Positions 1 through 64,000 of a stretch of 64,000 bases of DNA are shown in pieces. Origin of the DNA: Acidobacteriota bacterium (GTDB lineage: Bacteria > Actinomycetota > Acidimicrobiia > Acidimicrobiales > Ilumatobacteraceae). The DNA lies in contig JAGWWV010000003.1 of assembly GCA_018970175.1 (NCBI GenBank), positions 1 through 64,000 of the forward strand. Direction: 5' to 3'. A model generated the notes under the pieces. It saw nothing but the letters and a program-made list of their open reading frames with translations. It was not told where the DNA came from and made no database searches. Position numbers and translations under genes: made by a program. How positions within the stretch are numbered: the stretch's first letter is position 1; each line of letters begins with the position of its first letter.

Positions 1-316
1 CGTCCACGACCGCCGGGCGGCGGGCATGTACGGCTGGCCGTCCGCGTGGTCGCTTGTTGGCGACCACGCGGCCGTTCTCTAGGAGCTCTCCGCCCCAGAC
101 ACCCCATGGCTCTTCGCGTTGGAGTGCGTCGTTCAGGCATGCATCGCGCGAGGTGCACTTTGCACAAATGGCCTTGGCCCGACAGACGTCGACGTATTCC
201 TCGGAGAAGAAGAGATACGTGAGGGTGCCGTTGCCATCGGCGCAGCGCTTGGCCGACAAGAGGATCGGTTGCTCGAAGGGGATGAGTGTGTTGGGTGCAA
301 GCATGGTGATGTCCAT
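1..316 (-). CDS. whiB7: WhiB-family iron-sulfur regulator, WhiB7-like (C-terminus cut by window edge)
   Basis: Reading the minus strand from an ATG at 316 (alternative ATG at 304) gives at least 105 codons that run off the left edge. Four cysteines fit a WhiB [4Fe-4S] site: C25, then C51, C54 and C60 in a CxxCx5C arrangement. The turn EEPWGVWGGEL follows at about 68-78. After it comes KRPRGRP (88-94), the AT-hook typical of WhiB7, which sets this protein apart from WhiB1-4. WhiB7 proteins bind the primary sigma factor and activate intrinsic antibiotic-resistance genes. The long leader with a upstream ORF and terminator (separate entries) matches the known attenuation control of whiB7 genes. 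The WhiB family call is strong; the WhiB7 subtype rests on the AT-hook and the leader. Confidence 0.88.
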   Translation of the reverse strand, partial: MDITMLAPNTLIPFEQPILLSAKRCADGNGTLTYLFFSEEYVDVCRAKAICAKCTSRDACLNDALQREEPWGVWGGELLENGRVVANKRPRGRPAVHARRPAVVD

Positions 317-340
317 TTCGTGAGATGTGAGGCACGCCGG

Positions 341-379
341 AAAACGAAAAAGGCCGCCGGGTTCTTGAACCCAGCGGCC
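341..379 (-). terminator. Intrinsic terminator (attenuator) in the whiB7-like leader
   Basis: On the minus strand a GC-rich hairpin (379-352; arms GGCCGC/GCGGCC extended by GGGTTC/GAACCC, tiny loop) is followed directly by TTTTTCGTTTT (351-341). It ends only about 25 bases before the whiB7-like start at 316 and lies downstream of a 46-codon ORF. It is therefore placed to stop transcription inside the leader unless translation of the upstream ORF changes folding. A second hairpin (arms 404-410 and 387-393) sits just upstream and contains the upstream ORF stop codon, so it is a candidate anti-terminator switch element. Confidence 0.82.
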
Positions 380-401
380 TCGACTTCCGACGTTTTTTCT
401 C

Positions 402-542
402 TTACGTCGGGCTCCTGTCGGGGCGCTGGCTGGGTCGCTTATTCGTAAACGTGGCTGCGAACACCGGCTTGGTGGCGTGCCAATAAGCAGCCATGGCGGC
501 TGCGTGGCGGGCCGAAGCCTGGGCGCGGTTTACGAACAACAT
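402..542 (-). CDS. Upstream leader ORF (46 aa) of whiB7-like gene
   Basis: An ATG at 542 opens a 46-codon frame ending in TAA (404-402). The peptide begins MLFVNRAQAS and ends RPDRSPT. An internal ATG would give a 30-aa version. The stop codon falls in the 7-bp hairpin 387-410, immediately before the leader terminator. In mycobacteria and streptomycetes whiB7 leaders carry short ORFs whose translation state controls terminator read-through, and this arrangement is the same. No clear Shine-Dalgarno sequence precedes the ATG. That the ORF is translated and regulatory is inference from its position. Confidence 0.6.
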   Translation of the reverse strand: MLFVNRAQASARHAAAMAAYWHATKPVFAATFTNKRPSQRPDRSPT

Positions 543-574
543 GCGGAATGTAGGAAACCACGTCGGCAGCGAAA

Positions 575-590
575 CGTCAACCGATTTAAT
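575..590 (-). promoter_or_regulatory. Candidate WhiB7-type promoter element (AT-rich block plus -35)
   Basis: Minus strand: ATTAAAT (590-584), then CGG, then TTGACG (580-575), about 33 bases upstream of the leader ORF. WhiB7-activated promoters characteristically have an AT-rich block directly upstream of the -35 hexamer, and whiB7 is autoregulated. No good -10 box is visible at normal spacing (TACATT at 552-547 is 22 bases away), so this is only a candidate. Confidence 0.4.
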
Positions 591-648
591 GCAAACCCAC
601 GCAAGTCCTTGTAAATCAGGGTTTGGGCGGCTGAATTAGGGTGCTGCC

Positions 649-1410
649 GTGACCACCGGAGCCCCGATCGAGCTGGAATTCCCGGCGGTTCCGGGGGCTG
701 GCCGGGTGTTTCGAGCCCACCGCCGGGTGAGGCTCGGCGATGTCACCCCCCGCGGGAGGCTGCGGCTCGATGCCTGTGTGAGATACCTCCAGGACATCGC
801 CCACGACGACGCCCGTGAAGCCGCCTATGCCGATCGCGACGGATGGGTGGTGCGCCGCACCGCAATTCGGGTGCATCAGTTCCCGGTCTTCCAGGAACCG
901 CTCGCACTGCAGACGTGGTGTGGTGGCATTGGTTCACACTGGGCCGAGCGCTGCACACTGATCGAAGGAGAACGCGGCGGGCGTATCGAAACCGCGGCGA
1001 TCTGGGTGCACGTCGACCTGGCGACCATGGCGCCGGCGAAACTGGCGCCGGACTTTCTTGCGGTGGTGGCTGAATCGGCGGGAAACAGACGTGTCGGTGC
1101 CCGGGTTCTTCTTCGGGACCGTCCGGTGCCCGACGAGCAGCGTCATCCATGGCCCTTGCGATTCTCCGACATGGATGCGCTCGGTCACATGAACAACGCT
1201 GCGTATTGGGAGGCCGTCGAAGAATGGCTCGGCGCACACCGCGACATGCGCGCACCACTCGACGTGGTGTTGGAACACCTGGCCCCCGTTCACCCGGAGC
1301 ACGAAGTTGCGACCGTCGTTCGTGAGTCCACGAGTCACACGATGATTTGGCACGAATCCGCGGGCGATGTCGTCGCAGCGACGCAGATTCGTCGCGCGCT
1401 GATCAGCTGA
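649..1410 (+). CDS. Acyl-ACP thioesterase family protein (double hotdog)
   Basis: This 253-aa protein with a GTG start has two hotdog halves. The first carries the helix RLDACVRYLQDIAHDDA (about 39-55). The second carries FSDMDALGHMNNAAYWEAVE (about 172-191), the D/N-rich signature of 4-hydroxybenzoyl-CoA/acyl-ACP thioesterases. Members of the family hydrolyse the thioester of acyl-ACP or acyl-CoA in the cytoplasm and release free fatty acid; the acyl specificity cannot be read from sequence. It is transcribed divergently from the whiB7-like leader. It overlaps the convergent MBL hydrolase by 8 bases at the 3' end. Confidence 0.85.
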   Translation: MTTGAPIELEFPAVPGAGRVFRAHRRVRLGDVTPRGRLRLDACVRYLQDIAHDDAREAAYADRDGWVVRRTAIRVHQFPVFQEPLALQTWCGGIGSHWAERCTLIEGERGGRIETAAIWVHVDLATMAPAKLAPDFLAVVAESAGNRRVGARVLLRDRPVPDEQRHPWPLRFSDMDALGHMNNAAYWEAVEEWLGAHRDMRAPLDVVLEHLAPVHPEHEVATVVRESTSHTMIWHESAGDVVAATQIRRALIS

Positions 1411-2470
1411 CGCGTACGTACTCGAGCAGTCCGTCGCGTTGACGGCATTGGAATTCGCCGGCCAACCGAAGGTGTTCGAGATGTGCGAATGTCTCACTGT
1501 CGGCCATCGGTCCCTGCGCGCGGGCCGAAAAGAGATGTCGCGCGATGTCCATCACCGTGGCCGGACGATCAAAGTCGGCGCCGATTTGGCGCAACTTGTC
1601 GAGACGTTCGATGTGGTGTTCCTTGATGTGTTCGACGCGCTCGACCACGTTCGTGAACGGTGTGCCGTGGGCCGGAAGAGCCATCTTCATCTGCGTGCCG
1701 AGGCTTCCGATCTTGTCGAGTGAGCCGAAGAACTCGCGCAAGGGGTCGACCGCACGGGTCATCCCTGAAATGTGCGGTGTGATCGTGGGCAAGACATGGT
1801 CACCGCTGATGAGGAGACCCGACTCGGGGTCGAGGAGACAGAGATGGTCTTCGGTGTGCCCGGGCGTGTGAATTGCCAGCCACTCACGGCCGGCAAGCAT
1901 GACGCGGTCACCCTCGTCGACGCGGCGCGTCGGATGCGGCACACCGAACACCCGCGGAAACTTCGCGTGCATTCGCAGACGGGCCCTGCGCGACCACGGA
2001 ATGTCGTAGCCGCGACCACCCCACGGCGTTTCGCCATTCGGGCGAATCTGGGGAGTGAGCAGAGGGGCATCCTCGACGTCGATGTCGGGTGGTTCGTATG
2101 GATCCCACCAGAGGCGGAAACGGCGGTGGGCGATGATCTCAGCACCGACGTCTTTGCGCAAGCGTCCGGCACCGCCGTAGTGATCAGGGTGGCTGTGGGT
2201 CACGAGGACCGAATGAACGCGCTTCAGGGGCACACCGATGGCGCGCAGGCGAGCCTTCAATACGGTGAAGGATTCGCGGCCGGGCATACCTGGATCAACG
2301 ACGGTGACACCGCGGTCGTCCTCGAGGACGTACATGTTCACATGGCCGAGGCCGGGAAGATCGATGGGTAGTTGCGTTCGCAACACACCGGGAGCCAACT
2401 CGGTGATTTCGTCGGTTGCGCGTTGGGCTTCCTGGCGCACGGGGCGAGGAGAGTCGGCCGTCGAAGTCAC
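1403..2470 (-). CDS. MBL-fold metallo-hydrolase
   Basis: This 355-aa protein has the metallo-beta-lactamase metal-binding motif HSHPDH at residues 92-97, HTPGHTEDH near the middle and SGDH near 225, which together are the ligands for a two-metal centre. The C-terminal part (after about 260) is a winged-helix-like extension of the kind seen in LACTB2/glyoxalase II-like hydrolases. Substrate is unknown; thioester or phosphodiester hydrolysis is typical of the fold. The GTG start at 2470 lies 9 bases after the oligoribonuclease stop, so the two are probably one transcript with orn first. Confidence 0.85.
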   Translation of the reverse strand: MTSTADSPRPVRQEAQRATDEITELAPGVLRTQLPIDLPGLGHVNMYVLEDDRGVTVVDPGMPGRESFTVLKARLRAIGVPLKRVHSVLVTHSHPDHYGGAGRLRKDVGAEIIAHRRFRLWWDPYEPPDIDVEDAPLLTPQIRPNGETPWGGRGYDIPWSRRARLRMHAKFPRVFGVPHPTRRVDEGDRVMLAGREWLAIHTPGHTEDHLCLLDPESGLLISGDHVLPTITPHISGMTRAVDPLREFFGSLDKIGSLGTQMKMALPAHGTPFTNVVERVEHIKEHHIERLDKLRQIGADFDRPATVMDIARHLFSARAQGPMADSETFAHLEHLRLAGEFQCRQRDGLLEYVRVS

Positions 2471-2479
2471 GGTGAAAAA

Positions 2480-3010
2480 CTACTTGAACACGTTCGCGCG
2501 GTAGTAGGCGAGTTCGTGAATGCTGTCACGAATGTCGTCGAGCGCCCGATGATTGCCCGTCTTGGCGGGTTTGCCGGCATCGACCTGCGGATACCAGCGT
2601 TTCACGAGTTCCTTCACGCTGGAGACATCGACGCACCGGTAGTGGAGGTAGTTCTCGATGTCGGGAAGATACGCGGCGAGGAACCGGCGATCGGTACCGA
2701 TGCTGTTGCCACAGAGGGGCACCGCCTTCGGTGCGCCGATGTGTGACTTCAGAAACTGGAGGGTTTCCCGTCCTGCTTGTTCGAGGGTCACCGTTGACCG
2801 ACGGATTTCTTCGAGAAGGCCCGACTTTGTGTGCATCTCGACGACGATCGGAGCCATCGCGGCCAGAACGTCATCGGGTTGGTGGATGACGATGTCGGGA
2901 CCTTCGGCGACGATGTTCAACTCGTCGTCGGTGATGATCGTCGCGATTTCGACGATTCGGTCGGAAGTTGGGTCGAGTCCCGTCATTTCCAGGTCCATCC
3001 ACGCCAACAC
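2480..3010 (-). CDS. orn: Oligoribonuclease
   Basis: This 176-aa protein is the normal length for Orn. The N-terminal exonuclease motif DLEMTGLD (about 6-13) supplies the first two acidic ligands of the DEDDh active site, and HRALDDI near the C-terminus supplies the last His and Asp. Orn degrades di- to penta-ribonucleotides to mononucleotides, the last step of RNA turnover, and also clears linear pGpG from c-di-GMP breakdown. The GTG at 3010 is chosen because it places the WMDLEM motif correctly; the next ATG would cut into it. It is divergent from dut with only 34 bases between start codons. Confidence 0.95.
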   Translation of the reverse strand: MLAWMDLEMTGLDPTSDRIVEIATIITDDELNIVAEGPDIVIHQPDDVLAAMAPIVVEMHTKSGLLEEIRRSTVTLEQAGRETLQFLKSHIGAPKAVPLCGNSIGTDRRFLAAYLPDIENYLHYRCVDVSSVKELVKRWYPQVDAGKPAKTGNHRALDDIRDSIHELAYYRANVFK

Positions 3011-3044
3011 GTCACCAAAACTACCGTTGTTCTAGATTCACCGT

Positions 3045-3479
3045 GTGCCAAAAGTTGCAATTCAGCAACTCGATCCCGATCTGCCGTTGCCCGTCGTCGC
3101 ACACCGTGGCGATGCAGGGGTTGACCTCTACGCGCGCGAAGATGCGCGGGTTCCACACGGCGGTGGTCGTGTCCTCGTTCCGACCGGTATCGCCGTCGCC
3201 ATCCCCGAAGGTTTCGCGGGGCTCGTCCTGCCGCGCAGTGGCCTCGCCTTGAAGCACGGCATCAGCCTGGTGAACACCCCCGGACTGATCGATGCGGGTT
3301 ACCGCGGCGAGTTGAAATGCGTCCTCATCAACACGGACCCCGTCACGGACTACGACGTCAAACGCGGCGATCGCATCGCACAGTTGGTCATCCAGCGGGT
3401 CGAAGAAGTGACGTGGCAGGTGGTCGAATCGCTCGATGGGTTCGACCGCGGTGGCGGGTTCGGCCACTCCGGGCGTTAG
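3045..3479 (+). CDS. dut: dUTP diphosphatase
   Basis: This 144-aa trimeric-type dUTPase has its five conserved motifs visible: [28 protein letters not shown] (uracil pocket with catalytic Asp), [11 protein letters not shown], and the glycine-rich C-terminal FDRGGGFG that closes over the active site. It converts dUTP to dUMP and pyrophosphate, keeping uracil out of DNA and feeding thymidylate synthesis. Start is GTG at 3045. A TAGATT box 6-7 bases upstream suggests a leaderless transcript. The 3' end overlaps the convergent kinase-like gene by 4 bases. Confidence 0.96.
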
Positions 3480-4567
3480 AGAATCTCGCGCGCTTTCGTC
3501 GCCATCGGGATGTGCCAGCCGCGCTCCATCCAGCGGCGCGACAGCAACTTGCCGTTTTCGTCGCCCACGTCGAAGCTGGCGACCATCGAACCCGGCGCGA
3601 CGACACCCCACAGCGCCTGCAGCCTGAACTCGTACCAGAACTGATTCCAGTCGTAGTCACGAACACCTGCGGTACCGAGCGCATCGTGGTACATCTTCAA
3701 GAGGCGCATGCCGTGTTCGTCCCACAACGCCTTGTCGGCCGACGAACCCATGAGATACGCGACGTCCTGTGCCGGTGTTGCCTTGATCACCAACTGGAAG
3801 TCGATGAACTTCATCTTCGTCGCATCGGCGTTGAAGAACATGTTCTCGAGCCGTGCGTCGCCGTGGCACATCGTGTGGGCGACCTCGCCCGTCCTCTTGA
3901 TGATCGAGTCGAACTGCGCGGCGAGTTCGTGACCGAGGTCGACTGCTTCGCGGCCGATGACATCGACCCAGTCCTTCTCAATGACCGACATTGCATTGCG
4001 CATGATGTCGGGGACCACGACCAGGTTTGCGGGGGAGTCGTTGCGCGGGAGCCAGTCCATTTCGTCGAGGTCGGAGTGTTTCCACCACGCCGCATGGAAC
4101 TTGGCAAGTTCGCGCAGGGCGATCTCCAGCTGCCCGACCGTGGCGCCGGCGGTCTGCTGGCCGACCTGCAGGTCGCGTATCTCCTCGAGGACGAGAACGA
4201 ATTCTCCTGCATCGACATCCATGTCGTTGTAGTAACAACCAACGACGTCGACCGGGGTGCGGCTCGCCATCTGTTTGAAGAACTGACCCTCGCGCACGTA
4301 GAGCCCGAGTGCGAGACCAACCGTCTTGTTTTCCGGTGCGTTCGTCGGGATCTTGAGGACCATCGACGTCGGGCCGGAGTTTGGTTCGGTGTAGTCGACG
4401 ACGAGACGAACGAGCGTGCCGAACACCCCGGTGCCGCCACCCAAAGGTTCTTGGCGCACCGAGCCGACCTCGATGTGCGGCTCGATGATTCCAGTCGACT
4501 GCAGAGCCTGTGTGAGCCACGACGCAGTGACCTGTCGTGGTGTTGCGGGTCGAGCCAGTCCGGCCAT
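3476..4567 (-). CDS. Phosphotransferase/ecdysteroid-kinase-like family protein
   Basis: This 363-aa protein has a kinase-like (APH/CHK) fold. The catalytic loop [13 protein letters not shown] carries the HxD and downstream Asn, and FIDFQLV is the DFG-equivalent metal-binding Asp. An N-terminal glycine-rich stretch ([11 protein letters not shown]) is the likely nucleotide loop. Relatives phosphorylate small alcohols or ecdysteroid-like compounds; many actinobacterial copies occur beside CoA-dependent catabolic genes, as here next to a CoA-transferase. A G-rich Shine-Dalgarno-like stretch precedes the ATG at 4567. Substrate is unknown, and an antibiotic-resistance role should not be assumed. 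Confidence 0.75.
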
Positions 4568-4605
4568 GTCATCCCCCCAGGATGTGTCGATGAGCGGTCC
4601 GGGTG

Positions 4606-5850
4606 TCAGCGGGACCGCGGCTTGCGGCTCAAGAGTATTCCACTGTCGGCGAGCGAAGCGAGGTCGTTGTCACTGAGCCCCAACAGTTCGGTGAAGACCG
4701 ACTCGTTGTCCTCGCCCGGATACCTCGGTTCGCCCGAAGTCGTCGTGTCGGCGTCGGAGAACCGCCATGGAGCGTTGGGAATGCGAATCGTGCCGCCGCC
4801 GCGGTTGCTCACTTCGACGGTCACGCTGCGTTCGCGACCCCATTCGGTGTCCGCAACCTCACGAGGTGAGCGGATCTTGCCGGATGCCAATTGGAATCGA
4901 GCCAGGGCTTCTTCGATGGCAATCGCATCGGGCATTGTCGCCGCCCAGTCGCGCAGTATCCGTTGAATTTCGTCGAGATGGGCGAGACGGCTCGGTACGT
5001 CGGCAAAGCGTGGATCCGAGATCATGTCTCCTCGCCCCGCTCCGTTCATGAAGTTGTCGAACGTTCCGCGCTCGGCGGGGTGTCCGCTGACAACCACCTT
5101 GTCACCGTTCGCCGCGGTCAACACCGGATAGTTCGCGGGTTGAAAAGAGCGAATTTGCTCGGGTGGAACGGGTTCCGTCCATAGGTCGTCGTGAGCGTGT
5201 TCGTTCACATAGAGCATTGTCTGTGCCATCGCCACGTCGATCCACTGCCCACGACCCGTGCGACCACGCTGGATTACCGCGGCGAGAATCGCCGTGCAGG
5301 TTTCCATTGCGGTATAGACGTCGGCGTGTGAATACGGATCGTTGGCGTACTGTCCGCCACGCGCGTCGCCTTGGTACTTGGTGATTCCTGTTTCGGCGCC
5401 GACGACGGGCGCATATGCACGACGATGGACCCATGGGCCGGTGTTGCCGTAGCCGGTGATCGAGGCGTAGATGAGACGCGGATTGATCGCACTCAGCGTG
5501 GCGTAGTCGAGCTGCAAACGTTGCATGACGCCGGGTCGGAAGTTTTCGACGATGATGTCGACGTGCTCGACGAGGCGATGTACGAGCGCGATCGCCTCGG
5601 GCTTCGAGAGGTCGAGGCAGATGTTCTTCTTGCCGACGTTCTGCTGCACGAAGTAGGTGGATAGTGAGTTCACGCGGGGATTGGTAAACCGAGTGAGGTC
5701 GCCTTCGGGTGGTTCGAGCTTGATGACGTCGGCCCCGAGATCACAGAGCATCCGCGTCGCGTGCGGACCAGTGAGGACCCGGCTGAAATCGAGGACCCGC
5801 AGTCCGCTGATCGGCCTGTCCGTGCCGCTCGAACCCCCTGTCGTCCCCAT
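4606..5850 (-). CDS. CaiB/BaiF family (class III) CoA-transferase
   Basis: From the ATG at 5850 the protein is 414 aa, normal for the family. It opens with PISGLRVLDFSRVLTGPHA, continues with DLGADVIKLEPPEGD and has NVGKKNICLDLSKPEA and VENFRPGVM, all class III CoA-transferase landmarks. These enzymes move CoA between carboxylic acids through enzyme-bound anhydride and thioester intermediates, usually in catabolism of carnitine, bile acids, aromatic acids or branched fatty acids. An upstream in-frame ATG (5889) would overlap the divergent cyclase gene start. It lies 38 bases upstream of the kinase-like gene, probably in one operon. Confidence 0.88.
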   Translation of the reverse strand: MGTTGGSSGTDRPISGLRVLDFSRVLTGPHATRMLCDLGADVIKLEPPEGDLTRFTNPRVNSLSTYFVQQNVGKKNICLDLSKPEAIALVHRLVEHVDIIVENFRPGVMQRLQLDYATLSAINPRLIYASITGYGNTGPWVHRRAYAPVVGAETGITKYQGDARGGQYANDPYSHADVYTAMETCTAILAAVIQRGRTGRGQWIDVAMAQTMLYVNEHAHDDLWTEPVPPEQIRSFQPANYPVLTAANGDKVVVSGHPAERGTFDNFMNGAGRGDMISDPRFADVPSRLAHLDEIQRILRDWAATMPDAIAIEEALARFQLASGKIRSPREVADTEWGRERSVTVEVSNRGGGTIRIPNAPWRFSDADTTTSGEPRYPGEDNESVFTELLGLSDNDLASLADSGILLSRKPRSR

Positions 5851-5887
5851 GAAATCGCCACCGTACAGGGCGGGTACGGTCTCGGTC

Positions 5888-6895
5888 ATGACGAAGAGCG
5901 ACCTGCCCGCATACCGCGATTTACCCCGCCGTGGGGGCCTTCCTGCCGCCTGGGACGTGTGGGCCGGGGGTGACGCCCGGTACTTCGGGTGCCTCAACCT
6001 CCTGACACCCGAGAGAGTGGCGGCGGCGGCGAAATTGGTGGCGAAGGGTGCGGTCTTTCCCATGAATTGGGACATGCGCAAGCCCGACCCGCCGCTTTTT
6101 GGACGCAGTCCGTTTGGCCACGAAGTCACGGGCGACGAACGTTCGGTCAGCCACGACGACGTGTTGCACGCCTGGAACACGCAGTCGTCGAGTCAGTGGG
6201 ACGGCTTCCGGCACATTCGCAACTTTGCGGCACAGCACGACGAACCCGGAACCGGTCACTTTGGTGGAGTCACTGACGACGAACACGGTGTGCACCACTG
6301 GGCTCAGCGCGGAATCGCCGGCCGCGCGGTGTTGTGCGACGTTGCGCGCTGGCGCGAGTCGATCGGACGACCGATCGTCCATGATCAATCCGATCCGATC
6401 GAAGCCGACGAGCTGCTCGAATGCCTGGCTCACCAGGGAACCGACCTTGAAGAGGGCGACATTCTTCTCGTGCGAACCGGATGGATCGGGTGGTACGAAC
6501 GTCAGCCCATCGAGGTGCGCGAGCGAATGGCGATCGTCAGTGAACTACGCACCCCGGGGTTGCGGTCAGACGAGCGTACGGCCGAAGTTCTGTGGGACAT
6601 GCACATCGCCGCAATCGCCGCCGACAACCCGGCCGTCGAAGTGTGGCCACCCGGAGCACTGCGAACGAGCGAAGAAAATGCTGAGGTTCGTTCCGATCGT
6701 CGTCGTATGCACGAGATCTTCACTCACACGCTCTTTTTGCCGATGCTCGGCTTGCCCCTCGGAGAGATGTTCGTGCTCGACCAACTTGCCGACGATTGCG
6801 CGGCTGATGGTCGCTACACGGGCTTCTTCACCTCGGCTCCGCTCAACTTGCCCTCGGGAGTGGCGTCTCCGCCGAACGCACTCGTCATCAAGTGA
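5888..6895 (+). CDS. Cyclase family protein (KynB-like fold)
   Basis: The 335-aa protein belongs to the metal-dependent hydrolase family that includes kynurenine formamidase. It shows SQWDGFRHIRNFA in place of the KynB HxGTHxDxPxH core, as in the longer actinobacterial/fungal branch. It also has VLCDVARW and ILLVRTGW, typical of the family. Family members hydrolyse amides or lactone-like rings; the substrate is unknown. The ATG at 5888 is chosen because an upstream extension would run into the CoA-transferase on the opposite strand; the two start codons are 37 bases apart and share a promoter region. It is convergent with the M20 gene, with 3 bases between stops. Confidence 0.8.
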   Translation: MTKSDLPAYRDLPRRGGLPAAWDVWAGGDARYFGCLNLLTPERVAAAAKLVAKGAVFPMNWDMRKPDPPLFGRSPFGHEVTGDERSVSHDDVLHAWNTQSSSQWDGFRHIRNFAAQHDEPGTGHFGGVTDDEHGVHHWAQRGIAGRAVLCDVARWRESIGRPIVHDQSDPIEADELLECLAHQGTDLEEGDILLVRTGWIGWYERQPIEVRERMAIVSELRTPGLRSDERTAEVLWDMHIAAIAADNPAVEVWPPGALRTSEENAEVRSDRRRMHEIFTHTLFLPMLGLPLGEMFVLDQLADDCAADGRYTGFFTSAPLNLPSGVASPPNALVIK

Positions 6896-6898
6896 CGT

Positions 6899-8152
6899 TC
6901 AGGACAACCTGACGCCGAGGTGACGTAGAGCCATCGCGGCATACAACGACACGCCGACTTCCATGGCGTCTTCGTCGAACATCACCCGGTTCGAATGGTT
7001 CGGGGCGGCCGTTGCCGGATTCTGACCGGAGGGAGTTCCGCCGAGGAACATGATCGAGCCCGGCAGTCGTTCGAGGACGTAACTGAAGTCCTCGGCTGCC
7101 ATGACCGGATTCGGAAGCTGAACCACCTTCTTGTCGCCGAGAATCGAGGTCGCAACCTCCGTGGAAAAGCCCGCGAACGTTGGATCGTTCACGGTGACGG
7201 GGTAGCCGAGATGGATCTCGACCTCGGCCGACAGCCCGTGTGCCGCGGCTATTCCCATCGCAACCTGTGAGATCAGTTCGTGGACCTTTGAGCGAGTCTT
7301 TGCGCTCATGGCCCGGATGGTGCCCTCGATGCTGGCTGTTTCGGGGATGACGTTGTACGTCGTTCCTGCATTGATCCTCGCAACCGTCACGATCGCAGGA
7401 TCGAAAGCATCGATGCGCCGCGTCACCATGCTCTGTAGCGCCTGGACGATTTCGCAGGCGACGGGAATCGGATCGCTGGTGAGGTGAGGCGCCGATGCAT
7501 GCCCGCCGGCACCTTTCACGCGAATCTCGAGTTGATCACTCGATGCCATGATCGCCCCGCCTCGGATACCCGCCATGCCGACGGGCAACGTCGAAGTGAT
7601 GTGAAGAGCAAAGGCTCCAGTGAGAGGAGAATCGCTGCCGTCGACGTTCTTCGGAAGGTCGAGCAGTCCTTCGTCGATCATGTGACGCGCCCCGTGGTGG
7701 CCCTCTTCGCCGGGCTGAAACATGAAGAGCACCCGTCCGGGAATGTCACCCTTGCGGTCGGAGAGCAGATGTGCGGCCTGCACGAGCATGCTCGTGTGTG
7801 TGTCGTGTCCGCAGGCATGCATCATGTTCGCGTTCTTCGATGCGAAGTCGAGCCCCGTGTCCTCGGGCATGGCCAGCGCATCCATGTCACCGCGGAGCAA
7901 GACCGTTGGTCCGGGCTTGTCACCAGTGAGAAGTGCGGCAATGCCGCTCGTCGTCTTGTGCAGGGTGACGTCAAGGGGAAGCCCGTCGAGCGCCTCGAGA
8001 ACCTGGTCGCGCGTCACGGGAAGGTCGTTGCCGATCTCGGGATGTTGATGCAACGAACGTCGCAGCGCGACCGCCGCATCCTGCAGCCCACGGGCCTGGT
8101 CGCGGAGTTCTCTGCTGGGGCCGTGCTGTTCGATCAGCGCTTCTACCGACAT
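6899..8152 (-). CDS. M20 family metallopeptidase / amidohydrolase
   Basis: This is a 417-aa protein from the ATG at 8152. It carries LLRGDMDALAM, MHACGHDTHTSML (metal-binding His and Asp), and FQPGEEGHHGARHMI, with the catalytic Glu. The lid domain begins around 190 and includes GAGGHASAPH. This is the zinc amidohydrolase branch (hippurate hydrolase, N-acyl-L-amino-acid or IAA-amino-acid hydrolase), which frees amino acids from N-acyl conjugates. The predicted start abuts the divergent NUDIX reading frame. The exact substrate cannot be read from sequence. Confidence 0.88.
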   Translation of the reverse strand: MSVEALIEQHGPSRELRDQARGLQDAAVALRRSLHQHPEIGNDLPVTRDQVLEALDGLPLDVTLHKTTSGIAALLTGDKPGPTVLLRGDMDALAMPEDTGLDFASKNANMMHACGHDTHTSMLVQAAHLLSDRKGDIPGRVLFMFQPGEEGHHGARHMIDEGLLDLPKNVDGSDSPLTGAFALHITSTLPVGMAGIRGGAIMASSDQLEIRVKGAGGHASAPHLTSDPIPVACEIVQALQSMVTRRIDAFDPAIVTVARINAGTTYNVIPETASIEGTIRAMSAKTRSKVHELISQVAMGIAAAHGLSAEVEIHLGYPVTVNDPTFAGFSTEVATSILGDKKVVQLPNPVMAAEDFSYVLERLPGSIMFLGGTPSGQNPATAAPNHSNRVMFDEDAMEVGVSLYAAMALRHLGVRLS

Positions 8153-8231
8153 GAAACCATCGTGGCACACTTTGCAGGTGACCCCAGTCAGCCCGGATGC
8201 TCCTCTCGATGGTGCGCGGGAAGGCGTCGAG

Positions 8232-8711
8232 ATGGTCGATGTTGTCGACGAGAACGACGTCGTCGTGGGACGCGTTCCGCGCTCTGTCATGAGGCGCGAG
8301 CGATTGAGGCACCGCGCGGTCTTTGTCCTCGTGCGAAACCCGGTTGGCGACGTATTGGTACATCGGCGTAGCGAACTGAAAGACGTTTGGCCCGGGTGGT
8401 GGGACATCGCCATCGGCGGTGTCGTGGCCTCCGGCGAGACCTACGACGAAGCGGTGCGACGTGAGTTGCGGGAAGAGGCCGGGATCGAGGGAAAACCCGA
8501 GTTCGTCCGGTCGGGCGTTTACGAGGACCAAGAGGTGAGCCTCGTTGCACGTTGCTACGACATCGTCCACCAGGGGCTCGTCGAGCCCGTCGACGGGGAA
8601 GTCGTCGAGTTCCGTTGGGTGACACCCGGCGATTTGCGTGTTTTGGTCGCCACCGAGCGGTTTTTGCCCGACAGTCTCGCCCTGTTGGGGGATCGCCTCT
8701 TCGGTGCGTGA
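8232..8711 (+). CDS. NUDIX hydrolase
   Basis: The Nudix box GVVASGETYDEAVRRELREE followed by AGI is complete and matches Gx5Ex7REUxEExGU. The N-terminal part (VDVVDENDVVVGRVPRS, then HRAVFVLVRN) resembles the IPP-isomerase-like/YfcD branch. The ATG at 8232 is preferred because GGAAGG lies 7 bases upstream; it gives 159 aa. An ATG at 8151 in the same frame would give 186 aa but would overlap the start of the divergent M20 gene. Substrates are nucleoside diphosphate derivatives in general; this one is not assignable. Confidence 0.85.
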   Translation: MVDVVDENDVVVGRVPRSVMRRERLRHRAVFVLVRNPVGDVLVHRRSELKDVWPGWWDIAIGGVVASGETYDEAVRRELREEAGIEGKPEFVRSGVYEDQEVSLVARCYDIVHQGLVEPVDGEVVEFRWVTPGDLRVLVATERFLPDSLALLGDRLFGA

Positions 8712-8734
8712 TCGGGGGTCGGTACCCTGTGGGC

Positions 8735-8986
8735 ATGCTCCCCAGTACAACGGTTGCGGTCGAATTCACGATCGAGCCCTTCGTCGAGGGCGATCCCGGC
8801 CCGCATGTCACCGCCGCAGTTGCAGCGGTTGAAAAGCTCGGGGCGACGGTCGAGTTCGGTCCTTTCGGAACCACCCTGCGCGCCACGACCGGCGATGCCG
8901 GCCGGATCGTCGCAGCCCTCCTCGATGCGGCCTACGCAAACGGAGCCACGCACGTCAGCATCCACATCGGGCCCGAGGGCGAATGA
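8735..8986 (+). CDS. Thiamine-binding protein (MTH1187/YkoF-like family)
   Basis: This 83-aa ferredoxin-like-fold protein has the family pattern VAVEFTIEPF at the start, GPHVTAAVAAVEKLGATVEFGPFGTTL in the centre (quoted in two parts: GPHVTAAVAAVEKLG, then ATVEFGPFGTTL), and an acidic C-terminus after HVSIHIG. Family members bind thiamine and occur as small cytoplasmic proteins of uncertain role. Its TGA overlaps the ATG of the next gene (ATGA at 8983-8986), so translation is probably coupled to the HTH protein that follows. Confidence 0.8.
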   Translation: MLPSTTVAVEFTIEPFVEGDPGPHVTAAVAAVEKLGATVEFGPFGTTLRATTGDAGRIVAALLDAAYANGATHVSIHIGPEGE

Positions 8987-9345
8987 CCCCGAAGGACCAC
9001 CCGCTCCTCGAGGCGATTGCCCCGATCATCGACGCAGTCGGGGCGACGATCGTTTCGTCGACCGACATTGGCCCGAGCGACATTCCCTTGTCGTGGGAGG
9101 GGGAAGTCATCGGTGCGGTACGCATGCCGATGCTGCACGGTGCACTCGAGCGACTGATCGAAAGCGTCGAGAAGGAACTTGGTGGCAAACTGAAGCAACT
9201 CTCACGCAACGACAAACAGCGCGCGATCCGCCTGCTCGACGAACGCGGCGCCTTCATTCTGCGTCGTGCAGTGGAAGACGTCGCAGACGCGATGGCGGTG
9301 TCGCGGATCACCGTCTACAACTATCTCAACGCGATTCACCGCTGA
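8983..9345 (+). CDS. Small HTH_22-type DNA-binding protein
   Basis: This 120-aa protein ends with LDERGAFILRRAVEDVADAM and VSRITVYNYLN, the helix-turn-helix found at the C-terminus of YheO-like regulators (HTH_22). The N-terminal 60 residues are too short for the PAS-like YheO sensor domain. It contains IPLSWEGEVIGAVRMP, which looks like a small ligand-binding or dimerisation strand set. It is translationally coupled to the thiamine-binding protein gene, so a thiamine-linked regulatory role is possible but only inferred. The stop lies 1 base from the convergent coaA stop. Confidence 0.7.
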   Translation: MTPKDHPLLEAIAPIIDAVGATIVSSTDIGPSDIPLSWEGEVIGAVRMPMLHGALERLIESVEKELGGKLKQLSRNDKQRAIRLLDERGAFILRRAVEDVADAMAVSRITVYNYLNAIHR

Positions 9346-9346
9346 A

Positions 9347-10270
9347 CTACAGCTTGCGCAGTTGAACGTCGGTCACTCGATGGTCGGCACCCTTGTTGAT
9401 CACCAATGATGCGCGGGATTTTGTCGGCGCGATGTTTTCGCGCAAATTCAGGCCGTTGATCTCGGCCCAGATTCCTCGCGCAACGTCCGTCGCTTCGGCG
9501 TCACTGAGCTCGGCGAAGTGTTTGAAGAAGCTCTGCGGGTCTTGGAATACGGTTCGACGCAGCGCGTGGAAACGGTCGATGTACCAATCGCGGATGACGG
9601 TTTCCTCTGCATCGATGTAGATGGAGAAATCAAAGTAGTCGGACACGAATTCGTTCGAATCGACACCGACCTGCAGCACATTCAGGCCTTCGAGAATGAG
9701 AATGTCGGGCTGTCGAACGGTAACTTCCTGGCCCTCGACGATGTCATACACAACGTGGCTGTAGACCGGTGCGAGAACCTCGGGACGACCTGATTTCAGT
9801 TCGCGAAGAAACTGCAGGAGTGACTTCGTGTCGTAGCTTTCGGGGAAACCCTTGCGATTCATGATGCCGCGTTCTTCGAGTACGGCATTGGGAAAGAGGA
9901 ACCCGTCGGTCGTGACGAGGTCGACCTTCGGATGTTCCGGCCAGCGCGCGAGAAGCGCCTGGAGAATACGGGCGAACGTGCTCTTTCCAACGGCCACACT
10001 TCCCGCAACGCCGATGACGTAGGGCACTTTCGGCGCCATGGTGCCAAGGAAGGTGGCGGACACCTTGTGCAGGTTCTGTGTGGCGCTGACGTAGAGATTC
10101 AACAAGCGTGTGAGCGGCAGGTAAACCGCAGCCACTTCGTCGAGGTCGATCTGTTCGTTGATTCCGCGCAGCGCTTCGAGGTCCTTCTCGCGGATTGTGA
10201 GGGGGGTGGCGGCACGCAGGTCTGCCCACTCGTCGCGCGTGAAGGGTATGTACCGGTCGAGATCGAGCAT
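9347..10270 (-). CDS. coaA: Type I pantothenate kinase
   Basis: From the ATG at 10270 the protein is 307 aa, matching bacterial CoaA. It starts [13 protein letters not shown] and has the P-loop [22 protein letters not shown] and RKGFPESYD are type I CoaA signatures, and [10 protein letters not shown] follows. It phosphorylates pantothenate with ATP, the first and feedback-regulated step of CoA synthesis. The frame stays open upstream to 10399, but that extension lacks family similarity and would overlap the map gene. Confidence 0.95.
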
Positions 10271-10289
10271 CGTGTCCCCGTGTGAATGT

Positions 10290-11267
10290 TTACCGTTTCC
10301 AGGGGGCCGACGGCGAAACGGCACCGTTGGCCGTGAGTACCTCGACCCCGGTCTCGGTGACGAGAACCGTGTGCTCGAACTGGGCGGTGCGCTTGCCATC
10401 GGCGGTCACCGCGGTCCAATCGTCGTCCCACATCTTGTGCTGCCACGTGCCGAGGCTGATCATTGGCTCGATCGTGAAGGTCATGCCCGGACGCATGACC
10501 ATCGAATTGCGGGCGTCGTAGTAGTGGAGAACCTGAATGTCGGTGTGGAACTGCTCTCCGATGCCGTGTCCGATGAATGCGCGAATGACGCCCATTCGGT
10601 GCGCCTTGGCATGGTTCTCGATCGCCTTGCCGATGTCACTCAGTGGTTGGCCGGGTGCGACCGCTTCGATGCCCTTCCACATGCACTCTTCGGCCACGCG
10701 AACGAGCAACTTGCTCTCGTCATCGACGTCACCGACGAGAAAGGTTGCATTCGTGTCGCCGTGCACTCCCTTCACGTAACACGTGACATCGAGGTTGATG
10801 ATGTCACCGTCGCGCACAACCGTCGAGTCGGGAATGCCGTGGCAGATCACTTCATTGAGACTCGTGCAGACACTCTTGGGATAGCCGTGGTAGTTCAGCG
10901 GGCTCGGGTAGGCGCCGCGACGCACCGTTTCCTCGTGCACGAACACATCGATGTCATCGGTCGTCATTCCCGGCTTCACGAACTCGCCCGCCAACCGCAG
11001 GATGTCGGCGGCCATGTCGCATGCGTAACGCAGCCTTTCGACCACATCGGGTGACTTGATCTTCGGCTCGTCCCACCGCGCTACTTTCCCGGTGTCTGCA
11101 TACGACGGCTTGACGATGGCTTCGGGCACCGATCGCATGGGGCTGACTACCCCCGGAACGACCCGCCCTTCGAGCGGCTTGTGGCAGCGCTTGTACTTGC
11201 GCCCACTGCCGCACCAGCACGGTTCGCCGGCTGCCGGCAACACCTCAGGCGGGGTCGTGACGCTCAT
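10290..11267 (-). CDS. map: Type I methionine aminopeptidase with N-terminal SEC-C zinc motif
   Basis: This 325-aa protein from the ATG at 11267 starts with a SEC-C zinc-binding motif ([13 protein letters not shown], about 16-28). The catalytic pita-bread domain follows: [30 protein letters not shown] (metal Asp), [19 protein letters not shown], and FTIEPM with the metal Glu. It removes the initiator Met from nascent proteins. The SEC-C extension is typical of one of the two actinobacterial MetAPs and is thought to aid ribosome association. coaA lies 19 bases downstream on the same strand, so they may be co-transcribed. Confidence 0.94.
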
Positions 11268-11316
11268 ACCCCGAAAGGCTACGGGCGAAACATTCGACCG
11301 GCGGCGGAGGGGTGCA

Positions 11317-11346
11317 TTGAAAATGAACCGTTGCCGTGCTCTACTA
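11317..11346 (+). promoter_or_regulatory. Candidate promoter of the Tad pilus operon
   Basis: TTGAAA (11317-11322) is followed 17 bases later by TCTACT (11340-11345), about 60 bases before the first Tad gene. The spacing is right but the -10 is poor, so this is a weak call. The first gene itself has a strong Shine-Dalgarno (AGGGGAAGGAAA) just before its GTG. Confidence 0.3.
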
Positions 11347-11405
11347 CCGAAACCACACATAGGGGGTGTGAAAAAAACAGACACATTCAGGGGAAGGAAA
11401 CAGCC

Positions 11406-12182
11406 GTGTCAGAGCGGTTCGTGACAACTTCCCCCGATGGGTCCAGGGACACCCTCTATGAGCGCCGCAGTGCGTTGTCCCGTGACCTGTTGGGGGACAA
11501 CGACAGTGACAGTGAAGTCAGATCTCGACGAGTCCGGCGTCGGCGGGGACGGGTCAAAGGCGAACGTTCCGAACCGCGCCGATCCCGGCAATTGCGAATA
11601 CCCGAACTTGCCTTGGGTCTTGTTTTCGTGTTGGGTGGAGCTGCGACGGCAAGTTTTTTTGCGACGAAGCGAACCGAGACCGTTCAGGTTCTCGCGGCGG
11701 CGGAAACAATCAGCAGAGGTGAGACCATCACCGAGTCCGCCCTGACCGCGGTCGAAGTCGAAGCGCGTCTTGCAGGTTCGATGGTGCCCATCGCTGAAGC
11801 TGCGAGAGCTCTCGGACAGGTCGTTGTTGCCGACGTGCGGATGGGCGATCCGATCATGCCGGGCCTACTTTCGAAAGCACCGACGTTGAGCGAAGGCGAG
11901 GAGGTCGTCGCTCTTCGCGTCGAAGTTGGGGACGTTCCGAACGCGATCGCAGTCGGCGATCGCGTTCGTGTCGTCCTGGTGCCCGATCCGACGTCCACCA
12001 CCGAGAGCGCCCCGATGGAGTTCAACGACCCCGCGACGGTGTGGGACATCTCGCGTCCCTCCGAAACAAGCACTGACTTTGTCATCAGCCTCAAGGTCGG
12101 CAGTGATTTTCTGCCGAAAGCCGCTCTCGCCGAACGTTCAAAAATTGCTCTCGTTGCAATGTCCGAGGATGTGGCGCCGTGA
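11406..12182 (+). CDS. SAF-domain pilus assembly protein (CpaB/RcpC-like)
   Basis: The 258-aa protein starts at GTG 11406 behind AGGGGAAGGAAA. It has a highly charged Arg-rich cytoplasmic segment (about 35-63), one transmembrane helix (ALGLVFVLGGAATASFFAT, about 69-87) and an extracytoplasmic SAF domain (ISRGETITESALTAVEVEA; LSEGEEVVALRVEVGDVPNA quoted as its second strand set). CpaB/RcpC proteins sit beside the pilus machine and modulate assembly. It is the first gene of the Tad operon; its TGA overlaps the GTG of tadA. Confidence 0.75.
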   Translation: MSERFVTTSPDGSRDTLYERRSALSRDLLGDNDSDSEVRSRRVRRRRGRVKGERSEPRRSRQLRIPELALGLVFVLGGAATASFFATKRTETVQVLAAAETISRGETITESALTAVEVEARLAGSMVPIAEAARALGQVVVADVRMGDPIMPGLLSKAPTLSEGEEVVALRVEVGDVPNAIAVGDRVRVVLVPDPTSTTESAPMEFNDPATVWDISRPSETSTDFVISLKVGSDFLPKAALAERSKIALVAMSEDVAP

Positions 12183-13528
12183 CGTTGTCATCCAATTACG
12201 TCACGCTTCTCCCGAGCCGCTCGAAGGCGGAAGAACAGTTGAGCGATCTCCTCACAAGGAGAATCCGCTCCGAACTTGCCGCGGAGCGAATGCTGCGACA
12301 GAAGCGAGGCCTCTCTGAACCGACAATTGAGGACGAGATGGCGCTCGCGCGCACCATCATTTCAGACGAACGGCACCGCGGACCCGACGACGGAGCGGTG
12401 GCTTTCGAGCTCAACGTCGAAGACTTCGACCGTATTGCCGATGCCGTCGTGGCAGGGATTCTCGGCTTGGGCAGGCTCCAAAGATTGCTCGAGGACCCTG
12501 ACATCTCGGACATCCACGTTCGCGGCTGCGCACCGGTCTGGGTCAAGTGGCGCAATGGAACGAAAAGCTGCGTCGAGCCGATAGTCGACAGCGACGAGGA
12601 ACTCATCGACTTGATCCGCAGAGCCGCTACACGGCTCGTCCGAATAGAACATCGCTTCGACGCGGCAAACCCCGAATTGAACCTCCAGTTGCCGGACGGT
12701 TCTCGGTTGTTCGCGACGATGGCAGTGTCGCAGCACCCGAGTCTCGTCATTCGTCGTCATCGGTTCGACATCTCGTCCCTCTCTGAGTTGCGCAACAGAG
12801 GAATGTTCGATGACGAAATTTGCCGGTTTCTCTCGGCCGCGGTTCGAGGGCGCCGCAACATCGTCATTGCAGGCGGAACCGGATCGGGCAAGACGACCCT
12901 TCTCAGGGCACTCCTCAATGAAGTGCCACCGGTCGAGCGAATCGTCACCATCGAAGACGCATACGAGCTGGGAATCGAGCGATTTGCCGATCGACATCCG
13001 GATCACGACGCGTTGCAGTCGCGATCCGCAAACATCGAAGGCCGGGGCGCTATCACAATGGCGGACCTGACGAAGATGGCGCTTCGAATGGACCCCGACC
13101 GCGTTGTTGTCGGTGAGGTGCGCGGGGCCGAGGCATTTCCCATGTTGATGGCGATGAGTCAGGGCAACAACGGATCGATGTGCACGATGCACGCCGACGG
13201 GACGAGGTCGGTGTTCCCGAAACTGGCCGCCTACGTCTCGATGGCATCGACGGGACTACCGGTCGACACGATCAACCTCATCATTGCCAGCGCGGTGCAC
13301 ATCGTGGTCTACGTCGACAACTCGGCGGGGCAGAGAAGAGTTCGGTCGATTCGCGAAGTTGTCGATACCGACGGTCTGCAGATCATTTCGAACGAGATTT
13401 TCACGGCCACGGCGGACGAACCGTGTCGACGAGCCTATCCACTCCAGGAGAGGACGGCGGTTCTTCTCGAGGAGCATGGCTACTCGATGTCCCGTTACAT
13501 CGATGACACTCGGCACGGTGCCCGATGA
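12179..13528 (+). CDS. tadA: TadA/CpaF family pilus assembly ATPase
   Basis: This 449-aa secretion ATPase (T2SS-E/VirB11 superfamily) has Walker A GGTGSGKTT at about 231-239, an Asp box (VTIEDAYELG), Walker B-like DRVVVGEVRGAEAF and a His box around MCTMHADG. It powers assembly and export of Flp pili as a cytoplasmic hexamer. The GTG start overlaps the upstream stop (GTGA), and its own stop overlaps the ATG of tadB (ATGA), so the cluster is translationally coupled. Confidence 0.92.
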   Translation: MTLSSNYVTLLPSRSKAEEQLSDLLTRRIRSELAAERMLRQKRGLSEPTIEDEMALARTIISDERHRGPDDGAVAFELNVEDFDRIADAVVAGILGLGRLQRLLEDPDISDIHVRGCAPVWVKWRNGTKSCVEPIVDSDEELIDLIRRAATRLVRIEHRFDAANPELNLQLPDGSRLFATMAVSQHPSLVIRRHRFDISSLSELRNRGMFDDEICRFLSAAVRGRRNIVIAGGTGSGKTTLLRALLNEVPPVERIVTIEDAYELGIERFADRHPDHDALQSRSANIEGRGAITMADLTKMALRMDPDRVVVGEVRGAEAFPMLMAMSQGNNGSMCTMHADGTRSVFPKLAAYVSMASTGLPVDTINLIIASAVHIVVYVDNSAGQRRVRSIREVVDTDGLQIISNEIFTATADEPCRRAYPLQERTAVLLEEHGYSMSRYIDDTRHGAR

Positions 13529-14346
13529 TCTCGATTGTCATGTTGGGTGGAGCTGTCTGCGGTCTCGGTCTCTATGTGGTTCGTTCGGCGTTCCAATCGA
13601 CAAGACTTTCGAATCCGCGAACGCGGCTCGCGGCGTCGGCTTGGGGAAAGCCGATGTGCATCGGGCTCGGATCTGCCGTCCTCACCTACGTACTGTCGGG
13701 TTGGTTGTTGGTGTCCTTCTCCGTCGCCACGGCCGCGGCTTTGGTTGTCGGATCGTCTCGGCAGCGTCACTCGTCACGTGCAAACGAAGAGGTCGCCGAG
13801 GCGGTCGCATTGTGGACCGAACAATTGAGAGACACTCTCGCCGCGGCCCACGGCTTGCAGCAAACGTTGTTGGCAACCTCACAACATGCCCCTGGGCGAA
13901 TCGCGCCGCAGGTACAGCGCCTTGCGGCGAAGTTGCCGTACGCCCCGGTTGCACAGAGTTTGCGCGAGTTTGCCTCGGAGGTCGACCACTCGAGTGCCGA
14001 CTTCGTTGCTGCGGCTCTGATCGCAGCCACTGAGCACGAGGCGCGTGACGTGGGTTCACTTCTTGGTCATCTTGCGCGATGTTCGCGGGACGAAGCGCGA
14101 ATGCATCAGCGGATCTGGGTCGGAAGGTCGCGTACACGTTCGGCGGTCCGGATCATTTCGGTCACCGTGACAGGCTTTGTCGGGTTGCTCTTCGTTTTCA
14201 ATCGCGACTACCTGGAGCCATACGGGTCCCCAAACGGACAGGTTGTCCTGATGGCCATCGTTGGACTGTTCGCAGCGGCTTTGGTGATGCTGCAGGTCGG
14301 CTCGAAGGTGCAGGTTCCGGAGCGCTTCGTGGCGGTCGGGAAATGA
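13525..14346 (+). CDS. tadB: TadB-like inner-membrane pilus assembly protein
   Basis: The 273-aa protein has hydrophobic segments near the N-terminus (about 1-20 and 48-75) and two more at the C-terminus (about 207-226 and 236-256). Between them lies the cytoplasmic GspF-type helical domain (EVAEAVALWTEQLRDTLAAA; DHSSADFVAAALIAATEHEA). TadB and TadC form the membrane platform that couples TadA to pilin extrusion. It overlaps tadC by the ATGA at 14343-14346. Confidence 0.85.
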   Translation: MISIVMLGGAVCGLGLYVVRSAFQSTRLSNPRTRLAASAWGKPMCIGLGSAVLTYVLSGWLLVSFSVATAAALVVGSSRQRHSSRANEEVAEAVALWTEQLRDTLAAAHGLQQTLLATSQHAPGRIAPQVQRLAAKLPYAPVAQSLREFASEVDHSSADFVAAALIAATEHEARDVGSLLGHLARCSRDEARMHQRIWVGRSRTRSAVRIISVTVTGFVGLLFVFNRDYLEPYGSPNGQVVLMAIVGLFAAALVMLQVGSKVQVPERFVAVGK

Positions 14347-15137
14347 TCGCGGTTGCGGCCGCCGGCGCCTCATGCGGTCTGGGTGTTCTATTGATGACCC
14401 GGGGCTGGCGGGGAAGAGAAAGGGGTGCAATCCCGACTCGTTGGGCCAGGCGATTGATCGAAGCTCGCCGTGAAGACAGAGCAATCCTCGTCCTTTCCGA
14501 ACGGTCCTTCACGGCGGCAATCCTTGGAAATGGAATCGCGGGGGCAACGCTCTGCGGCCTCGTTCTTGTCACGTTGTTCTTGATCAATGTCGATGTCCCG
14601 AAAATGTTCGCGCCCCTTGGTATTGCGGTTGGAGCAGTTCTCGGAGTGGTGCTCTATCTCGAAAATGTTTCCAAACGAGCAGCGAGTGCGCGACGGACAT
14701 TTTCCTACGCTCTTTCGAGTTACCTCGACTTGGCGAGTGTTCTCTTGGCCGGTGGTGCCGGCAGCGAGACGGCCTTGTTTGCGGCTGCTTCGACCGGCGA
14801 CAGTTGGAGCTTCCGGATGATCCGTGAGGCGCTTGAGACAGCTCGGGCAACACGGACTCCAATGTGGCGCGTGTTCGGCGATCTGGGACGACGGCTCGGT
14901 GTGGTTGACCTCGAGAGACTGAGCGGAAGTATGCAGCTTGCTGGTGAGCAGGGGGCAAAGGTACGCCTTTCACTGTCCACCCAGGCTGATGCTTTGCGGA
15001 CTCGGCAGATTGCCGAGATCGAGGCGCAGGCCCAGGCAGCAACCGAACGCATGGGAATCCCCACCGTCCTTCTCTTCGTCGGCTTCATCGCCCTTCTCGG
15101 TTACCCAGCCCTCGATCTCGTTGTCGGTCAGATGTGA
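14343..15137 (+). CDS. tadC: TadC-like inner-membrane pilus assembly protein
   Basis: The 264-aa protein starts at the ATG overlapping the tadB stop. It has N-terminal hydrophobic segments (about 1-19 and 62-100) and a C-terminal one ending in TVLLFVGFIALLGYPALDLV. The GspF-type cytoplasmic core contains YLDLASVLLAGGAGSETAL and QLAGEQGAKVRLSLSTQADA. It is the partner of TadB in the Flp pilus platform. Confidence 0.85.
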   Translation: MIAVAAAGASCGLGVLLMTRGWRGRERGAIPTRWARRLIEARREDRAILVLSERSFTAAILGNGIAGATLCGLVLVTLFLINVDVPKMFAPLGIAVGAVLGVVLYLENVSKRAASARRTFSYALSSYLDLASVLLAGGAGSETALFAAASTGDSWSFRMIREALETARATRTPMWRVFGDLGRRLGVVDLERLSGSMQLAGEQGAKVRLSLSTQADALRTRQIAEIEAQAQAATERMGIPTVLLFVGFIALLGYPALDLVVGQM

Positions 15138-15173
15138 CCGCCTGTCAAGAGAACAAACAAATGAAAGGAAAAC

Positions 15174-15365
15174 ATGAAACTCAAACAACACATCGAGTAC
15201 TACTGGATCCGGTTCACTGCATCGAGGGAAGCAGATATGGATCGGGGCGAGGTCAGCGCGACGACCGTCGTGATGGCGGCTGCGCTGATCACTTTGGCCA
15301 TTGCCGTCGGAGCGACGATCACTTCGAAGGTTTCGAGCAAAGCCAACTCTCTCGATCTCGGGTGA
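15174..15365 (+). CDS. Small pilin-like peptide (candidate Flp major pilin)
   Basis: The 63-aa protein has a short charged N-terminus, a single hydrophobic helix (TTVVMAAALITLAIAVGATI, about 31-50) and a short Lys/Ser tail. It sits exactly where the Flp pilin lies in Tad loci, between tadC and the tadE genes, and AAAGGAAAAC precedes the ATG. A Gly-Glu pair (25-26) precedes the helix and is a plausible prepilin peptidase site, but the usual Glu at +5 of the mature pilin is absent. Pilin identity is therefore inferred from size and position rather than from the cleavage motif. Confidence 0.6.
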   Translation: MKLKQHIEYYWIRFTASREADMDRGEVSATTVVMAAALITLAIAVGATITSKVSSKANSLDLG

Positions 15366-15370
15366 ATCGG

Positions 15371-15748
15371 ATGGTCCGTACCGACCGGGGTGAAGCCGTC
15401 GCCCAAGTTGTGATTGCCGTGCCGGTTGTCCTTCTCGTCCTCTGGTTGGCAGTTCAAGCAACGGTGTTTCTTCATGGAGCGAACGTCGCACACGCTGCTG
15501 CATCCGAGGGCGCCGCAGTGGCTGCGCGGTATGGATCATCCACGGGAGCCGGTGAGCGTGCCGTTGCACGTGCGCTCACCGGCCTCGACTCGAGTTCACG
15601 TGGGTCGTGGACCGTGAGGGTGCAGGGAAAGGACGTGCTCGCAACAGTGAGTCTTCGGCTTCCACAAGTCATTCCGTTCTTTCCAACGTCCGTGACGAGG
15701 TCTGCACGAGAGCCCATCGAAGTGTTCATGTCGGAGGACGAGCGATGA
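15371..15748 (+). CDS. TadE-like pseudopilin
   Basis: The 125-aa protein begins TDRGEAVAQVVIAVPVVLLV: a TadE-type N-terminal hydrophobic helix preceded by a Gly-Glu processing site. LHGANVAHAAASEGAAVAAR follows, the usual region of TadE-like proteins. These minor pseudopilins are thought to join the base of the Flp pilus after prepilin peptidase cleavage. A GTG at 15362 that overlaps the upstream stop is an alternative start adding three residues and would preserve the overlap pattern of the operon. The stop overlaps the next ATG. Confidence 0.78.
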   Translation: MVRTDRGEAVAQVVIAVPVVLLVLWLAVQATVFLHGANVAHAAASEGAAVAARYGSSTGAGERAVARALTGLDSSSRGSWTVRVQGKDVLATVSLRLPQVIPFFPTSVTRSAREPIEVFMSEDER

Positions 15749-16155
15749 GGCGGTCATTGGTGGTCGACAGGGGAAGTGCCACCGTGGAATTGGTGTTGAT
15801 CGCCCCCGTTCTCGTGGTTCTCGCCTTGTTCGTGGTTCTTGCCGGACGTTCCGGTGAGGCTCTTCGACAAGTCCAACACGCGGCTGATCACGGCGCCCGG
15901 GCGGCTTCACAGGCCCCTCTTGACGATCGTGAGTCCACGGGTCGCAACGCCACCCTCGAAGATCTACGGATCAGTGGTCGGACCTGTCGTGACGAGGCGG
16001 TGAGTGTCGAGCTGACGAAGCTTGGCCGACTCGATGCCGTGAAGGTGAGCGTTTCATGTCGAATCGATCACGCAGGCCTCGCACTACTCGGCATGGTGCC
16101 TCGTCGTGTGAACGCAGAATCTGTGGAAGTCGTCGACTTCTATCGAGCGAATTGA
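15745..16155 (+). CDS. TadE-like pseudopilin (second copy)
   Basis: The 136-aa protein has DRGSATVELVLIAPVLVVLA at its start. This is the canonical TadE pattern, with Glu a few residues after the Gly and then a hydrophobic helix. QVQHAADHGARAASQA follows. A Cys pair (CRDE; SCRID) could form a disulfide outside the membrane. It overlaps the previous gene by ATGA and is followed 9 bases later by the TadG-like gene. Confidence 0.8.
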   Translation: MRRSLVVDRGSATVELVLIAPVLVVLALFVVLAGRSGEALRQVQHAADHGARAASQAPLDDRESTGRNATLEDLRISGRTCRDEAVSVELTKLGRLDAVKVSVSCRIDHAGLALLGMVPRRVNAESVEVVDFYRAN

Positions 16156-16164
16156 GGAGCACCG

Positions 16165-16548
16165 ATGTCTGATGATCGTGGATCCGTCACAGCCCTCGTC
16201 GTTGGGTTGGTCATGACCTTCATCGCGTGCGCGGGGCTGGCAGTTGACGGAGGTCGATTGGTGACGTCGAAGGTCCGCGCCTCGGACCGCGCAGAAAATG
16301 CGGCGCGAGTCGGAGCGCAGTCCCTGACGAATATTCGACTCGGTGCACCAACGATTGACCAGCCCGAGGCAACCCGCGCAGCTGCGGCTTTCCTTCGTTC
16401 CATGGGTGTCTCGGGAACGGTGCAAGCATCACCATTCGAGGTCTGTGTCGAAGTTCGTGAAACAGTCCGGATGACATTGTTGTCGCTTGTTGGGGTCGGG
16501 TCGCGTGCGGTCAGCGGTCAACGCTGTGCACGTCCGGTCATGGAGTGA
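16165..16548 (+). CDS. TadG-like pilus assembly protein (short Tad domain)
   Basis: The 127-aa protein starts DDRGSVTALVVGLVMTFIAC and continues GLAVDGGRLV, the conserved N-terminal Tad domain of TadG proteins. TadG proteins elsewhere often carry a von Willebrand A domain; this one stops after a short all-beta-like segment with two Cys. A GAGGAG Shine-Dalgarno lies just before the ATG. It is the last recognisable structural pilus gene here; no prepilin peptidase or TadZ is in the window. Confidence 0.75.
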   Translation: MSDDRGSVTALVVGLVMTFIACAGLAVDGGRLVTSKVRASDRAENAARVGAQSLTNIRLGAPTIDQPEATRAAAAFLRSMGVSGTVQASPFEVCVEVRETVRMTLLSLVGVGSRAVSGQRCARPVME

Positions 16549-16551
16549 ACG

Positions 16552-17712
16552 ATGAAAATGTTTGACCAGGCATCGATTCAATTTGTCATCGTTCTTGCGC
16601 TGATTGGAGCATGTCTGTGGTTTGTACTCGCTTTCGTCATCGAAGTGTTGCGAACTCTCGGACGTGCCAATCATTGGATCGGCCCCACTCCGCAATGGCT
16701 CCGGGTCATGGCGGTGTCGATTTCCTCACTTCTCTCGACACCAAAGCTTGCAGCCGCGGAAACGGGCGAGGCCCGACAAGCTGCCGAACGAAGTGACGGT
16801 GGCTCAGGAGTCGGCGGGTTGCTTCTGGGTGGTTCCATCGCAGCCAATGTCGCGTTCGCCGGGATTCATCTTCGGCGACATTTGGCGTCTGTTCGAGCAC
16901 AAAAATTCTCGGAAGGTGATGTCGGCAAGGTCATGCCGTCTCCGCCCGCGGATGAACTCCGACCTCCTCCTGAGTGGGACCTTGTCGTACGCGTCTTGGG
17001 AGCCCCGGTGATCGAGACTCGTTGTGGGGTGCGGGTTCCTTTCGAACGGGGGAAGGCGCTCGAGCTTTTGGTGTGGATGATCGAACACCGTGAAGCCTCC
17101 ACACGCTCGGCGGCGAGGACCGCATTGTGGGATGGTGTGGTGAAGGACTCAACGTTTTCCAACGTCGTCTCAGAGGCCCGCAGAGCGCTGAATTCAGTCT
17201 CACCCAGAATGGACGATGAGTGGATTCCGCGAACCTTCACCGACGAATTACCTCTGGCCCCGGGGATCGTCACTGACGCCGAGATTCTCGACGTCGCCTT
17301 GAAGCGCTTTGCCTCGCAACCAGATGAGCACCTTTCGCACTTGGTGGAAAGCCTGGCCGGCGTTCGGAACCTGCCCTTCGCGGGAGCCGACTACGCCTGG
17401 GCGGACGGCGAGGGAATCACGACGTCGCATGTGATCAAAGTCGTCAAAGCAGCCGTGCTGGTGGGGGAGCATGCGATTGCGCGCAATGACAATGACTTGC
17501 TGTTCATGGCGACAGAACGTGGACTTCGAGTGTTGCCCGGACACGAGGAACTCGTCTCGTTACGAATGAAGGGCCACGCCCGGTGCGGGAATCGAACGGC
17601 CATCAAGTACGAGTGGGAGAGCTACGCGCGCGCAGTCGAGGCCGACTCGTGGGCGGGAGCTGCACCGAGTCCCGAACTCGAAGAATTGGCCAGAGAGTTG
17701 TCAAAGCAATGA
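16552..17712 (+). CDS. Membrane-anchored winged-helix/BTAD (SARP-like) protein
   Basis: The 386-aa protein has one clear transmembrane helix (about 10-32) and a second hydrophobic stretch (GGLLLGGSIAANVAFAGI, about 87-104). A soluble part follows with an OmpR/SARP-type winged helix (VRVLGAPVIETRCGVRVPFE, then KALELLVWMIEHRE and ARRALNS; about 145-225) and a helical bacterial transcriptional activation domain (about 255-385). SARP proteins are usually soluble activators; here the DNA-binding fold is tethered to the membrane. It begins 3 bases after the TadG-like stop and ends the operon, so it may couple pilus state to gene expression. That role is inference. Confidence 0.7.
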   Translation: MKMFDQASIQFVIVLALIGACLWFVLAFVIEVLRTLGRANHWIGPTPQWLRVMAVSISSLLSTPKLAAAETGEARQAAERSDGGSGVGGLLLGGSIAANVAFAGIHLRRHLASVRAQKFSEGDVGKVMPSPPADELRPPPEWDLVVRVLGAPVIETRCGVRVPFERGKALELLVWMIEHREASTRSAARTALWDGVVKDSTFSNVVSEARRALNSVSPRMDDEWIPRTFTDELPLAPGIVTDAEILDVALKRFASQPDEHLSHLVESLAGVRNLPFAGADYAWADGEGITTSHVIKVVKAAVLVGEHAIARNDNDLLFMATERGLRVLPGHEELVSLRMKGHARCGNRTAIKYEWESYARAVEADSWAGAAPSPELEELARELSKQ

Positions 17713-17738
17713 CGATGAGTTACTCTCTTTTTCACACA

Positions 17739-17782
17739 CCCGCCGCTGCGGTCTTCGGACCGCCCGGCGGGCTTATATTTTC
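17739..17782 (+). terminator. Intrinsic terminator of the Tad operon
   Basis: A strong hairpin (CCCGCC...GGCGGG outer arms with GCGGTC-TTCG-GACCGC inner arms and a stable TTCG tetraloop, 17739-17771) is followed by CTTATATTTT. It lies 26 bases after the BTAD gene stop and ends just before the NYN gene, whose GTG start is at 17794. Confidence 0.85.
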
Positions 17783-17793
17783 TGGCGGCTGAT

Positions 17794-18360
17794 GTGATCC
17801 GGCCAGTTGTTCTCTACGTCGATTACGAAAATCTTCGTCACTGGCAAGCCGACGCATTCGACCAGCACCCCGTGGATCTCAATGTGGTTGGTCTGGGAGA
17901 GTTGATTGCGGCCAGGAGACACGAAGAATCTCGCCTCATGCAAGTACGGGTCTATCGAGGTACTCCGAACCGAAAGACCGATCACGAGCGGGCTGAGCGC
18001 CAAGAACGTTGGCTTCGGCGAAGTCAATGCGATTCACGTTTTGTCTTCGTTACTCAACCTCTGAAGTATCGGTGGGATGGAATGAACTATCGTCCAATCG
18101 AGAAAGGCATCGACGTTTCACTGGCGATTGATCTAGTGATGCACCCATTCAAGTTTCCGCGTTGTGCCGCAGTGCTTCTCTCACGAGACCAAGATTTTCA
18201 ACCCGCTCTCGATGTATTTGTCGAATTCGCGGCAGGTGAAACGCCCCTTGAAGTTGCCTCCTGCCCATCGCTCAGCAGGCTTTACCTGGGCACAAGCAAG
18301 CGACCATGGTGCCACTTCTTGTCGCGCGAGGATTTTGAGGCGATTCGCGACGTCGGTTAA
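17794..18360 (+). CDS. NYN-domain (PIN-like) protein
   Basis: The 188-aa protein starts with VVLYVDYENLR, the first acidic motif of the NYN nuclease fold. It also has EKGIDVSLAIDLVM and LLSRDQDFQPAL, the remaining conserved acidic residues of a metal-dependent RNase. NYN proteins process or degrade RNA; the target here is unknown. Start is a GTG immediately after the Tad terminator, so it probably has its own promoter inside or after that hairpin, or depends on read-through. It is convergent with radA, with a 4-base stop overlap. Confidence 0.75.
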   Translation: MIRPVVLYVDYENLRHWQADAFDQHPVDLNVVGLGELIAARRHEESRLMQVRVYRGTPNRKTDHERAERQERWLRRSQCDSRFVFVTQPLKYRWDGMNYRPIEKGIDVSLAIDLVMHPFKFPRCAAVLLSRDQDFQPALDVFVEFAAGETPLEVASCPSLSRLYLGTSKRPWCHFLSREDFEAIRDVG

Positions 18361-19733
18361 TCGGCGAAGGCGCCGGTGAGGCCGGCGAGGGAGAGCGCCT
18401 CGTTGATGGTGGCGGCGGTGTCGACACGGATTCCTTGTACCTTGGCGGATGCGGAAGCGGGGACAATTGCGCGGGTGAAGCCGAGGCGCGCGGCTTCGGT
18501 GAGGCGACGGCCAACTTGTGCGACCTGACGCACTTCGCCGGCGAGGCCGACTTCACCGACGACGACGAGGTCGGCGGGGAGTGGTTTGTTCGCGACGGCA
18601 GAGACGAGCGCGAGACACATGCCGAGGTCGGCGCCGGGTTCGGACAACTTCACCCCACCAACGACGGATGCATAAACCTCGTGACCGGCGAGCGACACTC
18701 GCGCGCGGCGTTCGAGGACGGCGAGAAGAAGTGCGAGACGACCCGAGTCGACGCCTTGTGCGGAGCGCCGTGGTGGAGCGCCACCCGACACGGGATTGGT
18801 GAGCGCCTGTAGTTCGACGAGGAGGGGTCGCTGACCTTCGAGCGTGGGAACGACGACCGATCCTGGAACACCGGTACGACGGTCGGCGAGAAAGAGTTGA
18901 CTCGCATCGGGCACGCCGACCATTCCGGTCTCGGTCATTTCGAAGAGTCCGAGTTCGGACGTCGGGCCGAAACGGTGTTTTGCGGCGCGAAGGAGGCGAA
19001 GGGCGTGGTGGCGTTCGCCTTCGAATGACAGCACGGTGTCGACGACATGTTCGAGCACCCGAGGTCCGGCGAGACCGCCTTCTTTGGTGACGTGTCCCAC
19101 CATGATCACCGGCAGGTTGCGGTGTTTGGCCTCTTGCACGAGTCGATGCGCACAGCCCCGAACTTGGACCACCGATCCCGGGGGTGACGACAGTTCGGGG
19201 TCGGCGATCGTTTGGATGCTGTCGATGACGACGAGGTCGGGGGAGACCTGTTGGATCGCATTGAAGATGTTGGGCAGGCTCATTTCGGCGAGCAGCCACA
19301 CGTTGTCGCTGAGCGCACCAAGACGTTCGGCCCGCAGCCGGACTTGCTGGGTGCTTTCTTCGGCCGTGACGTAGAGGGTTTTCTTTGGCCACGCGGCGAG
19401 TAGCTGCATGAGGAGAGTGCTCTTGCCGATTCCGGGTTCGCCTCCGAGCAGGGTGACTGAACCCGGGACGAGACCGCCGCCGAGGACGCGGTCGAGTTCG
19501 GGGATGGTCGTGGGTTGTGGCTGGCCAACGGCACTGTCGATTTCAGTGATCGGCTTTGGCTCACCCGGTGCAATGAGCGACATGCCGACGGCGAGTGAGG
19601 CGAGCTGAGGTTCGGGGCCTTCGACGTCTTCGACGAGAGAGTTCCATGCGCCACACGACACGCACTTGCCCGACCATTTCGGGAACGAGCCGGTGCATTC
19701 GGTGCATCGGTAGACCAGTCGAAGTTTTGCCAT
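18357..19733 (-). CDS. radA: DNA repair protein RadA
   Basis: The 458-aa protein has all RadA parts in order. An N-terminal zinc finger has C10, C13, C24 and C27 (RCTEC, then KCVSCGAW). It is followed by the RecA-like ATPase with Walker A GGEPGIGKST, the RadA-specific KHRFGPTSELG (KNRFG motif) and a C-terminal Lon-protease-like domain. RadA is a branch-migrating motor that acts after RecA strand exchange. The ATG at 19733 sits just before the zinc finger; the longer open frame to 19961 has no RadA similarity. lppM lies 31 bases upstream on the same strand. Confidence 0.95.
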   Translation of the reverse strand: MAKLRLVYRCTECTGSFPKWSGKCVSCGAWNSLVEDVEGPEPQLASLAVGMSLIAPGEPKPITEIDSAVGQPQPTTIPELDRVLGGGLVPGSVTLLGGEPGIGKSTLLMQLLAAWPKKTLYVTAEESTQQVRLRAERLGALSDNVWLLAEMSLPNIFNAIQQVSPDLVVIDSIQTIADPELSSPPGSVVQVRGCAHRLVQEAKHRNLPVIMVGHVTKEGGLAGPRVLEHVVDTVLSFEGERHHALRLLRAAKHRFGPTSELGLFEMTETGMVGVPDASQLFLADRRTGVPGSVVVPTLEGQRPLLVELQALTNPVSGGAPPRRSAQGVDSGRLALLLAVLERRARVSLAGHEVYASVVGGVKLSEPGADLGMCLALVSAVANKPLPADLVVVGEVGLAGEVRQVAQVGRRLTEAARLGFTRAIVPASASAKVQGIRVDTAATINEALSLAGLTGAFAD

Positions 19734-19764
19734 CGCGACAACGATAGGCGACGGGTGTCGCGCG

Positions 19765-20562
19765 CTATTCCTCGACTTCGACGTAGCGAGGGCGCCGTGA
19801 TTGTCGGCGCCACACGCGGAAACCAACCCAGCCGATGAATGCGAGCCATGCGAGAAGAAGGGCCCGTGCGACGAACGAGAGAATCCCTCCGATGGTGCCT
19901 GCCACATCAACTTCGTTCGTGGTGGTGGCAAGGTCGACGGGGGTGCCGTCGGTGGCGACACGCCATGTCAACATTCCGTCCTGTGCGGCTCCGGTTGTCG
20001 ACTCGACCTTGCCCGGAAGTTTCGCATTGACCTGCAGGCTGATTGCCTTGCCGAGGTCGAGCCCCGCGTCGCGCACGGTTTCCTCGTAGGGCGTTGCGCC
20101 GACGACCTGGAGGAGTTGATCGTCGGCAAACGCCTGCAAGCCGCCGGTGACTTCGAGTCTTCCCGTCAACTTCCATACCGAGTCGCGCGACTTGCCTTCA
20201 CGGGTGATTCGCACGTCGCGGAACGGACCACGACTTCCATTGATCTGGGTGAGCAAGGCGCTCGCCTGTGTTTCGTTGTCGAACGGGTGCGAGAGAAGAA
20301 CCCGCAGACCGCCGTCTTCAGTCGCCTCGGGGCCCGTGATCTTCCAACCTGCCGCAACCATGTCGGAAAAGTCGAGGTCGGTCGACAGGCGCGGTACCTG
20401 TTTGACGATGTCGCTGTCGGCCGTGACGAGTACGTCGAGCGAACCTGACCCGTCGCGTTCGACGGTGATGGAGACGATCGAGTCGACCCGACAGGATGTG
20501 AGGAGAACCACGCAAGCAACACCCGCAACAAGTGCGGCGAGTCGTTTGCGCAGTCGGGTCAC
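19765..20562 (-). CDS. LppM family lipoprotein
   Basis: The 265-aa protein begins with a signal peptide and lipobox ending LLTSC (Cys24). A beta-rich LppM domain follows (about 25-200), then a transmembrane helix near the C-terminus (about 228-250) with a basic tail. Mycobacterial LppM is a surface lipoprotein involved in host-cell handling; in free-living actinobacteria its role is unknown. The start is a GTG that overlaps the clpC stop by 4 bases (GTGA), so it is translationally coupled to clpC. Confidence 0.78.
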   Translation of the reverse strand: MTRLRKRLAALVAGVACVVLLTSCRVDSIVSITVERDGSGSLDVLVTADSDIVKQVPRLSTDLDFSDMVAAGWKITGPEATEDGGLRVLLSHPFDNETQASALLTQINGSRGPFRDVRITREGKSRDSVWKLTGRLEVTGGLQAFADDQLLQVVGATPYEETVRDAGLDLGKAISLQVNAKLPGKVESTTGAAQDGMLTWRVATDGTPVDLATTTNEVDVAGTIGGILSFVARALLLAWLAFIGWVGFRVWRRQSRRPRYVEVEE

Positions 20563-23108
20563 TCGGGAGTGGCCGGGTTGCCGTCGCCGGCGCCGGCGAG
20601 TTCAACTGCCGACGGCGGCTGGAAACCCTCGACGGCGCGGAAGCAGAAGCGCGATGAACCGGCCTTGTCGGGGTCGTCCTCGGTGTCGACGACGATGATC
20701 GTGCCGGCGACGAACTCCTTGTAGAGAATCTTCTCCGACAGCGGGTCTTCGACGAATCGCTGGATCGCACGACGCAGCGGACGAGCACCGAGCTGCGGGT
20801 CGTAGCCACGCTCGGCGAGAAGCTCTTTCGCGCTCTGCGTGAGTTCGATGCCGAGGCCCTGGCTTTCGAGCTGTGAAGCCAAGCGCTTGGTCATGAGGTC
20901 GACCATCTGCATGACTTCTTGCTTCGCCAGTTCGTGGAAAACGATGATCTCGTCGATGCGGTTCAGGAATTCGGGGCGGAAGTGCGCCTTGAGTGCATCG
21001 TTGACCTTCTCCTTCATGCGCTCGTACGAAACCGCTTCATCGTTCTTCGTGAAGCCGACGTTGGCCTTGCGCAGGTCTTGCGTGCCGAGGTTCGAGGTCA
21101 TGATGAGCACCGTGTTGCGGAAGTCGACGGTGCGACCCTGGCTGTCGGTGAGGCGACCCTCTTCGAGGATCTGCAGCAGGGTGTTGAAAACGTCGGGGTG
21201 AGCCTTTTCGATTTCGTCGAAGAGAACGACACTGAACGGGCGACGACGCACGGCCTCGGTGAGCTGGCCACCCTCTTCGTAACCGACATAGCCGGGGGGC
21301 GAACCGACGAGGCGACTGACCGTGTGCTTCTCCATGTACTCGGACATGTCGAGAGCAATCAACGCATCATCGTCACCGAAGAGGAAATTGGCAAGCGTCT
21401 TTGCGAGTTCGGTCTTGCCGACGCCGGTGGGTCCGAGGAAGATGAACGAACCACTGGGACGCTTCGGGTCCTTCAGGCCGGCGCGTGTGCGGCGAATACT
21501 CTGCGACACCGCCTTGACGGCGTTTTCCTGGCCAATGATGCGCTTGTGGAGCTCGGCCTCCATGTTGAGAAGCTTCGCGGTTTCTTCTTCGGTGAGCTTG
21601 TAGACGGGAATTCCCGTCCACAAGCTGAGGACCTCGGCGATTGCCTCTTCGTTGACCTCGTCGAAGAGGTCGACGCCCTGCGCCTTGACCTCGGCCTCTC
21701 TGTGCGCACGCTCTTCGAGAAGCGAACGCTCTTGGTCGCGAAGTCGGCCGGCCTCTTCGAAACGCTGTTCCTCGACGGCCTTTTTCTTCGCGTCCTGAAC
21801 TTCGGAGATGCGGTTTTCGAGGTCCTTCAGGTCGGGTGGGGTCTGCATGCGCTTGATGCGCAGACGGCTGCCGGCCTCGTCGATGAGGTCGATGGCCTTG
21901 TCGGGCAGGTGACGGTCACTGATGTAGCGATCGGCCAGATTCGCTGCTGCGACGAGGGCCTGATCGGTGATCGTGACGCGGTGGTGCGACTCGTACTTGT
22001 CGCGAATGCCCTTCAGGATTTCGATCGTGTGGGCAAGCGTGGGTTCGTCGACCTTGACTGGTTGGAAGCGGCGTTCGAGGGCCGCGTCTTTCTCGAGATG
22101 CTTGCGGTACTCGTCGAGCGTCGTTGCGCCGATCGTCTGAAGTTCACCGCGGGCAAGCATCGGCTTGAGGATCGATGCGGCGTCGATCGCGCCTTCCGCA
22201 GCGCCCGCACCGACGAGCGTGTGGATCTCGTCGATGAAGAGGATGATGTCGCCGCGTGTCTTGATTTCCTTCAGCACCTTCTTCAAGCGCTCTTCGAAGT
22301 CACCGCGGTAGCGACTGCCGGCGACAAGTGCGCCGAGGTCGAGCGTGTACAGCTGCTTGTTCTTCAGTGTCTCGGGAATGTCGTTGCTGACGATCTTCTG
22401 TGCGAGACCTTCGACGATTGCGGTCTTGCCGACGCCGGGTTCTCCGATGAGGACGGGGTTGTTCTTCGTGCGGCGCGAAAGAATCTGCATGACGCGTTCC
22501 ATCTCGCGGTGGCGACCGATGACGGGATCGAGCTTCTTTTCCTTCGCAGCCTGCGTGAGATTGCGTCCGAACTGGTCGAGGATCTGGCTGCCGCCCTTGT
22601 CGCCTTGTTCTTCCTTGCTGGCAGATGCGCCGCCGGAAGGCTGACCTTCGGTCTTGCCACCGGCCGGACCCTGGTAGCCACTGAGCAACTGAATGACCTG
22701 CTGGCGCACGCGACCGAGGTCGGCACCCAACTTGACGAGAACCTGCGCGGCGACACCCTCGCCCTCGCGGATGAGTCCGAGGAGGATGTGCTCGGTGCCG
22801 ATGTAGTTGTGACCCAATTGGAGCGCCTCGCGGAGCGAGAGCTCGAGAACCTTCTTGGCGCGCGGCGTGAAGGGGATGTGACCCGAGGGCGATGAACCGC
22901 CCTGCCCGATGATGTCTTCGACCTGCGCCCGCACGGCCTCGAGGGAGATGCTGAGCGATTCCAACGCTTTGGCCGCGACACCCTCACCCTCGTGGATGAG
23001 ACCCAAGAGGATGTGCTCGGTGCCGATGTAGGAGTGGTTGAGAAGACGTGCTTCTTCCTGCGCGAGAACGACCACTCGCCGCGCCCTGTCGGTAAAGCGT
23101 TCGAACAA
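20559..23108 (-). CDS. clpC: ATP-dependent Clp protease ATP-binding subunit ClpC
   Basis: The 849-aa protein is typical of ClpC. It has two Clp-N repeats (about 1-145, each with [11 protein letters not shown]) and a first AAA+ module with Walker A GEPGVGKT at 223-230. It also has a UVR coiled coil ([20 protein letters not shown]) and a second AAA+ module with GPTGVGKT. It unfolds substrates for ClpP. The start is taken as TTG at 23108 because it yields [20 protein letters not shown], the conserved ClpC N-terminus, and GAAGGGCGG precedes it; the longer frame to 23276 adds unrelated residues. The lppM and radA genes follow on the same strand. Confidence 0.96.
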
Positions 23109-23210
23109 TTTGACCGCCCTTCGCCACTGCCGTGTCCGGCAATAAACAACTGAAAGAAAGTGTATCGGCAGCGTTGGGGGAGTCTGCACCGCAGGTCCTA
23201 ACCTGCGGGC

Positions 23211-24200
23211 GTGTCCGTTGGCTCCCCGCTTCTCGATTTGCCCACCATGGGCGCCGACCGCGAACGGGTCGAGCAAGCAATGCTCGCCGCGGTGCGAACC
23301 TCGGACGATTATCTCACCGAAATCGCTTCACACCTCATTTCTGCGGGGGGCAAGCGACTTCGTCCGGTTATGACGATTGTCGCAAGTCTCGTGGCCGACT
23401 CCGTGCCGGGTTCCGCGTCGAACGACGCAATCCAGGGTGGAATCGCCTGTGAGTTGGTGCACCTCGGATCGCTGTACCACGACGACGTGATGGACGAGTC
23501 CACAACCCGACGCGGTGTCGAAACTGTCAACGCGAAGTGGGGAAATCTTCAGGCGATTCTCGCCGGTGATTTCCTGCTCGCTCGTGCCTCGGAGATTGCC
23601 GCATCGCTCGGTACCGAAGTCGCGGGCTTGCTGGCCCGGACGATCGGTCAGTTGTGTGAGGGGCAGATCGAGGAACTGCGGTTCACCTACAAGCCCGAAC
23701 GACCGCTCGATGCGTACCTCTCGAGCATCGAAGGGAAAACGGCATCGCTCTACAGCACGGCTGCCCGGATCGGCGGAATCGTTGCCGGTCTCGACCGACC
23801 GGCCATCGACAGCCTGACCGCGTACGGTACCGCCTACGGAATGGTCTTCCAGATCGTCGACGACATTCTCGACATCACCGCGACTGATGCAGAACTCGGC
23901 AAGCCGGCGGGACACGACATGGTCGAAGGCGTCTACACATTGCCCGTGATGCACACCCTTGCCGCGGGCGGCCCGGGGGCAGATGAACTGCGACGGATGC
24001 TCGGTCGGCCGTTGAACCGTCGCAAGCAACGTCGCGCTCTCGACATCGTCAGGTCGGGCAACGGCGTTGAACTCGCTATTGCAACGGCGAAGGAGTTCGT
24101 TGTCCGGGCCGAGACCGCATGCGACGCGCTACCGTCCACGCCGGCAACGAACGCGCTGCGCAGGGCGACCGAGTCGCTGTTGTCGTCAGTCGTTCGCTGA
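23211..24200 (+). CDS. Polyprenyl (long-chain isoprenyl) diphosphate synthase
   Basis: The 329-aa protein from GTG 23211 has the first aspartate-rich motif DDVMDE in LVHLGSLYHDDVMDESTTRR, the region GGKRLRP near the N-terminus, GDFLLARASE, and the second Asp motif in FQIVDDILDITA. It condenses isopentenyl diphosphate units onto an allylic primer to make the side chain of menaquinone or a related lipid. Chain length cannot be fixed by eye. It is divergent from clpC and ends with a 15-base convergent overlap with the FAD enzyme gene. Confidence 0.9.
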   Translation: MSVGSPLLDLPTMGADRERVEQAMLAAVRTSDDYLTEIASHLISAGGKRLRPVMTIVASLVADSVPGSASNDAIQGGIACELVHLGSLYHDDVMDESTTRRGVETVNAKWGNLQAILAGDFLLARASEIAASLGTEVAGLLARTIGQLCEGQIEELRFTYKPERPLDAYLSSIEGKTASLYSTAARIGGIVAGLDRPAIDSLTAYGTAYGMVFQIVDDILDITATDAELGKPAGHDMVEGVYTLPVMHTLAAGGPGADELRRMLGRPLNRRKQRRALDIVRSGNGVELAIATAKEFVVRAETACDALPSTPATNALRRATESLLSSVVR

Positions 24201-25136
24201 TTGCACTGCGTCAGCGGCTGACAATCCGCTGAGCACCGCACCTTCGACACGCGGGCCGGCAAACGCATCACCTGCGACGACCATCGTGCCGGCGACATTC
24301 GCCCAATGTCGCTCGGGCCAGTTGCGCTGGGGTGTGGCAAAACGCCACCGCTTGAAATCGGATGCGGTGATACGTGTGCCGCCGAGATACGGCGACGCGG
24401 CTGCGATGAGAAGCGCCTTCGCCTCGTCGTGGGGGGTATCCCAGTGCGCTGCACTCCACGCCGGGTTTGCATGAAAAGTGACCGCGGGAACGGGTGACAC
24501 GCCCTTTGCGTGGTTGTCACCGATGAACGAAAAGACGTCGTCGGGGTTTTGCAGGGCACCCGGTGCGGGAACCGCGGATGATCCATCGAGAACCGCGAGC
24601 AGGCCGAGTGTTCGTTCGTAATCGATCGTCCGTAGTTCTTCGGGGAATTCGACGCCTGCAGTGAACGCAAAGCCGAAGCTCTGCGGTATCGGTGCCGTGA
24701 GAATCACTGCGTCGCTGTGGTGTGTATCGCCCGTGTCGAGAGTGGTGACCCACCCGCCTTCGGGAGCGGGTAGCACCGAAAAGACGAGAGATGAGGTGCG
24801 TACGTCGATATCTGTCGCGAGATGCTTGGCGATAGACGTCATTCCATGACGACCGACGTAGCGGGGATAACCGTCTTGTTCCGAACCGAATCCGTGGCAC
24901 CAGACGCGGACGACATCGCGATCGAGCCATTCGTCGACGATCCGCTGGAACCTCGGGTCGCGAACCGTGAAGAACTGTGCGCCGTGGTCGAAGACGGCCT
25001 CGCCAATGCGGCGTGTGGCGAGTCGACCACCAACGCCGCGCCCCTTGTCGAGCACGACGACAGAATGACCCGCCGACCGCAGTTCGCGCGCCGCGATGAG
25101 GCCGGAGAGACCGGCACCGACGATGACGACGTTCAT
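24186..25136 (-). CDS. FAD-dependent NAD(P)-type oxidoreductase (renalase/amine oxidase-like)
   Basis: The 316-aa protein opens with the FAD-binding Rossmann motif VVIVGAGLSGLIAARELRSAG, quoted as VVIVGAGLSGLIAA. It has GRGVGGRLATRR and FDHGAQFFTVRDPRF, characteristic of the renalase-like family. The C-terminus VAGDAFAGPRVEGAVLSG closes the FAD site. The family oxidises amines or dihydropyridine nucleotide isomers. It is the last gene of the minus-strand run that starts with tilS and follows the hydrolase gene by 7 bases. Confidence 0.82.
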   Translation of the reverse strand: MNVVIVGAGLSGLIAARELRSAGHSVVVLDKGRGVGGRLATRRIGEAVFDHGAQFFTVRDPRFQRIVDEWLDRDVVRVWCHGFGSEQDGYPRYVGRHGMTSIAKHLATDIDVRTSSLVFSVLPAPEGGWVTTLDTGDTHHSDAVILTAPIPQSFGFAFTAGVEFPEELRTIDYERTLGLLAVLDGSSAVPAPGALQNPDDVFSFIGDNHAKGVSPVPAVTFHANPAWSAAHWDTPHDEAKALLIAAASPYLGGTRITASDFKRWRFATPQRNWPERHWANVAGTMVVAGDAFAGPRVEGAVLSGLSAADAVQSAND

Positions 25137-25143
25137 GCCGTGT

Positions 25144-25986
25144 TCACGCCGTGGCGAAACTGCGGCGATAGGCGCGCTCGGCGCGTCGGAGGAACCCGAT
25201 CAACTCTTTGTTGAAAGTGGATGCGTGTTCGACCATGAAACCGTGGGCAGCGCCGGAAATGACGACCAGTTCGGCGGTGGGGATCTTCTCGGCCAGCATT
25301 TCACTGTCACCGCGCGGAGTGAGAATGTCTTGGTTGCCGACGATCACGAGTGTCGGAACGCGAATCGCGCCAACCGCTTCGCTGAGATGTTCGAGTTGCT
25401 CGGTACTGGAAAGAATCGCGTTGACCTGTGCCTGGAAGTCGGTGCCCGGCCGACCGAGTGCGAATGGCCCGAGCCAACCGAATGCCGGCCACAGACGACG
25501 AAGTGAACGCGGACCGATCACCCAGCGCGCCGCTTCCCGTCCGAGAGCGTCCATCCCCTTTGTCGCCGCGACTTGTGACCACTTCCCCAGAAGTTCACGG
25601 CGCCATTCGGGATTCGTTCCCGAAGTGCAGGCCAGTGTGAGGGAGCGGGTTCGGTGCGGGTACTTCACCGCGATGATCTGGGCTATCGCACCACCCATCG
25701 ACGCTCCGACGATGTGGGCGGTGTCGATTCCCTCGGCGTCGAGAACCTGCATTGCGTCGTCGGCCATGTCTTCGAGAGAAAACGGAACATCGGGACGATC
25801 GGATCTTCCGACTCCGCGGTTGTCTGGCGCGATGATTTTGTAGAGCGGGGCAAGCGCGAGGCGTTGCATGTCCCATCCGTGTAGGTCGGCACCGAGACCC
25901 TGGATCATGAGGACGGGTGGAGCCCCGGGGCGACCGGCAGCCTGGTAGTGAATGCGGACACCGTCGCGCATCGTTGCGTACGACAT
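25144..25986 (-). CDS. Alpha/beta hydrolase
   Basis: The 280-aa protein has the oxyanion region VLMIQGLGADLHGW, the nucleophile elbow GASMGGA and the catalytic His in SGAAHGFMVEH. It resembles the esterase/haloperoxidase-like branch (3-oxoadipate enol-lactonase-like), with GRSDRPDVP after the first strand. The ATG at 25986 overlaps the last base of the epimerase stop, so translation is coupled. No substrate can be assigned. Confidence 0.85.
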   Translation of the reverse strand: MSYATMRDGVRIHYQAAGRPGAPPVLMIQGLGADLHGWDMQRLALAPLYKIIAPDNRGVGRSDRPDVPFSLEDMADDAMQVLDAEGIDTAHIVGASMGGAIAQIIAVKYPHRTRSLTLACTSGTNPEWRRELLGKWSQVAATKGMDALGREAARWVIGPRSLRRLWPAFGWLGPFALGRPGTDFQAQVNAILSSTEQLEHLSEAVGAIRVPTLVIVGNQDILTPRGDSEMLAEKIPTAELVVISGAAHGFMVEHASTFNKELIGFLRRAERAYRRSFATA

Positions 25987-26957
25987 CAGGCCACCTGCAT
26001 CGCGGCCGGAACGCGCACGACGCTCGGCCATTCGTAGAGACGTTCGATCACTTCGCGGGTGGAATGTCGCGGCGCAAAGTGAATGAGGTGCGCGTTGTCG
26101 CTGGGGTAGGCGAGGCGACCGTGCTGCAACATCTCGACGACGTGGTCGGGCACGGGTGCACCGACCAGATTGGCGAGTCGGCGTGTCGCCCACCATCCGG
26201 GCCCGACAACGGGAACGGGAACCCTTCGACCCATCTGTGCCGCGCGACGAGCAGTAATCGTTCCTTCGGCGGCCACGTTGATCGCGCCATCAAAGCGATG
26301 GTTCGCAGCGAGGCTGAACGCAAGTGCCGCGTCGTGGTCTTCGATCACCGTGAACGGAGGGTCGGAGGGCAGGAGAAATGGAACGGCTGGCAACCGCAAC
26401 AACCGACCGAGCGGACTGGGTACGTGTGCACCAAGAACCGACGCGAGCCGCAGATTGGCAACTGCAACACCACGCGAAGCGCGCAGGTCGGCTGCTTGCT
26501 GTTCGAGAAACTGGAGCATGCGGCCAAACCGCGACGCGGGAGCAGGTTTTGTTGCATCGTTGGGCGTCAGAGGGGCGTGGCTTCGTGTGCCGTACACCTC
26601 GAGACCCGAGCGAACAATGACAGCTTCGAGCGAGGGTGCTTGATGTGCCGCATCGAAAACCGAGCGGCCAACGTCGGCCGTGGTGCGTTCGGCTTCATCG
26701 GGTGAGAGACGGGCATTCGGCTCCCACACACCCAAGTGAACGATGACGTGCGGAGCGAAGTCGAGGATGATTTGGGAAACCGCGGCCGTGCGGTTCAGTG
26801 CAATGCGGCGAAAGTCGGTCCGACGCAGGCGTCGCCGTGGTGGGTCGGCGTCGACGCCGAGGATTGGTCCGACCCACGAGGCTTCTTCGAGCATCGAAGT
26901 TGCGAGGGAGCCCAGTTCACCGCCGCAGCCAGTGACGAGAACCTTCTGCCCGGCCAT
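25986..26957 (-). CDS. NAD-dependent epimerase/dehydratase family protein
   Basis: The 323-aa extended SDR protein begins VLVTGCGGELGSLAT, an NAD-binding glycine motif. The middle has EAVIVRSGLEVYG, in place of the usual YxxxK region, followed by RFGRMLQFLEQ. A C-terminal substrate domain follows (GAINVAAEGTIT). Similar proteins act on nucleotide sugars or as ubiquinone/lipid-related assembly factors. The active-site Lys is not obvious, so enzymatic activity is uncertain. It follows the phosphatase-like gene by 4 bases. Confidence 0.75.
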   Translation of the reverse strand: MAGQKVLVTGCGGELGSLATSMLEEASWVGPILGVDADPPRRRLRRTDFRRIALNRTAAVSQIILDFAPHVIVHLGVWEPNARLSPDEAERTTADVGRSVFDAAHQAPSLEAVIVRSGLEVYGTRSHAPLTPNDATKPAPASRFGRMLQFLEQQAADLRASRGVAVANLRLASVLGAHVPSPLGRLLRLPAVPFLLPSDPPFTVIEDHDAALAFSLAANHRFDGAINVAAEGTITARRAAQMGRRVPVPVVGPGWWATRRLANLVGAPVPDHVVEMLQHGRLAYPSDNAHLIHFAPRHSTREVIERLYEWPSVVRVPAAMQVA

Positions 26958-26961
26958 CGGG

Positions 26962-27474
26962 TCACCGCAATTCGTGGACTCGAAGAATCAGTTCACGTGC
27001 GAACGGGTCGAGTTGCCGTCCGGCGATGCGTTCGGTGATGGTGATTGCGCCGGAGGTGTCGTCGATGAGGCCGCTCCAACGGATGTAGCCACCCATGATT
27101 CCGATGATGCGATCGCCGACTTCCTCGGCGTGAACGAGGATCTTCGCGTCGCCCGTGAGCAGGTTCTGTAGCTCCGTGTAGAACGACCTGAGCCACGCAT
27201 CGATGTCATCGGCGCCCGTGAGCGGCCGGTGAAGATAGGGAAGATTGAGTTCGTCGTAGTTGTGCAGGTTGTGGGGGGCACCGATGATGGAGATCACCTT
27301 GGCGAAGTTGTTTTCGCGCAACCAGATGATTTCCTCTTGTCGCCTGACCCTGCGGTGGTTCACGCCATAGCCACCGGGCCGCTCGCAGATGGCGAGGCGG
27401 TCCTTGATGATCCAAGTGAAGTTTCGGGGTTGGATCCCGAGAGCCCACTTGCCGCGCAGTTTTGGTGGCATCAC
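26962..27474 (-). CDS. Dual-specificity-phosphatase-like protein lacking the catalytic Cys
   Basis: The 170-aa protein follows the DSP fold pattern: FTWIIKDRLAICERPGG at the start, INFAKVISI-type strand (NNFAKVISIIG), NYDELNLPYLHRPLTG before the general-acid region, then KILVHAEEVGDRIIGIMGGY. That last segment aligns with the HCx5R phosphate loop, but Cys is replaced by Ala (A116) while His115 and Arg122 remain. It could be a pseudophosphatase that binds phosphorylated ligands. The start is GTG 27474 (overlapping the tilS stop) or ATG 27471. Fold assignment by eye is moderate. Confidence 0.55.
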   Translation of the reverse strand: MMPPKLRGKWALGIQPRNFTWIIKDRLAICERPGGYGVNHRRVRRQEEIIWLRENNFAKVISIIGAPHNLHNYDELNLPYLHRPLTGADDIDAWLRSFYTELQNLLTGDAKILVHAEEVGDRIIGIMGGYIRWSGLIDDTSGAITITERIAGRQLDPFARELILRVHELR

Positions 27475-28343
27475 TCCAACTCTAGACGTTGACGGCTACG
27501 AAAGACCCGTCGTCCACGGCCGATGTCACACGATGGATGGAGACCTCGTGCGACCTCGAGGACCCTCTCGACCGTTGCGGAATCGGGTGGATACGGGTTG
27601 GAGAGCCATCGACGGATGGCCCTGCGGGCAAGTGGAACGGGGGCGCGTGCGAGGCCGATTGCGTCGTGAACGTCGATCGCCGAGGCAAGTTGGTCGAGGA
27701 GATGTTCGTCGTCTGCGATCAGGTTGGCTTCACGCGCGATGATGGCGGTGACGTCGCGCTGCGCAATCTTGTCGAGCAGCGGGAGAAGTTCGTGGCGGAC
27801 CCTGTTCCGACGAAAGCGTGGGTCGACATTCGATTCGTCGTTTGCAACCGTGATGCCGAGCAGTCGGCACAAGTCGTGAGTCTCGGCGCGCCGCAGGGCG
27901 AGCAGCGGTTTGGACGGCGAACGTCTCATGCCCGCAAGGCCATCGGTGCCCGAACCCCGCATCAGGTTGAGGAGAACTGTTTCGGCCTGGTCATCGGCCG
28001 TGTGTCCCGTGAGGACTCCCTCGGGGAGGGCCGCACGACGCGTTGCCCGAGCCCGTGCCTCGAGGTTCGGACCGTCGTCAAGATTCACTCGGTGCGCAAC
28101 GAATCCGGCCCCGAGACTCCGAGAGAAGTCGGACACGAAGTCGGCTTCCATCGCCGAACCGGGACGCAGACCGTGGTCCACATGATGTGCCGTTGGATTC
28201 AGACCCGCGACGAACGCCAGATACAAGAGCGCCATCGAGTCGGGGCCACCCGACACGGCACAGTCGACCGGGCCGGCGGAAGGAAAATTGCAGCGTTTGA
28301 GCAGATCGCGAATGAAGATGGATTCGCGAACGTCGAGCGTCAT
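27471..28343 (-). CDS. tilS: tRNA(Ile)-lysidine synthase
   Basis: The 290-aa protein carries the PP-loop SGGPDS at 31-36. It also has HHVDHGLRPGSAMEADFV and VLTGHTADDQAETVLLNLMRG, plus NDESNVDPRFRRNRVRHELL, all TilS signatures. It attaches lysine to C34 of tRNA-Ile(CAU), changing its decoding from Met to Ile. The C-terminal domain is short, as in actinobacterial forms. Its ATG directly follows the stop of a 45-codon gene with no gap. The usual neighbours hpt and ftsH are absent here. Confidence 0.94.
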   Translation of the reverse strand: MTLDVRESIFIRDLLKRCNFPSAGPVDCAVSGGPDSMALLYLAFVAGLNPTAHHVDHGLRPGSAMEADFVSDFSRSLGAGFVAHRVNLDDGPNLEARARATRRAALPEGVLTGHTADDQAETVLLNLMRGSGTDGLAGMRRSPSKPLLALRRAETHDLCRLLGITVANDESNVDPRFRRNRVRHELLPLLDKIAQRDVTAIIAREANLIADDEHLLDQLASAIDVHDAIGLARAPVPLARRAIRRWLSNPYPPDSATVERVLEVARGLHPSCDIGRGRRVFRSRQRLELE

Positions 28344-28481
28344 CTATCGCTTGCGTCGCCCTGGATAGCGCGAACTGCTGACCTTTTGCACGTAACCGAG
28401 GATGACCCCCACGAGTGCTCCACCGGATGCAAGCGCGAGAACGACTCCGATCCACCAGTGCCAGGGGTTTGCTGCGATCAT
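28344..28481 (-). CDS. Small membrane protein (45 aa)
   Basis: A 46-codon frame from the ATG at 28481 to the TAG at 28344 encodes a peptide starting MIAANPWHWW, with one hydrophobic helix (IGVVLALASGGALVGVILGY) and a basic tail ending GRRKR. A GAGGGC Shine-Dalgarno-like stretch precedes the ATG. The stop is immediately followed by the tilS ATG, so the two are almost certainly co-translated. The positive-inside rule predicts a cytoplasmic C-terminus. Function unknown. Confidence 0.65.
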   Translation of the reverse strand: MIAANPWHWWIGVVLALASGGALVGVILGYVQKVSSSRYPGRRKR

Positions 28482-28550
28482 GCCCTCACTCTAGCGAGGA
28501 GGATGCGGGCACACCGATTTGCCGCCCCCGTCAATGATTCAGCGGTCATC

Positions 28551-29072
28551 TCAGGGTTCGAACGTGACGGCAACTTCGTCGATTGCACCGACGAAACGAC
28601 CGAGGAGCGACTCGAGCGAGTCGAGTTCCGTCGCGGAAAACCGACTGAGAATCTGGCTGAGTGCCTTGAGTCGGCGTTCGCTGATGATCGCATGACGCTC
28701 GCGACCGGCGGCGGTCGCACTGACCGTGACGACTCGACCATCACTCGGCAATGCGCTGCGCTCTGCAAGGTGAAGTTTTTCGAGTCGCTGAATCGCGCGG
28801 GTTGCAGTGGACGGATCGACGCGGAGCGCCTCGGCGAGGTCCCCCATGCGCCAACTTTCACGCTCGACGAGCAGATCGAGAGTGTCGACCTGGCCCGGGT
28901 CGAGGGCCGAGTCCCCCTCGCCAAAGAGCTTGTCGCGGAGGCGGTCGGCGACCGCGCCACGACGCAGCTCGCGCCACGAGAAACCAATACTGGCGAGAAC
29001 GTTGATGTCGGGAATCTGCGACTCGGTGGGCACCGAAACCGCGGGGACTGCTGGCTGGGGGGTGCTGCTCAT
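28551..29072 (-). CDS. MarR family transcriptional regulator
   Basis: The 173-aa protein has the winged helix typical of MarR: QVDTLDLLVERES, WRMGDLAEALRVDPSTATRA (recognition helix region), then LPSDGRVVTVSATAAGRE as the wing. The C-terminal helix for dimerisation follows. The second Met (29072) is taken as the start; GTG 29090 would add six residues. It is divergent from the secreted-protein gene at 29172, which is a candidate target. Confidence 0.85.
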   Translation of the reverse strand: MSSTPQPAVPAVSVPTESQIPDINVLASIGFSWRELRRGAVADRLRDKLFGEGDSALDPGQVDTLDLLVERESWRMGDLAEALRVDPSTATRAIQRLEKLHLAERSALPSDGRVVTVSATAAGRERHAIISERRLKALSQILSRFSATELDSLESLLGRFVGAIDEVAVTFEP

Positions 29073-29171
29073 GAGTGAAACGCTAGCCACCCCCCGCGTC
29101 GGAGGCGTGTCGCAGCCGAAAAATTCTTGGTCAATTTCAGGTAAGTTTTACGCAAGAAAAAGGAGCGAATC

Positions 29172-30353
29172 ATGAACATTCGCAAGTTTCTCGCAGGGCT
29201 CACTGCCGTTGCAGTCGTTTCTGGTGCGCTGCCGTCACTGTCAGTCGTGGCCGGATCGCCACTTCCGGCGGGGGCAGGCGACTTCGTTCCCACCGTCGAT
29301 CTTGCGGCGACGCTCTCCGACCTCGCGCAGCTAGCAAATACTCAGTGCAATGTTGTGTCGAGCAATGTCACCAGCCTTCCCGTGGGTGAACCGTTCTCGT
29401 TGCCCGTCGACCCGATGAAGGGTTTGCTTCTCGTCAACGGCTTGAAGTCACGCGCCGACTCTGCGGTGGCGATGGCGTGTACTCCCGCAATCTCGATGGC
29501 GGGAACCGAGCGGACCGTCACGGGCACCATCACCAGCCAGGCGTTGGGTGCGTCAGGCACGTTCACATTGGCATGCACGTTCGAACAGAATCTGAAGGTG
29601 ACCGCTGATCTCGTGGCGGGTCTCGGACTCGCCAAGGGAGCGTCCGTCACCGTGAAGTCCGCGGACAAGACCATCCCGATGACGTGTTCGATGTCGGCGA
29701 CGTTGTCGGACGGAACATCGATGTCCGGGACCGTCGATGGTGTCGCAAAGGTCGGATCCGACAACTCGGATGCCTGTGTTGGTGACGGTCAATTGTCGTG
29801 TGTACCTCTGGCGATCGACGCCAATGTCAATGTCACGTCGACGACGGGCAAGCTCAGTGGATTCACGGGAAAGGGCACCTACTCGTTGAAGCCCTCTTTC
29901 ACCATCGCGAAATTGAACGATGAACTCGGCAATTTGAAGAACTTCATCGGCAAGCAATCGGTCGGCGCGTTCTCGGTTGTCTCGCGCCGCTTCGTTCCAC
30001 GGGCGGTGCCCACTGCGGGAACGATGAAGATCGACTTTGCACCCGGCGCGGCCAGGACCGACATCGTTCACCCGGCAGTGCGCGATGGCGTGTCGATGCT
30101 CGCGGAAGGGTCGTATCTCGCGGCGGCTGGTCCGCGCTCGACGAAGTGCGTGTTCGCTGTTTCGCGCGCGAAGAAATCGTTCACCCTCGCGACCGTCACC
30201 TCATCTGCAACCGGTGTGACCCCAACAAAGTCGGTGACCACCACCCAGTTGACCCGCTTGAAGAAAGCGCTCGGCGTGAAGAGCGGCGCGAAATTGACAT
30301 TGAACGCCACCTGCGGGGCGACGAAGGCCTCGCAGTCCGTGACTCTTGGCTGA
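29172..30353 (+). CDS. Secreted protein of unknown function
   Basis: The 393-aa protein has a clear signal peptide (MNIRKFLAGLTAVAVVSGAL, cleavage near 33-36). AGGAG lies 7 bases upstream of the ATG. The mature part is Thr/Ser/Val-rich with regularly spaced Cys residues (for example NTQCNVV, VAMACTP, FTLACTF, IPMTCSM), suggesting repeated beta domains with disulfides. No known enzyme motif is visible. It is transcribed divergently from the MarR gene, with about 100 bases between them. Confidence 0.75.
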   Translation: MNIRKFLAGLTAVAVVSGALPSLSVVAGSPLPAGAGDFVPTVDLAATLSDLAQLANTQCNVVSSNVTSLPVGEPFSLPVDPMKGLLLVNGLKSRADSAVAMACTPAISMAGTERTVTGTITSQALGASGTFTLACTFEQNLKVTADLVAGLGLAKGASVTVKSADKTIPMTCSMSATLSDGTSMSGTVDGVAKVGSDNSDACVGDGQLSCVPLAIDANVNVTSTTGKLSGFTGKGTYSLKPSFTIAKLNDELGNLKNFIGKQSVGAFSVVSRRFVPRAVPTAGTMKIDFAPGAARTDIVHPAVRDGVSMLAEGSYLAAAGPRSTKCVFAVSRAKKSFTLATVTSSATGVTPTKSVTTTQLTRLKKALGVKSGAKLTLNATCGATKASQSVTLG

Positions 30354-30361
30354 CGCGCGGT

Positions 30362-30949
30362 TCAGCGCATGATGACGGCGTCGGGTCCCCACGGGACCAC
30401 CTCGCCCGGCTCCTGAAAACGGTCGGGGAGTTCCTCGATCATGTTGAGAGTTGCCGCAAAACGACCGATGCCGACGAACAGTGCGACGTTGAAACCGAGT
30501 TCGATGATTTCGGCCTCGGTGAAGTGTTCCTTCAGAAGGTCGTAGAAGGCATCGTCGATCGCCAGGTGGTTCGTGGCAAACAGTTCGCCGAAGCGAATGG
30601 CAACGCGCTCACGCTCGGTGATGCCGTCGGCCTCCATCGGCTTTTCGAGCGAACAGACGAGGTCTTCGTTCAGGCCGTCGGCGAGCGCGTCGGGGTAACG
30701 GATCGCCATGCAGCTACGGCACTGGTTGTGGAACGCCACGCGAAGTCGAACGAGTTCGATGAGCCTCGGTGGCAACGTGCGGTGGATCTTCAACGACGCG
30801 GCGAAGGCCGACATGCCCTTCGTCATTTCGGGTGCGTGCGCGAAGATTCGCGTGAGACCGAGTTCGAGGGGCGTCTTGTCATCGGCGCGCGACATCTTGC
30901 GGATGTCTTCGGGCAGTTCTTCGACCGAGAGCTTGCGAAGGCGTGTCAT
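30362..30949 (-). CDS. Carboxymuconolactone decarboxylase family protein (AhpD-like)
   Basis: The 195-aa all-helical protein contains the CxxC motif CRSCMAIRYPDA preceded by LIELVRLRVAFHNQ, typical of AhpD-like/CMD proteins. ERERVAIRFGELFATNH follows. AhpD-like members use the CxxC pair for peroxidase or thiol-disulfide chemistry; true decarboxylases lack it. It is convergent with the secreted-protein gene and downstream of an alpha/beta hydrolase gene on the same strand. Confidence 0.82.
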   Translation of the reverse strand: MTRLRKLSVEELPEDIRKMSRADDKTPLELGLTRIFAHAPEMTKGMSAFAASLKIHRTLPPRLIELVRLRVAFHNQCRSCMAIRYPDALADGLNEDLVCSLEKPMEADGITERERVAIRFGELFATNHLAIDDAFYDLLKEHFTEAEIIELGFNVALFVGIGRFAATLNMIEELPDRFQEPGEVVPWGPDAVIMR

Positions 30950-30990
30950 GCCCGAACTTTAGAAGATTCGCCGACGGTTGTGAACCGCCG

Positions 30991-31914
30991 TCACTTGCCG
31001 CCGCGAACCCGTCCGAAAAAGTCGGAAATGGCCGTGATTTGGGTGTCCAGCGTGGCTCGCCACGTGTCGCGGAATCCGGGGGGTGACTCCGCTGCGATGG
31101 ATTCGAGATAGTCGACGACGAGTTGGGGGACGTCGGCGATCGTCGGCAGGACCTCCATGTAGTAGGAGAAGTCGCTGCAGGCTTGGTGGCCACCGTGTGC
31201 GAGGTCGACGCGTCGATGTCGATCGTCCCGCTTGGTGAGGCGGGACCACAGAGGGTCGGCATCCGTCGAGGGGGGAGTCGTTGTGTCGCCGGTTCCGACG
31301 AGAAGAAGCGCCGGTACCGAAACTCGGTCGATCAGCTCGTTGGGGAGAGTGCGCGTGTACGCCTGTGCACCGGCAATGGCGCGGATGCGAATGTCGCCGT
31401 CGAGTCCGTGGATACCGGTGTGGCTGATGATGGCCGTGAGGCCTCCGTAACTGTGGCCGGCGACGAACACGGACGATTCGTCGACGTGCGTCGGCGAAAT
31501 TGGGGCGATGTGTCCCGCAAGAGTTGCGTCGATGAGATGACGAACGTCGCCGAGGCGTTGGCATTCGTTCGTGATGTCGTCGACATTCGCCCCGGTGAGC
31601 CAGTCGAACAACGTGTCTCCGGTGTGGTCGGCAGATACGACGATGTAGCCATTGGCGGCCAAGCCTTCGCACAGCTTCGTGTAGATGTGGCGCAGTCCGG
31701 TGCGTCCGTGCGACCAGACGATCACGGGGTGACGTCCGGCTGAGGGCGGTGACGATTCGAGGGCGATCGGTGAGTCGAATCCGACACCGGGCAGGAGGTC
31801 GTAACGCGTCGAGGTGTTGCCGTGTTGATCGGTCGGGTACCACGCCTCGACCGTGAGGGAACGCCCATCACGGGTGTCATCGCGAATGGCAACTGTGACG
31901 TGACCGACGGCCAT
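30991..31914 (-). CDS. Alpha/beta hydrolase (PAF-acetylhydrolase/dienelactone-hydrolase-like)
   Basis: The 307-aa protein from ATG 31914 begins with a beta-rich cap (VEAWYPTDQ) typical of platelet-activating-factor acetylhydrolase-like esterases. HPVIVWSHGRTG (oxyanion loop), VFVAGHSYGGLTAI (nucleophile elbow, Ser) and a catalytic His in HGGHQACSDF follow. Substrate unknown; ester hydrolysis is likely. It is divergent from the SDR gene, with 22 bases between start codons. Confidence 0.8.
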   Translation of the reverse strand: MAVGHVTVAIRDDTRDGRSLTVEAWYPTDQHGNTSTRYDLLPGVGFDSPIALESSPPSAGRHPVIVWSHGRTGLRHIYTKLCEGLAANGYIVVSADHTGDTLFDWLTGANVDDITNECQRLGDVRHLIDATLAGHIAPISPTHVDESSVFVAGHSYGGLTAIISHTGIHGLDGDIRIRAIAGAQAYTRTLPNELIDRVSVPALLLVGTGDTTTPPSTDADPLWSRLTKRDDRHRRVDLAHGGHQACSDFSYYMEVLPTIADVPQLVVDYLESIAAESPPGFRDTWRATLDTQITAISDFFGRVRGGK

Positions 31915-31936
31915 GGGGGAACAGTAACGTCTCGTC

Positions 31937-32674
31937 ATGGCTGAATTCACGGGGAAAGTCGCAATCGTCACCGGATCATCGAGTGGAATCGGTGAGGCAA
32001 TCGCCCGACGCTTGGGTGGGCTGGGTGCGACGGTGGTCGTCAACTCGGGCTCGTCGGTCGAGGCCGGCACACGGGTCGCCGGGTCGATCGGTGGCGGCGC
32101 CGTCTACATGCAGGGGGACATTTCGAAGAAGGACGACTGCGCTCGCCTCATCGACGAGACGGTCGCCAAGTTCGGCAGGCTCGACATTCTCGTCAACAAC
32201 GCCGGGTGGACGACACCGGTGCCGCATCACGATCTCGACGCTCTGACCGACGAAATCTTCATGAAGACATTCGAAGTGAACGTCTATGGAACGTGGTGGT
32301 TGAGCAAACTGGCGGTGCCACACCTGAAGAAATCCGACGACGGCAACATCGTCAACATCACGTCGATTGCCGGTGTGCGTCAGGTTGGTAGCTCGATGGC
32401 GTACTCGATGACAAAGGCGGCCCTCAACCAGATGACGAAACTCATGGCGAAGAGTTGTTGGCCGGTGCGCGTGAACGCCGTCGCACCCGGGCTCATCGCG
32501 ACGCCCTGGACCGAGGATTGGGGCCCACAACACCAGGCGGTCAGCGCGATGGCGCCACTCAAGCGGTCGGGAACACCCGACGATTGTGCCGAGGCGACAC
32601 TTGGTCTGTTGCGCAGCCGCTACGCAACCGGCCAGATCTTCGTCGTCGACGGCGGCCTGACGCTCGTGTCCTGA
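31937..32674 (+). CDS. Short-chain dehydrogenase/reductase
   Basis: The 245-aa classical SDR has the cofactor motif TGSSSGIG near the N-terminus, the NNAG motif, catalytic Ser in NITSIAG and the YxxxK motif YSMTK, and ends GQIFVVDGGLTLVS. These enzymes oxidise or reduce alcohol/ketone groups with NAD(P). It is the only plus-strand gene in the surrounding catabolic block. It is convergent with the D-aminoacylase gene, 7 bases apart. Confidence 0.92.
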   Translation: MAEFTGKVAIVTGSSSGIGEAIARRLGGLGATVVVNSGSSVEAGTRVAGSIGGGAVYMQGDISKKDDCARLIDETVAKFGRLDILVNNAGWTTPVPHHDLDALTDEIFMKTFEVNVYGTWWLSKLAVPHLKKSDDGNIVNITSIAGVRQVGSSMAYSMTKAALNQMTKLMAKSCWPVRVNAVAPGLIATPWTEDWGPQHQAVSAMAPLKRSGTPDDCAEATLGLLRSRYATGQIFVVDGGLTLVS

Positions 32675-32681
32675 TCGTCGG

Positions 32682-34433
32682 TCAGCGACTGCGAACGAGT
32701 CGTCCCGGACGTTCGCCGGTGTCGCTGTCGTCGAGGCGAGTCACGGTGCCGTTCACGAGCGTTGCCTTGTAGCCGGTCGACGGTTGCAGAACCCGGGAAC
32801 CGCCGGCAGGCAGGTCGTGTCGAACGAACGGCGCCTGAATCGTGAGGTTGTCGAAGTCGATGACGTTCAGATCGGCGCGCTTGCCGACCTCGATCGAACC
32901 ACGATCGTTGAGGCCGTAGAGATCGGCGTTGTTTTTCGAGAGTTTGTTGACCGCGAATTCGATACCGATGCGGGGACCGCGCGACCGATCACGCACCCAG
33001 TGCGTGAGATGGAACGTCGGCATCGTGCAGTCGCAGATGAAGTTCACATGGGCTCCTGCGTCGGACAGACCCGTCACGGTGTCGGGATGAAGCAACATCT
33101 CGTGACTCGCATCGAGATTGGCCTTTGCAAAGTTCGAACCAAAAATCGCGTAGAACTCCCGACCTTCGTTTTCGAGAAGAAGGTCGTACATCAGCGACTC
33201 GGCGGTGACGCCGAGTCGACGTGCCCGGCCGACAACCGATTCGTCCCGAAGCGGTTCGTAGTTGATGGGGAAGGTGAGCGGGAACGTCGCGTTCAATGCG
33301 CGCGCATACAACCCGACGACGGCCTGCATCGAACCCGCGTTCTCGGACGGCACGCTTCGGTCGGCGAGAACGGCCGCCTTGACTTCCGGCTTGCGCATCT
33401 CGCGAACGCGCTCGGCTATCGGCAGATGAGCGAGGTCGCGCAGGTATGTCGCCTTGCGCATGAACATGTGGTACGTGCCGAGACTGGTCATCACCGTGAC
33501 GGCGCGCGGAGCAATCTGCGGGCGGAGCTTCGCACCACGGGCGTTTTCTGCACTGACGGTCTCGAGAACTTCGCGCCAGTGATCGACGTCCTCTGCGATC
33601 TGAATCGTGGTGAAGGTGATCGGGCGACCGCTCTTGCGTGACACGTCGGCCAGCATCATCACTTCTTCGACGGGCTTTGCGCGTTCGCCACCGAGGGCCT
33701 CGAGAGCGCCGACGGTTCCGGCAGGGATTGCTTCGAACACGCCGCGTCCCATTGCCGTGGCGATCGCCGTGAGTTCCCCGTCGGCGGCAAAGGTCCCGGG
33801 CACCGGAGTGCCGGACAACGAACGGTGTCCGATCGTGCGTGATGTCGAGAACCCGAGCGCACCGGCGTCCATCGCCTCACCGACGAGGCGGGCCATCGCC
33901 GAGATTTCGTCGGGGGTGGCATCGAGGTTGTCGACCCCACGTTGGCCCATCGCGTAGAAACGCAGTGCACCGTGTGCGACCTGCGTGCCGATGTCGATCG
34001 CGTAGCGACGCGTGGCGAGGTAGTCGAGGTACTGCGGGAACGTTTCCCACGCCCCCCACGGGATTCCCTCGGCGAGCGCGCTTCCGGGGATGTCTTCGAC
34101 GCCCTCCATCAATTCGATGAGCGGCGCCTCTTCGCCCGGTCGGACGGGTGCAAACCCGACACCGCAATTGCCCATGACAAGCGTGGTGACGCCGTTGGTG
34201 GCGGACGGTTCGAGGTCTTCGTCCCACGTGACCTGACCGTCGTAGTGCGTGTGGACGTCGACCCAGCCCGGCGTGACGACCATGCCGTCGGCGTCGATAC
34301 GACGTTTCGCGTCCCCCGATGCCTCGGCGCCGACCGCGGTGATGATGCCGTTGGAAATGGCGACGTCACCTGTGAAGGCCGGTGCCCCGGTGCCGTCGAC
34401 GATGGTTCCCCCACTGATCACGATGTCGTGCAT
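32682..34433 (-). CDS. N-acyl-D-amino-acid deacylase family amidohydrolase
   Basis: The 583-aa amidohydrolase has DVHTHYDGQ (metal-binding HxH), a DLVMGNCGVGF-type segment (TTLVMGNCGVGFAP), and GFSTSRTIGHRS and SDAGAHVNFICD (metal-binding Asp). It ends with the re-formed beta-sandwich (GKRADLNVIDF). The family hydrolyses N-acyl-D-amino acids or related cyclic amides. It is the last gene of a four-gene minus-strand run (ligase, DapB-like, FAD oxidase, this gene), which points to a degradative pathway for an amide or amine. Confidence 0.88.
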   Translation of the reverse strand: MHDIVISGGTIVDGTGAPAFTGDVAISNGIITAVGAEASGDAKRRIDADGMVVTPGWVDVHTHYDGQVTWDEDLEPSATNGVTTLVMGNCGVGFAPVRPGEEAPLIELMEGVEDIPGSALAEGIPWGAWETFPQYLDYLATRRYAIDIGTQVAHGALRFYAMGQRGVDNLDATPDEISAMARLVGEAMDAGALGFSTSRTIGHRSLSGTPVPGTFAADGELTAIATAMGRGVFEAIPAGTVGALEALGGERAKPVEEVMMLADVSRKSGRPITFTTIQIAEDVDHWREVLETVSAENARGAKLRPQIAPRAVTVMTSLGTYHMFMRKATYLRDLAHLPIAERVREMRKPEVKAAVLADRSVPSENAGSMQAVVGLYARALNATFPLTFPINYEPLRDESVVGRARRLGVTAESLMYDLLLENEGREFYAIFGSNFAKANLDASHEMLLHPDTVTGLSDAGAHVNFICDCTMPTFHLTHWVRDRSRGPRIGIEFAVNKLSKNNADLYGLNDRGSIEVGKRADLNVIDFDNLTIQAPFVRHDLPAGGSRVLQPSTGYKATLVNGTVTRLDDSDTGERPGRLVRSR

Positions 34434-34443
34434 GGGCGAAAAA

Positions 34444-35829
34444 CTAACCGAGAAGTCTGTCCATGAGAGCGGTCAAGCGCCGAGCCGGCTTGTTCGATCG
34501 CGCCTCGAGCGCGTCGGCAATGACCGGCAACCGCAGGCCGGCGTTGACGCCCAGCCAGCGCAGAGGTTCGGGCTCCCAGCGCCGGTTGTGGTGCCGGACG
34601 AAGGGGAGTGAGAGATCGGGCGAGTCGTGCCCGCAAATGGCTGCGGCAACGGTGCGGCCCGTCAGGTGCGACAAGGCGACTCCGTCACCGACGTACCCAC
34701 CCGCGGCGATCCGACGGGTGGAATGGTCGACAGTGATCGATGGGTGCCAGTCGCGCGGGACCGCCAGCGGGCCACCCCAGTGGTGGGTGATGCGCGCATC
34801 GCGTGTGGCGGGAAACATCTCGTGCAGCGTCGAAACGATGCGGTCCTTCACACGTTCGTCGGTGTCGAACCCGCTCGAAATTCGGCTGCCAAATCGGTAA
34901 CCGGCTCCACGACCACCGAACGCGATGCGACCATCGGCGGTGCGTTGAGCGTACGTCACCATCAAGCGTCCTTCGGCAAGAGTCTCGCGGTTGGCCCAAC
35001 CGATGCGGTGCCAGACCTCGTCGGGGAGAGGTTCCGTTGCGACCATGTAGGAATACAGGGGAATCACGGTCCGTTTTTCTCCACGCAACTGCGACGTGTA
35101 CCCCTCGGTTGCCCGTACCACCCAGTTCGTGTCGATGCGCGCCGGCCGACCGAGGTACGTGCCCGTGACCCCCGCATCGTCGATTGCATCGACGCGAAAG
35201 TGACCGACCAGTTCGACTCCGACGTCAAGCGCCCGTGCGACCAGGCCGTTCACCAACTTGAGTGGATGAAGTACGGCACAGTGGGGAGAAAAAAGTGCGC
35301 CACGTGCATCGTTGACCACGACGCGATGTGAGAGTTCGTCGCTGTTCATCCATCGCACGTCGGAGTCGTCCAGGCCATGACGTTGCTGTGTCCGGATCGT
35401 TTCGCGAAGACGACTCTCCTGCACCGCGTTCGTCGCGACGGTGAGCGTGCCCGACTTCTTCCAGTCGCAGTCGATCGAGTGCATGTCGACGTACCGACCG
35501 ACATCGTCGACTGCGGCAATGGCGGCTCGTTGCATCGCGAGGGCGGAGTCCCGTCCGTGCAGATTCTCGAGGGTGTCGAGTTCGACGGGAAAGAGCCCGC
35601 TGCACCACCCGCCGTTGCGGCCGCTCGCACCGAAACCCGGCTCGGCGGCATCGAGCACGACCACGTCGAGTTCGGGTCGCATCTCTTTCAGGTGAAGCGC
35701 GGTCCACAAGCCCGTGTAGCCGGCACCGACGATCACAACGTCGAACCTTCGCGAAGCATCGACTGGACTCGACTCGAATGCGAGGCGCGATTCGGCCCAC
35801 AGCGACGGGGGCCACGGGTTTTCGTGCAT
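34444..35829 (-). CDS. FAD-dependent amine/D-amino-acid oxidase-like protein (DAO family)
   Basis: The 461-aa protein opens with a short extension (ENPWPPSLWAES) then the FAD motif VVIVGAGYTGLWTALHL, followed by GFGASGRNGGWCSG, the pattern of gamma-glutamylputrescine oxidoreductase (PuuB)-like enzymes. WKKSGTLTVATN and HHWGGPLAVPRDWHP are further family landmarks. Likely reaction: oxidative deamination of a primary or secondary amine. It sits 7 bases downstream of the DapB-like gene. Confidence 0.87.
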   Translation of the reverse strand: MHENPWPPSLWAESRLAFESSPVDASRRFDVVIVGAGYTGLWTALHLKEMRPELDVVVLDAAEPGFGASGRNGGWCSGLFPVELDTLENLHGRDSALAMQRAAIAAVDDVGRYVDMHSIDCDWKKSGTLTVATNAVQESRLRETIRTQQRHGLDDSDVRWMNSDELSHRVVVNDARGALFSPHCAVLHPLKLVNGLVARALDVGVELVGHFRVDAIDDAGVTGTYLGRPARIDTNWVVRATEGYTSQLRGEKRTVIPLYSYMVATEPLPDEVWHRIGWANRETLAEGRLMVTYAQRTADGRIAFGGRGAGYRFGSRISSGFDTDERVKDRIVSTLHEMFPATRDARITHHWGGPLAVPRDWHPSITVDHSTRRIAAGGYVGDGVALSHLTGRTVAAAICGHDSPDLSLPFVRHHNRRWEPEPLRWLGVNAGLRLPVIADALEARSNKPARRLTALMDRLLG

Positions 35830-35836
35830 CGGTGGG

Positions 35837-36883
35837 TCAGGGAGAGACGATGCCGCGGCCGACGACGAGTGGCAGGTCGAGGAAGGTACGAATCCCGGTG
35901 GGTGCCGCGCACACGGCGGGGATTGCGTGCACCGCCCTCATTGCCGTCCCGACGAGGCCGTTCGTTGTCCACTTGTTTGCTTCGAAGTGCAGTCGCGGTT
36001 CACCTTCGATCGTGCAGACCCACGCCGGGCTCTGCCAGTGCGGCGCCACCGACTTGTGGGCCTTGTAGATCGCTTCGAGACGGATGACGTCGCGATCACG
36101 GACGACGCCGCACCATTCCCAGCGCTGACCTGCGACTGTGCCCTTCGGTACGGGTCCGGCGGCGATGGTGAGGTCGTCGGTCGCCAACTCAACTTCGGAT
36201 TCCACGGTCAACTCGTCGAGCTCGAGACCAAGACCATCGGCGACCATCAGCACGCTTTCTTCGAACAGCCCGCTCAACCACTTGCGGTAGCGCGCGGTGT
36301 GCGACTCGAAGCGTTCGGGGTCGAAGGAGAATCCCATTACGTCGAAGATGATCTGTGGCGAGGGATAGAAGGAAAAATCGGAGTGTTCGCGCACGAGAAC
36401 CGAGTCGATACGTGCACAATTCGAGGAAAAGACGAGTGGAATCAGTTCGGCCATGAATCCCGGATTGATGCCGGTGCCGTGAATCGAGACCCCACCCGCG
36501 CGACAAGCATCTTCGAGACGCGCCACCACGTCTGCTCCATAGGCCTTCGGATAGACGTAGCCGACCGTGGTGACGACGTTCTTTCCGCTGCGCAAAAGAG
36601 TGCAGATGTCTTTCGTGTCTTTGTCGGGGTCGTCGGCGACCTGTGCCGCGGACAGTGGCATGTGCATCACGACGTCGGCGTCGAGCGCGAGGATGTCGCC
36701 GATGTTGTTGGTTGCCGTGATGCCACACGAGTCGAGACCGGCGATGTCGCCCGCATCTCGACCGGCTTTTGACGGCGTTGCGACGTAGCAACCGACGATT
36801 TCGTAGTCGGGGTGGCGCAGAATCGTCTTCAACGACGCAAGCCCGACGTTTCCGGTTCCCCATTGAATGACGCGGTACACCAT
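35837..36883 (-). CDS. DapB-like NAD(P)-dependent dehydrogenase (actinobacterial)
   Basis: The 348-aa protein begins YRVIQWGTGNVGLASLKTIL, the Rossmann motif of dihydrodipicolinate reductase-like proteins found widely in actinobacterial catabolic clusters. VVTTVGYVYP and GTGINPGFMAELIPL follow. True DapB is about 250 aa and lacks this arrangement, so lysine biosynthesis is not implied; these longer relatives include 2,4-diaminopentanoate dehydrogenase. It follows the acyl-CoA ligase by 2 bases. Confidence 0.82.
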   Translation of the reverse strand: MVYRVIQWGTGNVGLASLKTILRHPDYEIVGCYVATPSKAGRDAGDIAGLDSCGITATNNIGDILALDADVVMHMPLSAAQVADDPDKDTKDICTLLRSGKNVVTTVGYVYPKAYGADVVARLEDACRAGGVSIHGTGINPGFMAELIPLVFSSNCARIDSVLVREHSDFSFYPSPQIIFDVMGFSFDPERFESHTARYRKWLSGLFEESVLMVADGLGLELDELTVESEVELATDDLTIAAGPVPKGTVAGQRWEWCGVVRDRDVIRLEAIYKAHKSVAPHWQSPAWVCTIEGEPRLHFEANKWTTNGLVGTAMRAVHAIPAVCAAPTGIRTFLDLPLVVGRGIVSP

Positions 36884-36885
36884 TG

Positions 36886-38421
36886 TCAGTTCACCTTTCG
36901 TTCGCGGCCGGCCCAGAATTCCTCGCGCAACTTGAACTTCTGCAATTTGCCCGTTGCGGTGCGGGCAAGCGTCTCACGAAACTCGATGCGCTTCGGGCAC
37001 TTGTATCCGGCGAGTTTCGTCTTCGTGTAGGCGATGAGTTCGGCCTCGGACAACGTTGATCCCGGGGCCTTCACCACGAGTGCGAGAACGAGCTCGCCCC
37101 ACTTCTCGTCGGGCACCCCGATGACGGCAACTTCGGCGACGTCGCTGTGCGAAAAGATCGCGTCCTCGACCTCGATCGAGCTCACGTTTTCCCCGCCCGA
37201 GATGATGACGTCCTTCTTGCGGTCGGAGATGGAAAGCACGTGGTTGTCGCCGATCGTGCCGCCGTCACCGGTGTGGAACCACCCGTCGACGATCGCCTTG
37301 GCGGTTTCGTCGGGCTGATTCCAGTAACCGTTCATCACGACGTTGCTGCGCGCCAGAACCTCGCCCGATTCGTCGACACGAAGTTCAACGCCAACGGCGG
37401 GCGAACCCGCGGCCGCGAGGCGAGCGGCGCGGTCGGAGGGTGACAGCGCGTCGTATTCCGCACGCCGACGGTTCATCGTGAGAACGGGGGCGGTTTCGGT
37501 GAGACCGTAGATCTGGGCGAATTCCCACCCGAGCTCGGTTTCGACGCGTTCGATCGTGCGGGTTGGCGGCGGCGCACCGGCCACGACGATGCGGACCCGG
37601 TCACGCCCCGGAATCGGTCCGTTCCATGTCGATGCGGCGTCGAGAATCATGTTGACCACGGCGGGTGCGCCGCACAGCATTGTCACGCCGTGCTGGTCGA
37701 CCCGGCGGAGAATCTCGGCCCCGTCGACCTTGCGCAAGATGACGTGCCGTCCACCCATTCCCGTGACCGCGTACACCATGCCCCAGCCGTTGCAGTGGAA
37801 TTGCGGCAACGTGTGCAGGTACACATCACGGTCGTTCACGCCCATCTGCCAACCGAACACCGTGGCATTGAGCCAGAGGTTGCGGTGGGTGAGCTGCACA
37901 CCCTTGGGGCGTGCGGTCGTTCCGCTGGTGTAGTTGATTGTTGCGGTGGCATCCTCGTCGGGAGTCCACGGGCGGGGCTCGACTCCGAATTTGTGGAGCA
38001 CGTCGTCGGACTCGGCGCCGATGACGAATCGATGACGAGCGGTGACTCCGGCGAGCGCGTCGTCGAGTTCCGGGTCGACGAGGAGCACCTCGGCACCACT
38101 GTGTTCGACGATGTACTTGACCTCTTCGGCCACGAGACGGAAGTTCACCGGCACAAGAACCCGACCCGAGCCACTGACACCAAAGAAAGAGGTGTACAGG
38201 CGAGCGGCGTTGTGGCTGACCATTGCCACGCGGGCACCTTGGGCGACGCCGAGTGCGTCGAGTCCCGCCGCTTGGGCACGGGCCCGTTCGGCCACTTGTG
38301 CATAAGTGAGATCGGGCCACGGAGCGGCCGGCTGATCGGGCTCGTCGACGAGGGCGACGCGGTGTCCGTACACCTGCTCTGCGCGCCGCAGAAAATCGAC
38401 CACTGACAAGGGAACCTTCAC
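36886..38421 (-). CDS. Acyl-CoA synthetase / AMP-dependent ligase
   Basis: This 511-aa adenylate-forming enzyme has the P-loop YTSGTTARPKG, the region QIYGLTETAP, GWFHTGDGG, the hinge DRKKDVIISGGENVSS and the C-terminal catalytic Lys in ARTATGKLQKFKLRE. It activates a carboxylic acid to acyl-AMP and then acyl-CoA. The start is GTG 38421 because AAGGAGG lies 5 bases upstream; the ATG at 38445 would place that ribosome site inside the gene. It is the first gene of the four-gene run. Confidence 0.9.
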   Translation of the reverse strand: MKVPLSVVDFLRRAEQVYGHRVALVDEPDQPAAPWPDLTYAQVAERARAQAAGLDALGVAQGARVAMVSHNAARLYTSFFGVSGSGRVLVPVNFRLVAEEVKYIVEHSGAEVLLVDPELDDALAGVTARHRFVIGAESDDVLHKFGVEPRPWTPDEDATATINYTSGTTARPKGVQLTHRNLWLNATVFGWQMGVNDRDVYLHTLPQFHCNGWGMVYAVTGMGGRHVILRKVDGAEILRRVDQHGVTMLCGAPAVVNMILDAASTWNGPIPGRDRVRIVVAGAPPPTRTIERVETELGWEFAQIYGLTETAPVLTMNRRRAEYDALSPSDRAARLAAAGSPAVGVELRVDESGEVLARSNVVMNGYWNQPDETAKAIVDGWFHTGDGGTIGDNHVLSISDRKKDVIISGGENVSSIEVEDAIFSHSDVAEVAVIGVPDEKWGELVLALVVKAPGSTLSEAELIAYTKTKLAGYKCPKRIEFRETLARTATGKLQKFKLREEFWAGRERKVN

Positions 38422-38456
38422 GTCTGCCTCCTTGCAGCAAACCATAATGTTTCGGC

Positions 38457-38945
38457 ATGGGTTGCCCGACTGGAGACGTGGAAGTGCGCTATCTCCCCGC
38501 CGACCGAATGGTCGTCGAGCGCATCATCCACTGGCAGGTCGACCACTACCGCAATGCGTTTCCCAGCTTCGACCACGACGATTGGATCGATTTCTACGGA
38601 CCCCACATGCGGGGCCAGGACGGTCCGTTGCCCGTTGTCCTCGGTGCGTTCGAAGGAACCGAGTGCGTCGGCACCGTCGCAATCGTCGAACGCGACGACC
38701 TCGACGACGTCGACCAGTACACACCGTGGATCGCTGCCATGATCGTCGACCCATCGCGTCGCGGCTGCGGCATCGGCCGAACGTTGCTGAATGCGGCACT
38801 CGGGCGCTGCCGCGACCTTCTGATTTCCCGTGTCTACCTGTGGACCCACGACCAGTTCGATTGGTACCGACGACTGGGCTGGGCCGAAGTGGAGAGGAAA
38901 GACTTCAGGGGCGTGGGCATCACCATCTTTGCCAGCGATCTTTGA
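38457..38945 (+). CDS. GNAT family N-acetyltransferase
   Basis: The 162-aa protein has a central beta strand VVLGAFEGTECVGTVAIVER and the acetyl-CoA-binding motif VDPSRRGCGIGRTLL (RxxGxG). It ends FDWYRRLGWAEVERKDFRG, the typical C-terminal Tyr region. Acetyl transfer to an unknown amine is expected. It is divergent from the acyl-CoA ligase, with start codons 35 bases apart. Confidence 0.87.
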   Translation: MGCPTGDVEVRYLPADRMVVERIIHWQVDHYRNAFPSFDHDDWIDFYGPHMRGQDGPLPVVLGAFEGTECVGTVAIVERDDLDDVDQYTPWIAAMIVDPSRRGCGIGRTLLNAALGRCRDLLISRVYLWTHDQFDWYRRLGWAEVERKDFRGVGITIFASDL

Positions 38946-38963
38946 TCGGTTCGGGCGCTTTGC

Positions 38964-39758
38964 TCAACGTGAGAATCGCCACGTGAAGCTGTGCTGCAGC
39001 ACGCGTGCCGTACCGACGATGTCGAGGTTTGATGGAGAAGCGGTGTTGAACGCATCGGGCGGGCCCGATTGGGGTTCGACGCACACGCCGTTCGGGTTTC
39101 CGGTGTAGACGACCCAGTAGCGACACGTGCTCGACAACTGCACGTTCACTCCGTTGACAACCAGACGCGGGTCGGCATCAGCATCGGTGAAACAGTCGTC
39201 CCATGGCGGGTCGGTCGGGGGGCACGTGCGTGTCGTGGTGAGGCCTTCGGCGTCGCGGACGAACATGGTGTCGAACGAGACATCGAGCACCGTCGGAGGC
39301 AAGAACCACGGGTGCCATCCGACTTGTGCCGGAAATTCGCGGTCCTTGCCGTGCACCGACAACTCGAGGTGCAGAGAAGTGGGGCCGAGCGAGAGTCGTT
39401 GTTCGCACCATGACGTGAAGGGCCATCCGACGCGGTTGAGGTCGAGTCGCGCGACGAGTGACGAGGTGCCGACACCGACGACGTTCCACTCGTTCAGAAA
39501 ACCCACACCGTGCATTGCGTGCGATCGTTCGTTGGCGGGCATGTTGACGACGTCGCGACGGAACTGGAACCGCCCGTCACGCAGCCGACCCGCCCAGGGC
39601 ACCATCGGGTAACACCCCCAGCCGAGCACCGGGTCGACACCGACGCCGTCTTCGACGAGCAGCGGCGCGCCATCGAAGGTCACCTGGGCAACGCGACCAC
39701 CGTGGGTCGCGTCGAAGCTCAGTGTGGTGCGGTCGTTTGCGATGTCGAACCGGGCCAC
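38964..39758 (-). CDS. Aldose 1-epimerase family protein
   Basis: The 264-aa protein from GTG 39758 has GGRVAQVTFDGAPLL, PMVPWAGRLRDGRF, HAMHGVGFLNEW (catalytic His), VGWHPWFLP (second His) and VCVEPQSGPPDAFN (catalytic Glu). These are the galactose mutarotase active-site elements. It interconverts anomers of aldoses. GAGGAAG precedes the GTG. The first 40 bases of the gene overlap the end of the DoxX-like gene, so the two are in one transcript. Confidence 0.85.
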   Translation of the reverse strand: MARFDIANDRTTLSFDATHGGRVAQVTFDGAPLLVEDGVGVDPVLGWGCYPMVPWAGRLRDGRFQFRRDVVNMPANERSHAMHGVGFLNEWNVVGVGTSSLVARLDLNRVGWPFTSWCEQRLSLGPTSLHLELSVHGKDREFPAQVGWHPWFLPPTVLDVSFDTMFVRDAEGLTTTRTCPPTDPPWDDCFTDADADPRLVVNGVNVQLSSTCRYWVVYTGNPNGVCVEPQSGPPDAFNTASPSNLDIVGTARVLQHSFTWRFSR

Positions 39759-40114
39759 GGTGCTTCCTCTTCGTTCTGTTGCGCGATGCGCCACGCCCAC
39801 CAGATGAGAACGAACTGCAGCGGCAGACGCGCCCAACTGACGAACTGTTCTCCGGCGGGTCGGTCACGCCAGTCCCACGTCATGTACAGGTTCGCCGGGT
39901 AGACGCAGACGAAGAGCCAGATGGCTGCGAGTGCCCCACGCCGGCGGGTCGCTGACCGCAGGAGCATGAGACCGATCACGATTTCGGCAACACCGCTCGC
40001 AAAGGTCCAGAAGGACTCGTTCGGTGGCAGCCACGGCGGGACGATGTTGTTGAAGAAGTCGGGGTTCGCAAAGTGAGCAATGCCCGCGAAGAGAACGAAG
40101 ATTCCGAGGATCAC
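39719..40114 (-). CDS. DoxX-like membrane protein
   Basis: This 131-aa protein has four predicted transmembrane helices (about 1-15, 34-53, 58-77 and 95-110) and the DoxX-type opening FVLFAGIAHFANPDFF with an Asn-Pro pair. DoxX proteins are small membrane proteins sometimes linked to quinone/oxidative stress functions. It has no strong start signal beyond the ATG. It is upstream of and overlaps the epimerase gene. Confidence 0.75.
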   Translation of the reverse strand: MILGIFVLFAGIAHFANPDFFNNIVPPWLPPNESFWTFASGVAEIVIGLMLLRSATRRRGALAAIWLFVCVYPANLYMTWDWRDRPAGEQFVSWARLPLQFVLIWWAWRIAQQNEEEAPWPGSTSQTTAPH

Positions 40115-40179
40115 CTCACCAACCTAGACAAACAACCCTGACAGACGAGGCGGGAGACCAAACGCAACGTGGCTCTCAA

Positions 40180-40255
40180 TGGAGCCCAGAGCGGGAATCG
40201 AACCCGCGACCTTCTCATTACGAGTGAGATGCTCTGCCGACTGAGCTATCTGGGC
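40180..40255 (-). tRNA. tRNA-Thr (anticodon CGU)
   Basis: The 76-base minus-strand gene folds as a standard cloverleaf. The acceptor stem is GCCCAGA/TCTGGGC, the D-arm GCTCAGTCGGCAGAGC, the anticodon stem CTCACT CGT AATGAG-type loop with CGT, and the T-arm GCGGGTTCGATTCCCGC, with discriminator T and an encoded CCA end. Confidence 0.96.
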
Positions 40256-40296
40256 GAGGCTAAAGAGCCTACCCAGTGGGCCTCGGCATCGCACCG

Positions 40297-41364
40297 CTAG
40301 CCGACAAGGTCGGCGTACTGCACGGTGGGAAGGCGCAGGAACAGGGCGTGAAGCAGCAGCTCCTCGTTCACGTTCAGGGCGAGGCGTCCCATCGTGCGGT
40401 GGATGTCGTCGACCGCAGCGGCGAACTCGCCGAGGCGGTGGGCATTGTGGGAATGCGACATGGCATCACGGTAGACCGCTGCCATAACGGAGAGCCCGGC
40501 ACGCAACTCGTCGGTCTTGTGTTTTCGCAGTCGACGCTTCTGCGAATCCTCGAGATCTTTCTTGCCCGAACCACGTTCCCCGGAGATCTTGATACGTGCC
40601 TTCAGATCCTCGAGTTCGCGCTTAAAGATTGCCTCGAGTGGGGCAGCTGCGGCATCGATCTGCGCGAGGATGTTCGCGACAAGTTGCGCGACCCGATGAC
40701 CCGTTCCGTCGAGATCGTGTGGCGCGGTTTCGAAGGCGCGTCGACGTGCTGCGTAGTCCGCTTCGCCCGCGAGCAATCGGGCCCGGTCCAAGCTGCCACG
40801 CGCCCCGACGGCCGCCGCCGCCGCGACGTCAGCCGGCACGCCTTCGGCGACGAGTCGTTCTTCGATGAGCGCCGCCGGGACCTCACCGAACGTGACGTTG
40901 ACACAGCGGGATGCGACAGTGACGAGAAGGGGGACGACTGCGTCGGTGAGGAGAATGAACCGAACCTGCGGTGACGGTTCTTCGAAAGTCTTCAACAGAC
41001 GAACGACCGCGTTTTCCGACATGAAATGAATGTCGTGGAGAATGATGACGACCATGCGCGACTCGACCGGGGAGCGCGACGAAAGAAGGACGAGATCTTG
41101 GGCCTGCTCGGCAGTGATCGACGCACCTTCGCGCCGGACTTCGTGCACGTCGATGTAGTTGCCCTCGATGATCAAACGCGCTTCGTTGGTTGACGGGTCA
41201 TCGGAGCCGGTGACGAGACACGCCGCGAGTGCGCGGGCGGCTTCTTCTTTTCCGCAACCCTCGGGTCCGACGAGGAGATAACCGTGAACGGGACTGTCGA
41301 CCAACTGTTTGAGGAGGCCGATTGCGTGGTCTTGGCCAACGACGGAGTCCCAGACCGATGCCAT
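40297..41364 (-). CDS. holB: DNA polymerase III subunit delta prime
   Basis: The 355-aa clamp-loader subunit begins WDSVVGQDHAIGLLKQLV and has YLLVGPEGCGKEEAARALA (degenerate Walker A, Glu after the Lys, so probably no ATPase). AVVRLLKTFEEP and TVASRCVNVTF (SRC motif) follow. In most bacteria holB lies directly beside tmk; here tmk and topA are about 19 kb away. It works with DnaX and HolA to load the sliding clamp. Confidence 0.92.
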   Translation of the reverse strand: MASVWDSVVGQDHAIGLLKQLVDSPVHGYLLVGPEGCGKEEAARALAACLVTGSDDPSTNEARLIIEGNYIDVHEVRREGASITAEQAQDLVLLSSRSPVESRMVVIILHDIHFMSENAVVRLLKTFEEPSPQVRFILLTDAVVPLLVTVASRCVNVTFGEVPAALIEERLVAEGVPADVAAAAAVGARGSLDRARLLAGEADYAARRRAFETAPHDLDGTGHRVAQLVANILAQIDAAAAPLEAIFKRELEDLKARIKISGERGSGKKDLEDSQKRRLRKHKTDELRAGLSVMAAVYRDAMSHSHNAHRLGEFAAAVDDIHRTMGRLALNVNEELLLHALFLRLPTVQYADLVG

Positions 41365-41387
41365 GCGATGAATTTAGGCGACGGGAG

Positions 41388-42398
41388 TCAGGCCGACAGG
41401 AGGCGCTGCATGATGCGCCGGAATTCGACCGTGTTTCGGTCTGCACGCGTGTGTGCCTGGCCCAGTCCGAACGGAATCGTCTTGTCCCACAGGCGTTCGA
41501 TGACTTTCAGATCCTCGGCCATGATCTCGAGTTCGTAGTCGATGGCGTGTTGCGCCTTTTCAGCGGTGTCGCAGTCGTTGCGGAGCATCGCCGTGTAGAC
41601 GCGTGTCGTCGTGTCATCGAGGGGTTGGAGGGCGGTGAAGAGAACATTCAGCACCCCGGTGATGGGCAACTCGAGACGCAGAACGATGGTGAAAGGAGCG
41701 CCAAAGGTGTACGTCATGTTGCGTGGCTGAACGAGGGGATGCTCGCCCGTCTTCACCAACGGGTCTTCATTGTTGTGGATCGTGTGCGGGTACTCGACGA
41801 CGAATCCCCAGCCATCGTCACGTCGTTGCACCTCGTAGTCACCGATCAACTCGTCCTCGCCGGCCCCGAAAGTTCCTGCATGGACGAAGGGGAAGTGACC
41901 GAAATCGAGAAAGTTGTCGACGAACTGTCCCGCCGCGGCGCGGATGTCGACGGGTGGCAACCAGATCTGCCGAAGAGAAGAATCGCCCCACTCGGCGATC
42001 TCGGGAAGATCGCACACCGGGTCGTCGAGTGCGGCCCACACCAGGCCGTAGCGCTCTTGCAAACGGTACGGCGACAGATGGGCGGTGGGCGGAACGGTTG
42101 CGTCGACGCCGAGTGCGGGGATGTGCGCGCATTGTCCGGCCGCGTCGAAGCGCCAACCGTGGTAGGGACATTCGATGCAGCCGTCGACCATGCGGCCATC
42201 GCTCAGTCGAGCGTTGCGGTGTGCGCACCTGTCGGCAAACGCGGTGAGGCCGGACTCTCGTCGTACGACGACGATGCCTTCGCCCAACAGCTCGACGCGA
42301 GACGGAGTGTCCAGTGCGAATTCTTCGGGGCGACCGATCGGCAACCAACCACGCCGCAGTCCGGGCGAAGTGTTCGTGAGCGACGTCGGCGAAGTCAC
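41388..42398 (-). CDS. Rieske [2Fe-2S] aromatic-ring/heterocycle oxygenase alpha subunit
   Basis: The 336-aa protein has the Rieske ligands CAHRN and CPYHGW (about 58-83) and the mononuclear iron region DNFLDFGHFPFVH with both His. Its length and layout fit vanillate O-demethylase/N-demethylase-type oxygenases. Its GTG start overlaps the stop of the permease gene (GTGA), making it the last gene of a BMP-type nucleoside transporter operon. No reductase or ferredoxin gene is in the window. A role in oxidising the imported compound is inference from the coupling. Confidence 0.9.
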   Translation of the reverse strand: MTSPTSLTNTSPGLRRGWLPIGRPEEFALDTPSRVELLGEGIVVVRRESGLTAFADRCAHRNARLSDGRMVDGCIECPYHGWRFDAAGQCAHIPALGVDATVPPTAHLSPYRLQERYGLVWAALDDPVCDLPEIAEWGDSSLRQIWLPPVDIRAAAGQFVDNFLDFGHFPFVHAGTFGAGEDELIGDYEVQRRDDGWGFVVEYPHTIHNNEDPLVKTGEHPLVQPRNMTYTFGAPFTIVLRLELPITGVLNVLFTALQPLDDTTTRVYTAMLRNDCDTAEKAQHAIDYELEIMAEDLKVIERLWDKTIPFGLGQAHTRADRNTVEFRRIMQRLLSA

Positions 42399-43354
42399 CG
42401 TTCTTCACGCTCGTACGGCACGCCGAGAGCTGCGGGGGCACCGATGCGCTTGTGGGCGAAGCGAGTGGACACGAGAACGAGCACCACGATCGTCATGACG
42501 AACGGCAGGGCGTCGAGAACGTCACCCGGGATGTCAAAGCTGCGCGACTTGAGCACCGTGCCGAGCGACTGCAATGCACCGAACAAGTAGGCACCGAGCA
42601 GCGTCAACCCCGGCCGCCAGAAACCGAAGATCACGAGCGCGATTGCGATCCAGCCCGCACCCTTCGTCATGCCGTCGACCCATGTCGGCACGATTGCAAG
42701 GCTGTAAAAGGCACCACCGAGACCGGCGAGCGCCCCGCCGAGCATCGTGTGGATGTACCGGTACTTCACGACGTTGATGCCCATCGCGTCGGCTGTTTGG
42801 GGTGACTCGCCGACCGCGCGCAACTGGAGACCGATCTTCGTACGGAAGAGATACCACGACGCAACCGCGCACATCACCCATGACAGGTAAGTGAGGATCG
42901 TGTGGTTGAAAAGAAGGGGGCCGACGATCGGGGTATCGGCGAGTCCGAACACGTCGAGCCGGCGGATCTGCCGCGTGACGGGATCTTCGGCCACCTTCCA
43001 GATGTTGGCGAAGTAACTGGACAAACCAACCGCACCGGCGAAGATTGTGATGGACAGACCCGCGACCGTTTGATTCGCTTTCAACGTGACGCACAGGAAT
43101 GCATGTAGGGCGGCCACGACTGCGCCCGCCGCCATGGCGATGCAGATTGCTGCACTGAGGGTGAACCATGCGGAACCGCCGACGTGCAGGGACGCCCACG
43201 CACCCGTGACCCCACCGATGAGCATCATGCCCTCGACGCCGAGGTTCAGCACGCCGCTACGTTCCGTGAAAACGCCACCGAGCGCAGCGAAGAACAACGG
43301 CGTTCCGTAGAAAATCGCCGACCACGCGATGACGATGAAGATGTTGCTGTTCAT
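42395..43354 (-). CDS. ABC transporter permease (NupQ/YufQ-like)
   Basis: The 319-aa polytopic membrane protein has LNLGVEGMMLIGGVTGAWAS and TVAGLSITIFAGAVGLSSYF, plus the coupling-helix region RAVGESPQTADAMGINVVKY. It belongs to the BMP-type nucleoside permease pair and works with the NupP-like permease and the double-ABC ATPase. Overlaps on both sides: its ATG overlaps the stop of the upstream permease by 4 bases and its TGA overlaps the Rieske start. Confidence 0.9.
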   Translation of the reverse strand: MNSNIFIVIAWSAIFYGTPLFFAALGGVFTERSGVLNLGVEGMMLIGGVTGAWASLHVGGSAWFTLSAAICIAMAAGAVVAALHAFLCVTLKANQTVAGLSITIFAGAVGLSSYFANIWKVAEDPVTRQIRRLDVFGLADTPIVGPLLFNHTILTYLSWVMCAVASWYLFRTKIGLQLRAVGESPQTADAMGINVVKYRYIHTMLGGALAGLGGAFYSLAIVPTWVDGMTKGAGWIAIALVIFGFWRPGLTLLGAYLFGALQSLGTVLKSRSFDIPGDVLDALPFVMTIVVLVLVSTRFAHKRIGAPAALGVPYEREER

Positions 43355-44457
43355 GCCGTCACCGCCTTGCTTGCTGCGCGATTGGCCCGGAGCCTGTATT
43401 TGGTGAGGATCTCACCGGCAACCGCGGTGAAGAGAATGAGCCCCTGCAGGGTTCCGACGAGTCCGCTGGGGAAGTCGGGGCCCTGTAGCGAGTAGCCGGC
43501 GTTGGTGAGACCACCCAGCAGCACCGCGACGAGGATTGCACCAAGTGGGTTCAATCGGGCAAGGGCGGCAACGACGATTCCCGTATAGCCGAAGTTGTTC
43601 AGCTGCAGTCCCTTGGCGTCGAGGTAGTGGGCAAAGTCGCCCACCTGGCTGGCACCACCGATACCGGCGAGTGCCCCCGACATCGCGGTGACCGCCACGA
43701 TGGTCCACTTGGTGCGGATGCCCACGTAACGGGCCGCACGCGGCGAGTCGGCAATGATGCCGATCTCGAAACCGAGGCGGCTGCGCTTGTAGATGATCCA
43801 CAGGACGATCGCGGCGACGACCGCGATGAGGAAACCGAAGGAAACGCCGAACCCGAAGAGTTCGTACGAGGGCCAGTGCGCTCTTTCGTCGAGCGGCTTA
43901 CCCGATGGAAATCCAACCGAGCGGGGATCGCGCCAGTACGAGCGCGAGTTGAAGATGAGATAGTTGAGGATGATTCCCGCGATGTAGTTCATCATCAACG
44001 AAGTGATGATTTCATTGGTGTTGAACTGCGAGCGCAACACGCCGACGATCGATGCGTACATCGCCCCGAACAACATGCCGGCGACGACCATGACGATGAT
44101 GGTGATTCCCACGGGGACCGATCCGCCGAGCCACAAGCCGACTAACGCCGCTCCGACCGCTCCGACGTACAGCTGGCCTTCGCCGCCGATGTTGATGACG
44201 CCGAGGCGGAACGCCGCCGCCGCACACATACCGGTGAAGGCGAGAGGAGTCGCGGTGCGGAGCGTTCCGGTGATCGACCTCTTGGAGAGGAAACCACGGT
44301 CGAGAATCCGCCAGTAGACGTCAAGGGGGTTCTTGCCGGTTGCGAGGAGAACCACCGCTCCGACGATCAACGCACCGAGAAGGGAGATGAACGGAATCGC
44401 CCAGTTCAGCCAGCGCGGCTGTTTGAGACGGCGTTCGAGTCGAATCGGCGATTTCAC
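43351..44457 (-). CDS. ABC transporter permease (NupP/YufP-like)
   Basis: This 368-aa permease has an N-terminal helix pair and VINIGGEGQLYVGAVGAALV, and the cytoplasmic motif IADSPRAARYVGIRTKWTI (the EAA-like loop) with GIGGASQVGDFAHYL. Partner of the NupQ-like subunit. Its ATG overlaps the ATPase stop by 4 bases (44454-44457), so the transporter genes are translationally coupled. Confidence 0.9.
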   Translation of the reverse strand: MKSPIRLERRLKQPRWLNWAIPFISLLGALIVGAVVLLATGKNPLDVYWRILDRGFLSKRSITGTLRTATPLAFTGMCAAAAFRLGVINIGGEGQLYVGAVGAALVGLWLGGSVPVGITIIVMVVAGMLFGAMYASIVGVLRSQFNTNEIITSLMMNYIAGIILNYLIFNSRSYWRDPRSVGFPSGKPLDERAHWPSYELFGFGVSFGFLIAVVAAIVLWIIYKRSRLGFEIGIIADSPRAARYVGIRTKWTIVAVTAMSGALAGIGGASQVGDFAHYLDAKGLQLNNFGYTGIVVAALARLNPLGAILVAVLLGGLTNAGYSLQGPDFPSGLVGTLQGLILFTAVAGEILTKYRLRANRAASKAVTA

Positions 44458-45980
44458 CGCGAGGCCTCCATCTTCGCCCCGCCCATCAAGAGCCCGAGTT
44501 GTTCGCGGGTCGCATCGGCCGCAGGCATGTCGGCGACCAGACGCCCTTCGTAAATGACGACGATCCGATCGGCGAGCGACATGATCTCCTCGAGGTCTTC
44601 GCTGATGAGAAGAATCCCGACACCGTCATCGGCTGCCTCGACAAGTCGTCCCCGAACCGTCTCGATGGCACCCACGTCGAGTCCACGCGTCGGGGACGCT
44701 GCCATGAGAACCTTCGGCCTGGTCGAGAATTCACGAGCCAGAAGGACTTTCTGCACGTTTCCTCCCGACAACAAGCGAACCGGTGTCGCGGTGTCGGGCG
44801 TCTTTACGTCGTACTTGGTGACGAGATCGGACGCTTGCGTGGCGATGACGTTGCGTCGCAGCAGCCCGAACTTCGACAACAGGGGAGTGCGGTAGTTCTT
44901 CAGTGCCATGTTGTCCTCGACCGAGTGGCCAGCCGCGAGCCCCGTATGGAGACGATCCTCGGGAACGTGGGCCACACCGCCTGCAATTGCGGCGCGTGCC
45001 TTTCCGTTCGGAACCTCGTTGCCGGCGACGGCGATTCGCCCGCTCGTAGAACTGCGCATACCGGCGATCACCTCGGCGAGTTCGCGTTGACCATTTCCCG
45101 CGACACCCGCAACACCAACGATCTCGCCACGACCAACGGTGAGCGACACGTCATGAAGAGCGTGGCGGCCCCGGTCGTCGTCGCAGTTCACCTGTGACAG
45201 TGAGAGAACCACGTCGGCCGGCACGCCCGGGTTGCGGCGCACCACGCGCGAGAACTCGACGCTGCGCCCGACCATCATGCTGGCCAACTCGCGCGTGGAG
45301 GTGTCCATTGTTGCGACGGTGCCGACGGTTCGACCGCCTCTCAGCACCGTGATGCGGTCGGAGACGCTCATCACCTCGTCGAGCTTGTGGGAGATGAAGA
45401 TGACGGTGCGGCCTTCGGCGGTCATCGCGCGCAAGGTCCGGAACAGGGCATCAGCTTCGATTGGAGTGAGCACCGCCGTTGGTTCATCGAGAATCAGCAC
45501 CTGCGCTCCGCGGTACAGCACCTTCAGAATCTCGACGCGCTGCTGTTCCCCGACGCTCAGCTGCCAGATCTTTGCGTTCGGATCGACGGCCATGTCGTAG
45601 CGTGCGGCCAGTTCATTGACGCGATCGATGATCGATTCGGCATCGATGAGGAAAGGCGTCTCCTGGTTCCCGAGGATGACGTTCTCGGCGACGGTGAACG
45701 GCTCGACGAGGCGGAAGTGTTGGTGCACCATTCCGATGCCCGCGTCGAGCGCGGCCTTTGGCGAGGCGAACGACATCGGCGCACCATTCAGTTCGATGGT
45801 CCCCTCGTCGGGTCGGTAGAGACCCGTGAGGATGTTCGAGAGAGTTGACTTTCCGGCACCGTTCTCACCGAGGAGCGCGTGAACCTCACCCTTCAGAACT
45901 TCGAAGTTCACTCCGTCGTTCGCGACGACGCCGGGAAAGCGCTTCACTACCCCCGTCATGCGCACAGCGCTGTTCGTCAT
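44454..45980 (-). CDS. ABC transporter ATP-binding protein, double domain (NupO/YufO-like)
   Basis: This 508-aa protein has two ABC domains. The first has GENGAGKSTL, a signature region LSVGEQQRVEILK and VLILDEPTAVL. The second has a degenerate Walker A (GVAGNGQREL) and LSGGNVQKVLLAREF. That asymmetry is typical of RbsA/NupO-type importers. It drives uptake of nucleosides or related purines together with the BMP lipoprotein. The 111-base gap to the lipoprotein gene holds a strong hairpin. Confidence 0.92.
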   Translation of the reverse strand: MTNSAVRMTGVVKRFPGVVANDGVNFEVLKGEVHALLGENGAGKSTLSNILTGLYRPDEGTIELNGAPMSFASPKAALDAGIGMVHQHFRLVEPFTVAENVILGNQETPFLIDAESIIDRVNELAARYDMAVDPNAKIWQLSVGEQQRVEILKVLYRGAQVLILDEPTAVLTPIEADALFRTLRAMTAEGRTVIFISHKLDEVMSVSDRITVLRGGRTVGTVATMDTSTRELASMMVGRSVEFSRVVRRNPGVPADVVLSLSQVNCDDDRGRHALHDVSLTVGRGEIVGVAGVAGNGQRELAEVIAGMRSSTSGRIAVAGNEVPNGKARAAIAGGVAHVPEDRLHTGLAAGHSVEDNMALKNYRTPLLSKFGLLRRNVIATQASDLVTKYDVKTPDTATPVRLLSGGNVQKVLLAREFSTRPKVLMAASPTRGLDVGAIETVRGRLVEAADDGVGILLISEDLEEIMSLADRIVVIYEGRLVADMPAADATREQLGLLMGGAKMEASR

Positions 45981-46037
45981 CTCACATGCCCCTCACCGAC
46001 GAGTCCTCACTTCCGGCAAGACGCTAGTAGAAACGCT

Positions 46038-46065
46038 GAGGGACGGGCCCAAAGGCCCGCCCCTC
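46038..46065 (-). promoter_or_regulatory. Intercistronic stem-loop between BMP lipoprotein and ATPase genes
   Basis: A 12-bp inverted repeat with one mismatch (46038-46049 with 46054-46065, loop of four) lies between the lipoprotein stop and the ATPase start. It has no following T-run on the minus strand, so it is more likely an mRNA stabiliser or partial terminator that keeps binding-protein levels above transporter levels, as in many ABC operons. Confidence 0.6.
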
Positions 46066-46091
46066 GCGTTCATGTCCGATTGTCTGTGGGA

Positions 46092-47384
46092 TCAGCCGGC
46101 GGGAATTTCGCCGTCGACGCCTTCGACGAGGTACTGCATGCCCATCAATTCTTCGTAGGTGTGCTGCTTGCCTGCGGCGAGCTGCTCTTTGCCTGCGGTG
46201 TCCTTGATCGGGCCGGTGAACTCTCCACCCGGGTTTGCGGCAAGTTCGGCCTTCTTTGCGTCGATCGTGGCGCGTGTCTCTGCAGAGACGAGATCGCCGT
46301 AGGTCGACAGACCAACGAAGCCGTCACCGATGTTGCCGTAGTAGTTGCCCGCAACCCATGCACCATCAAGCACTTGCTGCAGACGCGGAATCTCGTAGAC
46401 GTCCCAGTGGTACTGGGTGCCCGTCAGCCACACATCGCCGTAATTGGCGCTGTTGTCCCGGTTGTAACCCGCCCACGGAATGCCCTTCGCTTTGGCCGCG
46501 TCGCCCGTTGCTGGTGAGTCGATGCCCTTCATGCCGAGCACGTCGACGCCCGCGGCGATGAGAGCCTCGGCCTGCTTGCGCTCGTTCGGCGGGTCGAACC
46601 AGCTGTTGACCCACACGACCTTCACGGTTGCGTCGGGGTTCATCGCGCGAACGCCGAGCGTCCATGCATTGATGCCGCGAACGACTTCCGGAATACCGAA
46701 CGATGCGAGGTAACCGAGCTTGCCGTTCTTCGATGCTGCGCCAGCGGCCATACCCGTCAGGTAGTCGGTGTCTTCGGCTGCGCCGTAGAACTGCGACAGG
46801 TTGCCCGCGCTCTTGTAACCAGTTGCAAACTCGAAGCACACGTCAGGGTGCTTCTCTGCTGCTGCGAGGAACGCATCCTGAAAACCGAACGAGGTACCGA
46901 AGATCACGGTGTTGCCGTCGGCGATCAGGTCTTCGATGACCTGGCTGACCTGCTCACCTTCGGGCACGTTCTCCTTGTAAGTGGTTTCGATCTTGTCACC
47001 GAAGTGCTCTTGCACCTTCTGGCGAGCTTCATCGTGGGTTTGTGTCCAACCACCGTCGTTGATCGGGCCGACATAGACCCAAGCAGCCTTCAGCGCGCCG
47101 CCGTCCTTCGGACCACAGGCAACGGGCGCAGCGCCCTCTTCCCACGGCTTGAAGTTCGCCGACCAATCGCCGGCCGGAGCCGCCGCTTCGCTGGACTCGG
47201 TTGCCGCTGCGGTGTCGGTTGGCGCGGTCGTGTCTGCAGGTGCAGTCGTGTCCGCGGTCGCCTCGGCCGCTGCGGTGGTGTCTTCGCTGCTCGAGCCGTT
47301 GTCGTCGCCACAGGCAACGAGACCGACACCGAGAGCGATTGTGGCTGCGAGGGGCAACCACTTCTTGCTCAAACGCTTGTTCAA
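46092..47384 (-). CDS. BMP family (basic membrane protein) nucleoside-binding lipoprotein
   Basis: The 430-aa protein has a signal peptide with lipobox GLVAC (Cys25), a Thr/Ala-rich linker (about 30-75) and the BMP domain. The BMP domain shows AAWVYVGPINDGGWTQTHDE, GTSFGFQDAFLAAAEKHPDV (quoted to twenty), and YLTGMAAGAASKNGKLGYLA. The TTG at 47384 is the chosen start because GGAGG lies 5 bases upstream and it yields a short MNKRLSKKW signal n-region. It captures purine nucleosides or similar compounds for the NupOPQ-like importer. Confidence 0.92.
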   Translation of the reverse strand: MNKRLSKKWLPLAATIALGVGLVACGDDNGSSSEDTTAAAEATADTTAPADTTAPTDTAAATESSEAAAPAGDWSANFKPWEEGAAPVACGPKDGGALKAAWVYVGPINDGGWTQTHDEARQKVQEHFGDKIETTYKENVPEGEQVSQVIEDLIADGNTVIFGTSFGFQDAFLAAAEKHPDVCFEFATGYKSAGNLSQFYGAAEDTDYLTGMAAGAASKNGKLGYLASFGIPEVVRGINAWTLGVRAMNPDATVKVVWVNSWFDPPNERKQAEALIAAGVDVLGMKGIDSPATGDAAKAKGIPWAGYNRDNSANYGDVWLTGTQYHWDVYEIPRLQQVLDGAWVAGNYYGNIGDGFVGLSTYGDLVSAETRATIDAKKAELAANPGGEFTGPIKDTAGKEQLAAGKQHTYEELMGMQYLVEGVDGEIPAG

Positions 47385-47420
47385 AATTTCCTCCCCGGAA
47401 ATGGCTGGTGCGTTGAAGAG

Positions 47421-47426
47421 ATAATA
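47421..47426 (-). promoter_or_regulatory. Candidate -10 box for the BMP transporter operon
   Basis: TATTAT on the minus strand (47426-47421) lies about 37 bases upstream of the lipoprotein start. No matching -35 hexamer is evident, so the call rests only on the -10 match and the position. Confidence 0.35.
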
Positions 47427-47547
47427 GGTGTGAGGCCAACCCCCGAATTCAGTCCGCCCCGGCCAATCACACGCCTGTGACCAACTGTTCACAAGTCCGG
47501 CGGCCCGTTCGGATCGGGGGCGGCGCGCCGTAGACTCCCCTTTCCCA

Positions 47548-47639
47548 GGAGAGGTGCCAGAGTGGCCGAATGGGGCGCCCTGCTAAGGCGTTGTCCGTGT
47601 TAAAGCGGACCGTGGGTTCAAATCCCACCCTCTCCGCCA
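47548..47639 (+). tRNA. tRNA-Ser (anticodon GCU)
   Basis: The 92-base gene has acceptor stem GGAGAGG/CCTCTCC, a long variable arm (GTTGTCCGTGTTAAAGCGGAC) as expected for serine tRNAs, the T-arm GTGGGTTCAAATCCCAC and anticodon GCT in CCCTGCTAAGGCG. Discriminator G and the CCA end are encoded. Confidence 0.96.
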
Positions 47640-47743
47640 ATATCCACAGTGAAAACACTGGGTTTTCTCCCAGCCCATTGCATTTGTCCGCGGTGACGGA
47701 TAGACCGACAGGGTCTTGCGGGCGGAATCTGCAGGAGCTGGAT

Positions 47744-48349
47744 ATGACCAAACACTCCCCCCTGTTTCGGGTCGTCGCCTCGATCGGCTTGGCTCTCGGT
47801 CTCGTCACCGGGCCGGCCGTCGGGGCGCCATCTGCCCGCGCGGTATGCATCTCTTTTATTGTCGAGCGTGGCGACTCTTGGAGTCTCCTCGCCGAGTACG
47901 CCGGAGTTGGGCTGTCCGCACTGTTGAAGGCGAACAACGCCACGGCCCGCACCGTCATTCTCCCGGGCCAGTCTCTCTGCGTCCCCAAAGGCGCGACCTT
48001 CAGCCGACCGGGGACCAGCGTCGAGGCCGAGGCAACCGCCCCGAAACTTGTCGTTCCGAAAGTCCGATTGTCTGCCGCGGAATCCACGGCCATCATCCGC
48101 GAGATCTTCCCCGACAAACTCGAACGGCGCGCACTCAAGATCGCCAAGCGAGAGAGCCACCTCAACCACGTCGCGCACAGCTGGTGTTGTCTCGGGCTGT
48201 TCCAGATCTACTTCGGTGCCAACAAAACGTTCCTCGGAACCCTCGGCATCACCAACGCCTCGCAATTGCTGGACGCCCGTACCAACGCCACCGCGGCCTA
48301 CGCCATGTACCAGCGCTCCGGCTGGGCCCCCTGGGACGTCGCCCAGTAG
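47744..48349 (+). CDS. Secreted LysM-domain protein with transglycosylase-like domain
   Basis: The 201-aa protein from ATG 47744 has AGGAG upstream and a signal peptide (about 1-30). A LysM domain follows (FIVERGDSWSLLAEYAGVGL, then NNATARTVILPGQSLCVP). The C-terminal domain has KIAKRESHLNHVAH and SWCCLGLFQIYFG, matching the catalytic Glu region of lytic transglycosylase/lysozyme-like folds. It probably binds and cleaves peptidoglycan outside the cell. It lies between tRNA-Ser and tRNA-Arg. Confidence 0.8.
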   Translation: MTKHSPLFRVVASIGLALGLVTGPAVGAPSARAVCISFIVERGDSWSLLAEYAGVGLSALLKANNATARTVILPGQSLCVPKGATFSRPGTSVEAEATAPKLVVPKVRLSAAESTAIIREIFPDKLERRALKIAKRESHLNHVAHSWCCLGLFQIYFGANKTFLGTLGITNASQLLDARTNATAAYAMYQRSGWAPWDVAQ

Positions 48350-48403
48350 GCACTCGGCGCTTTTGCCTTTACACTTCGACCCGCACCGAAATCACAGGTG
48401 CAT

Positions 48404-48476
48404 GCGCTCGTAGCTCAATGGATAGAGCATTTGACTACGGATCAAAAGGTTAGGGGTTCGAGTCCCTTCGAGCGCG
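48404..48476 (+). tRNA. tRNA-Arg (anticodon ACG)
   Basis: The 73-base gene has acceptor stem GCGCTCG/CGAGCGC, D-arm GCTCAATGGATAGAGC, anticodon ACG in TTGACTACGGATCAA and T-arm AGGGGTTCGAGTCCCTT. CCA is not encoded, unlike the other two tRNAs here. Its last bases are repeated at 50933-50956 (see repeat entries). Confidence 0.95.
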
Positions 48477-48480
48477 CTGG
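48457..48480. repeat. Left copy of tRNA-Arg 3'-end direct repeat (candidate att site)
   Basis: These 24 bases cover the T-arm and acceptor 3' side of tRNA-Arg and 4 bases beyond. They match 50933-50956 at 22 of 24 positions in the same orientation: one internal mismatch and one at the final base. tRNA 3' ends are common attachment sites for integrative elements. The pair brackets about 2.5 kb. Confidence 0.65.
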
Positions 48481-48762
48481 CGGAGACCGAGACCCGACAA
48501 AGGTTTCCAGGTCCTGCTCGACGGTTCAGTCTGTCCGCGTCAATCTTCCAACGAATCGTCGCCCAAGGTTCGCTCCTCAGCTGCAAGATCGGCGGTGACG
48601 GGCGTGTCACTCGACAGACAATCGACAGCCTCATTACCCGCCTCGGTGATTCCCAAAGGCCATGACCCCACGCCTCATTGGAACCATGGGGAATGGGTAG
48701 GGCGACGCTCCGACGACTTGGTAACGGACCGGTTCAGTCGCCGATGTTTCAGCGCGAAAGCG
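48481..48762. other. Non-coding stretch after tRNA-Arg
   Basis: About 280 bases with no convincing gene on either strand. A minus-strand frame through the tRNA has no codon or homology support and is rejected. It is the left part of the segment bounded by the tRNA-Arg 3'-end repeats. Confidence 0.5.
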
Positions 48763-50679
48763 CTACGCGCGCTGAGCGAGAACAATCACTCGGTCGCCGG
48801 CGCTGAACGCAATGCGTTCGTCTTTGGGCGGGTTGAGCCGGATTCCTGCCGAAAGAAAGCCGGGCCGGCCTACAGCAGCGGCACACTGATATCCGATAGC
48901 AACAACATCTGAATTGCGGGCTTCAGCGATGACCTCGGCAAAAGTTGCAGGTGATGTTGCCGCGTAACGCTCAAAGGGGTGCTTGTCAATCCCAGAACCG
49001 TGTGCACCAAAGAGATCACTGAACACTTCAACGAGTTGAGGGTTTTCACTCAATTGTGCAAGAAGCAAGCTGATGAGTTGCTGGCTCACGATGAAGTCAT
49101 CGCCATTGCCATCGCTTGCTAATTCAACATCGTCCGGGTCGCGCAACTCGGTGACGATGTTGCCCTCGGTCGTGGGGTGAACTGAACGCAAGTGCATCAA
49201 ACTCAGAAGCACACGAGCATCGGCTTCGTCGATCTGAAAAGGCGGGTTCTCACACAAGATGAGGTAGTGGTCGAACTCACCCGACTCCGTGGCTGCAACG
49301 ATTGACGCGCGTGCAATGGTGTCGCCTTCCACAAATTGCAGCGATTGATTGGCAAGACCGAGTCGGTTGATGTGAGCACCAACCGATGCTGGGTTATGAA
49401 GGTCGGGGTTCAGCAGCACCACCAACTCAGACCCCGAGGCCACGTCTGCCTCAATTTCCATGATGACGCGTGGCGCCATCTGGTTCCATCCGATGATGAG
49501 CGATCTCTCGCGCTTGAATTCGGCCGAGGCCGGTTGCTTCTCCGCATTTGGTTGCCAGCGCTCGGGCACCAGATCCAAGTTGAAAACGGAGTCATCTTCC
49601 GCGATACCAATGACCGAATCTCCATTGGCTACAACGGTGGAAAGCGGTGGGCTGAGCAGGACTGAGCCGTCATTCTGTTGCAACCCGATGATTGTCGCGT
49701 TGGATGAGGCGAGTAGTAGTTCGCCAAACGTTCGACCAACGAGGTTTTGAGGAACGACCTTTGCGTACATTTCATCACCGTCGAAGTCGAGCAACTCTTG
49801 GTAAATCAATCCAAGGCCAGCGGCTCGAGAGGTTTGTGCCGTAATGCGAGCAATGATTTCCGTCGGCGAAATAGGAACAAGGCGATTACCCACAACTTCA
49901 CGTAGGGCTTGCGAGGTGTCTTCGCCCTCGATTTCAGCGATGACTTGAACTGTTGATGATTCACCAAGAATTTTGTGCAAAGCCAAAATCACCTTGACGC
50001 CGTATGTGTTCGACTCTTCTCCTTCAGGGTTAAGCACGATGATTGATTTCGCATCGTGAGGGTTCATTCGCAGAAGGTCGGCGAGACGAGTTGGGAGACC
50101 ACTTCGGACAACCAAGCGCGAGTTACCCATCTCAGCGACATCACGGTTCAACGCATCGGTGACCTCAACAACGTCGTCGGGGCTGAGGATGACAATGACG
50201 TGGCCGGGGTTGCTTCGGTTGGCCTCAACGAGTTCCGAAATGATGCTCGGCAACTTGGCGTTGCGCCCGATGATGAGCGTGTGGCCACTTTCAATCACCT
50301 CTGACTTGCCGCGACGTAGTTCTTGCAGTCGAGTGTCGAGCCCACTGGAAATCAGACCGATGATTGCGGCACCAATGAAAATGCCGACAATAGTGATGAG
50401 CACACCGAACACGCGGTAACCCGACGCTTGGTCGCCGGTGAACGTTCCTGCATCGAGATAACGGCCCGCGGCGAGCCAGATACTTTCCAGAAAGCTGGTC
50501 GGCTCATTCGACGGCCCCAGCTTGAAGACCCATGTAAGTGCGGAAACTACAAGGACGAGAACTGCGGTGATTGTCCCAAGCCACAAGAGAACGGCACCGA
50601 TGCCACGGGCCAAACCATTGTCGAATCGATAACGAAGGCGTTGTTTGAGGGTGAATCGAGCGGGCATAGTGAATTTCAC
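48763..50679 (-). CDS. CASTOR/POLLUX-like ion channel protein with RCK/TrkA-N-type domains
   Basis: The 638-aa protein has an N-terminal amphipathic start (RYRFDNGLARGIGAVLLW), transmembrane helix about 27-50, a pore-like segment (WLAAGRYLDAGTFTGDQAS) and a second helix about 92-112 (VFGVLITIVGIFIGAAIIG). Two Rossmann-like RCK regions follow (HTLIIGRNAKLPSIISEL near 132 and SLIIGWNQMAPRVIMEIE near 395). This matches the CASTOR/POLLUX channel family known from plant nuclear envelopes and from scattered bacteria. Base composition is visibly less G+C-rich than neighbouring genes, suggesting transfer. Ion selectivity is unknown. Confidence 0.82.
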   Translation of the reverse strand: MKFTMPARFTLKQRLRYRFDNGLARGIGAVLLWLGTITAVLVLVVSALTWVFKLGPSNEPTSFLESIWLAAGRYLDAGTFTGDQASGYRVFGVLITIVGIFIGAAIIGLISSGLDTRLQELRRGKSEVIESGHTLIIGRNAKLPSIISELVEANRSNPGHVIVILSPDDVVEVTDALNRDVAEMGNSRLVVRSGLPTRLADLLRMNPHDAKSIIVLNPEGEESNTYGVKVILALHKILGESSTVQVIAEIEGEDTSQALREVVGNRLVPISPTEIIARITAQTSRAAGLGLIYQELLDFDGDEMYAKVVPQNLVGRTFGELLLASSNATIIGLQQNDGSVLLSPPLSTVVANGDSVIGIAEDDSVFNLDLVPERWQPNAEKQPASAEFKRERSLIIGWNQMAPRVIMEIEADVASGSELVVLLNPDLHNPASVGAHINRLGLANQSLQFVEGDTIARASIVAATESGEFDHYLILCENPPFQIDEADARVLLSLMHLRSVHPTTEGNIVTELRDPDDVELASDGNGDDFIVSQQLISLLLAQLSENPQLVEVFSDLFGAHGSGIDKHPFERYAATSPATFAEVIAEARNSDVVAIGYQCAAAVGRPGFLSAGIRLNPPKDERIAFSAGDRVIVLAQRA

Positions 50680-50932
50680 GCTAGCAACCGAGAGTCACCG
50701 CTCTTGCCAACGGGTGATGCTGAAGTGATGGAGCCATGGCTCCAACGAATCTCTCATCGAATGATACTTCTCTGAGCTCGCCGTCGTCCTGAACAGCAAG
50801 AAAACAAGCATCGTGAAATTCTGGTTATACGGAAGTCTCCTAAGTGGGAGATGTGACGGCACGGCGTAGTTGAGGAACAACCTGGCTGGTCACACGATTT
50901 CGCAGGACACCCATGGATTACGTTGTGAGGAT
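50680..50932. other. Non-coding upstream region of the channel gene
   Basis: About 250 bases with no supported gene, A+T-richer than the surroundings. It contains the 16-base palindrome at 50729-50744 and presumably the promoter of the channel gene. Confidence 0.5.
50729..50744. repeat. Perfect 16-base palindrome upstream of the channel gene
   Basis: TGGAGCCATGGCTCCA is its own reverse complement and lies about 50 bases upstream of the channel gene start. It could be an operator for a dimeric regulator or an mRNA hairpin. No regulator is encoded next to it. Confidence 0.45.
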
Positions 50933-50956
50933 TTCGAGTCCGTTCGAGCGCGCTGA
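50933..50956. repeat. Right copy of tRNA-Arg 3'-end direct repeat (candidate att site)
   Basis: Direct, near-perfect copy of 48457-48480 with one internal mismatch. It contains only the T-arm/acceptor 3' part, so it is not a second tRNA. It abuts the truncated Old Yellow Enzyme fragment, consistent with an integration or deletion junction. Confidence 0.65.
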
Positions 50957-50989
50957 TTCACTTGATGCGGCGCGCGCGTTCGAGCTCGA

Positions 50990-51181
50990 GTGACGCCCGA
51001 TGGAATTGACCGCGATTGCCTCGGTCATGACCAGTCCAAGTCCCCCGACTGCGAGCGACCCATGCCATTGCTGGCGCCATGCATTGACCACACCGTGGAC
51101 TACCGAGTATTGGCACATCGGCGAAATCCACAGACGGTTCTTGAATTGGACACCACGAATCGTGGGCGAACTGAAGAAGAG
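50990..51181 (-). pseudogene. N-terminal fragment of an Old Yellow Enzyme-type NADH:flavin oxidoreductase
   Basis: A minus-strand frame contains PTIRGVQFKNRLWISPMCQY, the classic start of OYE-family proteins, then SLAVGGLGLVMTEAIAV and GRHS. About 64 residues are recognisable; intact enzymes are 350-370 aa. Similarity stops near 50990, some 35 bases before the tRNA-Arg 3'-end repeat. No start codon is obvious before PTIRG. It is a gene remnant, probably truncated when the adjacent segment was inserted or lost. Confidence 0.7.
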
Positions 51182-51230
51182 CGATATCGAGGAAATACTA
51201 CTCAACCCGCCCGAAGTAACGTTGAGGTCG

Positions 51231-53045
51231 ATGTCGAAGAAGAAAGTTCTTACGGCGATTCTCGGGGCGCTTGTCGTCTGTGTGCCCCGTGCAGAAGCGG
51301 CGGCACCAAAGCCTGCGGCGCAGACGTACGACGGTGGTTCATTTGCGTGGCCGACCAGTCCGGGCATCGGATACATGGGGCTGTACATCGACGACGACAT
51401 CTCCCACACGCGATTGGTGTCGACACTCAGGAATTCGACGGGAAAGTTGTGCAAGTCGCTCGACGATGCGATCTGTGGCGGGTCGACCGTGTCGGTGTAC
51501 GCGATCCTCCCTCCCTGTGGATCGACCATTCAGATCGACTGCATCGAATCGATTGGTTCGAAGGCCAAGAGCGCAACCACCGAGACGGCAACGTTTTCGC
51601 GACTTTTCCCCGAAGCAGGACTTGCCGACTTCGCCGGTGATGCGTCGGCGAAAATTCCAACGGGTTCTTCGCCCAGTATTTGGACTCTGCCGAACACGCC
51701 GCACAACGCCGGGAACGAGTACATGGCGATCGTCTCGGTATCGGGGCAATCGACTTCATCGCGCCAATCGCTGACGTCGCCGACGATTCATGCGTCGCTG
51801 TACCCGGTGAAGGTTGTGACCGGGAGCTTTGCGCGCAATGTGCCGTCGCCCGAGCGCGGCGGAGTTTCACATCCATCGGGCGAGCCTTGGGCCAATTGCG
51901 CGACCGTCGCCGAAGGCTCGTGTGCCGCCCGCCAGGACTTTCCGGCGGATACCGCTTTTTCGTTGTCATTGCGTTTGTCGACGCCACCCACTGGTTGGCT
52001 GCACGGGCGCATCTTCGACCCGGACATTTCATTTTCGACATCGGCCGGCGTGACGACGCTGCGGGTACAGGCGAACCCCGCTCAGGTACCCGCGGTCGCG
52101 ACGTGGACCAAGGTGGACAGACTGCCGGCGGCTCTCGTGACGGGTGGTTGCACGTTGACGTCGATGTGTGGGCAGTCCAATCCACAGAGTGCCGGTGCGG
52201 AGTCAGCCGTGGAGGGTTGGCGGCCGTTCTACGAGGACAAAGCGTCGTGGGTGCGGGGACACTGGATGTACATGACCCTGACGAGTTCAATGGTCACGCC
52301 TCCGTCGGGCCCACCAGGTAATGCGTCGTCAACCAACTGTCTTGCGGACACCAGTGTTCTCCACGGTTTTGTGACCACGAACGCCACCGGTTACGCCGCT
52401 GGACCGCCGAACTACTCGCAGAGTGACAAGTCGTTTTCGTACACTGTCGCATCACCGCACTACAACGAGCGCGGCCAAGAAATCGTCGGCACGTACAACT
52501 TCGTCATGCGCAGTGCGACGGCGCGGTGTCTGTACGGAATCGGCGAGGGAAAGCTTTCCGTTACCGTGGCAATCAGCCAGAGCGATGGAAAGGATCGAAC
52601 GGCCGATGTCGCGGTTGCTGATGACGGCACGTGGTTGAAGGTGAGTGTGAGTGGTTTCCACTATTCATCGCCGGTCATCAAGACGACGCTGACGGCCGGG
52701 GAGGGAGTGGTCGCGCCGACGACATCGGTGGTGCCCAGCACAACGTCAACCACGGTTGTCCCGTCGCCGACCACGACGACGACGTTGCAGGTGCCGTCAC
52801 GACAGCCAACCGTGACCACGAAGCGGTCGGCATCGGCCGTGGCGGTGGCGCGCTACGCCGGCATGAAGGTTGTGTCGGGTGCGCGTGTTGCTCTGAAGGT
52901 GAGACCAGGTTCCGTCGCGGTGTGTCGGGTGCGGGGTGCGGCGATCATCGGCCTGAAGCCGGGTGCGTGCAGGCTCACCGTTTCAGTGACACCACGCGGT
53001 GGAAAGACGTCCTCTCGAAGTGTGAACCTCGTGGTCGCGGGTTGA
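51231..53045 (+). CDS. Large secreted protein of unknown function with Thr-rich linker and C-terminal module
   Basis: The 604-aa protein from ATG 51231 (GAGG just upstream) has a signal peptide (MSKKKVLTAILGALVVCVPR, cleavage near 23). A long central part with scattered Cys pairs follows, then a Thr/Ser/Pro linker of about 40 residues (about 490-540) and a C-terminal beta module ending SSRSVNLVVAG. That module shares its pattern with the end of the 1107-aa lipoprotein at 56050-59373. No known catalytic motif. An upstream open frame to 51000 overlaps the OYE fragment on the other strand and is not used. Confidence 0.72.
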   Translation: MSKKKVLTAILGALVVCVPRAEAAAPKPAAQTYDGGSFAWPTSPGIGYMGLYIDDDISHTRLVSTLRNSTGKLCKSLDDAICGGSTVSVYAILPPCGSTIQIDCIESIGSKAKSATTETATFSRLFPEAGLADFAGDASAKIPTGSSPSIWTLPNTPHNAGNEYMAIVSVSGQSTSSRQSLTSPTIHASLYPVKVVTGSFARNVPSPERGGVSHPSGEPWANCATVAEGSCAARQDFPADTAFSLSLRLSTPPTGWLHGRIFDPDISFSTSAGVTTLRVQANPAQVPAVATWTKVDRLPAALVTGGCTLTSMCGQSNPQSAGAESAVEGWRPFYEDKASWVRGHWMYMTLTSSMVTPPSGPPGNASSTNCLADTSVLHGFVTTNATGYAAGPPNYSQSDKSFSYTVASPHYNERGQEIVGTYNFVMRSATARCLYGIGEGKLSVTVAISQSDGKDRTADVAVADDGTWLKVSVSGFHYSSPVIKTTLTAGEGVVAPTTSVVPSTTSTTVVPSPTTTTTLQVPSRQPTVTTKRSASAVAVARYAGMKVVSGARVALKVRPGSVAVCRVRGAAIIGLKPGACRLTVSVTPRGGKTSSRSVNLVVAG

Positions 53046-53066
53046 TCGGGGACGAGGGAAACGACC

Positions 53067-54215
53067 GTGAGTACTGAACCGGCCGTGAAGAACGACGGCC
53101 GAATTCTCGGATTCGACGGCGTCAGGGCACTGGCCGTTTTGTTGGTGTTTGCGTCGCACATCTGGCTCGGTGTTCCCGAACTCATGAAGTACGGGTGGTA
53201 CAAGGTGTTCCCCCGAGGCGGCTTCCTGGGCGTCAACGTCTTCTTTGTTTTGAGCGGCTTTCTCATCACGTATCGGCTCTGGACGATTCGGGCGGGATCG
53301 CGTCGCGCGGGCTTGCGCAGCTACTTCGCCGGTCGCTTCATGCGGATCATGCCGCTCGCCCTGTTGTTTCTCGCCGCACACGTCGTCTATGTCGCGCTGA
53401 TCGGCTATCCACCCGACTACGGGCTCTCCGAGGAGATCACGGGGATCGTGTCCACGATCTTCCAGTACTCGAACTTCGCGATTCGCGGGAACACGAGCGT
53501 CTTGAAAGACAACGTCGCAATTTGGTCTTTGTCGATCGAAGGCCAGTTCTACATCGTCGCGCCGATGCTGGTCATTCCGCTCGCCATCGCCGCGCGCAAG
53601 ACCCGTTGGGCGGGTCTCGTACTGGTGGCGATTCTCATCCCGCTCGTTCTGAATGCGGGCCGCGTCTTTGACGAGAAAGGTTGGTTCGACGTCTACATCA
53701 GAACCGACACCCGCATCAGCAGCCTCGTCATTGGTGTGCTGGGCGCGTTCATCTGGTTGAACTTCCGCAACGCTTTGCCTCGCGTTCTCGGCTTTCTGTC
53801 GCTGCTTGCGGTTGTTGCGGCCGGCATCATCGTCGCCAAGGGGCGTGCAGACGGTTCGTTCATCTGGAAAGGCGGCATGGCGCTGTTCGACTTCGCCTGC
53901 CTTGTCGTGATTCTTTCGCTCTCATTCGCGTGTTGCCCGTTGGTGAGGATTCTCGAACTTCGTCCTCTCAAGTGGTTGGGTGAGATCTCGTACGGCCTCT
54001 ACTTGTGGCAGCTACCCGTCGTGTGGATGTTCAACCGTCACGGTTTGTCACTTGACTGGCGACTTCGTTTGATCCTGATACCCGTCATCGTCGTGGCGAT
54101 GTCGGCAGCGACCTACACGTACTTCGAACGACCGCTGATGCGCAGCGCCATCGCGCGGTGGCTGCGCGGTCCGGGTGGGAATCCCCGCCCCGTCGAGAGC
54201 GCCGGCGCTGCATGA
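53067..54215 (+). CDS. Acyltransferase 3 family membrane protein (OafA-like)
   Basis: The 382-aa protein starts FDGVRALAVLLVFASHIWLG (catalytic His) and has the second family motif GGFLGVNVFFVLSGFLITY and about ten transmembrane helices. A GRFMRIMPLA Arg pair follows. Such proteins O-acetylate surface polysaccharides, peptidoglycan or lipids. GTG start 21 bases after the secreted protein stop, so the two may be co-expressed. Confidence 0.9.
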   Translation: MSTEPAVKNDGRILGFDGVRALAVLLVFASHIWLGVPELMKYGWYKVFPRGGFLGVNVFFVLSGFLITYRLWTIRAGSRRAGLRSYFAGRFMRIMPLALLFLAAHVVYVALIGYPPDYGLSEEITGIVSTIFQYSNFAIRGNTSVLKDNVAIWSLSIEGQFYIVAPMLVIPLAIAARKTRWAGLVLVAILIPLVLNAGRVFDEKGWFDVYIRTDTRISSLVIGVLGAFIWLNFRNALPRVLGFLSLLAVVAAGIIVAKGRADGSFIWKGGMALFDFACLVVILSLSFACCPLVRILELRPLKWLGEISYGLYLWQLPVVWMFNRHGLSLDWRLRLILIPVIVVAMSAATYTYFERPLMRSAIARWLRGPGGNPRPVESAGAA

Positions 54216-54233
54216 CCGACGGAGTGATGTGAA

Positions 54234-54782
54234 TCAGCCGAAGGAGTCGACACCGAAGCACGAGATCATCGCCGCAGTGAGTTTGGTGGCGCCATCGCCA
54301 CTGGCATTGTCGGTGCTGAGAGCGATGAACCCTTCAACGACGAGGTCCTTGCCCATCTTGTCGAACTCATCGACGAGACACTGCTTTTCTTCATCGGTCA
54401 CGGTGCTGGCGTCGACCGCCTCGGTCGACAGAAGCTCGACAAGTTGCTCGTTGCCGAAGCACGAGAAGATCGGCGCCATCATCTCTTCGTCCGACGTGGG
54501 GTCGCCCGCCGAGTCGAGCAACTTCTGACCACTCAGTCCTTCGTCGAAAGCTGACTGCAGTTTGTCCTTGTAGGTGGCATCGCCGAGAACCACGTCTGCG
54601 ACGCAGCCTGCCATCTCGTTGTCGACAGCGAAGGGCATGTCCTCGTCGCCGGCATTTTCCAGGAAGGCTTCGGACACGGCCGCCTTCAACTTGTCGCCGG
54701 AGTCACCTCCGGAATCACCTCCACAGGCGGCGAGTGCGAGGAACATCACGGGAACGATTCGAGTAGCGACTTTCAGGTTCAT
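54234..54782 (-). CDS. Small Asp/Glu-rich lipoprotein
   Basis: The 182-aa protein from ATG 54782 has AAGGAGG 6 bases upstream, a lipobox ending ALAAC (Cys20), and a Gly/Asp-rich linker. The helical, acidic body has conserved Cys (AGCVAD, SCFGNE, QCLVDEF, ISCFGV). No known family recognised. A second, decayed copy of its C-terminal half lies at 55177-55530. Confidence 0.78.
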   Translation of the reverse strand: MNLKVATRIVPVMFLALAACGGDSGGDSGDKLKAAVSEAFLENAGDEDMPFAVDNEMAGCVADVVLGDATYKDKLQSAFDEGLSGQKLLDSAGDPTSDEEMMAPIFSCFGNEQLVELLSTEAVDASTVTDEEKQCLVDEFDKMGKDLVVEGFIALSTDNASGDGATKLTAAMISCFGVDSFG

Positions 54783-54838
54783 GGCTACCTCCTTGTGCGC
54801 AGTATTGCATAGGTACGGGTGTCGGAATGGCTGAACCG

Positions 54839-55180
54839 TCAGAGCGACAGGCGTGGTGCGACGGCTGCATGGATGGCGACTTGAACGTCGGATTGGGGGG
54901 TGCCGCCGATGATGATCCATCGGTTGGGATCAGTGGCTGCGATGTCCGCAAAGCCGTCGGCACCCTCACGTGCGAAGCGGTCGAGATTGCGTTTGGCGAG
55001 GCGGCGGTCGGCTTCGTTGCGGGGAAGCTGGATCCACACGACGATGTCGGGAAGGTATTGGTCGAGTACCCGGGAATTGATGTCTCGGATCGTTTCGGCA
55101 CCGAGGCGTTGGCCGTAGCCCCGGTAGGCGCGTGTCGAATAGATGCAGCGGTCGCTGACGACGAGCTGGTCGACCATCAA
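54839..55180 (-). pseudogene. Truncated thymidylate kinase copy
   Basis: 113 codons match the C-terminal part (about residues 88-200) of the intact tmk at 60049-60651: VVSDRCIYSTRAYRGYGQRL, IRDIN, DIVVWIQLPRNEADRRLAKR, NRWII. The P-loop half is missing and a short insertion present in intact tmk is lost, so it cannot be a working kinase. It lies between an intact lipoprotein gene and the decayed lipoprotein copy, all on the same strand. Confidence 0.88.
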
Positions 55181-55530
55181 CCCTTCGTCGGGTTCGGTGG
55201 GAGCATTTGCAGGGTAGTCAGCTTCGTTGCGCTTACGTTGGCCTTGTCGTTGCTGCCGAAAGCATTGAATCCGTCGACAACTGCTTCATTGCCCATCGTC
55301 TCAAACTCATCGGTGATGCACTGCTTCTTGTCATCGGTCTCCGTGATTCGATCTTCGATCCGTCCGGCGAGGAGCTCGGCGAATTGGCCGGAGGTGAAGC
55401 GCGAGAACCCGAGACGGGTCATGTCGGTTTCTGATTCGGGGTCACCGACCGAGTCGAGGAACTTCTGGTCCGACAGGGTCTTGGATACTTCGGCTTCGAG
55501 ACCACTGACACCTCCACTGATTCAACTTCG
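55177..55530 (-). pseudogene. Decayed copy of the small acidic lipoprotein
   Basis: The frame preserves LSDQKFLDSVGDPES, FAELLAGR, KKQCITDEFETMGNEAVVDG and ATKLTTLQ, which align with KLLDSAGDPTSDE, VELLS, KQCLVDEFDKMGKDLVVEG and ATKLTAAM of the intact lipoprotein at 54234-54782. The signal peptide and lipobox are gone and the N-terminal half is missing; a stop codon lies just upstream in the frame. Its 3' end touches the tmk fragment. Confidence 0.75.
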
Positions 55531-55556
55531 GCTTGTGTTAGGAGAGCGGCAAGTCG

Positions 55557-55985
55557 ATGGCTCACTGGTACCGAGTCATGGCGGAGCTCGCAGGCCGTGC
55601 GTATGCGGAACAAATCTCTGTTCTGCGCAAAGAACACGATTTCAGCCAGGCGCATGCAAATGCTCTCGTGATGTATTCACTGGGTTCGACATCGTCGCGC
55701 CGTGTCGATACTCCCGATACCTATTTCGACGCTCTGCCCTCCGAACAGGCCGCGACGATGCGGTCGATTTTCTCGACAAGTCGCAAGAAGCACCCGAAAA
55801 TGGATCTCGTGACCGTCTGTAACCAGCCGATGTTGAAATTGGACGAGAACTACGTCCTCGGAGCATCGGCAGCAGAGCAACACATTCTGCTGGGACCCTG
55901 GGGTTCCGATGTAGTCGCGCGGGCCAGAAAACCTCTCGACGGATACCAAACCAACAAGACGACGATCAAGGTCCCCATTGATTGA
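55557..55985 (+). CDS. DUF4287/DUF1801-like domain protein
   Basis: The 142-aa protein starts MAHWYRVMAELAGRAYAEQI and has EHDFSQAHANALVMY (DUF4287-like), then TYFDALPSEQAATMRSIF and a C-terminal YdhG/DUF1801-like fold (MLKLDENYVLGASAAEQHIL). Similar proteins are small cytoplasmic proteins of unknown role, some annotated as iron chaperone-like. It begins just after the decayed lipoprotein copy, on the other strand. Confidence 0.65.
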   Translation: MAHWYRVMAELAGRAYAEQISVLRKEHDFSQAHANALVMYSLGSTSSRRVDTPDTYFDALPSEQAATMRSIFSTSRKKHPKMDLVTVCNQPMLKLDENYVLGASAAEQHILLGPWGSDVVARARKPLDGYQTNKTTIKVPID

Positions 55986-56049
55986 AAACCTGGTCACAGT
56001 CTCCTTCTGCGATTGGTCGACAATCGATTGATGGAACTCGACTGACTCC

Positions 56050-59000
56050 TCAACCGACGTTGAGAGTGATGGTCTTTTGGTCGCGACTTCCGCGGCGAGT
56101 TGTGATTTTGACCGAGACTCTGCACCTACCACGCTTGAGCGGAACAACATGAGGAACCACGTAACGACAGATACTTCGCGACTGCGGCGTCACTGTGACC
56201 TCGACACGATCTCCGGGTCGACTCGTGACGTTCAACTTCCGTAAGAGCGAACCGGTATCGATCCCACCTGCGTCACGGGCAGTCATGGCTTGAGCAACCT
56301 GAGCAATTGTGGGCTCTTGTGCGACGTCGGGTGCAACGGGGCTGTCCGCTGGTTCGATTGAATTCGGCGCGGTTGGCGATGGAGGAGTCGTGGTTGCGGG
56401 AGTTTGTTTGGCAACGGTCAGTTCGAGATTTGTCGGCTGTGTCGTCGTGGTTGCGGGAGTTTGTTGGGCAACGGTCAGTTCGAGATTTGTCGGCTGTGTC
56501 GTCGTGGTTGGGAGACTTGGAGATGTCGGCGCTTCCGGAATGAGTTCAGGAAGCGCCGTTCCATAAATCAGCGCGTTGGCTCGCTCGATCGGTGACGTCA
56601 CGGCGACGACCTGTTTTGTGGCTGGAATACTGCGTTGACGCGAGGCGACTGCCCACACATCGTGCAGTCCATTCGGCAGGTCGAACTCGTACGCCGGACA
56701 ATCCATTCCACGCGCGAGAACTTCATCCGGGCGAACGGGTTCGACTGGATCATCGACGAGGCACTTGACGATTGCACCACGATCAGAGACCGAACGTGCC
56801 TGCAGTGTGACGATCGATGCTCTCCCACCCATTGTCAGAATTGAGACCATCGGCGGCTCGAGTTCGCGTTGCAGCAGTCGCATGTCGCCGATTGGCGTGG
56901 GTCCGGTAGTGCCGCCGACCGAGTAGTAGATCTCTCGTGGTGCAAGATCGCGCACCCACACGCTCTGAGCTGTTTCCGGAAGATCGACGACAGTCGTGGC
57001 GTACCAGTCGTGAGCGCAGCCAATGAGGGCACTGGATGCTCCGAAGCGATTCGCGTAGTAGGCCGCAACTTTGCCCGGGGCAGTAGGCAGATAGTTGTCG
57101 GGTTGTGAAGCGTCAACTTTGCTGCCATTTACTGTGATGAGAGCACGCGGAGCCGAGGTCGAGGGCCCAAAATTGAGCACGGCAACTTCGGCGAAATACG
57201 GGGTGTACCAGTCGTTGCGTGGCGCACCTTTCGTGATGTTGTTCGTCACACGAAAACAGAAATTGTCGCGCTGCACGTCCGTCCACCACGCATCGTTGAA
57301 CATGGCTGGAAAGTCGCGAACACGACGCTCATTCGAAATTCTGAGGAGTGACTTGAGGTTGGGGACCATGCCATTGTTTTGGTAGATGTTGCCGCGAAAT
57401 ATTGTGTAGCGACGCAATGCTCCGCTGTATCCGAAATACTGAGGTTCCCCGTCTTCGCTCCACCCATAGATCTGGTCATTGTCAAACCTGACCGATCCTT
57501 GATTAAAGGCTCCATAGGCCCCATTGTGAAAGGTGCCTTCGGTTGTCCAGTTCCTTCGACCATCTGTGGTGAGTGATCCAGCGGATCCAACCACTGCCAT
57601 TGATGTGTTGGTCCATACGATGCCGAGCCCGTCAAAGACGTTCGCCGAACCGAACCTTGTCAGGTAGTCCCCCGGTGTTGGGCACTTCGCATTGCCCGAT
57701 CCGCATGTCGCCGTGGACCATTCGGCGAACGTTCCTCCTGCATTGTTGACACCCCCATCCAAGAGCCCTGGGGTAGCGTCCTTGGCGACCGAACCGAAAT
57801 TTGCTTCAGCTCGCGTGAACTCCGCGCCGATGGGGATTCTCCAGGCACTCGCATCGGTGATACGACGTGATTCGGCCTTGCTGTACGGCGACATGTCGAG
57901 GGGCTTCCCGGTCAGGTTTCTTGCTTCTTCGGCCGTTGCAACGCATTTGCTGAGGTTGTGGGTCTCAAAGCCACTCCACGACGCGAGAGGGGCGTAGTTG
58001 GTGAGAAGGTCTTCGTCGGGCAGGCACGACTTGAGAGCGTCGATCAAGCTGACTGACTCAGGTGAGCCGGAAGCAGTTGGTGCGAGCCTCCACATCTTGT
58101 TCGTCACCGTGTCGAGAACCTGTCCCTCGGGGATTTGCATGCTCGTGTGGAAGCCGATGATCGCTGTCGCCTGGCGCAGCACCGCATTGATCATGTTGAT
58201 CTGACGCAGGTCCGGGAGTCTGTCGGGTGTCACTACTGACTTGTAGAACTCATCAAAAATCGCGATTTGGGCAGCGTGAGACATCATGGTCATGACGAGT
58301 ACGCCGAGACGCTGCCAGTCGCTCGTGTCCTTGTTGGTGAGAAAGCGTTTGGAGATGAGTGTGCACTTCTGGACCTGGAACAACAGCCCTGAAGTTGATG
58401 ACGTCGTTTGATCGAAGGATGCATTACCGACAAAGTCCTCGGTCAGCGTGGTGATGAGCTGAAGCGGTGAGAGTGTCAATGTCTTTGCGGCCAAGCGCGC
58501 GAGGTCCGAGCGCTGGGTCGCAGTGAGTGCGGCCACCGATGTCGAGCTGTCGATGAGCGGATTGTCGATGAAGATGTTGCGCCACGTTTCCTCGACTGCC
58601 GTTGCCTTCGACCGCATCGAATTCCACGTTGCGGTCGCGGAGTCACGGCAGGTGTTTTGCGCGAGATTCTGCACCGCTGCAGTCAGTTCATTTACTGATT
58701 GCTGTAGGGAGTCGATCTTCTCGAGTGCTGCGTCTAGTTTTTGGTTGATTTCCTCAAGTGTCTTTTGGATCTGGACCAGTGCAGCTGCGGTTGCCGCGTC
58801 CCCGCCGCCGCCGAACAGCGACGTGAGGAATGGCGGTGCGCCAAGTGCATCAAGAGCCATGCCGATTCCTGCGCTTGCGAGGGATGCTCCAACCATTGCG
58901 CCGGCGTTGCCAAGTCCACCCAGTGATTTGGCAATTGCACCGGTCTTGTAGGTCGATCCAGAGGGCGTCTTCAAAGTCTTCGACGGTGAAGCGGTTGCGC

Positions 59001-59373
59001 CGCCACCTGTGCGAAGAGATGGACGGTCGGGTATGGGAGGTGGGCTCAGTTGATCGACGCGCGGGCTCGCTAATTGCGCACGGGCTGCGGTTCCACCCGT
59101 GTCGTAGTGACGCGGGTCCCATGAACCGCTCGTTATCGGTGTTTCATAGCCACGGTCCAGTGGTCGCGACACTGCCCGTTGATAGGCCTCAACCGAATAG
59201 TTGTCGTAGGGACTCTCGTAGATCGGGTTGTCTCCTCCCACGTTGCGGTCGCGGTTGGTTGTGGTCTCGGCGACGCCGCAAGAACTGAGAAATACTGCAA
59301 CGACAACGAAGCGGCAAATGCGGATCTTGCGTCTTGACGAAATCTGGACACACTCGCTTTTGCGGAAGTTCAT
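56050..59373 (-). CDS. Giant lipoprotein (1107 aa) with coiled coil, repeats and C-terminal module
   Basis: The frame starts at ATG 59373 and has a lipobox ending FLSSC (Cys32). A disordered Gly/Ser/Thr region and a hydrophobic Gly/Ala segment (AMVGASLASAGIGMALDALG) follow, then a coiled coil (ALVQIQKTLEEINQKLDAAL, about 210-260) and a large central part with FGYSGALRR-like and GTFHNGAYGAF segments resembling formylglycine/sulfatase-modifying folds. A Thr/Pro region with two 19-residue repeats and a C-terminal beta module follow. No recognised enzyme family overall. The body is A+T-richer than neighbouring core genes. Confidence 0.7.
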   Translation of the reverse strand: MNFRKSECVQISSRRKIRICRFVVVAVFLSSCGVAETTTNRDRNVGGDNPIYESPYDNYSVEAYQRAVSRPLDRGYETPITSGSWDPRHYDTGGTAARAQLASPRVDQLSPPPIPDRPSLRTGGGATASPSKTLKTPSGSTYKTGAIAKSLGGLGNAGAMVGASLASAGIGMALDALGAPPFLTSLFGGGGDAATAAALVQIQKTLEEINQKLDAALEKIDSLQQSVNELTAAVQNLAQNTCRDSATATWNSMRSKATAVEETWRNIFIDNPLIDSSTSVAALTATQRSDLARLAAKTLTLSPLQLITTLTEDFVGNASFDQTTSSTSGLLFQVQKCTLISKRFLTNKDTSDWQRLGVLVMTMMSHAAQIAIFDEFYKSVVTPDRLPDLRQINMINAVLRQATAIIGFHTSMQIPEGQVLDTVTNKMWRLAPTASGSPESVSLIDALKSCLPDEDLLTNYAPLASWSGFETHNLSKCVATAEEARNLTGKPLDMSPYSKAESRRITDASAWRIPIGAEFTRAEANFGSVAKDATPGLLDGGVNNAGGTFAEWSTATCGSGNAKCPTPGDYLTRFGSANVFDGLGIVWTNTSMAVVGSAGSLTTDGRRNWTTEGTFHNGAYGAFNQGSVRFDNDQIYGWSEDGEPQYFGYSGALRRYTIFRGNIYQNNGMVPNLKSLLRISNERRVRDFPAMFNDAWWTDVQRDNFCFRVTNNITKGAPRNDWYTPYFAEVAVLNFGPSTSAPRALITVNGSKVDASQPDNYLPTAPGKVAAYYANRFGASSALIGCAHDWYATTVVDLPETAQSVWVRDLAPREIYYSVGGTTGPTPIGDMRLLQRELEPPMVSILTMGGRASIVTLQARSVSDRGAIVKCLVDDPVEPVRPDEVLARGMDCPAYEFDLPNGLHDVWAVASRQRSIPATKQVVAVTSPIERANALIYGTALPELIPEAPTSPSLPTTTTQPTNLELTVAQQTPATTTTQPTNLELTVAKQTPATTTPPSPTAPNSIEPADSPVAPDVAQEPTIAQVAQAMTARDAGGIDTGSLLRKLNVTSRPGDRVEVTVTPQSRSICRYVVPHVVPLKRGRCRVSVKITTRRGSRDQKTITLNVG
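56392..56505. repeat. Two 57-base tandem repeats in the giant lipoprotein gene
   Basis: Two copies of a 57-base unit (19 codons each) encode TTTQPTNLELTVA with Q or K, then QTPAT. The copies differ by very few bases, suggesting recent slippage. They lengthen a Pro/Thr linker before the C-terminal domain. Confidence 0.8.
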
Positions 59374-59397
59374 ATTGGATAATCTATACAGTAGCGA

Positions 59398-59409
59398 AGC
59401 ATATGTGCT
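59398..59409. promoter_or_regulatory. Candidate TetR operator in the divergent promoter region
   Basis: AGCATATGTGCT is an inverted repeat (AGCA-N4-TGCT) midway between the TetR gene (start 59431) and the giant lipoprotein gene (start 59373). TetR-family genes often bind such sites to control themselves and the divergent neighbour. TATAGAT on the minus strand just upstream of the lipoprotein start is a candidate -10. Confidence 0.3.
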
Positions 59410-59430
59410 GTCAGGTGAAAACGTGATGCG

Positions 59431-60063
59431 ATGAGTTCCCGAGTGACACGTGGCAACGGACGTCGGACTGCAGATTTGTTGATCGATTGTGCGATCGCAG
59501 AACTCGAAGAAAAGGGGTACGACGCTTTCAATATTGATGCCGTTCTTGAGCGATCGCGCGCTTCGCGAAGTTCCTTGTATCACCACTATGGAAGTCGGGC
59601 CGGCTTGCTTGCAGCCGCCGTGCTGCACGACATCGAAGCGAAGTCAACGCGCGACAACGCCGACTTTCGTGACGCGATTGTCCGGTGCGTCACGCGAGAT
59701 GACTTGAAGAGTATCGTCGAGCGTGCGGTAAAAGGGTCAGGATCGGCGTCGCGGCGCAGTCTGCGGCTCGCGCGTACACGCGCGTACCAGCTCGCCGAGC
59801 ACGATGAAGGTATTGCTGCCCGGATCGCGCTCCTCACGAAAACCGAGTCGGCAAAGTTGGCGGATTCGCTCTTCGATCTGCAGGAACGCGACCTTATTCG
59901 TCGCGACGTCGATGCAGCGGTGCTTGCTCTCTGGATCGGGTCAGTCTTTTATGGGCGTGTTGCATTCGATTTTACGAACGCGACGCCGTCACAAAGCCGC
60001 GCATGGGAATTGATCACCATTGATTCATTGATGGCAATGTTGTCAGGGTTAAAGGTGCGGTGA
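59431..60063 (+). CDS. TetR family transcriptional regulator
   Basis: The 210-aa protein has an N-terminal HTH (LIDCAIAELEEKGYDAFNID, then RASRSSLYHHYGSRAGLLAA) and a helical ligand-binding domain. Divergent from the giant lipoprotein gene, with 57 bases between starts, so that gene is a likely target. Its end overlaps the 3' end of tmk by 15 bases. Confidence 0.88.
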   Translation: MSSRVTRGNGRRTADLLIDCAIAELEEKGYDAFNIDAVLERSRASRSSLYHHYGSRAGLLAAAVLHDIEAKSTRDNADFRDAIVRCVTRDDLKSIVERAVKGSGSASRRSLRLARTRAYQLAEHDEGIAARIALLTKTESAKLADSLFDLQERDLIRRDVDAAVLALWIGSVFYGRVAFDFTNATPSQSRAWELITIDSLMAMLSGLKVR

Positions 60064-60651
60064 GACGGCTGCGTGGATGGTGGCCTGAACGTCGTCTTTG
60101 GGGAGGGTGCCGTCGATGATGATCCACCGGTTGGGGTCGGCGGCCGCCATTTCCGCAAAGCCGTCGGCGATTCGGGCGAAGAAATCAGCACCCTCGCGTT
60201 CGAAGCGGTCGAGATTGCGCTTGGCAAGGCGGCGCTCGGCTTCGTCGCGGGGAATCTGGATCCACACGACGAAGTCGGGAAGGGTGTGGTTGAGTGCCCA
60301 GGTATTGATGTCGCGGATCGTGTCGACGCCAAGGCGTCGGCCGTACCCCTGGTAGGCGAGCGTCGAATAAATGCTGCGGTCGCTGACGACGTGCTGGCCG
60401 GCCGCGAGTGCGGGCTCGATGACCTGGCTCATCAACTGCGCACGGTCGGCGGTCATGAGCAAGAGCTCGGTGCGCGGGTCGATGTCGGTGTTTTCGGGAT
60501 CGGCAAGAATCTCGCGCAGCATCGCGCCGATGCGCGTGCCGCCCGGTTCACGCGTGGCGACTGCTCCGAGTGTCTCGGCGAGTCGCTTGACGTGCGTGCT
60601 CTTACCGCAACCCTCGAGTCCTTCGAACGCGATGTATGTGCCGCGGGCCAT
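60049..60651 (-). CDS. tmk: Thymidylate kinase
   Basis: This 200-aa protein has the P-loop FEGLEGCGKSTHV, the DR(Y/H)-like TREPGGTRIG and the LID/substrate region DRSIYSTLAYQGYGRRLG. It phosphorylates dTMP to dTDP. It overlaps the topA stop by one base, so it is coupled to topA. A truncated copy lies 5 kb away (54839-55180). The usual downstream partner holB is about 19 kb away. Confidence 0.95.
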   Translation of the reverse strand: MARGTYIAFEGLEGCGKSTHVKRLAETLGAVATREPGGTRIGAMLREILADPENTDIDPRTELLLMTADRAQLMSQVIEPALAAGQHVVSDRSIYSTLAYQGYGRRLGVDTIRDINTWALNHTLPDFVVWIQIPRDEAERRLAKRNLDRFEREGADFFARIADGFAEMAAADPNRWIIIDGTLPKDDVQATIHAAVSPHL

Positions 60652-63356
60652 CAGTCGTCAGTCTTGTCGGCTTTCTGACGTGTCGCTGTTTTCTTGGCCG
60701 CTGCTTTCTTCGCGGGGGCCTTTTTGGCCGGGGCTTTCTTGGCGGCGGCCTTCTTCGCGGGGGCCTTCTTCGGGGTTGCTGCGCGCGCACCGCGCTTCTT
60801 TGGCGCCCCACCGTTTTCGGCGATGTACTCGCGGCGCAGTTGCAGGAGTTCGTAGGCGCGCTCGGGGGTCATGTCGCCGAGGATGTCGCCGCGCTTCAGG
60901 CCAGCGTTGGTTTCGCCATCGGTGACGTACTCGCCGAAGCGACCTTCCTTTGCAACGACGGGTTTGCCGCTGACGGGGTCGTTGCCGAATTCCTTCAGAG
61001 GTGGCTTCGGCGCGGCACGGCCGCGGCCGAAGGTGCGGGGCTGGGCGAGAAGTGTGAGTGCCTCGTCGAGAGAGATGGTGAGCAACTGTTCTTCGCTCTG
61101 GATGGTGCGACTGTCCTTGCCCTTCGAGATGTACGGACCGAAGCGACCGTTCTGTGCAGTGATTGGTTCGCCGTCGGCCGGGTCGTTGCCGAGAGTGCGC
61201 GGAAGGGAGAGAAGGTCTTCTGCATCCTTCATGGTGAACCGCTCGATGTTCATGGTGGCGAACAGCGACACCATCTTCGGCTTGTCCATGCCGGGCGGGG
61301 GGTCGTCGGGGGTACCCCACTGGACGTAGGCGCCGTAGCGACCGGTCTTTGCAAAGACGGGCAGTCCGTCTTTCTGGCCGATCGGCTCGTCGCCCTTCGG
61401 CGCGGCGAGCAATTGCAGTGCGACGTCGAGGGTGAGGTCTTCGGGCGTCAACGTGTCGGGAACGCCGGCGGTGTTCTCGCCGCAGCGAACGTACGGTCCG
61501 TACTTGCCAGGCTTCACCACCACGTCGTCGCCGGTGTCGGGGTGCGCACCGAGCGGGAAGGTGTTGATTTCCGCGGCATCGATTTCGTCGAGGTTGTCGG
61601 CGACGATCTGCTTTAGGCCCGGTTCCTCGCTGCGCTTTGCGGGGTCGCCGAAGTAGAAGTGGTGCAGCCAGTTGCTTTTCTCGCGTTCACCCCGCGCGAT
61701 TGCGTCGAGGTCCTCTTCGATCGTCGCGGTGAACTTGTAGTCGATGAGTTTCGTGAAGTGGTTCTCGAGGAGCCGAATCACCGAGAACGCCGTCCACGTT
61801 GGGACGAGGGCGGTTCCCTTCTTGCGGACGTAGTCACCACGGTCGACCATTGTCGAGATGATCGATGCCCACGTGGATGGACGTCCGATGCCCAGTTCCT
61901 CGAGTCGCTTCACGAGGCTTGCCTCGGTGTAGCGGGCGGGTGGCGTCGTGGCGTGGGCGTTGCCGACCCATTCGCTGACGAGCACGGTGTCGCCGGCCTT
62001 GAGTGGGGGAAGGAGAACGGAGTCGGACTCGGCTTCTTTGTCGTCGTCATCGTCGTCGGGGAGGTCTTCGTATGCCTGGCGGTAGCCCTTCTTCGTGATG
62101 GTCGTGCCGCTGGCGGAGAACTCGCAGGTTGTCGAACCCGCTGCAGCTTCGAGCTTCACGCTGACGGTGACTCCGGTGGCGTCGGCCATCTGTGAAGCAA
62201 GGGTCCGCTGCCAGATGAGACGGTAGAGAGCAATCTCCTGCTTCGATCGCAACTGACCTTCGACTTGCTCGGGCGCGCGCAGCGGAAGGGTCGGGCGAAT
62301 CGCCTCGTGCGCTTCCTGTGCGTTCTTCACCTTCGAGTTGAAGGCCCGCGGTTGCGGCGAGAGCATGTCGTTGCCGTACACCTTGCGGATGGTGTCGCGC
62401 ACTTCGCCCATTGCCTCGGCGGCAAGGACGACGGAGTCGGTACGCATGTAGGTGATGAAGCCGTTTTCGTACAGGCTCTGGGCGAGGCTCATCACTTGAC
62501 GGCCCGACAGGCGCAGCTTGCGGCCGGCCTCTTGTTGGAGCGTGCTCGTCATGAACGGGGCCTTCGGTGACGAGCGATACGGCTTGTCCTCGACGCTCGC
62601 GACCCTGAGCGACTGACCTGTCAGTGCGCCGACCAGTTCATTGGAGCGCGATTCGGTGACGACCACGACGTTGGCGGCGGCAGACCCTTGCTGGTCGAAG
62701 TCCTTACCGGTTGCGACGCGGACGCCGTCGAGAGCGGTGAGGCGCGCGGTGAAAGCGGGTGTCGTCGTGGTCTTCGCATCGATGTCGAAGTAGGCGGCAG
62801 ACCGGAATGCGATGCGTTCGCGCTCGCGCTCGACGATCAACCGCAGCGCGGGGCTCTGCACGCGACCGGCCGACAGGCCGCGATTCACGCGGCGCCACAG
62901 AACGGGGGAGACCTCGTAGCCGTAGAGGCGGTCGAGGATTCGCCGGGCTTCGGCTGCGTCGACCAACTTGTCGTTGATTTGCTTCGGATTGGCGATCGCC
63001 TCGGCAATTGCGCTCTTCGTGATCTCGTGGAACACCATGCGGTGGTAGTCGACTTTGGGACTGAGGTATTCACGGAGGTGAGACGAGATGGCCTCGCCCT
63101 CGCGGTCTTCGTCGGTTGCGAAGTAGACGACGCTTGCGTTCTTCAGGTCGGCTTTGAGTTCCTTGATGACCTGTCGTCCGCGTTCGGTCAGCTCGTATGC
63201 AGCCTTGAAATCACTGTCGACATCGACGGCGAGACCCTTGCTCGGCAGGTCGGCGATGTGGCCGACCGATGCACGGACGACGTATTCACTACCCAAGAAT
63301 TGCGAGATTGTTTTCGCTTTTGCGGGGGATTCAACGATGACGAGGGGCTTGCTCAT
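60651..63356 (-). CDS. topA: DNA topoisomerase I
   Basis: This 901-aa type IA enzyme has the Toprim start LVIVESPAKAKTISQFLG and ATDEDREGEAIS (metal-binding acidic residues). RRVNRGLSAGRVQSPALRL and the catalytic Tyr in ITYMRTDS follow. The C-terminus has four topoisomerase-C repeats (each around G[RK][FY]G.Y: KYGPYV, RYGAYV, RFGPYI, RFGEYV). It ends in a Lys/Ala-rich tail (KKAPAKKAAAKK repeats), as in actinobacterial TopA. It relaxes negative supercoils. Part of a topA-tmk unit. Confidence 0.96.
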   Translation of the reverse strand: MSKPLVIVESPAKAKTISQFLGSEYVVRASVGHIADLPSKGLAVDVDSDFKAAYELTERGRQVIKELKADLKNASVVYFATDEDREGEAISSHLREYLSPKVDYHRMVFHEITKSAIAEAIANPKQINDKLVDAAEARRILDRLYGYEVSPVLWRRVNRGLSAGRVQSPALRLIVERERERIAFRSAAYFDIDAKTTTTPAFTARLTALDGVRVATGKDFDQQGSAAANVVVVTESRSNELVGALTGQSLRVASVEDKPYRSSPKAPFMTSTLQQEAGRKLRLSGRQVMSLAQSLYENGFITYMRTDSVVLAAEAMGEVRDTIRKVYGNDMLSPQPRAFNSKVKNAQEAHEAIRPTLPLRAPEQVEGQLRSKQEIALYRLIWQRTLASQMADATGVTVSVKLEAAAGSTTCEFSASGTTITKKGYRQAYEDLPDDDDDDKEAESDSVLLPPLKAGDTVLVSEWVGNAHATTPPARYTEASLVKRLEELGIGRPSTWASIISTMVDRGDYVRKKGTALVPTWTAFSVIRLLENHFTKLIDYKFTATIEEDLDAIARGEREKSNWLHHFYFGDPAKRSEEPGLKQIVADNLDEIDAAEINTFPLGAHPDTGDDVVVKPGKYGPYVRCGENTAGVPDTLTPEDLTLDVALQLLAAPKGDEPIGQKDGLPVFAKTGRYGAYVQWGTPDDPPPGMDKPKMVSLFATMNIERFTMKDAEDLLSLPRTLGNDPADGEPITAQNGRFGPYISKGKDSRTIQSEEQLLTISLDEALTLLAQPRTFGRGRAAPKPPLKEFGNDPVSGKPVVAKEGRFGEYVTDGETNAGLKRGDILGDMTPERAYELLQLRREYIAENGGAPKKRGARAATPKKAPAKKAAAKKAPAKKAPAKKAAAKKTATRQKADKTDD

Positions 63357-63453
63357 GTCCGTTATGGGCTACGCCAAACGATGAGCAATTGTCAAGCAAC
63401 AGCGCTCGAACACTTGCAAACCGTGGGTTTTGGCGGCTTCCCGTGGCTTTCGG

Positions 63454-64000
63454 TCACTTGTCGCCGCTGGCGACCAGTTCCGTTTCGGTGGTTTCGATCG
63501 CGGCCAAGTGGTGTCCCTCGACGTCGATCTTCGGCAGGGCGCGATCGAGCCATTTCGGAATCCACCAGTTGCGGTCACCGAGCAGTTCCATCGTCGCCGG
63601 CACGAGGACCATGCGGACGATCGTGGCGTCAATGAAGACCGCGAACGCCATGCCGAGGCCGAACAGTTTGAGCTGGCGGTCGTCGCCGAGAACGAAGGCT
63701 GCGAAGACGCAGACCATGATGAGGGCGGCCGCGGTGATGACGCGGGCCGTGGCGGCGAGACCGTCGGCCACCGCGCGGGCGTTGTCCCTCGTGCGGTCGT
63801 ATTCCTCTTTGATGCGTGAGAGGAGAAACACCTCATAGTCCATGGAGAGACCGAACACGATTGCAAAGAGCATCATCGGTGCCCACGACTCGATTGGTCC
63901 GGCCTTGCCGACACCGATCAGATCCTTGCCCCAACCCCACTGGAAGATGGCAACAATCAGGCCATATGCGGCGCCGATCGAGAGAAGGTTCATGATCACG
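63454..64000 (-). CDS. MMPL family transporter (C-terminal part; runs off right edge)
   Basis: The visible 181 residues are the end of an RND-type MMPL protein. They include PMMLFAIVFGLSMDYEVFLL, RITAAALIMVCVFAAFVLGD (quoted from VITAAALIM) and FAVFIDATIVRMVLVPATME, ending with WWIPKWLDRALP and a short polar tail. Members export lipids or other hydrophobic molecules. The start lies beyond the window. Confidence 0.9.
   Translation of the reverse strand, partial: VIMNLLSIGAAYGLIVAIFQWGWGKDLIGVGKAGPIESWAPMMLFAIVFGLSMDYEVFLLSRIKEEYDRTRDNARAVADGLAATARVITAAALIMVCVFAAFVLGDDRQLKLFGLGMAFAVFIDATIVRMVLVPATMELLGDRNWWIPKWLDRALPKIDVEGHHLAAIETTETELVASGDK

Follow-up and report, generated by a model that had tools for sequence, protein, structure and literature searches.

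In the tycheposons of marine cyanobacteria cargo is placed at tRNA genes, and the DNA analysed here, a 64,000-nucleotide stretch of one contig from an uncultured member of the actinobacterial family Ilumatobacteraceae (the window), likewise carries cargo at such a gene. Integrative elements and genomic islands that target tRNA genes leave partial tRNA copies upon integration, as described in PMC9897764. The window resembles such islands in having an intact tRNA at one boundary and part of that tRNA at the opposite one, with foreign cargo between them and channel-free relatives; it differs from them in that no recombinase was found, the copy is short and degenerate, and foreign DNA is also located outside the copy. 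A literature search found nothing on tRNA-Arg integration in Acidimicrobiia, and nothing that evidently concerned integrases at tRNAs in Ilumatobacteraceae. The reading that we favour, at somewhat better than even probability, is that integration at a tRNA-Arg hotspot, possibly in more than one layer, left a scar that has since decayed and that now encloses a channel acquired by horizontal transfer and probably activated by Ca2+. The type of scar is an ordinary and known one; what is unusual is the cargo, and that it is found on one or the other side of a single tRNA.

The tRNA-Arg locus of the window

The tRNA-Arg(ACG) gene was located with ARAGORN at 48404..48477 on the plus strand, and an own-genome search found it to be the sole complete copy in the assembly. 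Its 3' end and the TG that follows form the left repeat copy (48457..48480, plus strand), a putative attL. The sequence TTCGAGTCCCTTCGAGCGCGCTG at 48457-48479 recurs at 50933-50955 with one mismatch, and extension by one base gives 22 of 24 matches between 48457-48480 and 50933-50956, confirming the repeat that the first-pass annotation had reported; in 100 dinucleotide-preserving shuffles there were no matches to it within 3 mismatches. By local alignment the right copy is 31 bp in length (50925..50955, plus strand; 27 identical) and covers the T-arm and acceptor stem; this degenerate tRNA end may represent either an attR or a tandem-island junction. Resemblance to tRNA-Arg 5' of these 31 bp was no better than that of shuffled sequence, and the other two tRNAs of the window had no comparable copy within 9 mismatches of 31. 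The bases directly 3' of the tRNA-Arg are TGG in the window and CCA in all nine congeners in which the gene was found, making this the only genome without CCA among the ten of the genus with a tRNA-Arg read. The tRNA-Ser and tRNA-Thr of the window have kept their CCA, and the TG after tRNA-Arg is also present after the right copy.

Between the copies the only long open frame is a gene encoding a 634-aa CASTOR/POLLUX/DMI1-like channel (48763..50667, minus strand), which is overlain by shorter antisense ORFs. It is separated from the tRNA-Arg by 285 bp of host-like G+C (48478..48762; 0.60), in which neither homology to the DNA 3' of tRNA-Arg in congeners nor a recombinase remnant was found, and from the right copy by 257 bp with a G+C of 0.51 (50668..50924); neither a tRNA 5' half nor a G003-type tRNA promoter is recognisable at 50668-50930. 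The G+C of the channel gene is 0.546 vs 0.612 for the window, its GC3 of about 0.586-0.587 is the second lowest of the 35 mechanical ORFs of at least 250 aa in the window, and low G+C extends from the channel gene as far as about 51.24 kb, which roughly coincides with the bounded segment. A PHROGs search of the seven peptides between the copies revealed no recombinase; the ten peptides searched in all gave only three matches, to families of unknown function (E 0.2-0.3). Serine recombinases were covered by this PHROGs search alone. A PF00589 search of the whole genome gave matches only on contigs C18 and C56, none of them between the copies, and we infer that these two genes are more like housekeeping XerC/D, since the strongly matching class is also present in G002, G003 and G011. 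The single A+T-richer gene and the lack of an integrase that had been described for this interval were thus both borne out.

A truncated old yellow enzyme (OYE) gene had been placed immediately outside the right copy, and this feature is real but weak. The N-terminal fragment of a NamA-like OYE at about 50978..51178 (minus strand) matched the NamA model at 1e-12 (47.8 bits; profile residues 5-73 of 339) and Pfam Oxidored_FMN at 2e-4, below the curated cut-off, and inspection showed that its C-terminal part is missing and that there is no start codon at the expected place. When a full-length parent was sought in the same genome, the only match was the fragment itself; matches at E <=0.001 were present in 6 of 41 genomes, the best other being 45% in G019. 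An ORF of 681 aa with no Pfam or NCBIfam match (51000..53045, plus strand) overlaps the fragment, and its true start is therefore probably further in; in G011 no counterpart was found within the 9 kb downstream of tRNA-Arg. It is followed by an acyltransferase 3 gene (53067..54215, plus strand), which in G011 begins about 235 bp beyond tRNA-Arg and shows where the two sequences again have DNA in common.

Farther to the right, in the region 54839-60651, a single place in G011 is matched both by a fragment at 54849-55163 and by the sequence from 60053 onward, and the approximately 4.9 kb between them, which have no match there, contain a 1192-aa ORF and a regulator that by eye looks TetR-type. 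This region looks like a second insertion with partial duplication of a thymidylate kinase-like gene (named by eye). On inspection, the large ORFs at 51000-53045 and 56050-59628 share a similar-looking C-terminal stretch of about 60 residues.

tRNA-Arg(ACG) in related genomes

The congener most similar to the window among those compared at the locus was G011 (78% over 8 kb vs 69-70%). At this place G011 is without the DNA found in the window at 48.48-53.05 kb; its tRNA-Arg with CCA is followed by about 235 bp, which have no match in the window, and then by the acyltransferase, so the window carries about 4.6 kb of extra DNA and not 2.5. A LysM gene lies directly beside tRNA-Arg, with no channel, in G004, G006, G007, G009, G011 and G012, and no channel was found in the DNA read 3' of tRNA-Arg in these six (only 325 bp in G006). 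As to the empty site that the first-pass annotation had suggested seeking, G011 and five others lack the channel at tRNA-Arg, but the gap in G011 runs to about 53.05 kb. The outer flanks of the 2.5 kb are joined in no relative, G011 missing more than that length, and 23 comparisons of the DNA 3' of tRNA-Arg in relatives with the window flanks gave one weak 27-column match (G007) that was taken as chance. No tRNA-Arg match was obtained in G001, G005 and G010, and the contig of G008 begins 12 bases before the gene. In G002 and G003 the channel is between LysM and tRNA-Arg, that is, 5' of the tRNA, whereas in the window it is 3', and no tRNA-Arg copy was found beside it in the stretch read. Compared with G003, G007 and G012, the genomes G004 and G009 (L045, L049) have an additional stretch of about 4.85 kb placed exactly at the 3' end of tRNA-Arg, with ORFs that by eye resemble a TetR regulator, an FMN-dependent reductase and a Rieske oxygenase, and no tRNA repeat was found at the far end of this stretch.

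Several genomes show that tRNA-Arg(ACG) has been used repeatedly for integration in this actinobacterial order. A first scan for copies of its 3' end covered 61 genomes, with at most 8 candidates scored in each, and among the candidates scored linked copies downstream on the same strand and contig were present in G018, G020, G029, G039, G041 (two), G048 and G055. A local look at 21 genomes, partly chosen because a copy had already been seen and giving counts that are not a frequency, found a linked copy in those seven and in G116, besides the window; G016 had two tRNA-Arg copies on another contig, and 11 genomes had no second copy in the stretch read. The distance from tRNA to copy was 3.2 kb in G018, 7.1 kb in G020, 14.1 kb in G029, 7.0 kb in G039, 3.6 and 20.7 kb in G041, 21.8 kb in G048, 1.7 kb in G055 and 3.7 kb in G116. 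In these genomes the copies are 43-52 bp in length and start at tRNA positions 25-32, while the right copy of the window starts at position 46.

PF00589 was searched in 12 genomes, a set that did not include G116. Integrases were located inside four segments (G029, G048 and both of G041), and none inside those of G018, G020, G039, G055 or the window; by eye, there was no integrase among the ORFs listed for the G116 segment. The islands of G029, G041 and G048 resemble the window in using the same tRNA with a copy downstream in the same orientation, and the three copies of G029 and G041 end in TG as it does; they differ in having 45-46 bp copies from tRNA position 30-32 and an internal tyrosine integrase. 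The window thus fits among the segments at this tRNA that lack a tyrosine recombinase, with a copy that is shorter and older-looking. In G041 (L057, L108) two tRNA-Arg islands are arranged in tandem, with a tyrosine integrase near each start and a 45-46 bp tRNA copy at each end.

Origin and predicted function of the channel

Presence of the channel and both repeats at this locus in all relatives had been named as the observation that would count against an acquired segment. This is not the case: of the 13 genomes of the genus, three have the channel (the window, G002 and G003), and it was not found in the other 10, which are 76-96% complete. Members of the channel family occur in 26 of 221 genomes of the bacterial family, one of them at 4e-4 only. 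Since bacterial members are this common, nothing points to a plant source, and the earlier description of the channel as plant-type applies to its protein family and not to its origin.

The channel of the window is 88% identical to those of the two low-G+C congeners G002 and G003, although five neighbour proteins are only 50, 67, 79, 80 and 83% identical between the window and G003. Within the low-G+C clade the channel is 92% identical (G002-G003) and the neighbours 88-98% (G003 vs G004, G007 and G009). GC3 is 0.587 for the window channel, 0.74-0.82 for five host neighbours and 0.51-0.53 for the G002 and G003 channels. In the channel tree these three proteins form one clade with 100/100 support, adjoined by MAG proteins 52-55% identical, and the other family members found (26-41% identical) stand apart; the tree alone does not prove transfer. 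Four-fold divergence between G002 and G003 is 0.29 for the channel and 0.52 for LysM, and because the channel is low in this pair as well, synonymous divergence alone is not decisive. Horizontal transfer between the window lineage and that of G002 and G003 is well supported by divergence and composition, the direction being probably into the lineage of the window.

A phage origin of the channel was considered and rejected: five stretches of the viral contigs matched a pattern, none encoding a channel relative, and the best viral fold match was a phage protein of 328 aa that contains a potassium-channel domain (TM 0.31 of query). The exact 32-base tRNA-Arg end was found 0 times in the viral contigs. 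In three other genera, channel genes (L007, L064, L066, L067, L071) lie about 35-175 bp from tRNA-Gly, tRNA-Leu or tRNA-Cys, and adjacency of channel genes to tRNAs may be enriched.

Both the tandem RCK gating ring and the Castor_Poll_mid domain (Pfam, 6e-23; 81.3 bits vs a cut-off of 26.7) are present in the window channel, and among solved structures the CASTOR and DMI1 gating rings come closest to it by sequence (3e-43 to 4e-41, CASTOR ring 3e-43). An AlphaFold2 model built on a 22-row alignment reached a mean pLDDT of 84, with values of about 56-77 for the membrane part; it has helices at 23-47 and 82-107 with a shorter helix at 59-71 between them, followed by two RCK domains. The best Foldseek matches in the PDB were again the CASTOR and DMI1 rings (TM 0.87-0.88 on target; E 1.7e-39 and TM 0.88 for 6o6j). 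As in plant CASTOR/DMI1 (6o6j, 6o7a, 7vm8; PMC6697748), there is a tandem RCK ring with the cluster-II Ca2+ residues and no TVGYG filter, the filter region reading LDAGTFTGD; the model differs in having one membrane-helix pair, where four segments are predicted for the plant channels.

Residue numbers from PMC6697748 were placed on the printed chain by one offset that fits 13 of 13 named residues. According to that paper, the cluster-II ligands are S345, E493, D553 and D554 by side chain and E552 and N491 by backbone. S345, E493, E552, D553 and D554 are kept in the window channel as S152, E299, E357, D358 and D359, and the position of N491 is occupied by G297. Only one of the five named cluster-I residues, D444, is kept (D250), and D442, H463, R589 and R590 are replaced by G248, T269, N395 and Q396. 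PMC6697748 also reports that nodulation was abolished by D442A, E493A and E493Q, but not by D444A, and speculates that activation is the role of cluster II and inhibition that of cluster I. As D442 is required in the plant, its loss here argues against gating identical to that of the plant channel. A Ca2+-activated cation channel is the likeliest function, and it would act as a tetramer opened by cytoplasmic Ca2+ on the tandem-RCK gating ring.

Possible routes to the present arrangement

Under the favoured reading of an integration scar, foreign DNA would have entered the tRNA-Arg 3' end in the lineage of the window, so that TG from the attachment site of the arriving DNA replaced the encoded CCA, and a second copy of the tRNA end, eroded by now, was left at 50925-50955. 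The recombinase may have been lost or may have acted from elsewhere, and the one gene surviving between the copies would be the channel, presumably from the low-G+C congeners G002 and G003 or their source. The OYE fragment and the 681-aa ORF could be what is left of another insertion beside the first, in the manner of the G041 tandem islands. Several observations sit poorly with this reading: no recombinase or remnant was found between the copies, the right copy ends in TG where a simple attR should carry the native CCA and begins at position 46 where other islands begin at 25-32, the G+C of the 285 bp adjoining the tRNA is like that of the host, and the channel can evidently arrive without this element, since G002 and G003 carry it 5' of tRNA-Arg with no repeat found. 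We call the segment a remnant and not an element because no recombinase was found within it. Of the tiny integrated element or remnant proposed in the first-pass annotation, the foreign gene, the channel-free sites in relatives and the tRNA-directed scar stand; a discrete 2.5-kb element is not shown, as the DNA absent from G011 at this place extends as far as about 53.05 kb, no recombinase was found, the right copy has degenerated, and the channels of G002 and G003 lie on the 5' side of the tRNA, where the sequence read shows no repeat.

The main rival, possible at rather longer than even odds, is that the channel arrived separately beside an older scar, entering a variable tRNA-flanking spot by homologous or illegitimate recombination, with the tRNA copy a relic of an unrelated integration. 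The channels of G002 and G003, upstream of this tRNA and with no repeat found, the similarly repeat-free 4.85 kb at the tRNA 3' end in G004 and G009, and the greater degeneracy of the window copy relative to those of other islands all agree with such an arrival, but the change of CCA to TG at the intact tRNA together with the TG at the copy fits one site-specific event, and the low G+C from the channel to about 51.24 kb corresponds roughly to the bounded segment. A broader scheme, which we regard as rather improbable, is that the channel is a single-gene cargo carried between species of this one actinobacterial genus via tRNA-Arg(ACG), settling on either side of it with recombinases supplied by larger resident islands.

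It is quite unlikely that the segment is a mini-element that can still move, with a recombinase from another locus acting in trans. Bounded segments without a PF00589 match do occur in G018, G020, G039 and G055, and the genome has two other PF00589 genes; however, these appear more like housekeeping XerC/D, the two copies have diverged from each other, and the viral contigs had neither a channel relative nor the exact 32-base tRNA end. Slightly less probable still is an ancestral LysM-channel-tRNA order, as in G003, in which a duplicate of tRNA-Arg arose upstream of the channel and only the 3' end of the old tRNA persisted. This would account for the order and orientation of a minus-strand channel followed by a plus-strand tRNA remnant, but LysM is directly beside tRNA-Arg in G004, G006, G007, G009, G011 and G012, the short LysM-tRNA spacer, on inspection like that of G011, suggests that the intact tRNA is at its ancestral place, the remnant on inspection resembles the tRNA type of the window more than that of G003, and channel divergence and GC3 favour transfer. 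A single crossover of a donor channel-tRNA circle with the recipient tRNA was also tried and rejected: it gives the right order, yet the left tRNA is without the donor (G003-type) 3' half, and the donor promoter and tRNA 5' half are not recognisable at 50668-50930. Chance similarity beside an ordinary vertical channel gene is very improbable, for although the repeat is only 31 bp, 100 shuffles gave 0 matches, divergence, composition and distribution depart from vertical descent, and G011 and others lack both channel and copy.

With the window, public genomes present the tRNA-Arg(ACG) hotspot in channel-free, filled, tandem and decayed states, and a CASTOR/DMI1-type channel gene that appears to move between lineages. 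Bacterial relatives that have the proposed activating Ca2+ sites and are without most of the proposed inhibitory one may offer simple material on the gating of the plant symbiosis channel.
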